From Terebella lapidaria (taxonomy: Eukaryota > Annelida > Polychaeta > Terebellida > Terebellidae): a stretch of 64,000 nucleotides of DNA. Below are positions 1-64,000 of the stretch, piece after piece (within the stretch, counting starts at the first letter, position 1; every line of letters starts with the position of its first letter). Both the position numbers and the translations under genes were made by a program. The notes below the pieces were generated by a model. It did no database searches. It was not told the origin of the DNA and saw nothing but the letters and a program-made list of their open reading frames with translations. The stretch covers positions 14,278,868 to 14,342,867 of the forward strand of contig OX424555.1 in the NCBI GenBank assembly GCA_949152475.1, given 5' to 3'.

Positions 1-137
1 CAATTTTTTTTCTGATCTCCGAAAAATTTCCTAAATCTTCTTGAATAGTTAACCTTTTTGCTACAAACAAAAGTTTTGACCAAGAAAACCAGTCAGGTTT
101 GAACATTGATTTTACTTTTCTATCTTATGTGGTACAG

Positions 138-3100
138 TTCAGAGTAGCGGCGGTGGTACAGAACCTTTCCTGTCTGTCAATGTGATACCGAGTCACATCA
201 ACATGGCAGTAGGTGGTACAGCGGAGTTTGCTTGTCAGGCAGTAGGTCAGTACACACTAGGATATCCTTTCTTTCGTAATCATACTCTGAACATGTGTGT
301 TGACATTTGATGACTTGAATTTTGTTGTTGTTGTACTTGTACAACAATGCAGATTTTATCCAATGATAACACAAATAATGTCATGTCACTACATGCTGCT
401 TTAGGCGTGCCGGAGCCACAGGTGAGCTGGCGGAGAGAGGACGGACCCATGCCACGGAACTACAACGCTAACGACGGAATCCTGCAGATCTACAACGTCC
501 AAGCTGAGGATGCTGGTCGCTATGTGTGTGTCGCTCGCAGCGCCAGTGGCGAGGAGCAAGTCACTGCTCAACTCAGTGTTCTAGGTATGGAAGCCTAGAT
601 CATCATGTGACTATGTAGTTAGTCAGTAGCTGGGTTATGGTATGGGTCCATTGGGGACTTCCCACTTCCCACACTGAACTGATACAATACTGGGTACATG
701 TGCTGCTTATGTAACCACGGTAACTGAAAACCAACAACAGTGATATCCAGAATGTGAGTCTATTCCAGAAGAAGTCACCAACCAATACTAATGTTTCTGT
801 GCCTTGCACCCTGACCGTAGCGCCGCCTGATGTGGGCACCTCACCGTCTCAGCTGACAGTGCGGCCCGGGGAGACCCTGCGACTGCGCTGTACCCCCAAC
901 TCTGGCTCTCAGCCAATCAACATCGAGTGGACGAAGATTGGAGGCTCGCTGTCGCCGTCCGCCCGCGAGTACAACGGGGTGCTCGAAATACCGGTGTGTG
1001 CATGCCAATGTATTTACATGAACATGGATATAGTCATGGATGTTGATATGTATGCAATGTGAAACAAACTTTGTGTTGAAATAATCGGGAAGTCCTGTAA
1101 TATCGGTTGTGTATTGGAGTGACTGGCGCTGATGAAATCACTGATATCCTATTGACAGCAAGTGACAGCTGCTGATGCTGGCAGATACAAGTGCTTGGCC
1201 ATCAATGACTATGGAAGATCGGAAGCTTATGTCGACGTTCAGATACACAGTATGTATTGCAGTACATTGTATAATGCAGTGAAATAGACCCACTTTTGGG
1301 AATAGTTTGAACTCTCAAGTCGAAAGATTCTCATTGTGATAAACCTGATTGTCACTTGCTGATATTTGATTCTCATGCTTTACTCACCAGTGTTTCCTAT
1401 CCTGATGATAGACAATCACTGTACCTAAATGTCTGCCTTGCGTCCCTGTCCCTTAGCTGCTCCAAGTGCAGCAGTACGACCTAGCGTTATGAGGGGCAGT
1501 GCCGGCGAGACTGTCGAGTTCCAGTGCGATGCGGCGGGGCCGCCCAATTCTCGCATACGCTGGGTCAAACAGAATGGTCAACTTCCTGACCAGCATCAAT
1601 CCATTGCAGGCACCCTAATGTCAGTATCTTCACTGCTCAATGCACAAAGTGGTACTCTATACCAGACTATTTCACTGCGATACTGTATGTCGAAGCGGGA
1701 ATATAGAAATAATTAAGGCATTTCGGAAGAAATGCCTTTATGGATTTAGCAGAATTTTTTCTTTCTTTTTTTTTTTTCCGCCGTTTTGGTTTCCGACCAA
1801 TAACTTTAGTTTGCCTCGATGTATCTTTGCCAAATTTTCAGCATTGGTCAGACATATTATGTGGAAGAAACCTATTGTTTTTCAGCCTCATCCGAGGTCC
1901 GTGAGGTTCGTGAGGATGAAATCAATGTTGTTTTTTGGACTTTGTTTCCGCAAGATAACTCAAAAAGTATGTAGGCAATGGCTGCAAAACTTTGCATAGA
2001 GGTTCATATATCAACATGGAAGAACCCTATTGATTTTGGGATCAATCCGTTAAACGACCTTTGACCTAGAGGTCGGAAGAGTTTTCGCCCAGTCATCCTT
2101 GATGTTTCCTGCATATCTTGGAAGCGGTGCGTCGTAGAGCGAAACGGACGTTATTTTCGGACTCGTCACCCTAGACAAAAATGTTAAGGGGTATTATGGA
2201 TGACCTTTGACCTTGACCTCGAATTTTTCTGCCGAGTCGGCATTTTTCATTTTCGTCGATATCTCGGAAATGGTGCGTCGTAGAGCGTAACGGACGTTAT
2301 TTTCGGACTCGTTGCCCTAGACAAACATCTCTAAGGGGTATTAAGGAATACCTTCGACCTTGACCTTGAATTTTTCTGCCGAGTCGGTATTTTCCGGTTT
2401 CGTCGATATCTCGGAAACAGGGCGTCGTAGAGCGAAACAGACGTTATTTTCGGAATCGTGGCACTAGACAAACATGTATAAGGGGTATTATGGATGAACT
2501 TTGACCTTGACCTAAAATTTTTTCGCCGAGTCGGCATTTTCCGTTTTCGTCGATATCTCGGAAACAGTGCGTCGTAGAGCAAAACAGACGTTATTTTCGC
2601 ACTCGTGGCACTAGACAAACATGTCTAAGGGGTATTATAGATAAACTTTGACCTTGACCTGAAATTTTTTCGCCGAGTCAGCATTTTTCGTTTTCGTCAA
2701 TATCTTGGAAACAGTGTGTTGTAGAGCATTGTAGAGCCCATGGTAAACATGTTATAAATATTACAAATTAGTCTTAACACCGAAATGCCTCCAAAGCATC
2801 TTTAGGCCTTGACGTCTAGTTTGAAGTGAATTCTCTCCTATGTTGTGTAACCAGTTTTTTGTTGATTTGTGTTACAGTCTGTACAATGTCCAGCCTGAAG
2901 ATTCTGGTGTGTATGTGTGTATTGTGAGCAATAGTGCAGGAGACTACAGGGCCTACGCTGAACTCACGGTTGTGGGTGAGTGTTGTTATGAAATGCAGTC
3001 ATACCGTTACAAAAGCATCAAATGTCTTTAAAAGCTCTGCTAATTATTGGTCGTCATTGTTTTGTATAACTGCCAGGCTGGACCGGAGGAAGGGAGATTG

Positions 3101-4420
3101 ATGAGAAGGTTCAAACCGTCCAAGAGGGCACTCGAGTCCAGATCAACTGTGCTGTCACTTCTTCAAGTCAGTTCACCAGTGGACTTGTACATTATGACCT
3201 TGTTTTTTTTTCTCGCCGATAAATCAGTGCAAAGGCCATAAAATATGTCACATACTGTCGTGTCATTTAAACTTTTTGTTTCAATCAAAAACATCCTGGT
3301 AAATAGTATTGACCCTGCACGCCCCCATCACCTTTGGCCAAGCTGTTATATAGTATATTCTGCTCAGGGCCAGGCGTGGTTACAGCACATGTCCGCTGGG
3401 ATCGTGTGGGGATGCAGATGCCGGCAGATGTGGTGATCAACCATGATGTGCTGGTGATTCCCCGTATCCAGGCACAGGATGCAGGAACATACCGCTGTAC
3501 TGCCTCCAACACCGAGGGCCAGTCTGTCGCTCAGGTCATCATCCATGTCGAAGGTATGGGAATCAGACCATGAGAGGATATACAAGAGAGGCTTTCTTTA
3601 TCAACTTTGCATTTGATGTCAGAGCTGGCAGATTAGGACTGCAATGCAGTGGATCCTGTGTTAAAGACCACCTATTGGGAGAGACCACTCTGATTTGAGA
3701 GACCGGTCTCCTTAGTCCTAAATGACCTTTCAACATGTAAATGAACCTGTTATGAGAGACCACCTGTCATTCAAGTGGGTCCCTTTGGTAGTCTTAAAAC
3801 ACAGGACCCACTGTGTGTGTAACAAATGAAAGCATGGAATTGAGCGAGTGTGGATAGATGTGGGTATAGATACTAGAGTTGGGACTGTATGGAGCTTAGA
3901 TCTAGCATCAAGTGAAGTTTCCCCTCTCTCCAGCTCCCCCGAGGCTATCCGTCACCAGACAAGTGCGTACAGCGAGACTCGGTAGTCAGGTGGCACTGTT
4001 CTGTGACGTGATTGGAGGAAATCCTCCACCAACCATACAGTGGCGCAAGTTGGATGGACAGCTACCCAGGTATGTGTACTTGATACAGTCTTACAAATCC
4101 ACTGATTCTATGGTTGCTTTATTGAATGTACAAAAGAAAAGCAGCTACATTTTGCATGGTGCATGAATTAGCATTTGAAATTACAGTATTATGGTAGTGG
4201 TCCTATAATAAATTTCAAGACAATGGGTAAAACTGCATATACTAATACTGCTACAAGCCTTGACCTGAGATTACAATGTTATGCTTGATCAGGAACCATG
4301 TGATCCAAGACGGTAGCCTGACAATCCCATACCTACGACAGGAGGACCTGGGCGAGTACATCTGTCGCGCCACCAACAGATTCGGCGTCGTAGACGGGCA
4401 CATTATCGTTGATACTGGAG
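138..4420 (+). other. Five immunoglobulin (I-set) domains of perlecan, each on two exons
   Basis: Each Ig domain is split over a pair of exons: 138-245/405-584, 821-993/1159-1249, 1457-1619/2878-2975, 3077-3166/3368-3553 and 3934-4069/4293-4420. Each pair shows the first Cys, the core Trp (for example VSWRRED, IEWTK, IRWVKQ, VRWDR, IQWRK) and the terminal Asp-x-Gly-x-Tyr-x-Cys signature (DAGRYVC, DAGRYKC, DSGVYVC, DAGTYRC; the fifth reads DLGEYIC). The internal intron falls at a different place in each domain (phases 1, 0, 2, 1, 2), while introns between domains are phase 1. Repeats of this kind are expected in perlecan domain IV; how many Ig domains precede the window is unknown. Confidence 0.92.
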
Positions 4421-7400
4421 GTGGGATCTCTCATGTTTGTCATCGTGATTTTGTCAGATGTCCATTCAGGCAATGTGTAATGAATGTGTTGTGTTCCTTA
4501 CAGAGCTGGTGCCGTACTTCGATCAGAACCCTGTCTCCTACGTTAGTTACCCAACAATTGACGATGCTTATCTTGAGTTCGACATTGAAATGTCCTTCAA
4601 ACCACAAGACACAGACGGTAATGCTTTCCCTCTTTTGATGATATAAATGGAATAAACATATATCGATATGCATGAATATACACAATGGGGTACCTGCTGA
4701 TGCCATGTGCTTTTGGGGCTATGAAACAGTCTATTATGCCCAAAAAGTGCAAAAACGTCATGTTCATTGTCTGCATTATGCAAAAACAAACATGTCAAAA
4801 ATTTAATGTAACATTATTACGTTTTTGTATGTATATGGCACAGTAGACTATTTCTATGGTTTATCTATACCCGAATTACATGGTGGCGATCCTGGTGGCA
4901 AACAGGAACCTCATTGCTCAAAATAAGGACATCACATGGTTGCTCGATAATTTTATTGTTAGGGCATAATGATTACTCCCTCTTGCGACAGGTTTACTGC
5001 TGTATAACGGTGTGATGGATGGCAGCAATGGCGACTTTGTGTCATTTGGTATGAGGGAGAAAAGAGCAGAGCTCAGGTTCAACATTGGCGGCGGACCAGC
5101 AATGATTGTCAGTGAGCCGCTGAATCTGGAACAATGGCACACCATCAACATCCACCGGCACAGGACACATGGTCAGTGTCGCAGGATACTGAAATTCCTC
5201 AACAGTTGATGAAATTATTTCTAGATGCAGCTTGGATAGATTGGTGAATTGTTACATTCTGCCATTTGGTTACACAGGTAGATCATGAAGGATTGTATTG
5301 TTCAATTGTTTGGCAGGAACCTTGATTGTAAATGGTGAGAAATTCCAAGGGGAATCCCCAGGGGGTTTCCTTGGCCTTGACCTTGCTGAAGATCTATTTG
5401 TGGGAGGTCTGCCTGACTTCAGGTCAATCGCCAGCACTGCAGGTTTCAACAAAGGATTTGTTGGTAAATGGCTGCACCTTATCTTTACGTAGAATCAAAA
5501 CTTTTGATAATTTAAAATGATGTATTTTACGATACCATTATTGACAACTAAGTTTATGTCATGTCATGTAGGTTGCATCAGCCGAGTGGTGATCAACGGA
5601 GAGCCCTTGGACCTGGGTGCTTCGGCCCATGACATGTCTGGTGTACAGGACTGCCCAGTGTGCCAGGTCAATCCATGTGAGAACAGCGGTCACTGTCAGG
5701 CCGCACAGACGGAGATGGGTTATGCCTGCGACTGTCCAAGTGGCTACTCTGGACGCAACTGTGAACTCCTCGGCGAAAGATGCTACCCGGGTAAAGCCAC
5801 CACATAAAAATGACTTGTTTCCTGTGTACAGTTTTGTGGGTTTCCAAAGAGCTGGTAACGTTAGAAGCTGGTATAATGTACCTGTTGTTTCGCAGGTGCA
5901 TGTGGAGATGGAGGACGCTGCATTGACCTGCCGGGTGACCTTGGCTACAAGTGTGCTTGTCCTGTTGGCAAAACCGGCGACCGGTGTCAGTCCGGTCAGT
6001 ATCTCTGGAAAAATCTTGTCCTTTTGTATGATCTGAAAAGAATGAAGGTTACTCCAGAGCAGTGGTCTATATGAAGTTTTCTTTTGAGTGTTTATAGCAT
6101 AGAGCTATAACCCCTTATAGCTCTATGTTTAAAGCATGGTTTGCTTTGTATCAGAACAAAAAGAGATATGCTCAATTCTCCTGTTGTTAATGTACCCAGG
6201 TTTGGAGATAACAGAACCCGAATTCCGACGAGACAGCTACATCTCGTACATGACGATGAGGGACGCGCTGCTGGACTTGCAGGTCTATCTTGTGATCAAA
6301 CCACACAGTCTAGAGGACAGCATCCTGCTCTACAACGCCCAGGGCATGGACGGCATGGCCGACTACATCGCACTGCTCCTCCGAGACGGATACGTCGAGT
6401 TCTACTTCAACCTCGGCTCCGGTGGGTGACAGGAATTGAGTAGTTAACTGCAGTTCGATTGAATAGTTCAATCCTCCCACATTAATGAATGTGTGATAGT
6501 TGTGTTTCAATGGAAGTATCAATTGAGGTAGATGATCAGAATTGCCATCAGTAGTATCAAGCAAAATCATGCAAGTGTGGGTGTGAATAAAAGTAAAATG
6601 AATCAATATTAAATATAGAGTATAGAAGTCCAAGTTACATATCCCCACGTTGCCAGGCCCTGCAATGATGCGCAGCAATGAGCGACTGGTAGCTGGACAG
6701 TGGGCGACGATATCAGCAGGACGAGACCAACGTGACGGCTCCCTCAGTGTCAACAATGAGCAGACCATCAAGGGTGCGTACCCCCTTCCCCCCCCCCCCC
6801 CCCCCATCACAAACACACATACAGTCCGGGCTAGTGTTTGTTGGTAAACTTTGACCGTGGTAACAGTGAACTCCCCTAAATCCCGCCGTGTGATGTGGCC
6901 TTGACTTTGTGCCCCCGTATTCTTGCAAACATGATCCCGGTGATCATACTTGCAGGGTAGTCATGATTTCTTCCAGTCCTACCCAGTGTCTGTAACATTC
7001 GGGTGGAAGCAAAGTTTGACATAGAAAAAAGTGTGAATATCCCAGCCCTATTGATAAAGATCAGTAATTGCCACTATATACTGCTTTAAAAGGTTTAAAT
7101 TTAATACTGGAAACTGCAAATTTTCCAGGTGTTGCTATCAAATTAAAGTTTTATGTATTTCTGATACCTATTCAACTACAGGACATGAAAAATCTAATAC
7201 AATCTTCTGATGTATATGCTCAAGATGTAATGCATGTATAGGTCAATATACCGGGTGCATATGCCTATAACATGAATAAACTTTGATAATAATATTAGGT
7301 AATTTACGTACATATTAAGCGAGGCCTGTTTGTTAAATTGTAAATGTGCAGTAACACCATAAAGTGCCATCTTTCCTATCAGAGACATATTATCTTCAAA

Positions 7401-10400
7401 AACATTCAAAATTCATTATCAGTTAACTTTGATATATGCCTTTTGAGAACGTTCTACATACATGGACAGACATAGAATAATGTAGTCCTAGTTATAGACA
7501 GTTGTGTGCTAGCATCATAACATATTCCAAATCCATGTACTGCACACATCTTTATAGAGTGCACTGTCTCCTGTGTAACATATAGAGTAGCACATAGACG
7601 CGTGACGTAGACTCTAGTGTTTTTGAGAGCGTACCAGAAGATACCATCGAGGCAGTTCATGGAGATAATGAACAGGTTGTCTTTACGCAGTGTGTTCGTC
7701 ATCTTTACCATGTGATGTCTGTTTTTGTCGAGTATAGTTACATGTATGTTCTAACACTTTTGACTCCTCTATATCTTAGGCCAGTCACCAGCCTTCGCAG
7801 GTATTACACCAAAACTACAATGTTTATATTATTATTTTGCTGGCAGTTTTGTATTGTAGAGATTTAGGACATTTTTGACAATGTCTCATCACCAAAACTG
7901 TGTGGCTTCTGCGTTTAATTATTTCAATCCCCCACAATTATTTTTTTTTTTGCCGAATTCGATCAACGACTACTAGCAAATCATTTGTCTCCCATTAACT
8001 CCCCTTGTTCCCATGGCAATGTGTTGCATGGTGTGTCACCCATCCCCTACCTCATCCCGGAATCAATCAACCCCTCCATCACGGACGCTCATCATCCCTG
8101 CAGTCAAGCTGGTCCTACCATAGAGGCATGTGCCTCGTACTAACTAACTACTGTTGTCTTCTGGGATACATCATGTACATAAATATTGATTTGACTCAGT
8201 GGGTCGATCTCAAAACAATTCAGGAATAATATAATTTTTATGAAGTAACAATTTTGTATTATTGCTTTTCAAGTATTGCCTACATGTATATTACTCGAGG
8301 GTGGTGGTGAATTTGCATGTAAACTATTTCTCATAACATGGGAAAATCATTTCCAATAGAAAACATTGGATTCTGAGTAAACATGGTAAAATGGAATGAA
8401 CCAAGATCGAGCATCACTGAATGTACTTCCTGGAACACTGCATGTTTACAAGATTAGAAGACTACATAATGAAAAAATTGTTCTCAAATTTGTATGCCAA
8501 ATATTGCTAAAATTGTATGCATTCTTTGCATGAAAGTATATTCTGTATATTCACATCTTTCATGGAGAGAAAATCAGGTGCATACATCAAGGAAAGTTAA
8601 TTGAAAAGGATTGTATTTTCTGTGCTTTAAATGTCACTCAATATATTGAATAATCATAATATGCATGACAGTATTGACTACAAGATCTTGTGTGCTCGTT
8701 CATCAGTGTGTGACTAGTAAAGTACAGTAATAATCAAATCAACATATGGTTCTGTGCATTTGCCTTCTGAATCTAAACTTTCTTCACTATTTGCTCTGTA
8801 TCTATGTAGCTAGACATTAGCCTTAACTATGAGATGTACCAGCACTTCTTGCTCCTCCTTACAACTGCGACAGAAGCTGCTGGTATTTCGGAGATTGTGA
8901 TCTGACTATTATGCTATGCCATGTTGCAGGATCTGTTGATGGGGATACGATTGGTCTAAACCTGGACACGCCCCTTTACCTGGGAGGTGTCGCCAGCAAT
9001 GTCAGACTGCCCCATGTACTGGGCATTGACAACGGATTCCACGGCTGCATTAGCAGGGTACACAAGGATAATCTAATATTTTATATTTGACCAGTAAGGT
9101 GTTGGGAACATGTTAACAGTACTGACCTTGCTATGCTTGAACAACTTCCGTGGAAGTGAGCATGAAATGCAAATAAAATTTTAACAGAGAGCCTTCGATA
9201 AACTTGCGAGTACTGTAGGTAGCCGAATAACAATTAGCGCATCATCAGACATTCATATTAAGCAATTGATTGTTGAGAACACGTACCAGACACTGATTTG
9301 CTAACTTATCATGTCACATATATCATGCATGAAGCTTTAAGTGTCTGTTGTTGACAGTTGGTACTGAGAGGCACAGCTGTGGACCTGATCAACGATGCCA
9401 TAGAGAGCAGTAACATCAACAACTGTATCGTGGACAGCGCGTGTGCCCGACACCCATGTCAACATAACGGGCTGTGTGTGGAACTGCCTTCTAACAACTA
9501 CCGATGCAACTGTCCACCAAACTATACTGGTATGCTGTGTGATGTGTAATGTCACAGTCAAACATCTCCGTTCACAGACTTGGGGCAGGAGGGAATTTGT
9601 GTGGTTCTATGTACTGCTACTCCCAGAACTATAAATCATCATATGATTGACATCTTAATACAGGTTACAACTGTGAGTTGGAGATGAATGTGTGCATCAC
9701 CAACAATCCATGCGGTATGCGAGGCCAGTGTGTTGACAATGGTGGACGTCCAGAGTGCCACTGCTTCATCGGCTACACTGGACCATACTGCCAGCAACGT
9801 AAGGCCGATGTCGCTGACACAGCAATATGATATAACAAATTATTTGTTTCATACAAGGTATCTGAATTTGCATATGTGCGTTTTCTGTCCGGAACTAAAT
9901 TAGCATTTGTTTTATTCAACAAAATGGATAGTGGTATAGATACCGCATACAAAGCACATCTTCTGTTGATTTGTGCTGCTACCATTCCTTCACACTTATC
10001 CTTTGCACCCTGCAGACATTGACATATTTGACAAGATCGAGCTGGACGGTTCTGGGTACGTTGAGCTGTCCCAGGACCTGTTGCCACACCACTCGGCCCA
10101 GGCACTGGAGGTTCTGGAGCTGACGGTCTCCACCCGGGAGTCCGAGGCTGTGCTCTTCTGGCAGGGTCAGAACGCCACTGAACCTCTCCGCGGCAACGAC
10201 TACCTCGCCGTCCTGCTGCAGAACGGACACGTCGTCTTCAGGTCAGCACCTGGTGACGTGTAGCTTGGAATTATCATGATTGTCTCAATGAACACAATTC
10301 AAAACACAGTGTTTTGCACTGAATATTTTGTGTCATAATTCTCAAGCAATCATCTGTAAACATTAATTTGTTCCCATGCCACTTCCCACATAGTTATGAG

Positions 10401-10943
10401 CTAGGTACTGGACCAGCCAACATCACTTCCAGGCAGAGGATAGATGACGGATACCCACATTTGATAGTCCTACAGAGGTTGGTGCTACTCTCAAATATCA
10501 ATTTTAAATCAGCATGGTCACTATACAGCTACAAAGTGTTTACAGTCCGACCCCCTCCCTTTCCCAGGACTGGCAGTATTGGACGACTCCAGGTGGACTC
10601 TGGTAATGAAGAACACGGCAGGTCGGAAGGGACAGCTAGCATGCTCAACACCAGCGGCAATATCTACATCGGTAAATAGCATACCAGACTAATAGTATGA
10701 GTTATTTCACAGCTATTACTTGATTTTGTTTTGATTTTATCATGTCTGGATATGAACAAGAATATGAGGTGCTGTGATGTACTTGCAGGTGGCTTACCAA
10801 ACATGGGGTTGATGACCAACGATCGGTTTCACTGGCATTTTGATGGCTGTATCCGAGACGTTTACATCGAAGGACAGGGGCCCATTGACTTCGGAAGCTA
10901 CCCTGTCGGCGGCATAAACGTTCTACCATGTGACGAATTGTGA
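138..10943 (+). CDS. HSPG2: Perlecan-like basement membrane proteoglycan, 3' part of gene (24 exons, +1 candidate)
   Basis: Perlecan is a secreted heparan-sulfate proteoglycan core protein of basement membranes. The 5' exons lie outside the window. Exons by GT/AG and continuous frame: 138-245, 405-584, 821-993, 1159-1249, 1457-1619, 2878-2975, 3077-3166, 3368-3553, 3934-4069, 4293-4420, 4504-4617, 4992-5171, 5317-5463, 5572-5790, 5896-5994, 6200-6421, 6657-6773, 8930-9057, 9358-9529, 9664-9798, 10016-10241, 10394-10477, 10568-10671, 10789-10943. They give 1150 codons; most introns are phase 1, typical of modular matrix genes. Domain order is five Ig, LG, EGF, EGF, LG, EGF, EGF, LG, which is diagnostic of perlecan domains IV-V. 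The protein ends in Cys-Asp-Glu-Leu before TGA. An Ser-Gly-Gly-Gly run in the first exon could be a glycosaminoglycan site, which I cannot confirm. Agrin also has LG/EGF repeats but lacks this Ig run. The donor of exon 1457-1619 was chosen for frame (phase 2); a GTATCT six bases downstream breaks it. Confidence 0.93.
1715..2812. repeat. Dispersed repeat in perlecan intron with five ~147-bp tandem units
   Basis: Almost all of intron 1620-2877 is one insertion. It opens with a perfect 10-bp-stem hairpin (1715-1738, AAGGCATTTC/GAAATGCCTT), contains a unique stretch (about 1740-2060) and then five tandem units. The landmark GTCGTAGAGC (or a one- to two-base variant) starts at 2131, 2277, 2424, 2571 and 2718, so periods are 146, 147, 147 and 147. 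It closes with a degraded relative of the first hairpin arm near 2785-2812. The same sequence lies in reverse orientation at about 57480-57930. No coding capacity; reading frames across it are repeat artefacts. Confidence 0.8.
4504..10943 (+). other. Endorepellin-like module: LG1-EGF-EGF-LG2-EGF-EGF-LG3
   Basis: LG1 runs from exon 4504 to about 5660 and ends at the VQDCPVC region. Two EGF-like domains follow: one in the 3' part of exon 5572-5790 (Cys-Pro-Ser-Gly-Tyr type end) and one in exon 5896-5994. LG2 is in 6200-6421, 6657-6773, 8930-9057 and the start of 9358-9529, with the GLNLDTPLYLGGV strand typical of laminin G domains. EGF3 and EGF4 are in the rest of 9358-9529 and in 9664-9798. 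LG3 is in 10016-10940. In vertebrates this C-terminal unit is the proteolytic product endorepellin, which binds integrin and VEGFR2; whether it is cleaved here is not visible. Confidence 0.9.
7780..7800 (+). CDS. Candidate 21-nt microexon in perlecan LG2
   Basis: Inside the 2.2-kb intron 6774-8929, a polypyrimidine tract and TAG at 7779 are followed by 21 bases and a GT donor at 7801. The 21 bases are phase 1 at both ends, so they would add seven residues (Gly-Gln-Ser-Pro-Ala-Phe-Ala) without shifting frame. The addition falls before the GLNLDTPLYLGG strand, where many LG domains carry a Ser-Pro-Gly-type loop. Splice sites and frame are seen; exon use is inferred. Confidence 0.45.
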
Positions 10944-12502
10944 TCTGTAGCCTAGTATAAAAGTCAGTCGTGTAGTCATGATATGTTAGAGGTCAGCTGA
11001 GCATCACTGAGACAAGGATGCATGTCAGTTATGAATATCAGTAATAATTTCGTTAAAATAAACAATATGTATACCAGTATACTCGATGCTTGGTTTCTTA
11101 CGTTTTCAGCTACACAGTATTGATATGTTTAGTACTTCGGTAACATTAGTAAATGCTTGAAGTGACAGCGATCAGGATTATAATGTCATTGCGTAAGGCT
11201 TATACTTGTAAGGAGCTTTTGATCGAGTCCTGCAGCTTGCAGATATGATAAGTAACTGTTACTTGTAGCCAGTACTGACTGCTTCCAACCATACGCCCAG
11301 AGTCCTCAAGTACTGCTGATAGAGATTGGTGCTATAGAGTTGATTATCTTTCTACGTGTATTCAAATTGTTTATATCTTTGTATGTCTAAGTGTATTTGT
11401 AGCTATCAATGGAACACACATTCAGTCTCGCTACCTAATATTTCTAAATTTGTATTGAATTTTGACCTTTATTCTATCTCGTGTGAAAATTCAATTAATA
11501 TTCAATGGAACACAAGAAATGTACAACTGATGTGGAACTCTGACTCAGTTTGTACTCATATATAGTGTACATTTACATGTATGTATTTACAATGTATAGG
11601 GAATATGTTTCTCTGTCTAGTACTTTTGCATTTGATTGGTGTTTATGACTGACTATTATAGAAACACCTTTGATGTGATGTTCACATATAGTTTGGTGTC
11701 TTTGTAAATAGGGTTTATGTTATTTGTTTCACTCAGAAAACTTGAAGGAATTATTGGATATAAATACTAAAGTTTGTTGTATAAGTGTATGCAAGCATTA
11801 TATAGGCATCCGTGTTGTTATTCAACTACTTTTTGTGAAGTCATTTTGTATTTGATGAATAAAGAATATGTGTGGTTAAGTTTACTAGTAAAATTAGGAA
11901 GTTGTATATAAACAATGTCATCTGTATGGAAGATCATGACGTCGAAGTTGTGTCCATGGCAACAGGTCTGCAACATACACCTATGGTCCTGTATCACAGA
12001 TATACTGTGTGAATATATGATAGATATTGTCCACTACCTCTTGATCGATGGTGTTCAAACAAATTATGTATACTTTTCAAAAGTAAGTATCTAATTAAGA
12101 CTGTGTATAACAGATAGTAAAACACCATTGTGATGTATACCCATGGGTACAGCAAGAAAAATATTATAGCTGGAATATCTTATATTGGAAATAAGAAATG
12201 AATGAAGAAGTTTTCAAGAACCTAACACTGGACCATATTGTCTCCAGATGCGAATGAGCAGACAATGTAACCATGCCGGTCATCTTTGGTGTCTCTCTTA
12301 CCTGGAAGGAACACACCTGGTGTCCAGAAAGAAATGCTTGACTGCAAACCTATACGAATATTTGGCTATCTATAGATGTGTATCTATTTACATCATGTAT
12401 GCAAATATGTGTCTTTTTTTGTCACTGGCTTTGCCTTTGTTTAAGAAATGGTGCTATCAAATTTGCATATACTTTTATAACCTAAACTGGAATGACAATA
12501 AA
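10944..12502 (+). other. Perlecan 3' UTR and downstream region with poly(A) signals
   Basis: After the stop codon the sequence is AT-rich and non-coding. AATAAA hexamers lie at 11057-11062, 11858-11863 and 12497-12502. The second sits in typical 3'-end context after about 0.9 kb of UTR and is my first choice; the others could give short or long isoforms. No RNA evidence is available. Confidence 0.55.
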
Positions 12503-13099
12503 TTTTGAGAAAAATGTGTTGTTCATATCTTAGCCAGTTGACTTCTGGAATTTGGTGCTTGCAGTTGATGGGGAATATATCCAAGGGTCCTTCAGTTTGC
12601 CAAACAGTTATTGTTCGTCTTTTCAACTAAATCAACACTATAAAATATTCAATCAAAGAACACTATTATCTAAGCTAAAGCCTATCCTGCAAATTTTTCA
12701 TATATTTATGTCCACGCTTTGACCTCTATAATAAGCACCTTTGGGAAATCATAAATGGCTTTCAAATAAGAGGGATAAGAATGCCATTAAAAATTCTAAT
12801 GGTATACTCTCTTAAACTGGTCATTCTATATCTCTCAGACTGTCGTTCAAAATATTTTCTTGGCGAAACTAAACGTAACCGCCATTACCTTTGTCCCTGC
12901 TTTTGGCGACAAGACAAAGAATCTTACTTCCAGGCTTTCAATTACATTTTGGTAGATTGCCTACATTTTGGTAGATTACGATCGTTTTCCATCAGATTTT
13001 CTTCATTATTGAATGTACAGTAATTACAGTAGTTAAGAGTATTTCCAGTTTAGTTTTGAGTGAGGAAGTGGTAAAGTCCCCTGCCGATAGTTAACCTCC
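12503..13099. repeat. Intergenic stretch with one arm of a distant inverted repeat
   Basis: No gene seen. About 12705-12820 is similar, in reverse complement and in two blocks, to 20290-20335 (landmark: TCTATAATAAGCACC against GGTGTTTATTATAGA) and to 20827-20915 (landmark: AAGAATGCCATTAAAAATTC against GAAATTTTAATTGCATTC). The pair flanks the retrotransposon block between them, at roughly 8 kb spacing. Confidence 0.5.
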
Positions 13100-15382
13100 A
13101 TTATCACATGTGCCCTTTGTTTAAATTTGGAATTTTCCAGATGAAGTGCGCAAGCTGTAAACAATTTCTGCCGATGGGATCTGCACAACAGTTGTTGGTC
13201 GTGCCATTTCCTATGCAGACCGACGGCTTGCTGTGGTTTGGGTGCTGGTTGGACAGTCGATAACTGGTCAGATTATTTGCGCAGACTTCGGGCAGTACAA
13301 CAGGAAAGGTTGGCCAAGCCCATTCCCCTGCTCCTAGTCCCTCGGCTACTTCTAGCACTAAGTCTAGATACATGCAGGCCGCTCAGAATCTGGAAGTGTA
13401 GGATGTTCAGTTACTTAGAATTTTTTTTTTGCGGTAAGTCATGATTTGTCTTTCAGCGTTCCTTGTTTCCTGGGAACTGGTTCGCTGGTTCCCGGGAGCT
13501 GGTGCTACCCCAGTAGTACTAGTTTTTCGCGCCATTTCTTGTGTTTGGCATTGGTATACTCTAACCCAGTTCCGCCATTGGATACCCGAGCGAGGGGACG
13601 AAACATGCTCATAGACCCTGGTTATTCGGGATTGAGCTGCGTTCGGGGGTGGCTCTAGAGAGTTCAAGACGTACCCTGTGGGCCGTTTGCCTGGGTGCGG
13701 CCCTGGTTAGCTGGGCTCCCATGGCTATGTCAATGGGGCTTGGGGCTGCCACGATTATGGGCCGCGCGACCACGGTTCCCGCTAGCCATGTCCCGTTCCC
13801 AGGAGCCATTCTTCGGTTCCCAGGACCTGTGCTGTCTCCTAGGGTTATTTTTAACCAGCCTCAAACAATGAGTGGGCCTAAGACTCAGTTTCTCATAATA
13901 CCAAGAAGTCAGTATCGTTTGACTCTAATGTGATTTTCTTTCTGCAGGTTGCAGACGATTTCCAGGATGGTGAGGTGCCTCCGGCATGAAATCGCCTCAG
14001 TGATCTTCAACGGTCAGCTCCGACTACTTCTGCTCAGCCGATGTCCGTCACCACGGCAGTTTCTTCTCCATGGTAGCTTCCACTGGGAAGGCTTCTGTCT
14101 CTGGCCTCTCACTGTCTTCCGCAGCTTTCCGTACTCCCGAGCGTCATTTCTTGGGTACAGTCTTATTTTCCTCTCACGGGTGGGGGGGGGGGGGGGGGAA
14201 TTATGCGGAATTATTTCTTGGGTAGGTTGGATTGGCTGTTGAATCATCCTCCCAATATCTCTAATGTTCAGCGCCTGCAGCCGCCAACTTGCCTTCCCAG
14301 CAAGACAAGGAGTCCAACAATCCTTATGCTAAGTGGGGTTGGTCGTTTACCACGTGGACCTTCAGCAGCCTAAGGCTTCTCGGGATTTTCTTCGGTTCCC
14401 GTTGGCTCCTGGGGTCAGGAATACCTTGGTGGCTAGGGTCGAGGATATGGCCAAGCCCGGAGCCTTTCCTTCACGGCGGGAGGAAAGATGCGGAACCGAC
14501 TAAGCTGCAGGAACAGGAACAGTCCCTGCCATGGGCTCAGCTGTCCGAAGTTCAACCTGCCGTTCGCCTGGGGGTTGCGGTGGATTCCACGAGGAACTGG
14601 TTGATCCACGCCGTTACCTTGAACTGGTCCAGTCCTCGCCAGTACCAAAGCATGCCATGAGCAGGTCATGGACAATGAGGACTTGGATAGGTCGGAGTTA
14701 GCCGACGTTCTGCATGGCTCTATCGGCCTTCTTCAGTATTTGGGCAGAGCTGTAGCGGATAGTGGCGCTGGACGCTCATATCTGGTGGTCATCGGAGCTA
14801 TGGGGGATGGATCCGGGTTTGCAGCATATGGAATTTAAGGTCCCTGAACAGCTCATGCAAAGGCTTCCACTCTACCCTGTGTTGCCAGAGTGTGATATGG
14901 CCAAGGCCTCCACGGACTCCTCTTTGCAGCAGTCAAAGGCCTAGGAGAGATGGTCCAAGATGATACTGCAGCAGCGTAAGCGTTCACAGCAGCAGTTTCA
15001 GCCCAGTACCAGTGCCTCCTCGTCAGGTGGCGGCAAGGGGCAGGCTTTGGTTCGGCTCTTTCGCGGAGCCGCTGCAGGCAACCAACGAGGGGGGGGGGGG
15101 GGTGTCGTGCAGACTGAGCCAGCCCAGCATGTCGGCAGGGGCAAAGAAATCAGGTAAATCCCTCGTTACTTGCTCTGGACTCTCCACGTCGAGCATCCAA
15201 GTCGCCTCGGCGCCGTAAATATCTTGGATATAGACGAGCCTGTAGTCGCGTGACTATGCAGTTTTGGCCTCGTTGGCAGGAACTCGGGGCCAGATCTTGG
15301 ATAGTTGTGACCCTGCATCCGGAGTTCGGTCTCAAGTTCCTTCAGTTTCGACCATTGACGCTCACTCCAAGGGTATTTTTAC

Positions 15383-15850
15383 TTGCCTCACGACGCCGAA
15401 AGGTGTCAGGCATTAGTAGACGAGATTACGGCCATGATTCAGAAACAAGTGGTAGAGCCTGTGTTGGTTCCGAACCCTGGAGTTTACAGTATTCTGTTCA
15501 TCATTCCGAAGGCGTCGGGTGGTTTATTTTCACATTCTGACCTTCACCATGGAAACCCCAGCAGTGGTCATGTCGGCAATGCCCTTGAATGCTTGTGCAG
15601 CAGTTCCGGGCCTTGCCATTCAGGCTGTCCACTCATCGTAACAGGATTGTTCTCTATCAGTATCTTTACCATCAGGCACCACTGTCACGAGATGCATCAG
15701 GCGCAGTTGGTGCTCAATCTCGGCCAGTCGATGGGCTTCAAGATCAACCAAAAAAGTCTCCTCAGCGAGACTTCGTCTTCTTGGGCTATCGATTTTGGAC
15801 TACCTCCGAATATGTTATCCCACAGAGGAGTGGCAGTAAAGTTGTGCGCG
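15383..15850 (+). pseudogene. DIRS-like reverse transcriptase remnant, palm deleted
   Basis: The N-terminal fingers motif (PGVYSILFIIPKASGG, from about 15475) is followed within about 200 bases by thumb-like sequence (LVLNLGQSMGFKIN and, in another frame, DFVFLGYRFWTTSEYV, about 15700-15830). The catalytic YxDD region that should lie between is missing, so there is an internal deletion as well as frameshifts. It cannot encode an active enzyme. Confidence 0.7.
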
Positions 15851-16084
15851 CAGTCACAAGGCTTTTTGGACTGCAAGCCTCAACCGGCCTCCCGCTGGCA
15901 GTCTCTCAAAGGGACCTTGGCATCTATGCCCTCTTCAGCTTCATGCCCATTGGTCGCAGGCCTTGGGCGATATGACGCAGCTGGTTTCTCTGTCCTCGCA
16001 TGTGGTCGGCGATTTGATATGGTGGTTGGACCCGGCCAACTTTTCCGCGGGTCTCCATTCCGTCAGTCGTCTCCCTCCAGGCAT

Positions 16085-16760
16085 CTGTTCACGGATGCCA
16101 GTATGGAAGGTTGGAGGCTCATTTCGACTCTCATGAGATTGCGGGACTTTGGTCTCGGCCTCAACACGTTGAGCATATTGATAAGCTAGAGATGGGAGAG
16201 GTGTTCCTGGCCCTACGGCATTGGGAACGCCAGTTTTCTCATCAAGTGGTCTTTTTGGCCACCGACAATTGTACAGTTTTGGCTTATATAAACAAGCAAG
16301 GTGGCACAAAGTCCGTGTCCCTCTGTCGTCTGATGGTAGAGCTCTTGTTGTGGTGCCACGATCGTGAGAGTTCGACAGATTCCGGAGCATATGAATGTCT
16401 TGGCTGACGACCTGTCTTGCCGGGGACAGATTCAGCCCACAGAGTGGTCTCTGTCTCCAGTGGTTTTTCGGTCGATTTATGCTCTGTGGGGAAGGCCTTC
16501 TGTCGACCTTTTTGCGACCAGATGGAATGCCAAGCTCCCACCTTCTGTGTCGCCGATTTTGGACGATAAGGCTGTGGAGGTCGATGCTTTGTCGATGGAC
16601 TGGGAGGGCATGTTTGCGTATGCCTATTCGCCGGCAGTGCTTTTGGAGAAGGTTCTGGTGGAGGATGATTCTCATTGCTCCTCTGCTGCCTCAGAAGTCA
16701 TGGGTCCCAGACCTTCTAGAACTTCTGGTCGACAGTCCGGTTCCTCTTCAGACTGAGGAG
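16085..16760 (+). pseudogene. DIRS-like RNase H and connector remnant
   Basis: Pieces in different frames: LFTDASMEG near 16087, the TDNCTVLAYINKQGGTKS motif near 16262-16315, NVLADDLSCR near 16394, then PSVDLFATRWNAKLP near 16500-16545. These are the RNase H active-site strands and the segment linking RNase H to the recombinase in DIRS1-like elements. At least two frame changes separate them. The long antisense frame 15941-16675 is a shadow of this region. Confidence 0.75.
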
Positions 16761-17428
16761 CACGCTCAGGCTTCACACGTGGCTCTCGCCGAGTGATGTT
16801 ACCGAAAGAAGGGCTTTCTAAGGAAGTGGCCGCCATGATCGCCAGATCAAACAGACGATCTTCTCTGACAGTGCATGAATCCAAATGGACAAGATCCTGT
16901 GCTTGGTGTCGAAGCCGGAAGATTAGTCCATTCAATATCTCTGCTCCTTTGGAGTTTCTCTTGGAGAAGTATTATGAGACATGGCTTCATTTACTCTCGC
17001 AGGTTATAGAACTGTGATTGCTAAAGTAATCACGCCCAAGGCTGGGGTTGATTTCGGACAGGATGCTAGTTTATCTGCGTTATTGAACAGCTTTTCGGTG
17101 GACAGACCGAAAACGAGGAATCCAGTCCCGTCATGGGATCTTTCGCTCGTTCTAAATTGCTTACTCTCGGAACCGTTTGAACCGTTGGAGAGAGCGTCAC
17201 TTATGATAAGTTCTTAGCGTTTGAAACTATGTTCCTCCTGGCCCTCGCTTCGGGGAAGAGACGAAGTGAGCTTCATGCTTTTGACTTTTCCGAAGTGCAA
17301 TGGAAAGAGAATGGATCCGCTGTTAAGCTCAGGGTTATCCCTTCCTTTTTGGCTAAGTCTCAGTTAGCTCAAACCCCATCTATGACCTTTAGTATCCCGT
17401 CCCTTACTTCTTCGTTGGGGCCGGGCTT

Positions 17429-17610
17429 GGAGGAAGATTTGTCCAGTTAGAGTTTTTTGCATTTGTTCGTTGCCTTTAAGAAGAATTTCCAGAAACATAT
17501 TCATGCGGCAACACTTTATTCCTGGGTTAAGAAGTGTTTTTTTTTTTTTTTTTGCTACGAAAAATCTCAGTCTAAAACGTCGGAGGAAGATTTGTCCAGT
17601 TAGAGTTTTT
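17429..17610 (+). repeat. 153-bp tandem duplication inside the recombinase, second copy split
   Basis: A 29-bp block starting GGAGGAAGATTTGTCC occurs at 17429-17457 and 17582-17610. The ~130-bp block that follows the first copy (17453-17583) occurs again at 19140-19266. The layout is X-Y-X-[element]-Y, so a 153-bp tandem duplication XYXY existed and the 17611-19139 element landed at the second X/Y junction. The first X/Y junction is a preserved empty site. Confidence 0.8.
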
Positions 17611-19139
17611 AGGTTACCGGACCTATGGTCCGATAACCTATTGGCATGGCGTTGCGTCCGTCGTCCGTCGTCGTCGTCGTCCACATTTTTATCTTTTTTG
17701 TTTACGAGCGAATTCTTCTGAAATTTTGCACAAAAATACTTAAAAATAATTCAAGAAGGAGGTATTTTGTAGTTTTTTGATTTTCGCATTTTTTTTCAAA
17801 ATGGCGGCCGTTTTCGACGAAAAATGCCTGATTTTGGACTTTGGTGGCCATTTTCTCAAAATCTGTTCAGTAACTTTTTTTCTTTTTGATACATAACACT
17901 CCTGATATGTACTCCTATGATGTCTATAAATTTCGTTGCGCTTGAATCGCTCGAAGTGGACCATTTTGGCCCAAACTCGGCCCAAATGGGACTTTCCCAT
18001 GTTAAATTCTCCTATGCTTTATAATGGGACACATTATGCCTAATATCTCACTTAATATTGAGATTAGAGACTAGGAATCAATTGTGCACATATAGGAAAT
18101 GATATATGCTGAATATTTTCGTGACCTTGAATTTGACCTCTGACCTCAATTTCAAGGTCAGAGCACAAAATGTCTGATATCTCGCTTATTATCGACTCTA
18201 CAGCTTAGGAATCAATTGTGGACATATAGGAAATGATTTATGCTGAATATTCTGATGACCTTGAATTTGACCTTTGACGGCGTTTTCAAGGTCATAGGAC
18301 AAAATGGCTAATATCTCGCTTGTTATCGACTTTACAGCTTAGGAATCAGTTATGAACATATAGGAAATGATATATGCAGATTATTGTCATGACCTTGAAT
18401 TTGACCTTTGACCTCATTTTCAAGGTCACAGGACAAAATGGCTGATATCTCACTTATTATCGACTCTACAGCTTAGGAATCAATTGTGGACATATAGGAA
18501 ATGATATATGCTGAATATTCTGATGACCTTGAATTTGACCTTTGACGGCATTTTCAAGGTCATAGGACAAAATGGCTAATATCTCGCTTGTTATCGACTT
18601 TACAGCTTAGGAATCAGTTATGAACATATAGGAAATGATATATGCAGATTATTGTCATGACCTTGAATTTGACCTTTGACCTCATTTTCAAGGTCACAGG
18701 ACAAAATGGCTAATATCTCTTAGCTTAGGAATCAATAGTGGACATGTAGGAAATGATATATGCTGAATATTCTCGGACCTTGAATTTTGAGCTCTGACCT
18801 CATTTTCAAGGTCCAAGGACAAACTGGCTCATATCTTGCTCCTCTATTGACTGTATGGCTTGGGAATCAATTTTGGACATGATATAGAAAATGATATACA
18901 CTGAATATTTTGATGACCTTGAATTTGACCTTTGCCCCTTCATTTTCAAGGCCAAAGCACAAAATTGCTAATATCTCGCTGATTATTGAATTTACAGCTT
19001 AGCAATCAACTGTGGACATGATATATGCTTAATGTTATATATGCTGAATATTCTCTTGACCTTGAATTCAACCAGTGACCTGGCTAACATCTAAAATATT
19101 AAACATTGTCCGGTAACCTATTTTTGGCCCTTGGCCTAA
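17611..19139 (-). mobile_element. Hairpin-ended non-autonomous element carrying satellite units
   Basis: The ends are set by the empty site in the neighbouring duplicate. Left end: AGGTTACCGGAC... (17611), part of a near-perfect 29-base hairpin (13-bp arms, one mismatch, 3-base loop) to 17639. Right end: GTCCGGTAACCT (19108-19119), spacer, then the hairpin GGCCCTTGGCC/TAA to 19139. Flanks are T-runs, so a TTTTT target duplication is possible but ambiguous. Interior: a GACGAC-rich tract (17655-17685), a module with GGCGGCCGTTTTCGAC (near 17803), and about seven units of a ~133-bp repeat (18000-19080) in reverse orientation to those at 58-63 kb. No open reading frame of note. Confidence 0.75.
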
Positions 19140-19487
19140 TTTTTTGCATTTGTCCGTTGCCTTTAAGAAGAATTTCCAGAAACATATTCATGCGGCAACA
19201 CTTTATTCCTGGGTTAAGAAGTGTTTTTTTTTTTTTGCTACGAAAAATCTCAGTCTAAAACGTCGGGCTCCTCCCGTGTGAGAGCGCATGATGTGCGAGC
19301 TCTAGATTCGCCACTCTCTTATCCAGGTACTATTCAGTTCATCGTTTATGAATTCTCCTCGCACGAGTTGTTAAACTCTCCTGTGAATCACTCGCCAGGG
19401 GTATCAAACCTTCTCGTAGATTACAGTACCGATTTTGCAAAACCTCACAAGCCATGTGAATGCTACATGCTAATTGCTAGCCCATAT

Positions 19488-19986
19488 GTGTGACTTGCAC
19501 GGTGCGACCTATGGGTGCAATGCCAACGCATCAGGCGGTCGTCTTAGTTGAATAGGCGAGCACTGTCTCGCACAGATGCTCGCATCCTTTATTTCGTATG
19601 CAAATACAAAACTCTAATATGAACTGAACTCAAACACTGCATTTGCCCATACGATGTACACAATACAGACTGTCTATAAACCACTCGACCATGTGCTTGT
19701 GAGCATATGCGAGCATATAATGGCCTTCACACAAAAATGTGATTATGTGTGACTTGCACGGTGTGACCTGTGGGTGCAATGCCAACGCATCGGGCGGCCG
19801 TCTTAGTTGAACATGCAAGCATTGTCTCGCACAGATGCGCGCATCCTTTATTTCGTATGCAAATACAAAACTCTAATATGCATTTGCTCATACGATGTAC
19901 ATAATACAGACTGTCTATAAACCACTCGACCATGCGCTTGTGAGCATATGCGAGCATATAATGGCCTTGACAAAAAATGTGAAATG
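19488..19986. repeat. 259-bp tandem duplication
   Basis: GTGTGACTTGCACGG starts at 19488 and again at 19747. The two copies stay alignable to CATATAATGGCCTT near 19725 and 19965, with a ~15-20 base deletion in copy 2 near 19880. No gene or known element recognised; the sequence is rich in GAGCATATGCGAGCAT-type short palindromic words. Confidence 0.8.
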
Positions 19987-20529
19987 CGTTTAGTGTGCCA
20001 CACTGCCAAGAAGCAATGCTAGCATAGGTTGATGCTCGCACAAATCGCACGATGCTCGGTCAGGCGAAGTTCGGCTAGCACATGCTAAATGCCAAGTTCA
20101 GCGTGCAAGCATTTTGGTGAGGATTTGTGTAATCGGTACTGTACTAGTGCTTCTGAATTGCTTTCAATGAATAAATAATTAAAACGCAAATTCATTTCAA
20201 ATTCAAAACTTCTGAAATAGTGCATTTTATGCCTCAATGATGACTATTATTGAAGGAAGGAATTTAGCCCACCTCCTTTGGTTATTGTGAGATAACCTAA
20301 AGGTGTTTATTATAGAAGTCAAAGCGTGGACATAAATAGCCCAAGTCATTAAAACCAGTATTTATTACACACATTATAATAAACACGGTGAGTCACCCTC
20401 CTGCCTCCCCAGCCTAACGTCTGGGGACAAAGTAATATCGGTTCTTTAAACTTTATTTATTTTACAACAATTGATGAACAAGCATCAGCTTATATTAACA
20501 TCTCTTGTTGGCTCGGATCATGGCGTAAG

Positions 20530-20698
20530 GATGGTCATTAGTGTGGGAGGAAACCAGAGAACCTGGTGAAAACCCACTTGCCCGGTTTGGCGACCACATA
20601 CCACCTCACATACTGCCGAGGCCGGGGATCGAACCCGTGCCTAAACCGACTGCATTGGTGAGAAGTCAGCCCACATACGAACTGAGCTAACCGGGCAA
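20530..20698 (-). mobile_element. tRNA-derived SINE
   Basis: Read on the minus strand from 20698, the sequence opens GCCCGGTTAGCTCAGTTCG and carries an A-box-like TTAGCTCAGTTCG (20678-20690) and a B box GGTTCGATCCC (20625-20635). These are pol III internal promoter motifs. The spacing between the boxes is a few bases wider than typical and no acceptor stem closes after the B box, so it is not a tRNA gene. The body continues with GGGTTTTCACCAGG-type sequence to about 20530. I do not see a clear tail or target duplication. Confidence 0.75.
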
Positions 20699-22109
20699 CC
20701 AATCGGTTCTGAGGGAACAGTTTCATCAAGAAAACATTCTCAGACACCGCTGACTCCGTCTAGTTTCGTCAAGAAACTATATTGAACAACAGAGTCTGAG
20801 AGGCATAGAAAGACCAGCTAAGAGAGTATGCCATTAGAAATTTTAATTGCATTCTTATCCCTCTTACTTGACAGCCAGGTAATATTACCCAAGGTGTTTA
20901 TTATAGAGGTAAGTGTTAATAATTACTTGTTTTATTAACTTAAAATTTCAAGGCCATGCATGACTATACACTCATGGTACTAACCTTGTATTTCATCCCA
21001 CGGGAACTTTTTTCAGTTTGACTTCAGGTCACGAGCTAAGAAAAGTTCACGATCTTACTTCCTAGACAATGTTTATAACACACAGCTTCCAGATATATTG
21101 ACCCAAAATAATCAGAAAGGTCAATAGAATGTATTAGAAACAGAGCGTCTTAATCTAGATGCCTGTGGCTTTCTTGAGTTAAATCGTCATTCTGTCGGAT
21201 TTTCTCAGAAGACGGGAGTGTGATCAAGAAATACAACCCTGTCGACGGTTGCGACAGAACGTCTAGTTTCCGTGAATTTTTCTTATCAATATTCTTGCCA
21301 CAACATGTGTTTACATGAAATACTTAGATACAAATGACGAAAGCTTTGTCCTCAAATGAAAATCTAAGGTTAATACCACGCAATAGATCTAATCCATCTG
21401 CGTCAGCATCGATTCTGAAGGCTGGAAAAATAATTCACGCGTGACTCGAAGATGTTTCTACAATATCCCCTCCCCTCCTACCCCCGCCCATTCATTGCAT
21501 TTCCTCATTTGTGACTATTCGTAGAAATATCCATCCGTTGTAATCCGCTATATGTGCATTTCGATAATCACGAACTGAGGCCAAGGAAACCTCAAGTGTA
21601 AATTTATTATAAATTTTAGACAAATTGCGCTTCTGTGACTTAAAATACAATCATTATTACACGACCAGCATTAGTTTAAAAAATAGGAATAAAATTGTTC
21701 TGCCCGATGCGGAGCCAGATACAGATCACCAAACATATTGGATTCCCTTACAAAAATGTAATTGAAGACAAATGAACGAGTTTTGGACGTCCCCCCAATA
21801 AATATTGACTGTGGGGTTGATATCTTGATGTCGGATGAGTGTTAGTGAAGGGTGGGGGCGGAAAAGTACGAGGGTTGAAGCTTGGCGTTTTGGGCGGCAG
21901 GGGTGGTGAGGTTGGCGACTCGGCTTTGTAATGACGTAGGAAATCTGTTATGTCCCCTTTCTTATCATATTTGCCTTCGCTGCCAAACTGAATGAATATA
22001 TAAATACCATAAATCAGTTTAATAGAATGCAGGAGCCCATTGATTGCACTTGTCATTACAAGGTGGCTCCAAGTGGGCAAACAGCCCTTTTGGTGACAGG
22101 GCCGTGCTC

Positions 22110-22340
22110 TCTGAATGGCCACGTCCGGCGCGGGACCGTAATAAATATGCGTCCTTAGCAGACGACTTCCACGGCGCGTGGTCAGCACTTTTGGCGCGCT
22201 TTCTGAGCAGACGCCAACGGTGCCGCGGAGCAGACGATTGTCGAGACCGCGGCGATTAATGGAAGAGGTTCGAATGACAAGAACAGAGCTCGAGGCGTGA
22301 AATTGTTCAAAGGAAGTGGCTGATCTCTGCCTCGTCGTGC
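22110..22340. promoter_or_regulatory. CpG-rich patch, possible regulatory element
   Basis: This short stretch is markedly GC- and CpG-rich within AT-rich DNA. It contains TTGGCGCGC (E2F-like word, near 22192), GGCGCGTGG and GCGATTAATGG (homeodomain-core-like). No transcription start or exon can be assigned, so any regulatory role is inference from composition. Confidence 0.3.
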
Positions 22341-25300
22341 CATATCCTGCTGAAGATTAGGACTATCAATTAAAACTGTCACCCATTCCACAGCGTGTAC
22401 TCTTGCCGACCCAGACGAAAAACTTTCTACATGTAGGCCTACATTCGTCTGTGATAATATTATATAATAGGCCGGGCCTAACATTCATGACATCTCGCTA
22501 CCAACAGCATATTACTAGTATTGTACCTACGAACGATGTTACGGATTGTTTGTTATTGGTTTGTATATTTGCAAGCACATTTGACGGGGTTTTCTGATCG
22601 CCCATTGATTTGTATTGGGATCAGTCATTCTCAAAACCTTTTTAAAGACCACATATGCATGGGGGAAAGTGGATGTACATGTAGAGTGAACAGTTAATAC
22701 CATTCCGGGCAAATGCCCACTCACTTTTTGCACCAACAAAGGAACGAAACAAAAGGGAAAACGAAAGCGGGATAAAAACAGGAAAAAGATAAAGCGGAAA
22801 ATGAAGGAGGTGTCTTGAAATGCATCAACATCTAATTTTCTCGTTATATATTCCCTGTTATTATACCCGGGTCAACAGGCAATAGTTGTATGATATAACT
22901 TATGAATAACTCAATCTTGTTCTAAATATATGCAGAACCCACCACAGAACGACTAATAACATACACCTTCTGGTGCCCTGGCCGGACCTTGCAAAATTCT
23001 GGATGTGCCCCTGTGGATGTTGCTGTGCAATAAATATTCTACGTATTATTTCAAAACCCCTATATCTCTGGACATTCAAATAACATACACATCTACAGCC
23101 CTAACGGGCTTCTGGGGGCCTTCGGTGGTCACCACACCCCCTGCCACGTCGACTGTGCCCCTGCTTCGAGACCCAGTCCTACGGCCCTGCAGTTGTAGAT
23201 AGAGTCTAATATACCAAGGATACAAGGATCTATAGAAGATCCTTGATTATACCCTGAAATTTCTGCTGAATTTCAGACTTTTATTACAAAAATTCACAAA
23301 ATTGGCAGTTTACCCCCAATATTAAATTTAGCTCCATCATTGAATTTGCTCCCTTTTTCACAACCTGTTATATAATTAGGCATATCTTACCAATCATGTC
23401 GAACACCATAATATAGAAAACTTTAGAAAGGACGTGCAACCTGTTCGTCGGTAGCGAACGAACGCCAACTTAAACTTCTTGTGTTGAGAATGTCTGGTAA
23501 TCAGACATATCCAGACAGCATAGCTCAGAATCATGGCCTGTAAGGAGTTATACTTTTACTAGATGAACTCTAACCATTCGACGAATGTAGATGTCGTTCG
23601 AATATTCTCAGAGAAACAGATTCTGAACTAAACGTTTGTAGGGCGATATCATGCTTGATGTTTAAACCGCAGACATTGAAAAGAAAGACCTAAGTACACA
23701 AGATAATATATTAAATTATTAATATAATAAAACCATCAATAATAAAGTTGGATAGTTTAGTAAATACAGATTCTAAAATTATTATACACTTCAGACAGTG
23801 TCAGCAAATAAAGCGATGACCTCGCTCAGCCATGGATGCCACAGCACCGAGACTCCCGATTTCTCCCGTCCATCGTTCGCCTGAAGTGATAAAAAGGCCT
23901 AATCACATGTCCACGGCAGATGTTATTGGACGTTGACACTCGAAGTTCTAGCCGGAATGCGCACGAAGCCGTTTCCAGCATCCAGATTCGGCTGATATTT
24001 GATCTAATTGATGTCACCAACACTGGCATTGTACCCGCCGGAGATCGAGTGGGGTTCTATATCGAGATATTATTTAGTGAGCCAATCAATAAAACATCTC
24101 AATCTCTCGGAGGAATACGAAAAGGGTCACACGGTTGGGAGATTCGTCCAATATAAAACTTGGAAGACAATTGTTGAGGATCCTGGCTATTTGGGGGAAG
24201 TTTACGCCTAGACCACAGCCATCCACAGGATGAATGACGATATTTATTGGGTAATGGTATTCACGACGTTCCCTCGCCCTGTCGAGAGCCAATAGTGTGT
24301 GTGGTCCGTGGGCCAAAGTGAGGCGGGTGGGAGTGTGCGATCGGGACAACTAATACAAAAACTTTTGCACGCCAAGTTTGAAAAGTTGCTCGTCGTATTC
24401 AAACCGGGCAGATAAGAAGAAGATTGGGGTTTGGCAGGAGGCTTCAGAGATATGTCTCGAGTAAATAAATTGACTACTTGACAAATAAATATATCCTACT
24501 TTGAAAATGCAATTTACGATAGTATATCATTAGAAAGGGGAAAGCACGGAAAATTTCTGCTCAGAGGTGCCAGGGAATACTACAGGGAATAAGCACCTCC
24601 AAGCTGTTCCACACACAGCCCGAGTGGATCGTTGTGTCCAGAGCTCTGTCCCGCCCATTCCCGACATTCTGAGGGTGAGAGTGGAAGGGTGGTGGGGTGG
24701 GGGGGGGGGGGTGGTGATGGGGGCGGGATGATAAATGTGTGAATTGCTCAGGACGGTCAGAGGGTCGCGAGTCACCTGTATTTATAGAGGGGAAGGGTCG
24801 GGCGATCCACAGAATTGATGACAAATAAACATCTCACGCACTAGATAGCATAGCATTTTTATTTTGCCATACACGAATACTTTTTATCGATGTTCGTGGA
24901 TCGTAGAAAAGCGAAGCACCAATCGCGGTTGATCCCAGAATAGCGTTTTGGATCCTTTGGGCGCGCGATCTCTGGATTCTCCACCACACGTGCACAGGAA
25001 TGCTTAAACATCCTCGCTTATGATAAAGACACAAAGCGGACAATGTTCAGACCAAGTTTAATTGAAGTTTATAAGGACCTTATTATTGTGATTTCTAGGA
25101 GCGAGCGGACGATTTAAAAAATTAATATCACAGCAAAAATATACCGGCACATATACATTCAGGATACGAGAGATCAACGGCTGACTGGAGGTAAGATTAT
25201 TGTAGTAGAAACATTTGCGTGATCCCTCAGTCATTTTGGGCCTACAAATTATGTCATTCGGTAGCAAGATTGCACAAGGTGTGAGGTGTATGCAATAGTA

Positions 25301-25538
25301 ACTTGCAAGAGATTCAGTGTATTTAATGTTGTTTTCAAACCCCATGTAAAACATAGGTAAGATAATACCAGTAAGAGATCGGTTCCAGTAACGTAAGGGT
25401 ATGTAGAACAGAATTATTTGCGACCCAAACAGTAGCCTAATTATAAATGTAAAGAACAATTATAATATAACATGTATCGCTGATATATACGTAAATGTAC
25501 TCAATAGCATGGATATGGGAGAACCCCTGTAGTTGAAG

Positions 25539-25614
25539 GTCTGCCCGCCACTGTCACCGACCGCCCGGTCCTTGTCGAGGGACTTCACATGATCACAGAC
25601 AGTGGAGGGCAGAC
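25539..25614. repeat. Hairpin with 17-nt arms
   Basis: GTCTGCCCGCCACTGTC (25539-25555) and GACAGTGGAGGGCAGAC (25598-25614) are inverted with one mismatch and a 42-base loop. It may be a small foldback transposon remnant; no target duplication identified. Confidence 0.6.
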
Positions 25615-26981
25615 ATTTAAAGTCCAACTAAAGTCAGGATACTTATTTTTGACAGATGATAGAGTAAATCTCATTTATTTTTATAGTTTTCATAGCATGT
25701 TAATATCTCGGTTACTTAATATGAAGATTTTTTTTTTTTGCTATTTTTTTTTTTTACTTTTAACTATTATAATGAGTATTCATGGCGCCACAAGGGTAAA
25801 ACAAGTTAATCAAGCTAATATTTTTTAACCATGTATGAAAATATGTGATTTATTTGGCATGTACTTTGTCTGGCATGAGATATAATCAGTGTTTAATTAC
25901 CGAAATTGGTTGCCATGGTAACTATTCTCGAGATATGTACCATAGCAACCGTGGTTTATGGGTCTAACGCCATGAGTATTGAATTAAGTGTCACAAAACT
26001 GGCGAACAAAAGGATCACAGCACTTCCAAAAATAATATTTCTGATTGTTTCCATGAGGTTTTACATTTTAATCGTGTGAATAAACACAAATAGTGTGAGA
26101 GATTTGCGATATTTGTGGATTCACCGTAATACATACGCATACAGTAGCCCAACAAAAATATTGAGCTAAATTTCTGATGTTTTTATAGTTTAAGATATAA
26201 GTGATAAAATGTGTTGACAAATATTTTTTTACACCAAAATAGACGCATAGACTATCAATTTGATCCAAAAACACTGGGCAACATTAAAACCATTGAATGT
26301 CTGTGCTCGGATATAATCAATAGATATGCTGTTCTTTGTTTATTATATGGAGAATAATAAGCAATTAGATCCAATAATTAACCGTTATTAATCATATAAT
26401 CTTCCCCATTCCAACATCCGCTGGCCACAAACATAATTCTCTCCTTGTAGGTTACTTGTATTCACAATGTATATTTGGGTTGCTGAGTAGGCCTACTAAT
26501 TCTATAAGGTGCGGATACAGTTTTGGGTGGATATATTTACAGAACTCAAATTGTCGAATTCATGAATAGTTATCACCATGCGACCAAACATCCCCATAGA
26601 TATCTGGTTGTCGACGGAACCCAAAAATGTCCCGATCATTAAGGTTGCGAACTGGACTGTATATAATGAATGCACCAGAAGGATAAATTCATTTGCAACC
26701 TAACAACCAAACAGTAAACATCGAACACGAGTTAACAAACATGCACAGGAAACCAACAAGTAGTGGTAGTGGTATGGGTATGGAAAGAATTTGGTTCACA
26801 ACAGCCCAACAACCTACAACTTACCAAAAGATTCAACCCAGAGACCCTCCAACAAACACCGATTGTATTTGAGCCCAATCAAAATCTATTGCCAACACAA
26901 GAAGCATTTGTAGCTTCAGAACATCCGCAACGTAGAAAGTAGTTCTAAATATTGCGAGATTGCTGGTGAAATATCAAATAA

Positions 26982-27128
26982 TGTAGAAAATGGTTATGGA
27001 TTGACAAAGCTGTGAAACGAGCAGTACAAAAGAAACAACATTTGTTTGACGTGCTATTGGAGGAAGAATCTGACGAAAATATTTCATCTGAGGAAGACAC
27101 TGAGAGCGAGCAGGAAGACGCACTCTAA
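26982..27128 (+). other. Short acidic-tailed reading frame, unassigned
   Basis: A 48-codon open frame with no start Met ends at TAA 27126-27128. It has a basic first half (VKRAVQKKQ) and an acidic, Ser-rich tail (EEESDENISSEEDTESEQED). Such tails occur in real proteins, but the length is small and no acceptor, domain or partner exon is clear. It could be a remnant of the mobile-element material found nearby. Confidence 0.2.
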
Positions 27129-29195
27129 TGGAGTAACTGCCGGTTGAAGTCATATACTTCCGTTACGGTGCTCAACCTCAGTTTATAAATTGAAAGAATT
27201 TTCGAAACTTTTCTCATTTACAATCTATTAACTGACCGAGCAACATGTTTGTTTTGCAATGCTGGTATTGTACACATGCTTTTAGTGATAGAAACTTTAC
27301 TGTAAGAGACCTTCCCAACCTCACTGACGTAAGAGAGTCACACGAGGACTGAATGAATTTACTGATGCTAAGTCCTATCGTTCTCATCTTAGCTTTGACA
27401 CTACACTGTACTTAAAAGCTAAAATGAGCATGCTTCTGAGAAGACTGCTAAGTGTTCGACAAACAATGGAAGAAAAAATAGGAGAAACAGGAGTGCTTTA
27501 ACCATGGCTGAAAATAGGAGTGCTTTAAAGATAAACCCGGGTGTTCATGCTCCATCTGGCGGACGAAAACGTCATTATGACGTTTTACGCGGGAATATTG
27601 GCGTTGCCTGGTATACGATATAGGCATTTGCCATCGTAATTTTCCCATTGAATCAGGCTTATCTATTCGGATTTCACGGGTTCTTAGCACATGTTGGCAT
27701 TCCGAGTAACAAAGCATGGTGCCTACTTTAGTACACCATGTACACGGATTTAATCTAGGCCTATCAGCAAACAGCCTCTTAGTGAAATGTAACGTTAGGC
27801 CTACACATTTAGTCGTTGCAAGTTACTCGTGTAGTATGCGCGATATGTCGATATGAGTAGGCTATGATTGAGAGCAGAAAACAAGCGTGGTGGCATACTG
27901 ATATTTTGCATTAGACTAGTATAATTTTTCGTATATTCCATTACAATTGAGCTTCATATCCTTCCAAAAAACAAGGAATTACTGTACGACATTCGGGTAT
28001 CTACTGATACAAGGCACGGCGTGTCGATATAAATATGGCTGTGGCCAGACAAAATCGAACTGACATGCAGTTATGACATTTTCTAATTCTACAAGAAAAC
28101 TGCAATAAACTAGTTCACATTTTTAATATGTGACTTTCCGATACGGTATAGATTTATGGACAATACACAGCGCGGACACTTGAATTCCTTTAAAACACGT
28201 ATCGTATGTATCATTACAGAAACGACATGCTGGTACATATCTGTCCATGCACAGAAAACAAGCGCAGTGACATGCTCATTTTTCATCATCTATTAATTCT
28301 ACACAACATTTGCAGAAAAGTAATAAATATTCTTCGATTAATTAATTCCTATTTGAATTCTGATAACACATAAGCGACATAAAACCATACGGCTAGTTGA
28401 GTTTCGGCAAGACATACAGAGTACATGTATTTATCGTTGCAACTAACACTGAGCGCAGTATTTTAAAGCCAGTAATCCATACTTTTTCTTTGATGAAATA
28501 CAAACATTTGACAACACGTACTCTACACCAATATTACAAAGTTTTCATAACTATTAAATATTGATTTTGGTCTTACGGTGGTATTTGTCTCTGATAACTT
28601 TTTTTCTGAACGAAAACACTGCATTTTTTTTTTAGCCTACATACAGTAAATATGAGGCTACCTCAAAAATAAGCGTGGTGACATATCATTTTTTCGACAT
28701 ATTCTGGAAGACACGTTAACATAGTGTCCATGTGCAAAATATCAAAAAAATCTCAGTGTTTTATATCAAGCAAGAACAGACATAAATCATTATACCTGGT
28801 TGCATATCTGCGATGATTAACGTTGCAATAACAAGCCTACAAGAACCATGTCTAAAAGTTGAATAGAACTATTTCTTCGAAGGTCCTCAAACATGTATTA
28901 TTTTTGTCAATTGTGATGAAGAAATATATTCCGACTATACCAATTGATATGACAGATAATTTAGGATCCCTATGACTGGTGTACGGTACATTATATGTGC
29001 GATGTGTTCATATATTCGAGAGTGCTCAGCTGCATAAATCACGTCTTTTTTCAACCTTCGGGACTCATTGGCACACCTTAGTTCTAGATCAACATCTCAG
29101 TTATTTCACTGGTGACATATCATTTTTTGCACGTCTATCATTAATGAACTACGGAAGCGTATTATGGCCACATGAGTTTTTTTTCAATTCAATTT

Positions 29196-29612
29196 GTCGA
29201 CTTATTATCTCGATTTTTTAATATCTCGATAAATCGACTTATTATCTCGATAAATCGACTTATTATCTCGATAAATCGAGTTATCTATCTCGATAAATCG
29301 AGTTAATTATCTCGATAAATCGACTTATTATCTCGATAAATCGAGATGTTATCTCGATAAATCGAGTTATCTATCTCGATAAATCGAGTTAATTATCTCG
29401 ATAAATCGACATAATTATCTCGATAAATCGACTTATTATCTCGATAAATCGAGATATTATCTCGATAAATCGAGTTAGTTATCTCGATAATTAAGTCGAT
29501 TTATCGAGATATTATCGAGATAATAAGTCGAGATAAATCGACTTATTATCTCGATAAATCGAGTTAGTTATCTCGATAAATCGAGTTAATTATCTCGATA
29601 AATCGACTTATG
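29196..29612. repeat. Palindromic satellite, unit TATCTCGATAAATCGA(C/G)TTA
   Basis: About 20 head-to-tail units of 18-20 bp. Each contains the near-palindrome CTCGATAAATCGAG, so the array can fold into many small hairpins. Units alternate between endings GACTTAT, GAGTTA(G)TTAT and GAGATATTAT. Near 29488-29545 a few units are inverted, giving larger palindromes. No gene inside. Confidence 0.9.
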
Positions 29613-29848
29613 TCCTGGGCATTTAAAGTTCAAATAAAATGGAAATATGTTTCGAGTCACATTATTCATATTTGAACACTATGTTGAATAGGGTTATATG
29701 ATGGACAGTTACAACATTAAATATCGAATAATACAGATCAAACTACCGAATTAAATACTATATTGAAGTTCCTACATCACTATCTCTTAGAAAGATGCAA
29801 CATGTTCATGAATGAAAATGGTATAATTGTTTTGTTTTTTTAGAAAGT

Positions 29849-31445
29849 GTGCACTGTGTAGCTGCATCGAGAACATTGGATGATTATGCTAGAATAGTGA
29901 ACGAAATGTTTAGCGACAGCATATTCACCCATTCCCGATGGTATATTTTGGAATTATACACGCAAGAGGTATGTGGAAGATTGGATCCAGCCACATTATA
30001 CAACATACAACAGCAGTACCATAACGACTTCAATAACGAAATCATTCCGAGTGGTGGAGAAGGCTTATAAATAGACTTTCGTTGCGGTAAAACGTCATTT
30101 CACCCATGGACATCGGAGATTGAACATGTCTCTGAAAACAATGGAAAAGGCAGGCAACTTTCTGAAACCCTTACTAAATACATCAAAACAACAAGTTCGA
30201 GCACTGTTTTACACTGTTTTCCAGCAGCATTGTGTGAAATACTATTCAATTTGACTAAACTTCCAGTGGGAGGAAAGATATTGGAAGAACTTGGGAAAAG
30301 GAAATATCTCATCTCAGCAAACTAATCAACAACCAAACCAGAGCTAGTGTTAAACTAGAACTACATGTAATTCAAAGGCATTACAGACAGATATATCACA
30401 CGTTGGATCTGTATTGTCTCTGTTACAATAACGAAGGCTACAACAAAGTGCGTGCATACACCTTGTGACAAATACAAGAGACTTATCAAAGTTATCAAAA
30501 GAAAACACAACAAAGAAAGAGAACCTAAGGGGAAAAGAAGTCAACAAAGAAAGGGAGACAAAGAGGAGGAGGAGGAGGAGCCCCACCGCCTCCGGGTCTC
30601 CCAGACGAAAGCAAACCCCATCACCAACTGAAACATGATTGGAAGTCACTATGGCAGACACTTACTTGAAGACTGATCAAATCATCCTGCAGCCTATGGA
30701 GGAGTTGACAAGCTGTATAGATTTGTAAAGGCAGATGAACCAGACATCTCCAAAGCTACCTTAAAAAATGGCTCGCTCAACAAAATGATTAATAGGCCTA
30801 CAACAAAGGTTTCAAGTGCATGTAGGTTGTTATTAATATTCTGTCGAGGTCTGCGTGGTAGGCTCAAGAAAAACTATGAATAAGCACGCAGTGTACAATT
30901 TCGATCATTCTTTTGCCGAAGAAGTGTCAACATGACTTAAATTTGAAATCGCAGAAGAAGGTTTCGAACCTAGTCTGAATTTGTTCGAGTCTCCTCCCAT
31001 GAATACGGCAATATACAAGAGAGAATGGGTGTCGTATCAACCCATTAGCTAAATCACCAAAGGTTCTCCCATACAGTTCTCTGTTGGGGGAACTTCATCT
31101 GACTACAAAGATCTCAGAAAACAGGTGTTGTATGTCAAAGTGAGAATACTTAATGCGAATGGGAAACCGGCCACAGTAGAAGAAGACGATGTTGGTTTGG
31201 CGAATTTGACAATGCAGTCCATATTGAAATAAGTAGATGTGAGCATACAGCAATACAATATAACTTCATCCGTGGGAATGAACTACAATTATAAAGCAAT
31301 TTTAGACGTTCTACTGAAATACGATGAGGTCACAATTTTTTTTGCAACCTGGCCGAAATTATGTATTTGTCAAATAGACGGAGACCAAGGGCGGATACAG
31401 GATTTGGAAAAAGAGAGGGCGCAGTTGGCTAGACTGACAAAATAA
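29849..31445 (+). pseudogene. Broken Polinton/Maverick (adintovirus-like) remnant
   Basis: A chain of + strand coding fragments resembles proteins of large self-synthesising DNA transposons and their viral relatives. 29849-30070 is an intact 73-codon frame of unknown role ending TAA. 30126-30480 holds broken frames. About 30690-30790 resembles the N-terminal part of a retroviral-type integrase. About 30940-31330 resembles the Polinton-associated family annotated in databases as 'F54H12.2-like', and includes stops and a frame break near 31230. No DNA polymerase B, ATPase or complete capsid gene is present, and no long terminal inverted repeats are seen. Assignment rests on recall of family patterns, not a search. 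Confidence 0.5.
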
Positions 31446-33110
31446 GCAGGCTTGGGGTCTGGGACCCGCCTAGGGCGCCAGAAGCCAACGACCCCCAGAT
31501 GCTCTGTGGTGAATTCTGAGGCACTCGTAGCTTGAAAATGTGTTGTTATCAAAGAGGCACTTTTCATTTAAAACCATATACTTTCAACTCAACAATACGT
31601 AGAATCAGAAATACATAAGGTCTTATGTATTTCTGGTAGAATGTTCATTAAAATGAAAAAAAAAAATGTTATACCGGTAGTATACCATAATGTTATATTG
31701 GTAGTTTTACTACATAATAATCGGCCTCCCAAAGTGTGATGATTTTTTTCCCATACAATATGCACTGCATCATAGGAGCGGATTCAGGGAGAGGGGCGGG
31801 GGGACTGGGGCCCGCCTAGGACCCCGAAAGCCAACTACATCTAGATGCTGATGGTGAATTCTGAGGCTCTCGGAGCTTGAAAATGTGTTGTTATCAAACA
31901 TACACTTTTCATATGAAACCATATACTTTCAAGTCAACAATATGTATATTTTAGTATGTTCATTAATTTAAAAATGAAAACTAACTAACACACCGGTAAT
32001 TTTTTTTGCATAATAACCACCTCCCAGTGTGATGATTTTTTTTGCCATATAATATACAGTGCAAGTCAGGGGCAGATTCAGGAAGAGAAGGGGTAGGGTC
32101 TGGGGCCCGCCTAGAGCCGCTGAAGCCAACGACCTCTAGATGCTCTGTGGTTAATTCTGAGGCTCTCGGAGCTAGAAAATGTGTTTGTCAAACAGACACT
32201 TTTCATATAAAGCCATATACTTTCAACTCAACAATATGTAGGATGTTCCATCAAATGAAAAATAACTAACGGACTGGTTGTTCTACTGCATAATAACCGA
32301 AGCCTTCGAAAGTGTGACGATTTTATTTTTCCATATAATATACACTAATCAGGGGGCAGATTCAGATAGAAGGGCAGTCGGCCTGGAGGTCCGCCTAGGG
32401 CCCCAAAGTGCTCTGTGGTGAATTCTGACGCTCTGCGAGCTTGAAATTCGTTGTTATCAAGCAAATATTTTTCATATAAAACCATACACTTTCAACTCAA
32501 CAATAGAGTGAAATGTTCATTGAAATGAAATATAACTAACATATTAAAGTTGGAATCAATTTTAAAATCAGCCAAATTTAGCGTTCTTGTTTGTCACGCA
32601 AACTTGAAACTACATCTCGAGAGAGTCAGGAATATATAGAAAAAATGCACAGTTCGACAACAGATAGTCAGAAAATTGCCGTTAATCGAGCATGAAAACA
32701 GTGGATAGATAATGATCGGCCTGCCTACATTGCTGGTTGCCACAGTATCTACACAAATACCAATGACGTCACGAGACTGTGTGTAGAAATCGCTCGCAAG
32801 GCGGCCCGCTTTGAGGAAAAAAATTATTTGAATCTTGATTTGGTAACTCAATTTAGGCACGTAATACACATTTTCAGACCCAAATTTGTACGATATCTCA
32901 TTCTATAGACAAAATAAAGCTACCGCAGAATGAATAAATTTTGTCAATTCTAAAAGTGATTATAGCTTTAACATATTAAAAGTGTAATAACCGTCCCTTA
33001 AAAAGTGTGATGATTTTCTTTTGCTAGAATATGTCAGATGCGGATTCAGGGGGAGTGGCGGGGGTCTGGGGCCCCAGAATCGAAAGCCTTTTTATGTTCT
33101 GATGTAGCTT
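31385..33110. repeat. Tandem ~290-bp repeat, four to five diverged units
   Basis: The landmark GCGGATTCAGG (or a close variant) starts at about 31391, 31778, 32072, 32356 and 33040. Each unit continues through CTGGGGCCCGCCTAGG, GTGGTGAATTCTGAGG, CATATAAAACCATATACTTTCAACTCAACAA (variant) and GTGTGATGATTTT. The last gap (32356 to 33040) holds non-repeat sequence. The opening motif is like the GGCGGATYYAGG ends of the hAT-like elements elsewhere in the window. Confidence 0.75.
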
Positions 33111-33138
33111 CTTGTTCACTCTTGGGTATACGTTCTAC

Positions 33139-33221
33139 TTATATACCCAAGATATACCCACTTATATATACTTAGAAAAATTATATACCCAAGATATACC
33201 CACTTATATAAACTTAGAAAA
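33139..33221. repeat. 42-bp tandem duplication
   Basis: TTATATACCCAAGATATACC begins at 33139 and again at 33181; the two copies differ at one or two positions. No function seen. Confidence 0.85.
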
Positions 33222-33229
33222 ATGCATAA

Positions 33230-34736
33230 AATACTGGCATAACGGTAATTTTACTGGGAAATACTTGCCTCTGTACAATACAAGCGTCATGGTAGGGCAT
33301 CATATCCCCATACCCACCTCCATCCAACCCCCAACTCTCACGGGCCCTTGCACGGGCATCAGGAGTCAGAGTGGACTGGTTTGTTTACTCTGGATACCTG
33401 TTGGAAGTATTGTCAGCCAGCACTGGATCAACTGCTTCATGTGCTTGGACCATCAGCAAGTACTTGACTCCATGCTCGTTTCTTTCCCTTTTTTATGAGG
33501 CAGAAATACCACCCCTCTCCTTTCACCTGTTCCCAACTGACATCAACAAACAGGCCGCTGAAGGGATGTATGTGACCCCTGGGCCAATGTACTAATTAAG
33601 TACTAAACATGCTCGTACATGTAGGGAGCTTCTGGATACTAAGTATTATGCTGTGTAGAATACCAGGCTTCATACAATGCATGTAGACTGTGCCTTGGAA
33701 TTGACATCCAGTAATCAGAGGTGGCTTCACTCCACAATCATTGGAGTGTACCATGATTATATTTAATGCATATTATCACAAACCCATCTCTTATCGGTTT
33801 CCGATATTATTGAATGTCAGTTAACAGTAATTTCAGAAGTTTATGGAACTTAGCAAGGACCAAATTTGTATTCTGTTGAGTGTATGGCTCAAATACTAAT
33901 AATCTCGTCACTTTGCTAAGTTATTATGAAATTCCCGGTTTTGACGGAACTTAGCAATGGTCCTAGTACTATTGAAAGACATGGTACCCAAAGCATGTGC
34001 CGGGCCGGGATTCGGAACATAATATATTGTTGAAAACTAATCATGCTAATAACGCTGTTGAAAATTAGTGTATGACTCTACCTAATACAAATAGTATTAC
34101 AGTAAAATAGTATTCAGAAACATTTAGTATCTACATGTATATTGTACTCCAGAGATTCTGTTGTTAGGGTGATATTTAAGAATCGATCAGTTACTTGTAA
34201 GTTCAAATTCTTTCAAATTATTATGTATAGCACGTCCATTGCAGTCCCAACAAAACTGACATTATTCAGTAATCATGAATAGTGTTTTCATACAATAACA
34301 TGGCTTCTGATACGATATGCTTGAGCACCGAGATATTCCTACAACTCAGGCGGTCAACTGGACCATTCTTGTTTTTACAGGCTACATATTGAAATGTGAG
34401 GTTAAACATCCCCACTCAAAAATTTGGTCATTAACCATCCCAGAAAAATTTGTGTTGTGTTGTGTTATTCATGTGTTACCACAAGAGCACAATCTTTACC
34501 TGTATCAGCCCAATACATCCGATATTTTCCATGTGGCATACATGTACACCACAGTGTATGTATACTGTGTGTAGGCGAGGTCCCTTACTTGGGGCCAGCA
34601 GTGTATGAGGTGTGCTGATTACAAACATGCCCTCCAGAGGCCGTCGGATCCCACCTTTTTATGGATCCTGAGGGATTAGAGCCGGACCCCTCAAAATTCG
34701 AGATTTAATGGCTTTATGGGGGTTAGATCGGAGACT
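33230..34736. other. Intergenic, nothing recognised
   Basis: No gene, RNA or clear repeat seen. Small reading frames (for example 33112-33498 and 34317-34574) show no domain, codon bias or splice context. Confidence 0.5.
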
Positions 34737-35730
34737 GTAGAACCCCACAATATATTTTCAACAAAAAAATCTGTGACTCAGAAATATGTTAAGGTGCATT
34801 ACAGCGTTACATAAGCCTAACATTCGTTGGTCAATAATTATGCAATTAAGTGTCATTAATCATGAGTTCTTCAAGTTATATGACATATGATATGTAAAGT
34901 AACAATGAAATATACTCAATCAGAGCCAGAGAGAGCTCAGAGTCAACCACAGAACATGAAAAAAGCTCTGGCTTCTGGGGCCCTTGGGCGGGCCCCAGAC
35001 CCCACGCCGTGTAAGCTACCACCTATCCACCTCACTTCGCTCGACTCCTCTAACCAGCTTGCCACCACCCCCCCCCCCTCACCCCGGACACCTCCAATAA
35101 TAAATCTAGTCCGACACACTCTGGATGTAATTCTGCATGTTGGCATAACTTGGAAAATAATTATATCTTATCTTTATTATTAAACGATTGACCATCACCA
35201 TGTCTGGTGCATAAGAACTTAAGAACAGCCTTAGAATGGTAGGACTATTAGACCTTCCTTTCTTTGAAAATCTATCCTTCATTTACAACAGAACTAAGCA
35301 GACTTAGACAGACTTAAGCAGACAAAGTAAAATTCTATTTATTGATTTCACAAGGTACAGTTGTAAAATACACCTTAGAAACCATCTCAGAGACACTAAA
35401 TTAAAAAAATATCTCGGGGCCGTACAGCGCCCCCGAACCCCCAGACCGCATAAGGCTTCACTCGCTAGTCAGTGATGTATCCTCCATTCACAACACAAAC
35501 AGACTCCTAAAGTGAAAATCTACTTAGTGATTTCACAACGTACAGTTGTAAATACACCTTAGAAACCATCTCAGAGACACTAAATTCCAAAAAATTATCG
35601 GCGGGCTTACGGCGCCCCTCAAACCCCCAGACCGCATAAGGCTTCGCTCGCTATGCTCGCTCACACTATTTCAAGATTACGTACATTTAAGAAGAGCACC
35701 CCCCTATTCAAAAATCCTGGATCCGCCCCT
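34737..35730. mobile_element. hAT-like non-autonomous element copy (right end clear)
   Basis: This ~1-kb segment is collinear with 54317-55256, beginning at CCCCACAATAT and ending with AAATCCTGGATCCGCCCCT (35712-35730). It lacks a clear matching left end, so it may be truncated. Contains no transposase. The ending is shared with the better-defined copy at 54088-55255. Confidence 0.65.
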
Positions 35731-36360
35731 GCTCTGCGATGCATTCTGAAGCTCTCAGAGATTAAAAATGTGGAGAAGGCGCAAAATCGACGGATTCGGA
35801 CGATGCGAGCATGTGCAATGAAAAAAGAGCAAACATAAAAATGTTATTGGTTTCACAATCATATTACTGTGCCACCTGTACATGTACACGAAATACATTA
35901 TACAGAATTGGTATACCATATTCGTATGCACATTTACATGTCACACAAAAATATATTCCTAAAGAAAGGCAGGAACAAAAGTTTACCAAGCACACACACA
36001 CATACAAAATTCAACCTAGGTCATGGCATCACCGATTTTTGTTCTGGAATTATAGGGGGGGGGGGGGGGCGCCCCCCTCAAATCCGCCCATGGAGATATA
36101 AATAAAAACAAGTAAATAACAATTAGTATAAAGTCAAGTTCAACACAATACATCGATTGTTTTTGCCAATAACTTTGTTTTGGTTCGTCGGATCGATTTG
36201 AAATTTGTATATGTTTTCATTTGGCATAAAACCATATTTTGTCACCAAATTAGAGAGTTCGATTAAGTTAAATCATTCGATTTTTTTTATTTGATTATAG
36301 CAAACACATCTCATCTCATTCTGGATGTAAAAAACTGCAACGGATATTAATTTTTCCACG

Positions 36361-36401
36361 GCCTTCATTCCCTCACAGGGAAACAACACGCGCGAAGATG
36401 G
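36361..36401 (+). promoter_or_regulatory. Probable 5'-UTR splice acceptor and start-codon context of the decarboxylase gene
   Basis: Pyrimidine-rich sequence ends in CTCACAG at 36378, a good acceptor, 19 bases before the ATG at 36398. The first coding exon is therefore probably preceded by an upstream non-coding exon that I cannot locate. The start context GCGAAGATGG has A at -3 and G at +4, favourable for initiation. Confidence 0.5.
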
Positions 36402-39400
36402 ACTCGTCTGATTTCAGGAAGCGCGGGAAAGAGATGGTGGACTATATTGCGGACTACATGGAGAATATTCATACGCGGCGTGTGCTGCCTGAAGTTCAAC
36501 CCGGATACCTCCGCGAAATGATTCCGAACCGAGCCCCGAAAAAAGGCGAGGACTGGCATGACATTATGCGTGACGTCGATAAAGCAATCATGCCAGGGGT
36601 AAATATATGATAAATTTGATATGTACATTACAATTTCAAGTGAATAAGTTAGTATATAGTTGTACTAATTTCTGAACGACGCATACAAAGAATTTGAGAA
36701 ATCAGAAAAGATAGCGACAACAATATACTTATAATATAATACATGCTTTGGCTATCGTCCACTGTGTAATTGGCGACCATGGTTGGAGGTTATATCCATG
36801 AACAAATACCTACCGAAAATAGTGTAACAAATCAATAATCACGTGTTCATGCCGCGATCCCAGTATCTATCAGATGACTGGCCCGTCCGATCGAACTTGA
36901 TTCGACAGACAGCTGAACTTGAAAAAGACCTTGGATAACCAATGACATTCAAACACTTAATAGTGAAAAGTCTTCAAACATAGAACGGATGCATACTGCA
37001 TGACTTACTTTTTTCCAATCCTGATACAAATTCTCAGGTCAAATTTCCTTAGCTTACGTGAGTTCTTTCTTATCATTGATCATGTTGATTGAACAAGGTG
37101 GTCTGAGCTACAAATCCTATTTACCCTATAGGCCTACTCTGAACTTTTAAACTCGTTCACACAGATTTTTTTTTGCTGATATTTCTGCGGTGCTGAATAG
37201 TATCATGTTATAACTTTATTCTTTATCTGGGTGTCAACGGCAAATTTCTGCAGAATTTCAGAGTTAAAAAAGTTGGCAACCTACCCCAATGTTAATTTCA
37301 GCCAGGGACGCAACCACGGTGTAAAAGTTGGGGGGGGGGGGGGGGGGTTTGGTGTCCTGGGGGTCGGTCAAATGTTTGGATAATATATGATTTTCTAACG
37401 CGAGCTCCGAAGGCATGCCTCTGGGGGCATGCCTCCGGAAAAATATTGGAAATACACATGATAAATGGTGGCATTTGGTTTCATCTGATGGCTTTTTAGC
37501 ATGAATTCTACACACATATAACATTATATCTCCCACACACACAAAAAAAACTGTCCCAAATTTTTATTGGTTACCACAAAGGTTGGGGTGGGGGTGGCAC
37601 TATCCACCCCCCCCCCCCCCAGTTGTTGCGCCCTTGATCTCAGCCCCAAAACGGAAATTTTGGTCGTGTAGGCCTCTATAGCCATCATGCTCCGAAGTAG
37701 TGTTGTAATTTTTGACCAGACGACACATTAGACGTAGGCGGATCCAGCGGGGGGGGGGGGGCTAAAATGAGAGATAAAGAGAAAAAGAAGAAAGAGAGAG
37801 AGGGAGAGAGAGAGAGAAATAGGCCCTGGATAATATATATTTATATTATAGATCATATAAATATAATATCTAAGGTAAAGAGCTGATATGAATAAATCGT
37901 GGGCGTAGATGGGGGGGGGGGGGTCGGGGGTTTTGGTCTAACCCCCTTTTCACCTAAAATTCCAGGCTTAAACCAAACTGATCCAACAGCAAAAGAGTCC
38001 GTTTCAAGCATAAAATACCCCGTTATATCCCCATCGATGGTCGGCCACAAGAGCGGATCTGGGGGAGGGGGTGTCCAAGGGCTCTGGTTCTGCCTTTTTC
38101 TTTCACTGGAACCCTCTCATTCAGCATGATTGACCGTTCCCATGCAAATTCCAATTTTGGCCCAGGGATTTGACTTAAATTGGTGCTACTTCTCCTGTAT
38201 CTACTGATGATTAAAAAGGTAACTACTATCAGAAATACATGTATTTCTGCTACTATAAGTGCCAAAGGCAGATCCATGGGGTGGGGACGGAAGGGGGCCT
38301 TGTCCACTCCTCCCGCTCCCACCCCCCACCCCACGCACAAAATGAATATCGAAAATTTAGGGGGTAGTGTCGGTACAGAAATGAAAAAATACTTGATTGC
38401 GATATGGCGCACATGTATGGGGAATATAATATTAGTTCTGATGCATTTTTGTCACCAAATGCTTTGAGATATAATAAATTTGGTATTGGCATTATTAGGT
38501 ATTGATGGTGAAAAAAATAATTAATTTGGATTTAATAACAATTGCTTGATTAAAAAAGGTGGTTTTAGTGAGTTTGAGTGAAATTTATACTCAGGAGAGG
38601 CCAGGAAGGTACTACAGAACATGAAAAGGGCTCTGTCTTCTGGGGCCTTTTAGCGGGCCCCAGACCCCCGGCTGCGAGGTGCTTGCCGGGCTCGCATTGG
38701 TCCACTCCCTTAAATCCTGGATTTTCCCCTGGATGCACTACTCTCTTCATTTAGTATGATATACATTCATACTACTTCAATTACTGAAGGGGGTTTACAG
38801 CGCACCCCCCCCCCCCCCCTCTCCCACACACACACAACCTGTAACCAAGCACCTTGTACTCGTCCCTGATTAGTACACGAAAATGGGCATCCAATAGTCC
38901 CTGAAACGTCTCCGGAAACCACCCCAAATGCTCTCATAAAACACCAAAATGCTATTTTGGAACCCCCACACCGAACCCCCAGACCGCATTTACTTTGTGT
39001 GCGCCCCCCTAATCAAAATTTCTGGATCCGCCTCTGTTAGAGTGTGATATACACAAACATGTTGATTTCGAAAGATTATCCCACTAAAAAATCGATAAAA
39101 TGCACGAAACCCTGTACGGACACAAAATCCAGTTTAATTTGTGACAAAAAAAACCACCTACAATGCAGGCCTACTCTACACTTGGCGCCCCGTACGGACG
39201 CTGTAAGTCAATGATTGGGCTAAATTTAACATGGAGCTAGATCGCCGACTTTTTCAATTTACGCGATAGAAGTCTGAAATATCGCATGATTTTGCCGTTT
39301 GACTCCCAGGTGAAGTATGCCAAGTTAAAATAGGATACCCTCGGAGGATACCATTCAGCATCGCTAAAATATCAATGAAAATCAGTGTCAACAAATTCAT

Positions 39401-42400
39401 CAGTCAACAAGTTCGTGTCAATCAGAGTAGGCCTATACATTGTAGATAGCATTTCCACTAAGGGTAATCTATTTGCTGCGTACGATATTGAAAGCTAATA
39501 AACTACCCGTATGTATACGCAGCAAAGAGCCAAAGAAATGGGCAATAAATTGTAAGTTTTGCCAAATATGGTGAAATATCGGTATTAACATGGACAAACA
39601 CACTTACCTGATATGCGCATTCCACATATGTATTAGGCACTCATAGGTGAGAAAAGTTTTAGTCCAGTATCATTATTCAAAGAGAAAACATGTACCAAGC
39701 AGGCCTACCCCCCTATAAATTCACCTATTTTCGCGACCGTCTTTATGAAATCGGCCCATTTATTGTTAGTTAACTGTAAAAACAAACACACCAAGGTGGG
39801 CTTCAGGGAGTTTATTCCAGACAGCAAACAGAAGTAATATTTGAAATGCATACCAAATTAACATGAATATTAATATGATATAATATATTATATATATCAT
39901 AAATTGTTATACCACTTGTATAAACAATTGCATAATAGTAATGCATATGATAACTGTATTACATAATTATGCAAATTAGTAATATGTAAATTGAGTCCAT
40001 TGCTTGTGAACTAACTCAAACTCCCTGACCTAACTACCACTAGTAACTACAAAGGAAAAAACGAAACAAAAGTTCAAATCCTGATCTCTGTGTCCCACAC
40101 CAACAGAACCACGGTATTAATTAACAATTGTATTCAAGGGATGGGAGGGCGGGCCAAAGCAAAGTTGTTGCCAGTTTGGCTGCTAGGCACAGACTGAAGA
40201 GATTTGAAATTTTTTTCCCAGGAATACTGACACCCTGGTGATCAAAATATCATCAATTAAAACCTAAGATTGTGGCAAGGGAAATGGCCCTCCTGGGGCC
40301 CGTGTCTGGAACATGCCAGGCTGCCTGTGGAACCCCTATCTCACCACCCTTGGTGTATTTATATTTACCTCACTTCACAAGTGAAATAAGTATAAAAACA
40401 AACACACCAAGGTGGGCTTCAGGGAGTTTATTCCAGACAGCAAACAGAAGTAATATTTGAAATGCATACCAAATTAACATGAATATTAATATGATATAAT
40501 ATATTATATATATCATAAATTGTTATACCACTTGTATAAACAATTGCATACTAGTAATGCATATGATAACTGTATTACATAATTATGCAAATTAGTAATA
40601 TGTAAATTGAGTCCAAGAGTCCAGATATGGAAGTATAAAGTAGGAGAGCTAGGATGTAGGTAAAACTCTCACAAACGGTTGAACCAGTTGAAACTTGGTG
40701 AGAGGGGAAATGTCTAGGTAACGTTTGTAGGAGTCTGAACGCCAGTCCCCCATCATTTGGATGAGCTCCCCAGGCATGCCTTGGGCAAAGGCCCAAGACG
40801 CCCCACCGCGACGAAAACTGTGGCCTGAGTACAGGGTTGGATCCATGCCGATGGACTGCAATGCCTGCTGTAGCTTGCTGGAGAACTGGTGCTGGGTCAT
40901 GATGTTGATACCCCCTGGGGTGGAGAAGGCAAACAGAGGGGAGTCTTGTGGCAGGGATGAGGAGAGCCGCAGCAGCTCCGTGACTGCAGTGACTGGGCAC
41001 AGTGGGTGGCGTGGGATGTATGGCAGCACCACCTCTACTGCTCTCTCTTTGAACTGGATGGTCTTTGACCAACACACTGACACAATATATCCACGTGGAG
41101 TGATGCGGAGACTATCCCGTGTCAAGCACCGCAGGGGGGCGGCTCCTATTGACCGGGGCAGGAGGTTGGACTTCCGAAACAGGCCGAAGAAGGCCACCGT
41201 ACAGACCGCCCAGAACACAATTTCCTTTGGGGTCAACAAGTGCAGGGTACTCCGGATCCGAAGCAGGAGCTGAGGGGTGATTGGCAGTTTTTGTGTTGCC
41301 TTGGAGCCTTTTTCCCGCTTGATGCCTTTCAGCAGTGTGGAGAGCACAAAGTTGTCCTCCAGTGGGTTGGGAAGGCCGGCTTCCAGGTGTAGCAGGCGGA
41401 GGATATTGAGGTATTTGGGCAGAGATGTGTATGCCAGACGTTCTGCCAGGTGGGCCGTGTATCGGCACGTGTTGTGTCGGGTAACAGGGAAGGGCGGGAC
41501 CCCAGACTGACTGCAAAAGTCCAGGTAACTCCTGAGATGGGCTTGGTAAGACTTTTTGGTGGAGTCGGCCAATGCTAGTGACCGATACCGGGCAATGGAG
41601 CTGTCCAGTTTCTGGAGCATGGCATTAGGTGCTGTATCTGTGTGGTCAAATAACATAAAGCATTAGCTGACATATGGTGCTGTAGCAGTTGTAAACAATG
41701 AGCCGATGATGCGGGGAGACCGTGTCCGATAAGGGAGCACCAAAACTTGAAGTGCCCTGGCTGGTGCAAGCGGGATACAGCATCTGCTTCCACATTAATT
41801 ATTCCTGGTACATGTGAGCATTTGAGGGTGATATCCAACAAGGCAGTTATCCAGAACACTAAGCGCAGGTGCGCCATAATGAGCGGATCCTTGCTGATGC
41901 CACGGCTGATAGCGGCACGCGCTGTACAGTTATCTGTGAAGATATGGACTGTATGTCCCCGCCAGTGGGGAGCCCAGTGGTATATGGCCTGTATAATAGC
42001 CATGGTCTCTTTGACATTGATGTGGGTTGAAAAAATGTCTGGCATATCCAGAGCCCAGTTGATATATAGCCAGTCCGTGGGAGTGATGATGCCCCCACCG
42101 TGTGTGCAGGCATCAGACACAATAGGGATTATTGGGCCTTGAGGTTTGCGAATTGACTTGGTATTGTGGCGCTGTAGAAGGTAGAGCCACCAAGTGATAT
42201 CCTTCTGGAATTCCTCAGTGAGGAGAAGCTTGTGGTGTGGCTTTTTCAATTGGCGAAGTAAACTGAGCACTCGCTGTAGGTAAATTCTACCTGCGGGGAT
42301 GACAGTGGAGGCCCAGTTTAGCTTACCGGCGAGTTGCTGTAGCTGGCGTAGTGACGCCCTACGACGTCCGTGGAAGGATTTCAGCAGATCCGACATGGCT

Positions 42401-45400
42401 GATACTTTGGCAGCTGGAAGGCTGAGAGTGTACGACTGCGTGTCGAGCAGAACACCGAGAAAGGTGAGTTGGCGCATTGGCGAGACGGTTTTGTCCCAAG
42501 CGATGGCGAAGCCGAGCTGCCGGAGCAGGTGGAGGAGGGTCCGGAGACCATTGGCGCACGTCTCGTGATCATGAGCGATCACTAGGAAATCGTCCAAATA
42601 CACTACAACTTCATATCCCTGTCGCCTCATCATCCGTCGCACTGCCTGGGTGAGGCGATGAAAGATGCCCGGGCTAGCCCGAGCCCCAAATGGCAATCGA
42701 CAGTCCGTCATGTAGGTGTAATCCGCATGGTCACTGAACTTCCACTTGAGGCCGGTGTATTCTGCCTGCGATGGGTGGAGCTTCACACTGCGGTAGGCTG
42801 ATTTGAGGTCAACTTTGGCCATGTAATCCTGGGGCTGAAGTCGATCAAGAGCTGAGGCGATGGTTTACCCTCTGGGTGGGAACAGTCATGTATAAGTCGG
42901 ACCGAGTTTGATGTCTTGGGGATGGCCCCCAAGGCACTGACAATCTGGGGTCGGTGGTCCGGTTTACACACAAGGTACCGTCCCTCTGCTAGCTCGGTCT
43001 TGATCTGAGCTTCCACAGCGGCAGAGAATTGTCTCGTTGAGGGGTAATTGTTCACTTCAACATTTGTGTTTGGGACAGGTGTGTCATCATTCGTGATAAG
43101 AAAACCCTCTTTAATCCCTTGTAAGATGAATTTACGATCTGGGTCGTCAGGGGGGATTTTTTCGTCCCATTTAGAGAAGTTCAGACAGCTGGGGTGTTCG
43201 GGAGGCTGGGGTAGATCTTGTGGGGTTGTTTGTGTACCTGGTTCTTCTGGAGTGGGTGGGTTCAGTTTTTTGGGTGGGCTGTCTGCGGATGATTCTCGTC
43301 GCACCCTGGGACTGCGCAGCAATGACGGTATTTGCAATGGTCACCCCGCGGACAGGAGCCACTGTTGAACTGGCGGCAGACTGCTAAGTGGCCGCTGTCT
43401 TTCCGTCTGCTGTCGGCTCCTTTCTTGGCCTGTGTTGGCGCGGGCCTGTTGGTTTCTGGCGCCCTGAGTCGGAGGTGGACACTGGCGAGGTGTGGGGAAT
43501 CACTGCCCCAACGGAAGCCGTGACAGGCCTGCAGTTGTCGGTATGACCTGTCATACTGCAAAACTGATGGCCACTGGTGTGCCTCGCCCAACTCACATAC
43601 CTTGATCGTGTACGCCAGATAGTCCATGATAGTATGTGTACTTAGTTCTCCCCGAGACAACAACTCCCTCATAATCCGGAGGTGGGCTGCTGTCCACTGC
43701 AGGGGACGGACTTGCTCCAGTTTAGGCTTGCGTGGTCCCGAGCGCAGGAGCACTTGGATATCTCCCGTATCGGACACGGTCTCCTCCACACTATCGGGGA
43801 CACAAGGCCGGACGTAGTCCGTGATGTCCAGGTGTTTGGCGGCCGTCTTCGGGAGGAAGTAAGCCAGGGGGTTCAGGTCCACCCGCTCACCTGCTGGACT
43901 GGCGGTGGCGCCCAGGAGTTGGTGGAGACTGGGGACGGGTGCTGTTGAACCAGGTGGTGCCGTCGTGGTGTCTTGTCCCGTCGCGTCCTTGGTTGGGTCC
44001 CGGATCTGGGCTTGCGGCCTGTCGAATGTACTGCAGACAAGGCGCTGTACAGCCCGTCGCTGCGCCAGGGGCTCCAGGGTCATGGCAGTGATGTCCTCTG
44101 GCAGGAGACCTCCGAGCAGGACCTTGGATGTGGCCCCTTGACTGACAAGTGTTGCAATTGTATTGTCAGTCAGGCCCTCTTCTCGAAGCCACTCTCGGAA
44201 CTCCAGATTGACAGCTGGGGTGACCGGCTGGTTGACCCGGGCTGTGCTGGGACTGCTTACATGTATCTGCGTGGGTCCCCCGACCTGCGTTGCCATGGGT
44301 TGTAGAGGACCCATTGTTGAGGTCCAATCTACATTCGGGCACACTGTCCGTGCGATGTTCAGGACATCGTCCATTTCACTTTGCAGGCTGTGTAGGTATG
44401 ACATTGCAATGCCAATATTCAAATATAACTTTATGTAACTTTGATGTAACTTGCTGTAGCCAAGTCCAAAGCAAAGTTGTTGCCAGTTTGGCTGCTAGGC
44501 ACAGACTGAAGAGATTTGAAATTTTTTTCCCAGGAATACTGACACCCTGGTGATCAAAATATCATCAATTAAAACCTAAGATTGTGGCAAGGGAAATGGC
44601 CCTCCTGGGGCCCGTGTCTGGAACATGCCAGGCTGCCTGTGGAACCCCTATCTCACCACCCTTGGTGTATTTATATTTACCTCACTTCACAAGTGAAATA
44701 AGTAGACAAAATACATCTGTGATCCAGGTTTATGGCAAACAGATATCCATTCTGGCATTTACAACACATACATCATCATTTAGTGATGCAAATCGGTCTA
44801 CACACACATATTTGTTTAGCTGTACGCAGCAAATGGTAACTGTGTGCAGCAAATCAATGCCGTGTACACTTATCATGAACGCGATGATAGACTCGAATTT
44901 CACTTTCGGTATTTTTGTGCATTTTGAGGTGAGAGATGCATGATGAAATCGACTGAAAAACCAAAGAGTGTAATTACACGATTTAATTAACAGCTACCAT
45001 GATGCAGTTACCTTACTGCCTTTATGAATAAGCACCTGGTGTATATGTGTAGCTATTTACATGATAGGACCGTCGCCTAGCACTGTTCAATGCGAGCCAT
45101 TTAGCTTCAGTGTCGCCCTGATACTTGGATTTTTATATTGTCTTGTAATACTAGAAGGTTGGTGATTTGTACATCGTGTCACTATGGTAAATCACTCCAA
45201 TTATCAGCTGTAGCAGCATATATTTTCTGCCATGCAACTAGATCTATTTTCATGTTAATTTTGGGGAATTCATGACGGGTGCCACTAGTGGGGCAGGAAA
45301 TGCTCACTCTTTCCGGAACACCTGATTTCACCTCCTAATGGCCATTCTTGGGGGTTCATGAGTTTCCCTGTCATTTTTGTTTTCTCTCACTTCGTATGCC

Positions 45401-48400
45401 TGATATGACTTTCTGTCCCCGGACTATGAGATTGAATAACGGACCCCGTTTTGTTTGCTCGGAATACCTAATACTGGGTATTGATTCCACGCCTATTCCT
45501 CCGTTTGACGGGTGTGAATTTAGATCGATAAATTTCATGTTTTCTAAAATATGTGCTCGCCTTCTTTTTACTGAGGATCAATTTCGTTCTCCCCATATTC
45601 TCTGTAAAAAATATATTCAAATTATCAACATTCAAGTGAACACGGCATTGATTTGCTGCATACAGTTACCATTTGCTGCGTACAGCTAAACAAATATGTG
45701 TGTGTAGACCGATTTGCATCACTAAATGATGATGTATGTGTTGTAAATGCCAGAATGGATATCTGTTTGCCATAAACCTGGATCACAGATGTATTTTGTC
45801 CTGTTAACTAACAATAAATGGGCCGATTTCATAAAGACGGTCGCGAAAATAGGTGAATTTATAGGGGGGTAGGCCTGCTTGGTACATGTTTTCTCTTTGA
45901 ATAATGATACTGGACTAAAACTTTTTTCACCTATGAGTGCCTAATACATAATTATGTGGAATGCGCATATCAGGTAAGTGTGTTTTTCCATGTTAATACC
46001 GATATTTCACCATATTTGGCAAAACTTACAATTTATTGCCCATTTCTTTGGCTATTTGCTGCGTATACATACGGGTAGTTTATTAGCTTTCAATATCGTA
46101 CGCAGCAAATAGATTACTCTTAGTGATTTCTAGACACATTTTCCCCTAGATAACGCACTGGCAGCACCCACGGTTCCACGCCTACTTTCCGGCCGGTAAC
46201 TCGTACCCTTCCATTCTCGGGGACATGCTCTCGGACGCCATCGGCTGTGTCGGCTTCTCCTGGGTAAGCCCGGGGTCTACATACATGCACATATTACTAC
46301 ATGCGCATGCCAAACGTTTTTTTCTCTCAATTTTTATATTTCATATCTTATAATATATAATTGGAGAACACACTGAGACAAATACATGTGTTTTCACAGA
46401 ATCTGATTATCCTTATTAGTTATCGACATTTTAATAATAAGACGGGGATTCTAATTTCATAATTATATTATAACATTTTATTATTATATTTTTATCAGTT
46501 ATTTATTAGATTAATTTGCACGAGAGAGTACTAATCGAGTACGGTATATACTAGTACGACAATCAGACTATCATCCTGCCATCAAATTGATCTACTATAG
46601 TTTGGAATTGAGTTTTGAGAATATAGCCATAGAATAGAGAGGGAGACGAGTTTTGTACACACGCTATGTAAATTCATGATCCGTTATTCTCTTGTACTCA
46701 ACAGGCGGCCAGTCCGGCTTGTACCGAGCTGGAGACATTGGTTCTCGACTGGCTCGGTATGTAATCACCTCCCCATCGAATACAAGCTCGCATCGATAGC
46801 ATTATAATAAACATTTACGTCCTATGTATTGAAAATGTTCTTCCTAAGACAGCAACAAAAAATATTTGCCTGTATATTTCAGCGAAGATGATAGGACTCC
46901 CTCCAGTGTTTCTTCATGAGCATGGTATAGGAGGCGGTGTCATACAGGTTTGACATTTCATATACACGATGTATATATATTGCATGAATAAAATAAAGTT
47001 GCATACTTTAATATCGCCCTCTAAATCTATGACAAAGTCTGCTATAAAAGAAGTTACATATAATTTATTATTTCCCTCTAAATCTATATATAGATGTCTG
47101 CTCGTAGTTTTTCGCCACAATCACGCAAATCCTCGCCGGATGCCTGATATTTCCAAACACACCAAAAGGTCATCACTGCATTTACTGCACTGAATCGGTC
47201 GGGATCACATGGTGAAATGATTCATGAGCTATCCAAATTATGTTTTGTAAGTTCGAGTTAAATGACTGTATGTACAGGGTTCCGCCAGTGACTGTGTACT
47301 GGTCAGTCTGCTCGCCGCTCGTTTCGCCGCCATCAAGGACCTAAAGAACAAGTTCCCGTTCGTGGAGGAAGGGGTGCTTCTCTCCAGGATGGTCGCCTAC
47401 TGCTCCAAACTGGTCAGTCTATACATGCTCCAAACTGGTCAGTCTATATGCAGTCACCGTAAGAACCCTGACTACCGAAACGTTATTCCGCATTACATTG
47501 TCATTCGTTGTCTGCCCATTAAACTGGTAAACGGAGAAAAAAGAAACCAAACGATCTGACACAGGTTGAACGATATACATGTATGTTACAGGTAATGGGG
47601 TTTGCACGGTGGCAGTGTTTCAGGCCTACGGCTCTCTGTCGACGATGATGTGATGCATTAGGCCTAATTGATATGGACAACGCATATGAGGCGGCCAAAA
47701 AAGCTGTTCGCATAACTACATTCTAACATTTCATTCCCAGGCACACTCGTGTGTGGAGAAAGCTGGTCTGATCAGTATGGTCAAGATGCGAGAGCTGGAC
47801 ATTGATGACAACTTCGCCCTGAGAGGTCCTACACTCGAGAAAGCCATAGCGGTCAGGATATCAATATTTAGGGCTCATTTCTGGAATATCTTAGAGTGTT
47901 AACAATATCCCATTGTTGAATTGTTATTCACCTTCCTGTGTCGTTGTTCTGCAGGAAGACAGAAAACTTGGTCTGATCCCGTTTTATGTGAGTAGAACAC
48001 TTGTGACCGTTTGGTAAATTATTCAAGTTTATTTTACCGGTATCTGAATTCAGAGAAGAAAAAAACTGAAAACGCCTCTTTGTTATACCAAAATTTTTGC
48101 GAACAATGGTACTTCCAGCAAAAGCCACTTTCCATAAATTAACACCTCCTCTACTAGCAGTTATCCCACACACTCTACCATTGTGTCTAACTTGTGTCCG
48201 TCATGTGAAAGGTGTGCGCAACTCTGGGTACGACGGCGGTGTGTTCCTTCGACAACCTACACGAGCTCGGTCTGGTCTGTGAGAAGGACAACATCTGGCT
48301 GCACGTGGACGCCGCGTACGCCGGCAGCGCCTTCATCTGTCCCGAGCACCAGCACTTCATCAAGGGCATAGAGGTCTACACCACATACATCTTCAAAATA

Positions 48401-51400
48401 TGTAGTCTCAGTTGGAAGTTCAAGCTTGGTTGGGCTGGTTATGGCATTTGATTATCTGATTTTTTAAGATGACCGATTGAGTCGCCATCCTCAATGCTTT
48501 GATTTTCTTCATTTTCCAGCATGCAAATTCTTTCAACATGAATCCTACAAAATGGATGTTGGTTAACTTTGACTGCTCAACAATGTGGTGAGTGTTGAAC
48601 GAATTGTATGTGGAATAGGAACGTATTTATCGGGTGTTCGAATGCTGTGAACACTGGATTGTTACTTTGGTGCCGTGACCAGGGTTCGAGATAGAAAGTT
48701 ACTGACGAGAGCGCTGACTGTGGATCCTCTGTACCTCCAACATCACCACGCTGGTCAGTACCTCGTGGGATAACTAGAAGTTGGAAACATATTCCTTTAC
48801 TTCGATGTATGACATTAGATTCAATCTACTGGTAATGGTCGCACAACTTTTGAAGTAATGCTGCAAGTTTCATATTCATTTCCAGACAAAGCAGTTGATT
48901 TCAGGGTAAGTTACGATAATTTGGTTGAGGATAATCTATAAGTGAATACAATTCCGATTCAAACAAAGGGATTTGCCAATAAAATATATAGACGTTACAC
49001 ATGCATAATGAAACAATTATTGATGCATATCATTTCTAAAAACAGCACTGGGGAATTCCACTCAGTAGACGTTTCCGTTCACTAAAGCTATGGTTCGTCA
49101 TCAGAACTTACGGGGTGGAAGGATTACAGAAGTACATTAGAGAGGTATCTCTTCTGTAGCAGGAATATTTTTTCCAATCTGAGTATTTCAGTATAACTGA
49201 GTCAAATTAACATGATCATAATATATTTATCAGCACTGCCGTCTTGCCAAGAAACTGGAATCTTTGGTGAAGAAAGATCGAAGGTTCGAAGTGTTGGGTA
49301 AAGTCCACATGGGACTGATCTGTTTCCGGCTTAAAGTAAGTGAAGATTCTCAGATTTTCAGATTTTTGAAGATTCTACAACTCCCGCAGGAAAATTGGAG
49401 AAACTATTGAGAAATATTTTTGGCACGTCATTTCGACAGGGGCATAACTACAAGACTCAGATGTTGCTGCGGGCCATCAACATGTCAGGCAAACTGCACC
49501 TGGTCCCAGCGCTGATCAACGACGACTACGTCATCAGGTTCGCGATCTGTGCGCAGGACGCCTGCGAAGACGACATCATATTCGCGTGGAATGTTATCAC
49601 GGAGACGGCAAGTGACGTGATCGCGGCGTGCGACAACAACAAGGTAAAAATGTTTGCCCAACTGTGAATGGGGTTTGTGGGTGGAATTAAGGCAGGAATA
49701 GACTTGGGGAAGCCTCCGTTTAAAGTGAAGAAATGTCCTTGGACCTTACAGTGTGCATCTATCTCATTTATATTAATTGCGTAAAACAAACTATAGGCTA
49801 CGTGTATGTGTTCGCAAGATTTTGTTGCTTAGCAGTGTTTTCGTTAAAAACAATGTTACTCAGCTAGGGAATATTTCACCGAATTATATACTGTGTTAAC
49901 TGCAATCGTTTCAATCCTGAAAAATTGGGGCCTTTATTCAGGAAACTCAATTGGTTATTGAAGAATAAACGTTTGATATAGTGATACATTGGTGATTTCC
50001 AGCACTAGGGGGTTCAAGTATGAAGTATGCTGCTAGTACATGAGAGCGGGATGAGATATGACGTAGATAATTTATATTGTAACTACCCATATAACTCTAC
50101 CTTACAACAGCGTATCAATCAAAATATCATTGTATATATTAAGTATTGAAGTCAGGAACAATATTGCTTATTGGCTATACATGTATACTCGGTTTTTGAC
50201 GATATCTTTGCGATGCTAAATGGTATCGTTCTATAGCTTGACATACTTCATCTCGGAGACAAACGGCAATTTTCTACCAAATTTCAGACTTCTATCGCAA
50301 TAATTGAAGAAGTTGGCAATCTACCTCTATGTTAAATTTCACCCAAAAACGGGATCTCGAGAATCTGAGCTTATTCGAGGATTTGATCCTGTTTACATCC
50401 ACCAGGATTCGAAGTATTGTTGTAATTTTAGACCAGATGACAAATTGGGGTGTATTCTACACAAACATGTTGATTTTGAAAGATTGCACTACTACAAAAC
50501 TGAACAAATGCACGAAATTATGTGCGGACCCAGAAATCAAATGACAGGGCTAAATTTAACATTGGGGTAGATTGCCAACTTTTTCAATTTTCGTGATAGA
50601 AGTCTGAAATTCGGTAAATGATTGCCGTTTGACTCCCAGGTGATGTATGTCAAGTTTTAGAACGATAGCATTTAGTATCGCAAAAATACCAGCGAAAAAC
50701 TGTGTAAACGAGTTAGAAAAATCAGAGTATATGACATAGCATACATGAAGGCCAAAGTGATCGACATATTAAATGCATTAGGGTTTGTCCCCAACATACT
50801 AATTCATATTCAGGGACTGCATCCATGGGTATAGCCACAGCATTAACCGTTCTTCTCACAAGTACACTGTACATACTTTGTACATAAATAACACGGTGAT
50901 AGAGTTCATATTTTCAAAATAAATTTGCTAAAAGTTACACCTATTGTGTGTTGTTGTTATAGGGCCTATATTCACATATTTGACGCTGTAATCAGTTACA
51001 CAGGTATTTCTGCATAGATAAGTGCAAAATAATGAGTGTACATTCGTTAAGTGTGTGTTAAAATTGTTACAACTTTAGATGAGCACTTTCTGTATATATG
51101 CCACACATTTTAACAGAGATCTTAAGATAGGGTTCGCCCTGCTGATCAATGCTTATTCATTTTCAAATAAAAAATATGTTAGGTAGGAACCAAAGTATAG
51201 CAATAATAACTGTAGATGGCGACCAATATCACAAAATGGCATTGATAGCCTATTCGGCCATTTCTTCTAACTGTCTTAGACATTAGTACATGCATACCTG
51301 GATCGTGCCTGGCACTTCTGCAGCATGTGGTGAATTTGCCTGTTGCAGGAGAACGAAGCGTTGCGTGAGATCCAGAAGATCGAGTCCCTGGATCTGGGAC

Positions 51401-51705
51401 CGGACGAGATCCCACCCGAGGCCCTGGAGTCCGAGGACGAGCCGCCCGTGGACGAGGACGAGGTCTTCCTCTATGACGACAATATCCCGTCGATTCCTTC
51501 CATCCCCACGCTCTACGAGAAAAAGCTGGAAGGCACCAACCGCCGCCGCAACATGCTCCTGCGCATGATCTCCGACCCCAAATGCTACAACCCGCGAGTC
51601 CTCAAGTCCATGTGCCACGAGAAGCGACGTCGCAGCGATATCGCAGACGTCAAGCAGCAGAACAGCGAGGAAATCTACACCAATGGTACCGGTACCTCAG
51701 CCTAG
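36398..51705 (+). CDS. Tdc: Group II PLP amino-acid decarboxylase, most like tyrosine decarboxylase (15 coding exons)
   Basis: Exons: 36398-36598, 46150-46263, 46705-46756, 46883-46947, 47278-47412, 47741-47851, 47955-47987, 48212-48373, 48520-48587, 48683-48753, 48886-48905, 49046-49144, 49234-49335, 49440-49643, 51349-51705; 597 codons in one frame. Visible: N-terminal [20 protein letters not shown]-stacking His in AHSCVEKAG; Asp in [12 protein letters not shown] lysine in NPTKW (codon 48550-48552); flexible-loop Tyr in DPLYLQH; Ser in GIPLSRRF (codon 49064-49066). That Ser is Gly in DOPA decarboxylase and Ser in histidine and tyrosine decarboxylases. [12 protein letters not shown] and NFDCSTMW are closer to tyrosine than to histidine decarboxylase as I recall them. 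The last exon adds a ~118-residue acidic-then-basic tail with [18 protein letters not shown], as in invertebrate relatives. Likely product: cytosolic enzyme making tyramine. Histidine decarboxylase remains the main alternative. Confidence 0.88.
37304..37639. mobile_element. Nested small element with AGGGACGCAAC / GTTGTTGCGCCCT ends
   Basis: The ends are imperfect inverted repeats. TCAGCC flanks both sides (37298-37303 and 37640-37645), consistent with a target duplication; two flanking bases also nearly match. Contains long G and C runs and no coding sequence. A hAT-like origin is possible but unproven. Confidence 0.55.
37733..39036. mobile_element. Nested element with GGCGGATCCAG ends
   Basis: Left end TAGGCGGATCCAGCGGGG (about 37735) and right end CTGGATCCGCCTCTG (to 39036) are inverted repeats. 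TTAGA flanks both sides (37728-37732 and 39037-39041). Internal sequence has further GCGGATC/GCAGATCC motifs near 38051 and 38268 and a CTGTCTTCTGGGGCC segment near 38633 related to the 34.9-kb and 54.6-kb elements. It may itself be a composite. Confidence 0.5.
39777..39999 (-). repeat. Ngaro-like split repeat B, outer (3' terminal) copy
   Basis: 223 bp copy of 40393-40615. It abuts the left arm of the host CACTA-ended element at 39774/39775. Confidence 0.9.
40154..40392 (-). repeat. Ngaro-like split repeat A, 3' copy
   Basis: 239 bp, directly abutting repeat B at 40393. The junction is flanked by a short inverted pair, CCACCCTTGGTGT (40344-40356) and ACACCAAGGTGGG (40404-40416). Confidence 0.9.
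40393..40615 (-). repeat. Ngaro-like split repeat B, inner copy
   Basis: 223 bp, from TAAAAACAAACACACC to TTGAGTCCA; matches 39777-39999 at equal length, with one visible difference (ACTAGT versus ATAGT region). Confidence 0.9.
40649..41656 (-). CDS. Ngaro-like tyrosine recombinase
   Basis: 335 codons, intact. It replaces an integrase in this class of retroelement, inserting a circular DNA intermediate without target duplication. Visible: N-terminal core-binding part ([15 protein letters not shown]), box I Arg in [12 protein letters not shown], box [19 protein letters not shown] in place of the usual His/Trp block, and the nucleophile Tyr in SYKRYLDIS. All expected catalytic positions (R, H-x-x-R, W, Y) are present. 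Confidence 0.88.
   Translation of the reverse strand: MLFDHTDTAPNAMLQKLDSSIARYRSLALADSTKKSYQAHLRSYLDFCSQSGVPPFPVTRHNTCRYTAHLAERLAYTSLPKYLNILRLLHLEAGLPNPLEDNFVLSTLLKGIKREKGSKATQKLPITPQLLLRIRSTLHLLTPKEIVFWAVCTVAFFGLFRKSNLLPRSIGAAPLRCLTRDSLRITPRGYIVSVCWSKTIQFKERAVEVVLPYIPRHPLCPVTAVTELLRLSSSLPQDSPLFAFSTPGGINIMTQHQFSSKLQQALQSIGMDPTLYSGHSFRRGGASWAFAQGMPGELIQMMGDWRSDSYKRYLDISPLTKFQLVQPFVRVLPTS
41575..43337 (-). pseudogene. Ngaro-like reverse transcriptase-RNase H, one internal disruption
   Basis: The upstream frame 43337-42783 carries the fingers region ([20 protein letters not shown]). The downstream frame 42822-41575 (415 codons) carries [17 protein letters not shown], the catalytic YLDD (42589-42600), FLG in LTFLGVLL, then RNase H with [24 protein letters not shown] and VEADAVSR. 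The two are in different frames; between HPEGK and [12 protein letters not shown] near 42865 part of the expected linker is missing. That small deletion breaks an otherwise complete enzyme. The end overlaps the recombinase frame by 82 bases. Confidence 0.85.
43262..44422 (-). CDS. Ngaro-like ORF1 (gag-like) with CCCH zinc finger
   Basis: 386 codons, intact. The central part is unrecognised. The C-terminal part has a basic, Pro-rich stretch, then a CCCH zinc-finger motif (Cys-x7-Cys-x5-Cys-x3-His in [19 protein letters not shown]) and a further Cys/His-rich tail. Position first in the element and a nucleic-acid-binding finger suggest a Gag-like role. It overlaps the start of the downstream RT frame in a different phase. 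Confidence 0.75.
   Translation of the reverse strand: MNIGIAMSYLHSLQSEMDDVLNIARTVCPNVDWTSTMGPLQPMATQVGGPTQIHVSSPSTARVNQPVTPAVNLEFREWLREEGLTDNTIATLVSQGATSKVLLGGLLPEDITAMTLEPLAQRRAVQRLVCSTFDRPQAQIRDPTKDATGQDTTTAPPGSTAPVPSLHQLLGATASPAGERVDLNPLAYFLPKTAAKHLDITDYVRPCVPDSVEETVSDTGDIQVLLRSGPRKPKLEQVRPLQWTAAHLRIMRELLSRGELSTHTIMDYLAYTIKVCELGEAHQWPSVLQYDRSYRQLQACHGFRWGSDSPHLASVHLRLRAPETNRPAPTQAKKGADSRRKDSGHLAVCRQFNSGSCPRGDHCKYRHCCAVPGCDENHPQTAHPKN
44466..44704 (-). repeat. Ngaro-like split repeat A, 5' copy
   Basis: 239 bp, same length as 40154-40392; both run from CCAAAGCAAAGTTG to GTGAAATAAGTA on the + strand. Confidence 0.9.
50190..50702. mobile_element. Foldback (MITE-like) element in the last intron of the decarboxylase gene
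   Basis: The left arm (50190-50340) and right arm (50545-50702) are inverted repeats of about 150 bp, for example GCGATGCTAAATGGTATCGTT against AACGATAGCATTTAGTATCGC (shortened here by one base each side). No coding sequence. Related copies: 37158-39390 and a fragment near 23240-23335. Lies between exons 49440-49643 and 51349-51705. Confidence 0.75.
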
Positions 51706-52256
51706 GCTGGTCTATAGCGCTATAGGGAGATGCTAGACATACTAGTCAATGAATTACTAATAACTCTTGTATGTAGGCCTAGACACCGGTTTCCTCGTAT
51801 ACAACTGGAAGCAAAAATTGGAGAGTTATTTCATGTTAACCTAATTTGTGTACATTCCTGGTGGTATGCAATATGAAAAAAGGCATTATAATGGATGCTA
51901 CGTAAGTGTAAATATTAACAGCAACCATTATTAGTAGCTATAATGTATGTATATATTTGTGACAATTTGGTTGGGGTTTAGACTGCAAAACAAGCGACAA
52001 TTTTGTGATATTCACAATCAGGTCACACGCCTATCCTTAGAGGTACACAATAGTCCAACATTCTCTGTACAAAGATTGAAAATATATTGTAATTTACATT
52101 TGAATTTGTGATGACGTATAATGTATATTATATTATTCACTATAATATTAGGAAATGTGTATACATGTATGTACGTACACCATATATCTACTATTAGATA
52201 TGTTGTTGAATATTGTAATGCATTGGAATAATACCGGTTTCAGATGTTGAAATAAA
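51706..52256 (+). other. Decarboxylase 3' UTR with poly(A) signal
   Basis: Non-coding AT-rich sequence after the TAG at 51703-51705. A canonical AATAAA is at 52251-52256, giving a UTR of about 0.57 kb. Confidence 0.6.
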
Positions 52257-53990
52257 CAAAATCCGGCACATTGTGTTTGTCTGCTTGTACATGTAACAAC
52301 ATCTGACTCAAATCGTGTACATCGAGGCAGCTAATTGACTACGAGGAGACAGTTATGAACGTTTCCATGTCGATGGCGAATACTGGGCCTTGTCCCTGTG
52401 GATGCACTTCAGAGTAAATTGCATTCCGTGGTTGGCGTCTATACTGAATATTCTTATCCGACGGACAGTATACGTATACCGAGTTGGGATCAGTTTAGGA
52501 ATGAATTTATTTTACGCTATTTGGTCGACCCTATGATTCATGATGACGATAGAATTAACGCAAGAGGCTCAATCGGTTACCGGACAGATTTTTACCAAGA
52601 GGGTCTTATCAAAGACAGTCTTTGGTCATATGAGGGCACGTTCATCGTCTTCAAGAGTTCTTACATATTTGAGATTACATAATGAACGTATAAAGTACTA
52701 CATACTGACGTACAATGGTTCAGTTATAGGTTTTGGACAAAACTGAACTCTCACTCTGAGCAATTTCACGATTACCAGAAAAAAATTCGACTGATGAATT
52801 CCTGTGTATTTATTACACGGGGTGGATTTCTACTTGATAAAGCTCACGGTTACTAAACAGCCCATGATTTCGTGACACAATCTTGATCTTCATTTTGAAG
52901 CATTTACTTTTCTATTTCTGAATTGCACATATGTTCAGGTAGTACATTGAACTTTGAGCAATCCAAGTCATTTGACGTCAACCTCAAGGTCAGCAAAATG
53001 TGTACCACAATAGATTTCCTATAGGCGCGATCTCTATAAACATACTCGGGTCCAAGTCCACACCATATCTTCGAACAATTTGACCAATCGAGTTGTGTAA
53101 AAATACATGGGTCCAGAACTAAATGCTATGTTGGGATGGTTCCATCAAGACAATTGACAATCCATCCCATTCTTTTTATTCAGTGGTTCCACAATGGCTG
53201 TCTTCACTGATTTGGGAACTTGGCCTTGGCTTAATGATAAATTGACAATTCTATTGACAGGAGGTGAAAATGTCCAGACACTGTTTCAACACTGACGGAT
53301 TTTTAGAAGTAAGACGGTCCTTAGAAGGTCGCTGAGCAGTGTCCACACTGGCATAGTCCTGTGCAGACTCCGACCAGCCCATGTCGAGTCCGACCAGCCC
53401 GACTAGCCCATGTCGAGTCCTACCAGCCCGACTAGCCCATGTCGAGTCCTACCAGCCCATGTCAAGTCAGAGGGTTGATCCACAGTGGAGCAGACAACTC
53501 GACCAGCCTCAGATGGATCGTTGGTAGTGTGGTCAGTAATGATCGGCTCTGACTGCTGACCACTCTGTGTTCTACGGCTGGAGCGGGTAGCCACCGACGG
53601 ACGCATGGTATCATGGCCTCTGTGAGGATCCACTAGCTGATCACGATCTGGTAAGCAAGCACAGATTGTATTTCCAGAGAATCGACTCGAGAGGAAGGAG
53701 CATCGACAGAACGACGATCCACGGATCAATTCCATTTCTTTCCCCGGTCAATCTTGTGCTTGTCGATAGCTCCAAACTTGTCTTCAGACCAGCCCTCACA
53801 CACACACGACAACGTACGCTGTAACAGCAGACGTACGTACCGGACGTACGTACCGACAAGCCGAACAACAATCGTGTGAATCCACTTCTACCACAGGCAG
53901 GAGATTGAGATATAATGACTTCTACAGGCACCAAGAAATGTCCACATTTGAGGCACTTCCTTGTGGGCTTTTCCATCTTGAAAACGGAAA
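52257..53990. other. Intergenic, with a short minisatellite
   Basis: 53366-53470 repeats the words CGACCAGCCCATGTCGAGTC / CTACCAGCCCGACTAGCCC four to five times. Two ACGTACGTACCGG units stand at 53831-53856. A 95-codon frame at 52398-52682 has no supporting domain or splice context. Nothing else recognised. Confidence 0.55.
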
Positions 53991-53996
53991 AAAAAT

Positions 53997-56900
53997 TAGC
54001 CCAAAGGCTAAGATAGGTTACCGGACAATTTTGGCTTTAAGCGTTGCAAGTGATATGACTTTGAGATTTACCAATCAAGGTAATCTTCACTGGCGGATTT
54101 AGAGGGGGGTGCACCCGGCGCGCACCCCCCCCCCCCACCCCCTATTGGGCCGTGAAAAAAAGAGAAAAAGAGAAAAAAAGAAAAGAGAGAGAGCAAGAAG
54201 CTATAGGAAATGTGGGTATGCACCTACATGTAACGAAATATGAGTGTAATTTTCCTCGTTCGATATGTTTGACTGGGGGAGGGGGGGGGGGGGACAGGAG
54301 AGGGGGGGGGGGGGGTAGAGCCCCACAATATGTTTTCAACAAAAAAATCCTTGACTCAGAAATATGTTAAGGTGCATTACAGCGTTACATAGGCCTAACA
54401 TCCATTGGTCAATAATTATGCAATTGAGTGTCATTAATCATGAGTTCTTTAAGTTATATACCATATATCATGTAAAGTGACAATGAGTAATTTCGTGATA
54501 AATAAATTTGAATACATGTTCCAGCAATATTTACATGCATGTGTGGAATGAAAAATACTCAATCAGAGCCAGAGAGAGCTCAGAATCAACCACAGAACAT
54601 GAAAAAAGCTCTGGCTTCTAGGGCACTTGAGCGGGCCCCAGACCACGCCGTGTAAGCTACCACCTATTCACCTCACTTCGCTCGGTTGCTTGACTCCTCT
54701 AACCAGCTTGCCACCCCGACCCATCCAATAATAAATCTAGTTCGACACACTTCACTTCATACTGTCATTGAATATACACAGCGGATATTTTTATTTTATA
54801 CATTTGTTTATTTCAGACAGAGTTCTGTATAACTCTGGATATAACTCTGGATGTAGGCATAACTTTGAAGATAATTATATCTCATCTTTATTATTAAACG
54901 ATTGACCATCGTCATGTCTGGTGCATAAGAACCTGAGAACAGCCTTAGAATGGTAGGACTATGAGACCTTCCTTATTTTGAAAATCTATCCTTCATTTAC
55001 CATTTACAACAGAACTAAGCAGACTTCTAAAGTAAAATTCTTATCGATTTCACGAGGTACAGTTGTAAAATACACCTTAGAAACAATCTGGGAGACACTA
55101 AATTCCAAAGATTTCTCAGGGGGTGCCCCCCGAACCCCCCCCCCCCCCCAGACCACATAAGGCCTCGCTCGCTACGCTCGCTCACACTAATTCAAGATTA
55201 TGTACATTTAAGAAGAGCACCCCCCCCCCCTATTCAAAAATCCTGGATCCGCCCCTAATCCTTATGAACTGGAATATCACCATTAGGTATGCTGCATATG
55301 ACTTCATATATGTTCATAATACAAACATATAAGCTCCATCAACAAGTATTTTGTCTGTAGAGGCCAATTTACACATGTCAGGTCAGGCAAGGTTGTGAGA
55401 TTTGGATCTCAAGGTCATACATAAGGTCAAATTCAAGGTCTCCAAGAGATGTGCTATATATACATGACTTCTTGTAAGCTGCTACACAATCCTAACCTGT
55501 ATGTGCAAGTGTTTAAGCCTTGGTGGCTAATTTACACATTTCACATCGGACATTTAGTACTCAAGGTCATCTGAGGTCAAGGTCATCACCAGTTGTTCCA
55601 TATATGACTTCCTATATGCTCATGCAAACTTAAGCTCTATCTACAAGCATTTCATATGTAGAGGCAAATCTGTGCATTTTTTTTTTTACCCCAAAATGGC
55701 TGTTTTGACCTTTCAAGGTCATCAAAGGTCATATTCAAGGTCACCATACAAATCGCCATATGTGACTTCCCATTTGAAAGTGCCAATTCCTAAGCTCTAT
55801 CTTCAAGCATTGTATGAGTACAGTCCTGTTAGGTCCCATTATGAAGGAAAAAATGTGCCGAAAATTTTCTAAAGGGTGAAAATTTTTTTTGCCTAGAGAT
55901 GGCCCAAAATGGATAGTAATGCGATTTGAGGCAAAAAAAAATTTTCCGCCGACCCGTCAAAAATTCAAAATGGCCGCGACATGGAGACCGGCGATTCAAG
56001 GGCAATAAAATTTATACACATCATAAACTTGAGGTACATAAGGGGAATCTTTTGAAACAAAAATCTCAAAACTGATTAGACAGTTTTTGAGAAAAGACAG
56101 ACAAGGGCAACAAAACTTATACACATCATAAAGGTACATAAGGGGAATCTTTTGAAACAAAAATCTCAACACTTATCAGACAGTTTTCAAGATAAGACAG
56201 ACAAGGTGCAAATTTGGGCATTTTTCGACCCAAAAATGGCTGTTTTGACCTTTCAAGGTCATCCAAGGTCAAATTCAAGGTTACCACACAAGTCGCCATA
56301 CATGACTTCCCATTTGAAAGTGCCAATTTCTAAGCTCTATCTTCAGGCGTTCTAGGAGTACAGTCCTGACAGCTCCCATTATGAAGGAAAAAAGTGCCGA
56401 AAATTTCCAAGTCCAAATTTTTTTTCAATGGGTGAAATTTTTTTTTGTCTAGAAATGGCCCAAAATAGATAGTAATGCGATTTGGTCGACCCGACGAAAA
56501 TTCAAAATGGCCGCCATACGCAGACCGGTGATTCAAAGGGCAACCAAACTTATACACATCACAGAGGTACATAACGAGAATCTTTTGAAACAAAAATAAC
56601 AAATCTGATCAGACAGTTTTTGAGAAAATGGCCGGCAAAGTTTAAAATTGACCATTTTTCGACGAAAACGGCCGCCATTTTGAAAAAAAATAAAGTAACT
56701 TCTTCTCAAATTATTTTAAGGTATCTTTTCCCAAATTTTCAGAAGGATTGGACCGTTAACTTTAAAGATAAAAATGTGGACGGACGACGACGACGACGAC
56801 GGACGGACGACGGACGCAACGCCACGGCAATAGGTTATCGGACCATAGGTCGACCCGTCGAAAATTGGAGCCAGATAGTATAGGTTATCGGACCATAAAA

Positions 56901-57480
56901 TGCTGTCCTATATGCTCAAAACAAATTCTTGAGCACTATCTACAAAAGAATTTTCTGTAGAGGCCAATTAGTAGTAAAACAAATCTCGAGGTCAAGCTCA
57001 ATGTCACTGAAAGATCTACCATATATGACCTCCTATATGCTCATGAAACAAACCTGAAGTGTATTTACATGTTCTGTCCAATATGTGTCTTTCGGCCAAG
57101 TTTGGGTCCACATTTTAGGCAGTCTACATTTTAGTCCAATGTGCACCATCTTCATACATGACAGACGGGCGATTCAATGGCAATGAAACTTTTACATGTC
57201 AGAAAGGTACATAAGGTCAATCTTTTGAAACAAAAATCTCAAAACTGATCATACAGTTCTCGAGACAATGGTCGCCAGAGATCAAACTGAACGATTTTTG
57301 ACGAAAAACGGCTGGCATTTTGAGAAAAGTTCAAAGATAAAAAGATGATAAAAAATACTTTCTTCTTGAATTAGCTTAAGGTATCTTTTCCCAAATTTTA
57401 ATAAAGATTTGACTGTAATCATTAAAAATAAAAATGTGGACGGACGTTGTCGACGGACGGAAGGACGACCTATGACATTT
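53997..57480 (+). mobile_element. Composite of hairpin-ended family copies, interrupted by a hAT-like element
   Basis: Begins TTAGCCCAAAGGCTAA then AGGTTACCGGAC (about 53997-54028), the family start. A 1.17-kb insertion (54088-55255) follows. The interior resumes with AAGGTCA-rich blocks (55260-55660), then two copies of a module with AAAATGGCTGTTTTGACC, GAAGGAAAAAA.TGCCGAAAA and AAAATGGCCGC (about 55690-55990 and 56220-56530). A GGACGACGACGACGACGAC tract (56775 on) and the family end GGTTATCGGACCATAGG follow at about 56833-56852, with a partial repeat to 56898. A second, incomplete 3' module ends near 57480. No coding sequence. Confidence 0.65.
54088..55255. mobile_element. hAT-like non-autonomous element with probable 8-bp target duplication
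   Basis: Left end CACTGGCGGATTTAGAGG (54088) and right end CCTGGATCCGCCCC (to 55255) share the inverted core GGCGGATYYAG. Flanks are TAATCTT (54081-54087) and TAATCCTT (55256-55263), an 8-bp duplication with one base lost. The uninterrupted form of the host sequence is seen at about 60085-60110. Contains long C and G runs and no transposase. Collinear with 34737-35730. Confidence 0.65.
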
Positions 57481-58110
57481 CGCACCAAAATGGTCAAAGT
57501 CAAGGTCAAAAGTCATCCCTAATACCCTTTAGACATGTTTGTCTAGGGTGCAAGCCAGAAAATAACGTCTGTTTCGCTCTACGATGCACCGCTTCCGAGA
57601 TATCGACAAAAACGAAAAATGCTGACTCAACGAAAAAGAATCAGGGTTAAGGTTTATAAAAACAAAACAAAAATGATGTCAAGGTCAAAGTTCACCACAA
57701 ATATCCTTTAGACATGTGTTTCAAGGGCGATGAGTCCGAAAATAACATCCAATTCCCTCTACGACACCATGCCCAGGGTATGCAGTACTCGTTTGACGGA
57801 TTGATCCCAAAAACAATAGGGTTCTGCCATGGTGATACATGAAACTCCACGTATTTTGCTCCCAATGCCCGAGGACTTTCTGAGTTTTCGCGTGGAGACA
57901 AAGTCCAAAAATCCACATCGATTTCATCCTAACGGACATCGAATCCGACTCAAAAATATACAGCATATTTATATAATATGTCTGAGCAGTTTCAAGACGA
58001 TCTGTAAAGATATTTTCGAACTATCACGCGGATTCGAAACAAACTGCAGAAGAAATTCTGCTAAAGCCATGTCGGAAGGGGAATCTCAGGCGTGATTTTG
58101 AAAAAAAAAA
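57480..58110 (-). repeat. Reverse-oriented copy of the perlecan-intron repeat family
   Basis: 57500-57620 is the reverse complement of one ~147-bp unit from 2060-2740 (for example CGCTCTACGATGCACC, GAGATATCGAC). 57750-57930 is the reverse complement of 1860-2050 (GATTGATCCCAAAA, GGGTTCT, CATCCTAACGGAC). Order is also inverted, so it is one rearranged copy of the same element. Confidence 0.75.
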
Positions 58111-58479
58111 TCTGAACAGATTCTGAGAAAATGGCAGCCAAAATCCAAAATGGACGTTTTTCGACAAAGGCTGTTTTGGCCACTCAAGGTCATTGAAGGT
58201 GCCATCGGTGACTGGCTGGATGACTGGGGTAGTACTTAACCCTGTTAATGAGGCTAAAGTAATAGAGCTTAGGTTTGTATTATGAGCTTGTAAGAAGTCA
58301 TAGATGTTGGATCTTTCGTTGACCTCGGATGACCTTGAACTCTATAATTACAATAGCTATTCTATCCCGTGGCCCTGAAAATAAGGTCACGGTCAAAGTC
58401 ACGAGAATACTCGACATACATGATTTCCTATACGTTCACAATTGAATACTAAGCTGTAAATTCAATAATAAGAGAGATA

Positions 58480-59720
58480 TTAGTCATTATGTCCTGTGAC
58501 ATTGAAAATGAAAACAAAAGTCAGAATATTAAGCATATATCACTTGCTGTATGTCCACAATAGAATCCTAAGTTGTAAATTTGATAATAAACAAAATAAA
58601 CAAGATACTAGCCAAGTCGTCCTGTGAGACCTTGAACATGAAGTCAAACGTCAAATTAAAGGTCACGACAAAAGCATATATCATTTCCTATATGTCTACA
58701 ATTGATTCCTAATCTGTAAAGTTGATAATGAGCGAGAAATTAGCCATTCTGTGCTCTAACCTTGAAAATGAGGTCAAAGGTCAAATTCAAGGTCATGACA
58801 ATATTCAGCATATATCATTTCCTATCTGTCCACAATTGATTCTCAAGTTGTAAAGTCGATAATAAGCGAGATTTTAGCCATTTTGTTCTTTGACCTTCAA
58901 AATGAGGTTAAATCCAAGGTCATCACAATATTCGGACTATATCATTTCCTATATGTCCACAATTGATTCATGAAATTAGGTCAAAGGTCAGATTCAAGGT
59001 CATCAAAATATTCGGCATATGTCATTTCCTATATGTCCACAATTGATTCCTAAGCTGTAAAGTCAATAATAAGCGAGATATTAGCCATTTTATGCGTCAA
59101 ATCCAAGGTCATCACAATATTCTGACTATATCATTTCCACAATGACAAAATGTCCACAATTGATTCATAAGCTGTAAATTCGATGAGCGAGATATTAGCC
59201 ATTTTGTGCTCTCACCGTGAAAATTAGGTCAAAGGTCAGATTCAAGGTCATAAGAATATTCGGCATATGTCTTTTCCTATATGCCACAATTGATTTCTTA
59301 GCTGTTAAGTCGATAATAAGCGAGATATTAGCAATTTTGTGCCTGACTTTGAAAATGAGGTCAAAGGTCAGATTCAAGGTCATAAGAATATTCGGCATAT
59401 GTCTTTTCCTATATGCCACAATTGATTTCTTAGCTGTTAAGTCGATAATAAGCGAGATATTAGCAATTTTGTGCCTGACTTTGAAAATGAGGTCAAAGGT
59501 CAAATTCAAGGTCATCCGAATATTCCGCATACATCATTTCCTATACGTCCACAATTTAGTCCCAAGCTGTAAAGTCGATAATAAGCGAGATATTAGGGCA
59601 TTTTGTCCTGTGACCATGAAAAGGAGGTCAAAGGTCAAAGTCAAGGTCATAAGATTATTCAGCATATATCATTTCCTATATGTCCACAATTGATTCCTAG
59701 TCTCTAGTCTCAATATTAAG
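58480..59720 (+). repeat. ~133-bp satellite array, part of the hairpin-ended family
   Basis: Unit landmarks TAAG(C)TGTAAAGTCGATAATA recur about every 130-134 bp (e.g. 58717, 58851, 59306, 59437, 59570), with shortened units between. Two neighbouring units (about 59240-59500) are an almost exact 132-bp duplication. Each unit has CATATATCATTTCCTATATG, the clock TGTAAAGTCGATAATAAGCG and GAGGTCAAAGGTCA...TTCAAGGTCAT. No gene. Confidence 0.85.
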
Positions 59721-59995
59721 AGTTATTAGGCACCATGTGTCCCATTATGAAGTATAGGAGAATTTAACATGGGAAAGTCCTATTTTGGCAGAGTTTGGGC
59801 CTGAATGGCCCATTTCGAGCGATTCAAGCGCAACGAAACTTATACACATCACAGGAGTACATATGAAGAGTGTTATGTATCAAAAAGAAAAAAAAGTTAC
59901 TGAAAAGATTTTGAGAAAATGGCCGCCAAAGTCCAAAATCAGGCATTATTTGTCGAAAACGGCCGCCATTTTGAAAAAAAATGGAAAAATAAAAA

Positions 59996-60722
59996 AATTA
60001 GCACAAGGACTAAGATAGGTTACTGGACAATTCTGGTTTTAAGCATTGCATGTGACATACAGTATGACCTTGACTTGTACCAATCAAGGTAATTTTTGTG
60101 AACTTCGATGTCACCATTGTGTATGCTGCATATGACTTCATATATGTTCATAATACAAACATACTGTATAAGCTTTATCAACAAGTATTTAGTCTGTAGA
60201 GATATCTACACATATCAGGACAGGCGAGACTTTGAGATTCGTCTAAGGTCAAGTTCAAGGTCATCAAAAGATGTACCATAATGACTTCTTATAAGCTTAT
60301 AATACAATCCTAACCTCTAGGTGCAAATGCTGAAGCCTCAGCAGCCAATTTACACATTTCACGTTAGACATTTAGCAATCCAGGTCATCCCAGGTCAAGC
60401 TCAAGGTCATCATTAGTTGTTCCATATATTATTTCCCATAGCACCTAATTTGGTCATTTTTTACCCCAAAATGGCTGTTTTTACCTTTCAAGGTCATCCA
60501 AGGTCAAATTCAAGCTCACCACACAAATCGCCATATATGACTTCCCATTTGAAAGTCCCAACATCTAAGCTCTATTTCCAGGCGTTCTACGAGTACAGTT
60601 GTAGCAGCTCCCATTATGAAGGAAAAAAGAGGAAAAAAGTTTCCAAATTTTTTTTGAAAGGGTGAAATTGTTTTTGGCCCAGAAATACCCCAAAATGGAT
60701 AATAATGCGAGTTGGAAAAAAA
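59996..60722 (+). mobile_element. Hairpin-ended family copy, 3' truncated
   Basis: Starts TTAGCACAAGGACTAAGATAGGTTACTGGAC (split here: hairpin then TIR-like motif) and continues with AAGGTCA-rich sequence and the AAAATGGCTG/GAAGGAAAAAAG module. It ends where the next copy's hairpin begins at about 60723. Confidence 0.6.
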
Positions 60723-62152
60723 TAGCCCAAGGGCTAAGATAGGTTACCGGACAATTTTGGTTCAAGCACCACAGGTCACGGTTGACGTCCCTTTAGGTCA
60801 CCAAAAGATGGTGACCTTCTGCTCTTCTGACTATATGCTAATAATGCAATCCTAACCTGTATGTGCAATTGTTTCAGCCCCACAAGCCAATTTACACATT
60901 TCATGTTAGATCTGACATTGAGATTTAGTAGTCAAGGTCATCTGAGGTCAAAAACAAGGTCACCAAAAGACTTCCTAAATGCTCAAAATACATAACCTAT
61001 CTACAAGCATTTTGTCTATAGAGGCCAATTTACACATTTCATGTCCCCGTGACCTTGAGATTCAGCCTCCAAGGTCATCTGAGGTCAACCTCAAGGTCAC
61101 AAAAAGATGCACCATATATGACTTTCTATATGCTTATAATACAAACCTAAGCCCTATGTACACAGATTGAGCTTTTCAGCAATTCAAGGCACTTCTCTTT
61201 ATAAACAATGTCAAGGACCCCAATCAGCATGGTTTGAAACAAAAATCTGAAAACCGATTAGGCAGTTTTCGAGAAAACAGCTAAAAACTTAATTTTAGGC
61301 CTTTTGGGGGCCGTTTGAGCCATAATTTTGGGCCCATCGATCGATTCAAGGCACTCCATCTTTATAAACAATGTCAAGGTAATCAATTAGCATGTTTTGA
61401 AACAAAAATCTCAAAAGCGATCAGACAGTTTTCGAGAAAAGACAGACAAGGTGCAAATTTGGGCATTTTTTTTTACCCAAAAATGGCTGCTTTGACCTCT
61501 CAAGGTCATCCAAGGTCAAATTCAAGGTCACCACACAAGTCGCAATATATGACTTCCCATTTGAAAGTGCCAATTTCTAAGCTCTATTTTCAAGTGTTCT
61601 ATGAGTACAGTCCCGGCAGCTCCCATTATGAAGGAAAAAAGTGCCGAAAATTTCCTGTCCAAATTTTTTTTCAAAGGGTGAAAATTTTTTTTTTGCCTGG
61701 AAATGGCCCAAAATGAATAGTAATGCGATTTGGGGCGAAAATTTTTTTTTTCGTCGACCCGTCAAAAATTCAAAATGGCCGCCACATGGAGATCGGCGAT
61801 TCAAGGGCAACAAAACTTATACACGTCACAAAGGTATATAAAAGGAATGTTTTTAAACAAAAATCTCAAAACTGATCAGACAGTTTTTGAGAAAATGGCC
61901 GCCAAAGTTCAAAATCGAGCGTTTTTCGACGAAAACGGCCGCCATTTTGAGAAAAATTGAAAAATCAAAAAACTAAAAAATACCTCTTTCTTGAATTATT
62001 TTAAGGTATCTTTTCCCAAATTTTCAGAAAGATTGGACCGTACAATTTAAAGATAAAAATGTGGACGGACGGCCAGACGGACAGCTAAACGGACGGACGG
62101 ACGGACGCAACGTGACGGCAATAGGTTATCGGACCATAGGTCCGGTAACCTA
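60723..62152 (+). mobile_element. Hairpin-ended family copy, both ends present
   Basis: Starts with hairpin TAGCCCAAGGGCTA (60723) and AGGTTACCGGAC (60740). Ends at a GGACGGACGGACGGACG tract (62085-62106) and the terminal hairpin GGTTATCGGACC..GGTCCGGTAACCT near 62124-62152. About 1.43 kb, close to the 1.53 kb of the precisely delimited copy at 17611-19139. The interior is the AAGGTCA/AAAATGGC module type rather than the satellite type. No reading frame of note. Confidence 0.7.
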
Positions 62153-62155
62153 AAA

Positions 62156-63800
62156 TTAGCCCAAGGGCTTAAACAGGTTACCGAACAACATATATTTTAG
62201 ATATTATCCTTTTGTCCCAACACCTTGAAAATAAGGTCATTGGTCAATTCAAGGTCACGAGAATATTCAGCATATATCATTTCTAGTACATCCACAATTG
62301 ATTCCTAAGCTGTAAAGTCGATAATAAGTGGGGTATTAGTCACTTATGATCTGACCTTGAAAGTGAGGTCAAAGGTGGAGTTCAAGGTCATGAGAATATT
62401 CAGCATCTTTCGGTTCCATTGTGTTTGCAATTGATTCTTGAGCTGTAAAGTCGATTGGCCATGTTGTGCTCTGACCTTGAAAATGAAATCAACGTCAAAT
62501 TCAAGGTCATCAGAATATTCAGTGTATATCATTTTCCATATGTTCAAAATTGGTTCCCAAGCTATTAAGACAATAGAGAAGCATGATATTAGCCATTTTG
62601 CCTTTTCACCTAAAAAATTAGGTCAAAGGTCGAATTCAACATCATGGCAATATTCAGCATATATCATTTTCTATATGTTCACAATTGATTCCTAAGCTGT
62701 AAAGTCGATAATAAGTGAGATATTAGTCATTTTTGTCCCGTGACCTTGAAATTTAGGTCAAAGGTCTAATCCAAGATCACGAGAATAGTCTGCAATCTGT
62801 ATATAATCTGTATATCATTTCCTGTATGTCTCAGATTCCTAAGCTGTAAAGTCAATAAGAAGCGAGATATTAGCCATTTTGTCCTGTGACCTTGAAAATG
62901 AGGTCAAAGGTCAAATTTGAAGTCATCAGAATACTAGGCGTATATCATTCCCTAAATGTCCACAACTGATTCCTGAGCTGTAAAGTCGATAATAAGCGAG
63001 ATATTAGCCATTTTTTGCTCTTGACCTTGAAAGTGAGATCAGAGTTCAAATTCAAGGTCACGAGACTATTCAGCATATATCATATCCTATATGTCCACAA
63101 TTGATCCCTAAGCTGTAAAATCGATAATATGTGAGATATTAGCCATTTTGTCCTGTGATTTTGAAAATGAGGTCAAAGGTCAAATTCAAGGTCACGACAA
63201 TAATCTGCATATATCATTTCATATATGTTCACTATGGATTCCTAAGCTGTAAAGTCCATAAGAAGCGAGATATTAGCCATTTTGTCCTGTGACCTTGAAA
63301 ATGAGGTCAAAGGTCAAATTCAAGGTCATCAGAATATTCGGCATATATCATTTCCTATATGTCCATAAATGTAATTGATTCCTAAGCTGTAAAGTCAATA
63401 ATAAGCGAGGTATTAGCCATTTTGTGCTCTGACGTTGAAACTGAGGTCAGAGGTCAAAATCAAGGTCACGAGAATATTCAGCATATATCATTTCCTACAT
63501 GTCCACAATTGATTCCTAGTCTCTAATCTCAATATTGAGTGAGATATAAGTCGTAATGTGTCCCATTATAAGCATAGGAGAATTTAACATGGGAAAGTCC
63601 CTTTTGGGCCGAGTTTGGGCCCAAAATGGCCCACTTCGAGCGATTCAAGGGCAACGAAATGTATACATGTCACAGGGGTACATATGAGGAGTGTTATGCA
63701 TCAATAAAAGAAAAAGTTATTGAACAGATTTTGAGAAAACGACCGTCAAAGTCCAAAATTGGCCATTTTTCGACGAAAACGGCCGCCATTTTGAAAAAAT
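62156..63800 (+). mobile_element. Hairpin-started family copy with satellite interior
   Basis: Starts TTAGCCCAAGGGCTTAA then AGGTTACCGAAC (62175). The interior is ~133-bp satellite units with landmark TGTAAAGTCGATAATA at 62312, 62445, 62699, 62846, 62980, 63115, 63249 and 63389 (spacings mostly 133-147). The 3' module (63540-63800) with GGGAAAGTCCC and GACGAAAACGGCCGCC matches the reverse of 17800-18010. The terminal GACGAC tract and hairpin are missing. Confidence 0.7.
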
Positions 63801-63802
63801 CA

Positions 63803-64000
63803 GCCCAAAGGCTAAGACAGGTTACCGGACAATTTTGGTTTGGCCATGGCAGCATTGGCAGGTAACAGACCTTGAGATTTACCAATCAAGGTCATCCGTG
63901 TGAACTTCAATGTCACCATTGCATGTATGTGTGCGGCATTTGATATTCTATATGTTCATAATACAAAGATATATCTGGGTGGAATCGTTTAGGCCGCTCA
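63803..64000 (+). mobile_element. Start of another hairpin-ended family copy, cut by window end
   Basis: CAGCCCAAAGGCTAAGAC (about 63803) followed by AGGTTACCGGACAATTTTGG, then sequence collinear with 54030-54090 and 60040-60150. It runs off the window. Confidence 0.65.

Follow-up and report, generated by a model that had tools for sequence, protein, structure and literature searches.

A Terebella lapidaria chromosome very probably carries a Ngaro-type tyrosine recombinase (YR) retrotransposon of the DIRS order whose insertion, recent and exact, interrupts one arm of a foldback transposon (~1.74 kb) that itself lies in a decarboxylase intron, and whose cycle would pass through a circle in which repeats B and A meet. 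We define both ends and the exact crossover point of the element, describe the motif that its targets share, and show that the B–A junction holds a conserved dyad lying off-centre with respect to the crossover. The off-centre dyad and the one-edge ends are a poor fit to ordinary two-strand exchange and would fit the exchange of a single strand at a folded site, of the kind seen with integron attC. The hairpin-shaped junction site is common to relatives of the element in this genome and may be a clue to how such elements insert. The window, the whole stretch of DNA analysed, comprises 64,000 nt (assembly GCA_949152475.1, OX424555.1, 14,278,868–14,342,867, forward strand); all coordinates are window positions.

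The element and its insertion site

The element spans 39777–44704, has its sense on the minus strand and is ordered A1-genes-B1-A2-spacer-B2. This arrangement of split direct repeats is that of Ngaro elements (A1-ORFs-B1-A2-B2), and split direct repeats are equally a feature of PAT-like elements. The earlier note on this DNA had proposed a Ngaro-type layout with split repeats of equal length, and alignment bears out both the positions and the sizes, with 239/239 identical positions between the A copies and 222/223 between the B copies.

44466–44704, minus strand: A1, 5' terminal repeat (sense), 239 bp (identity with A2)
40393–40615, minus strand: B1, internal repeat, 223 bp (repeat alignment)
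40154–40392, minus strand: A2, internal repeat, 239 bp (repeat alignment)
40000–40153, minus strand: spacer between A2 and B2, 154 bp (conserved in full and solo copies)
39777–39999, minus strand: B2, 3' terminal repeat (sense), 223 bp (repeat alignment)
39456–39776, unstranded: foldback left arm, outer part, insertion point between 39776 and 39777 (arm alignment, other foldback copies)
44705–44871, unstranded: foldback left arm, inner part, insertion point between 44704 and 44705 (arm alignment)
45634–46125, unstranded: foldback right arm, uninterrupted, empty site preserved between 45800 and 45801 (arm alignment, other foldback copies)
39451–39455, plus strand: left copy of ATTTC, the 5-bp duplicated target flanking the foldback element; the right copy is at 46126–46130

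The single mismatch in 462 repeat positions agrees with the recent insertion that had been suggested, as does a sister copy (L009) with 26 differences from the window copy and 76 gap positions over 4974 aligned columns. A genome search located three SDR-bearing copies, counting the one in the window, together with three solo copies that share two different flanks between them; isolated AB repeat units are also described from Cafeteria (PMC8547959). A suspected permuted insertion at C16:24876212 was rejected, since this locus holds two A-spacer-B units in tandem. No relatives turned up in the viral and prokaryote contig collections that were scanned.

The inverted-repeat transposon in which the element had been said to nest is real. 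Its two arms, the left one composed of both parts listed above, are 97–99% complementary, and the right arm, free of the element, keeps the uninterrupted target. The gene whose intron holds this foldback DNA transposon encodes a pyridoxal-dependent decarboxylase of the aromatic amino acid type. At the insertion site five other foldback elements (loci L022–L028, some of them overlapping; 12 alignments representing 8 distinct arms) without exception read GTTAACTG. Because they do so, a point change at 45802 explains the difference in the intact arm, and the insertion therefore lies exactly at the two points listed. Both ends had previously been defined to within two bases; the definition holds and the two-base uncertainty is gone. 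From the empty arm and the other foldback copies, the insertion is exact, with zero duplication and zero loss, confirming the proposed lack of a target duplication, a feature of Ngaro elements and one to be expected for a recombinase. On this reading, an element-free foldback arm at the orthologous intron would read GTTAACTGGACAAAA.

Coding capacity and classification

The earlier note had recognized three genes; the minus strand holds three gene regions, gag-like, RT/RH and YR, with the RT and YR ORFs overlapping.

43262–44404, minus strand: gag-like ORF, 380 aa from the first Met, CCCH zinc finger near the C-terminus (ORF list, Pfam)
42783–43340, minus strand: upstream piece of the RT reading frame, stop to stop (ORF list)
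41575–42864, minus strand: downstream RT/RH piece, 429 aa, YLDD motif, frame broken upstream (ORF list, Pfam, comparison with relatives)
40649–41662, minus strand: YR, 337 aa, open, catalytic residues present (ORF list, Pfam, alignment, predicted fold)

The gag-like ORF matches zf-CCCH_4 below the curated cut-off (E = 1.6e-4). RT is identified by RVT_1 (E = 1.4e-19) and RNase H by a weak match below the curated cut-off (E = 0.012), and the upstream piece of the RT frame has no Pfam match of its own. The Pfam score of the YR, 18 bits, is also below the curated cut-off (27.1 bits); its catalytic residues are invariant across 12 aligned YRs and its fold is predicted to be Cre-like. No DDE integrase occurs among the Pfam hits of the element ORFs and the YR stands in its place, as in Ngaro elements. 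The description of the element as structurally complete is correct for the repeats but not for coding capacity: relative to L009, L010 and L012 the RT gene has a 46-bp deletion near 42866 that breaks its frame, and, in contrast to known Ngaro elements, the window copy can no longer encode an intact RT of its own. For the L035 family, an in-frame TAG conserved in the RT was considered and dropped, the aligned domain of L035, L037, L038 and L039 being stop-free.

Ngaro retrotransposons occur in zebrafish, sea urchin, fungi, Xenopus (DIRS-53_XT) and Cafeteria. The window element has in common with them A1-ORFs-B1-A2-B2 repeats of similar size, the gag-like, RT/RH and YR genes, and the absence of a methyltransferase (MT). 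In DIRS-53_XT, A is 236 bp and B 152 bp (PMC9210276); Xenopus Ngaro is described as carrying an SGNH hydrolase ORF, whereas none was seen in the window element. The element is thus Ngaro-type by its layout, its RT/RH, its Cre-fold YR and its lack of MT, by comparison with relatives from the same genome. DIRS1-like elements are distinguished by inverted terminal repeats and an internal complementary region; the repeats here are direct and split, and apart from the foldback arms no inverted pairs of at least 40 nt were found at the setting used. An MT domain would be expected in PAT-like and DIRS1-like elements alike, and a scan of four element ORFs with Pfam gave no Dam match.

Split direct repeats, RT/RH and YR are shared with PAT-like elements too, which carry an MT domain (PMC4157794), unlike the window element. 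Since loss of this domain from a PAT-like element has been described in a Caenorhabditis briggsae lineage (PMC4157794), the window element could be a PAT-like element that merely came to resemble Ngaro. We regard it as very unlikely. MT-bearing elements are present elsewhere in this genome and, among relatives from this genome, the window RT is 37–51% identical to the numerous further RT families scored but only 22–28% identical to those of MT-bearing L059, L060 and L064 (31% to L062, over one 77-residue piece). In the RT tree, likewise built from this genome only, the window element groups with nine other MT-less families, separated by a 100/100 split from three MT-bearing rows; MT-bearing L064 is placed on the MT-less side with a very long branch, which counts against the Ngaro reading.

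The B–A junction and the target

In 11/11 Ngaro families of the genome whose junction is defined by B repeats, the junction reads arm-TTTA^core-TAAA-arm' (the caret marks the crossover), with a core of 23–30 nt.

40348–40412, minus strand: B1–A2 junction dyad of the window element, arm-TTTA 40412–40393, 25-nt core 40392–40368, TAAA-arm' 40367–40348

The boundary is fixed exactly by at least one copy in seven of these families; in L106, L108, L109 and L110 it is free by 1–2 nt through chance sharing between flank and core, and was set at TTTA^. No B repeat was obtained for L107, so no junction was set, and neither L036 nor L047 had a junction that was convincing. L045 and L050, found by pattern alone, entered the first permutation test but none of those that followed. 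The dyad of arms and core is centred ~13.5 nt from the crossover, inside A, and this holds for the outer arms as for the inner core. Outer arm cells are paired in 49/80 cases against 28% expected.

The symmetry of loxP is centred on its 8-bp spacer; the Ngaro junction differs in the displacement of its symmetry centre from the crossover. A lox-like site symmetric about the crossover was rejected: the dyad scan found no such symmetry, and the pairing of left arm and core was equalled by 31189/40320 permutations.

The target motif (A/G)TTTTH^ is common to 44 target sites, and TTT is common to the donor end and the target. All 26 distinct B2 ends (26/26) keep the donor's −1 base (A), the last base of the target is kept at the opposite end, and the fetched flanks show intact A1 starts. 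A duplex overlap of core length was rejected, as it would place the core at the other end in many insertions, an arrangement that none of the fetched ends shows. In the parts consulted here, accounts of known Ngaro elements make no mention of the junction dyad or the target motif.

The sense transcript, where it crosses B1–A2, carries the dyad as well, and AATAAA lies within B in several families. The dyad might therefore work in RNA, in packaging, template switching or 3'-end formation, leaving the YR to read only TTTA^ and neighbouring bases. This is unlikely in our view: non-Watson–Crick arm cells show no G-U excess (6/31 against 20% expected), and the dyad adjoins the exact crossover point.

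Models of integration

In the proposed cycle, RT/RH would copy the RNA into a DNA circle that brings B and A together, and the Cre-like YR of the element would join this junction to an (A/G)TTTTH^ site in a chromosome. Integration of YR retrotransposons has been modelled, not fully proven, as stated for DIRS-1 (PMC5633606). Here the nested copy gives exact ends, and the many Ngaro families share one junction architecture, with the crossover off-centre, and a common target motif, so that the question of integration becomes specific: which strand is cut at TTTA^, whether arm pairing is needed, and whether one strand or two make up the substrate.

The published view for DIRS-1 (PMC5633606) is that of a double-stranded circle and ordinary two-strand exchange by the YR. 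Applied here, the arms would be bound as duplex by YR or accessory protomers, and biased resolution or repair would account for the one-edge junctions. The predicted Cre-like fold and the TTT shared by donor end and target make this quite plausible, although we stop short of calling it probable: symmetry about the crossover is absent, and random segregation of a heteroduplex containing the −1 base predicts ~36% of B2 ends changed, against 0/26 observed.

It is also possible, and we put it forward tentatively, that the donor DNA is single-stranded and folded, or forms a cruciform. Arm and arm' would pair with the core extruded as a hairpin, the YR would cut only the sense strand, after TTTA, and transfer it to the (A/G)TTTTH^ half-site, and replication or repair would complete the second strand, as at integron attC. 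The displaced dyad, the excess of paired outer arm cells, the variable length of the core and the junctions always on one edge, with donor −1 base and A1 starts retained, are consistent with such a one-strand exchange. With similar reserve it may be extended to Ngaro elements in general: an attC-like B–A hairpin in single-stranded or cruciform cDNA, its outer stem ending in TTTA^, the sense strand always cut and a bare (A/G)TTTTH^ half-site as partner. If true, a eukaryotic retroelement would be using the trick of the integron.

Integron attC sites are described as poorly conserved in sequence, with an imperfect foldable palindrome and exchange of one strand (PMC8946536). The likeness of the Ngaro junction to attC and its recombinase IntI is suggested by the off-centre crossover and the one-edge junctions, and would be one of working, not of descent; integrons differ in mobilizing bacterial gene cassettes, in having no reverse transcription and in using a different YR. 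The Ngaro junctions themselves are imperfect palindromes with an off-centre crossover, the dyad being weakest in L046.

Repeats and genes of the window copy

The element occupies 39777-44704. Full-length alignment, as the earlier note had proposed, gives identity at 222 of 223 positions for the B copies (39777-39999 and 40393-40615) and at 239 of 239 for the A copies (40154-40392 and 44466-44704), which confirms where that note had placed the direct repeats; two interleaved full-length repeat pairs of this size are far beyond chance. The genes are on the minus strand and the sense order is therefore A1-genes-B1-A2-spacer-B2.

Features of the window copy in sense order
44704-44466, minus strand: A1, first in sense order
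Between A1 and B1, minus strand: genes
43262-44404, minus strand: gag-like ORF, CCCH zinc finger (Pfam E=1.6e-4, below curated cut-off)
40615-40393, minus strand: B1, after the genes
40392-40154, minus strand: A2, after B1
Between A2 and B2, minus strand: spacer, 154 bp
39999-39777, minus strand: B2, last in sense order

The ORF list and Pfam recover the three genes recognized by eye: gag-like, reverse transcriptase/RNase H (RT/RH) and tyrosine recombinase (YR). The RT/RH region matches RVT_1 (E=1.4e-19) and, below cut-off, RT thumb (E=1.5e-4) and RNase H (E=0.012). The YR has 337 aa (PF00589, E=0.0027, below cut-off). None of the four scanned ORFs has a Pfam match to Dam methyltransferase (MT). 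The RT is spread across two frames and 46 bp are missing near 42866 relative to loci L009, L010 and L012 of the same genome. When the genome is searched with the 429-aa RT piece, the 98 scored matches include four copies of the window family, all on contig C1; the RT frame is longer in the three other copies (603, 492 and 603 aa). The window copy is therefore complete in its repeats, as ‘structurally complete’ had implied, but lacks an intact RT of its own. The observation is real and its kind ordinary, an additional element of the Ngaro group with a damaged RT.

Foldback host and target motif

The foldback arms, 39456-39776 plus 44705-44871, pair with 45634-46125, so the nesting in one arm of an inverted-repeat transposon is genuine. 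The host spans 39451-46130 with arms of ~490 bp (relatives L025 and L026), and its family has at least 44 genome matches (40 of 222 candidates scored). Both ends were examined in three foldback elements, and each shows a 5-bp target duplication and ends reading CACTAAGG or CACTAAGA. A CAC start and a 5-bp duplication are hallmarks of Transib, and by these the host might be Transib-like. The flanking exons code for a pyridoxal-dependent decarboxylase (PF00282; downstream piece E=8.2e-12, upstream piece E=3.1e-4 and below cut-off), thus the nest is intronic and antisense to that gene. Elsewhere, at C1:67344629-67384440, five foldback arm fragments cover an identical 396-bp extent and lie about 3.8 kb from one another, a pattern that suggests segmental tandem duplication.

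Five further foldback elements (L022-L028; 12 alignments, 8 distinct arms) carry GTTAACTG at this site in every arm. The left flank of the Ngaro element is therefore the ancestral target, and it is the intact arm of the window that carries a point change. Judged by these arms the insertion is exact, GTTAACTG-element-GACAAAA, with zero duplication and zero loss. The empty site without target duplication described in the earlier note is thus real, while the two-base ambiguity it left at the ends disappears.

The target motif was derived from 44 sites: 20 L051-family flanks (of 23 A1-type matches listed), 18 from the L035 family (19 of 20 listed matches, collapsed to 18, of which two stem from a single duplicated flank and differ by one base) and six distinct sites from the window family; the L051- and L035-family searches scored 40 of 73 and 40 of 59 candidates. 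T predominates from -5 to -2, with counts of 32, 32, 35 and 32 among the 44 sites (p 1e-8 to 3e-11); 33 sites have A or G at -6, and the tally at -1 is A 12, C 15, T 16 and G 1. The motif is looser in the L035 than in the L051 family. All 20 L051-family flanks lead into the first bases of the element, which in a few L035-family cases differ by a single base; the target's own -1 base is therefore retained at the 5' end. At the 3' end the donor's A is found at all 26 distinct B2 ends (23 plus three; 14 T and 2 C readings, from an out-of-register motif and an unrelated match, were set aside). Exchange of a both-strand overlap including -1, with random segregation, predicts ~36% other bases; 0/26 were seen (chance ~1e-5). 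A duplex circle with biased resolution, the view published for DIRS-1 (PMC5633606), is a rival to the folded donor proposed below.

The B-A junction and integration

The B1-A2 boundary was set from two B copies in 11 families, initially the window, L034, L038, L044, L046, L051 and L058 and later L106, L108, L109 and L110; a B repeat was sought in the L107 family and none found. Seven families have at least one copy in which it is exact; in the four added later it can shift by 1-2 nt owing to chance sharing. All 11 have TTTA at the boundary, with the crossover directly after it, and TAAA 23-30 nt beyond. At ten positions outside these motifs 49 of 80 cells pair against 28% expected (p=5e-10; first eight families, to L106), a figure somewhat favoured because the TAAA position was chosen partly by pairing. 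When arms are exchanged between families 1 of 40320 permutations reaches the own-family pairing, or 539 with the shared TTTA left out. The inner-core stem exceeds shuffles (p<0.05) in six of eight families, not in L046 and L106. Across ten families (L110 left out) outer arms and inner core share a symmetry centre 13.5 nt inside A, with z of 4.7 and 3.2 respectively; in three later families alone the outer arms again give 13.5 (z 4.0), and the inner cores give no unique centre. About the crossover itself pairing is near background.

Single-stranded DNA folding of four junctions gives z of -5.1 (window), -3.1, -2.2 and -3.5. In a fold scan of the 3' region the junction is best of all in the window, L034, L038 and L106, and is beaten by 4, 4 and 5 of 84 windows in L044, L051 and L058; L046 fails, with 65 of 84 equal or better. 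Family by family, the arms differ significantly from shuffles in the window, L044 and L051 and non-significantly in L034, L038, L046 and L058. An RNA role for the dyad is a rival reading, but G-U pairs are not in excess.

These elements have exact ends, a target motif, an off-centre dyad and a single junction edge. We propose that the YR would bind an arm plus TTTA and then cut the sense strand after TTTA, that chromosomal RTTTTH, ending at the crossover, would serve as half-site, and that replication or repair would finish the second strand. A donor folded as at integron attC (PMC8946536) accounts for the pairing arms, the variable core length and the single-edge junctions. A description of the B-A hairpin or target motif was not found in the open-access literature searched, including the accessible portions of PMC9210276, PMC4157794, PMC8547959, PMC6681497, PMC2632668, PMC5633606 and PMC8946536; the original Ngaro papers (Goodwin and Poulter, 2004; Poulter and Goodwin, 2005; Poulter and Butler, 2015) may hold one. 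Interest beyond the copy itself comes from the junction and target data: with them the integration mechanism can be tested directly.

Other copies and related families

The genome search suggested in the earlier note, run with the A2-B1 stretch, returned 25 matches and yielded full, partial and solo copies; four further places (L017-L020) hold diverged pieces.

Copies of the window family
C1:13806243-13811200: four repeats, A1/A2 and B1/B2 identical; 30-bp gap in YR
C1:68671983-68702890 (L010, L011): four repeats; long repeated units between halves
C1:94488178-94492056: A-genes-B, YR without 3' part, one B, A2, spacer
C1:89239922-89243994: 5' fragment, A interrupted
C313:87121-87743: solo A-spacer-B unit
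C6:39294966-39295587: solo A-spacer-B unit
C13:20302431-20303054: solo A-spacer-B unit

The halves of the L010/L011 copy are ~25 kb apart, and its repeated units are near-identical within the fetched stretches. Flanks of the C313 and C6 solo units are 99% alike, indicating one locus or a duplication. Solo units are known from Cafeteria Ngaros, where they are attributed to recombination between repeats (PMC8547959). The L051 family includes a tandem dimer of its 590-bp A-spacer-B unit (C16:24876212 to about 24877397; L067, L085), in which the units are joined exactly at TTTA and core and the flank begins after the second unit; minicircle integration could have produced it, as could unequal crossing over.

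The Ngaro-type expansion in this genome is very large, with 552 YR and 6354 RT first-look candidates; 119 and 98 were scored, giving 119 and 98 matches, many with open frames and near-identical copies. Six Dam hits reveal that MT-bearing DIRS-type elements (L059, L060, L062, L063) coexist with the MT-less families. L059 has RT and Dam within one ORF, L062 and L063 have RNase H (below cut-off) and Dam together, and a YR domain occupies the next ORF of L060 and L062. In an RT tree of 14 rows, all from this genome, the window falls among nine families that lack an MT, and a 100/100 split separates this group from three rows that carry one. The remaining MT-bearing row, L064, sits on a very long branch on the MT-less side, so the MT label is not cleanly split. 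Three same-length YR matches at C14:35429735, 35431360 and 35432985, with a 1625-bp period, apparently form a tandem array carrying a YR gene.
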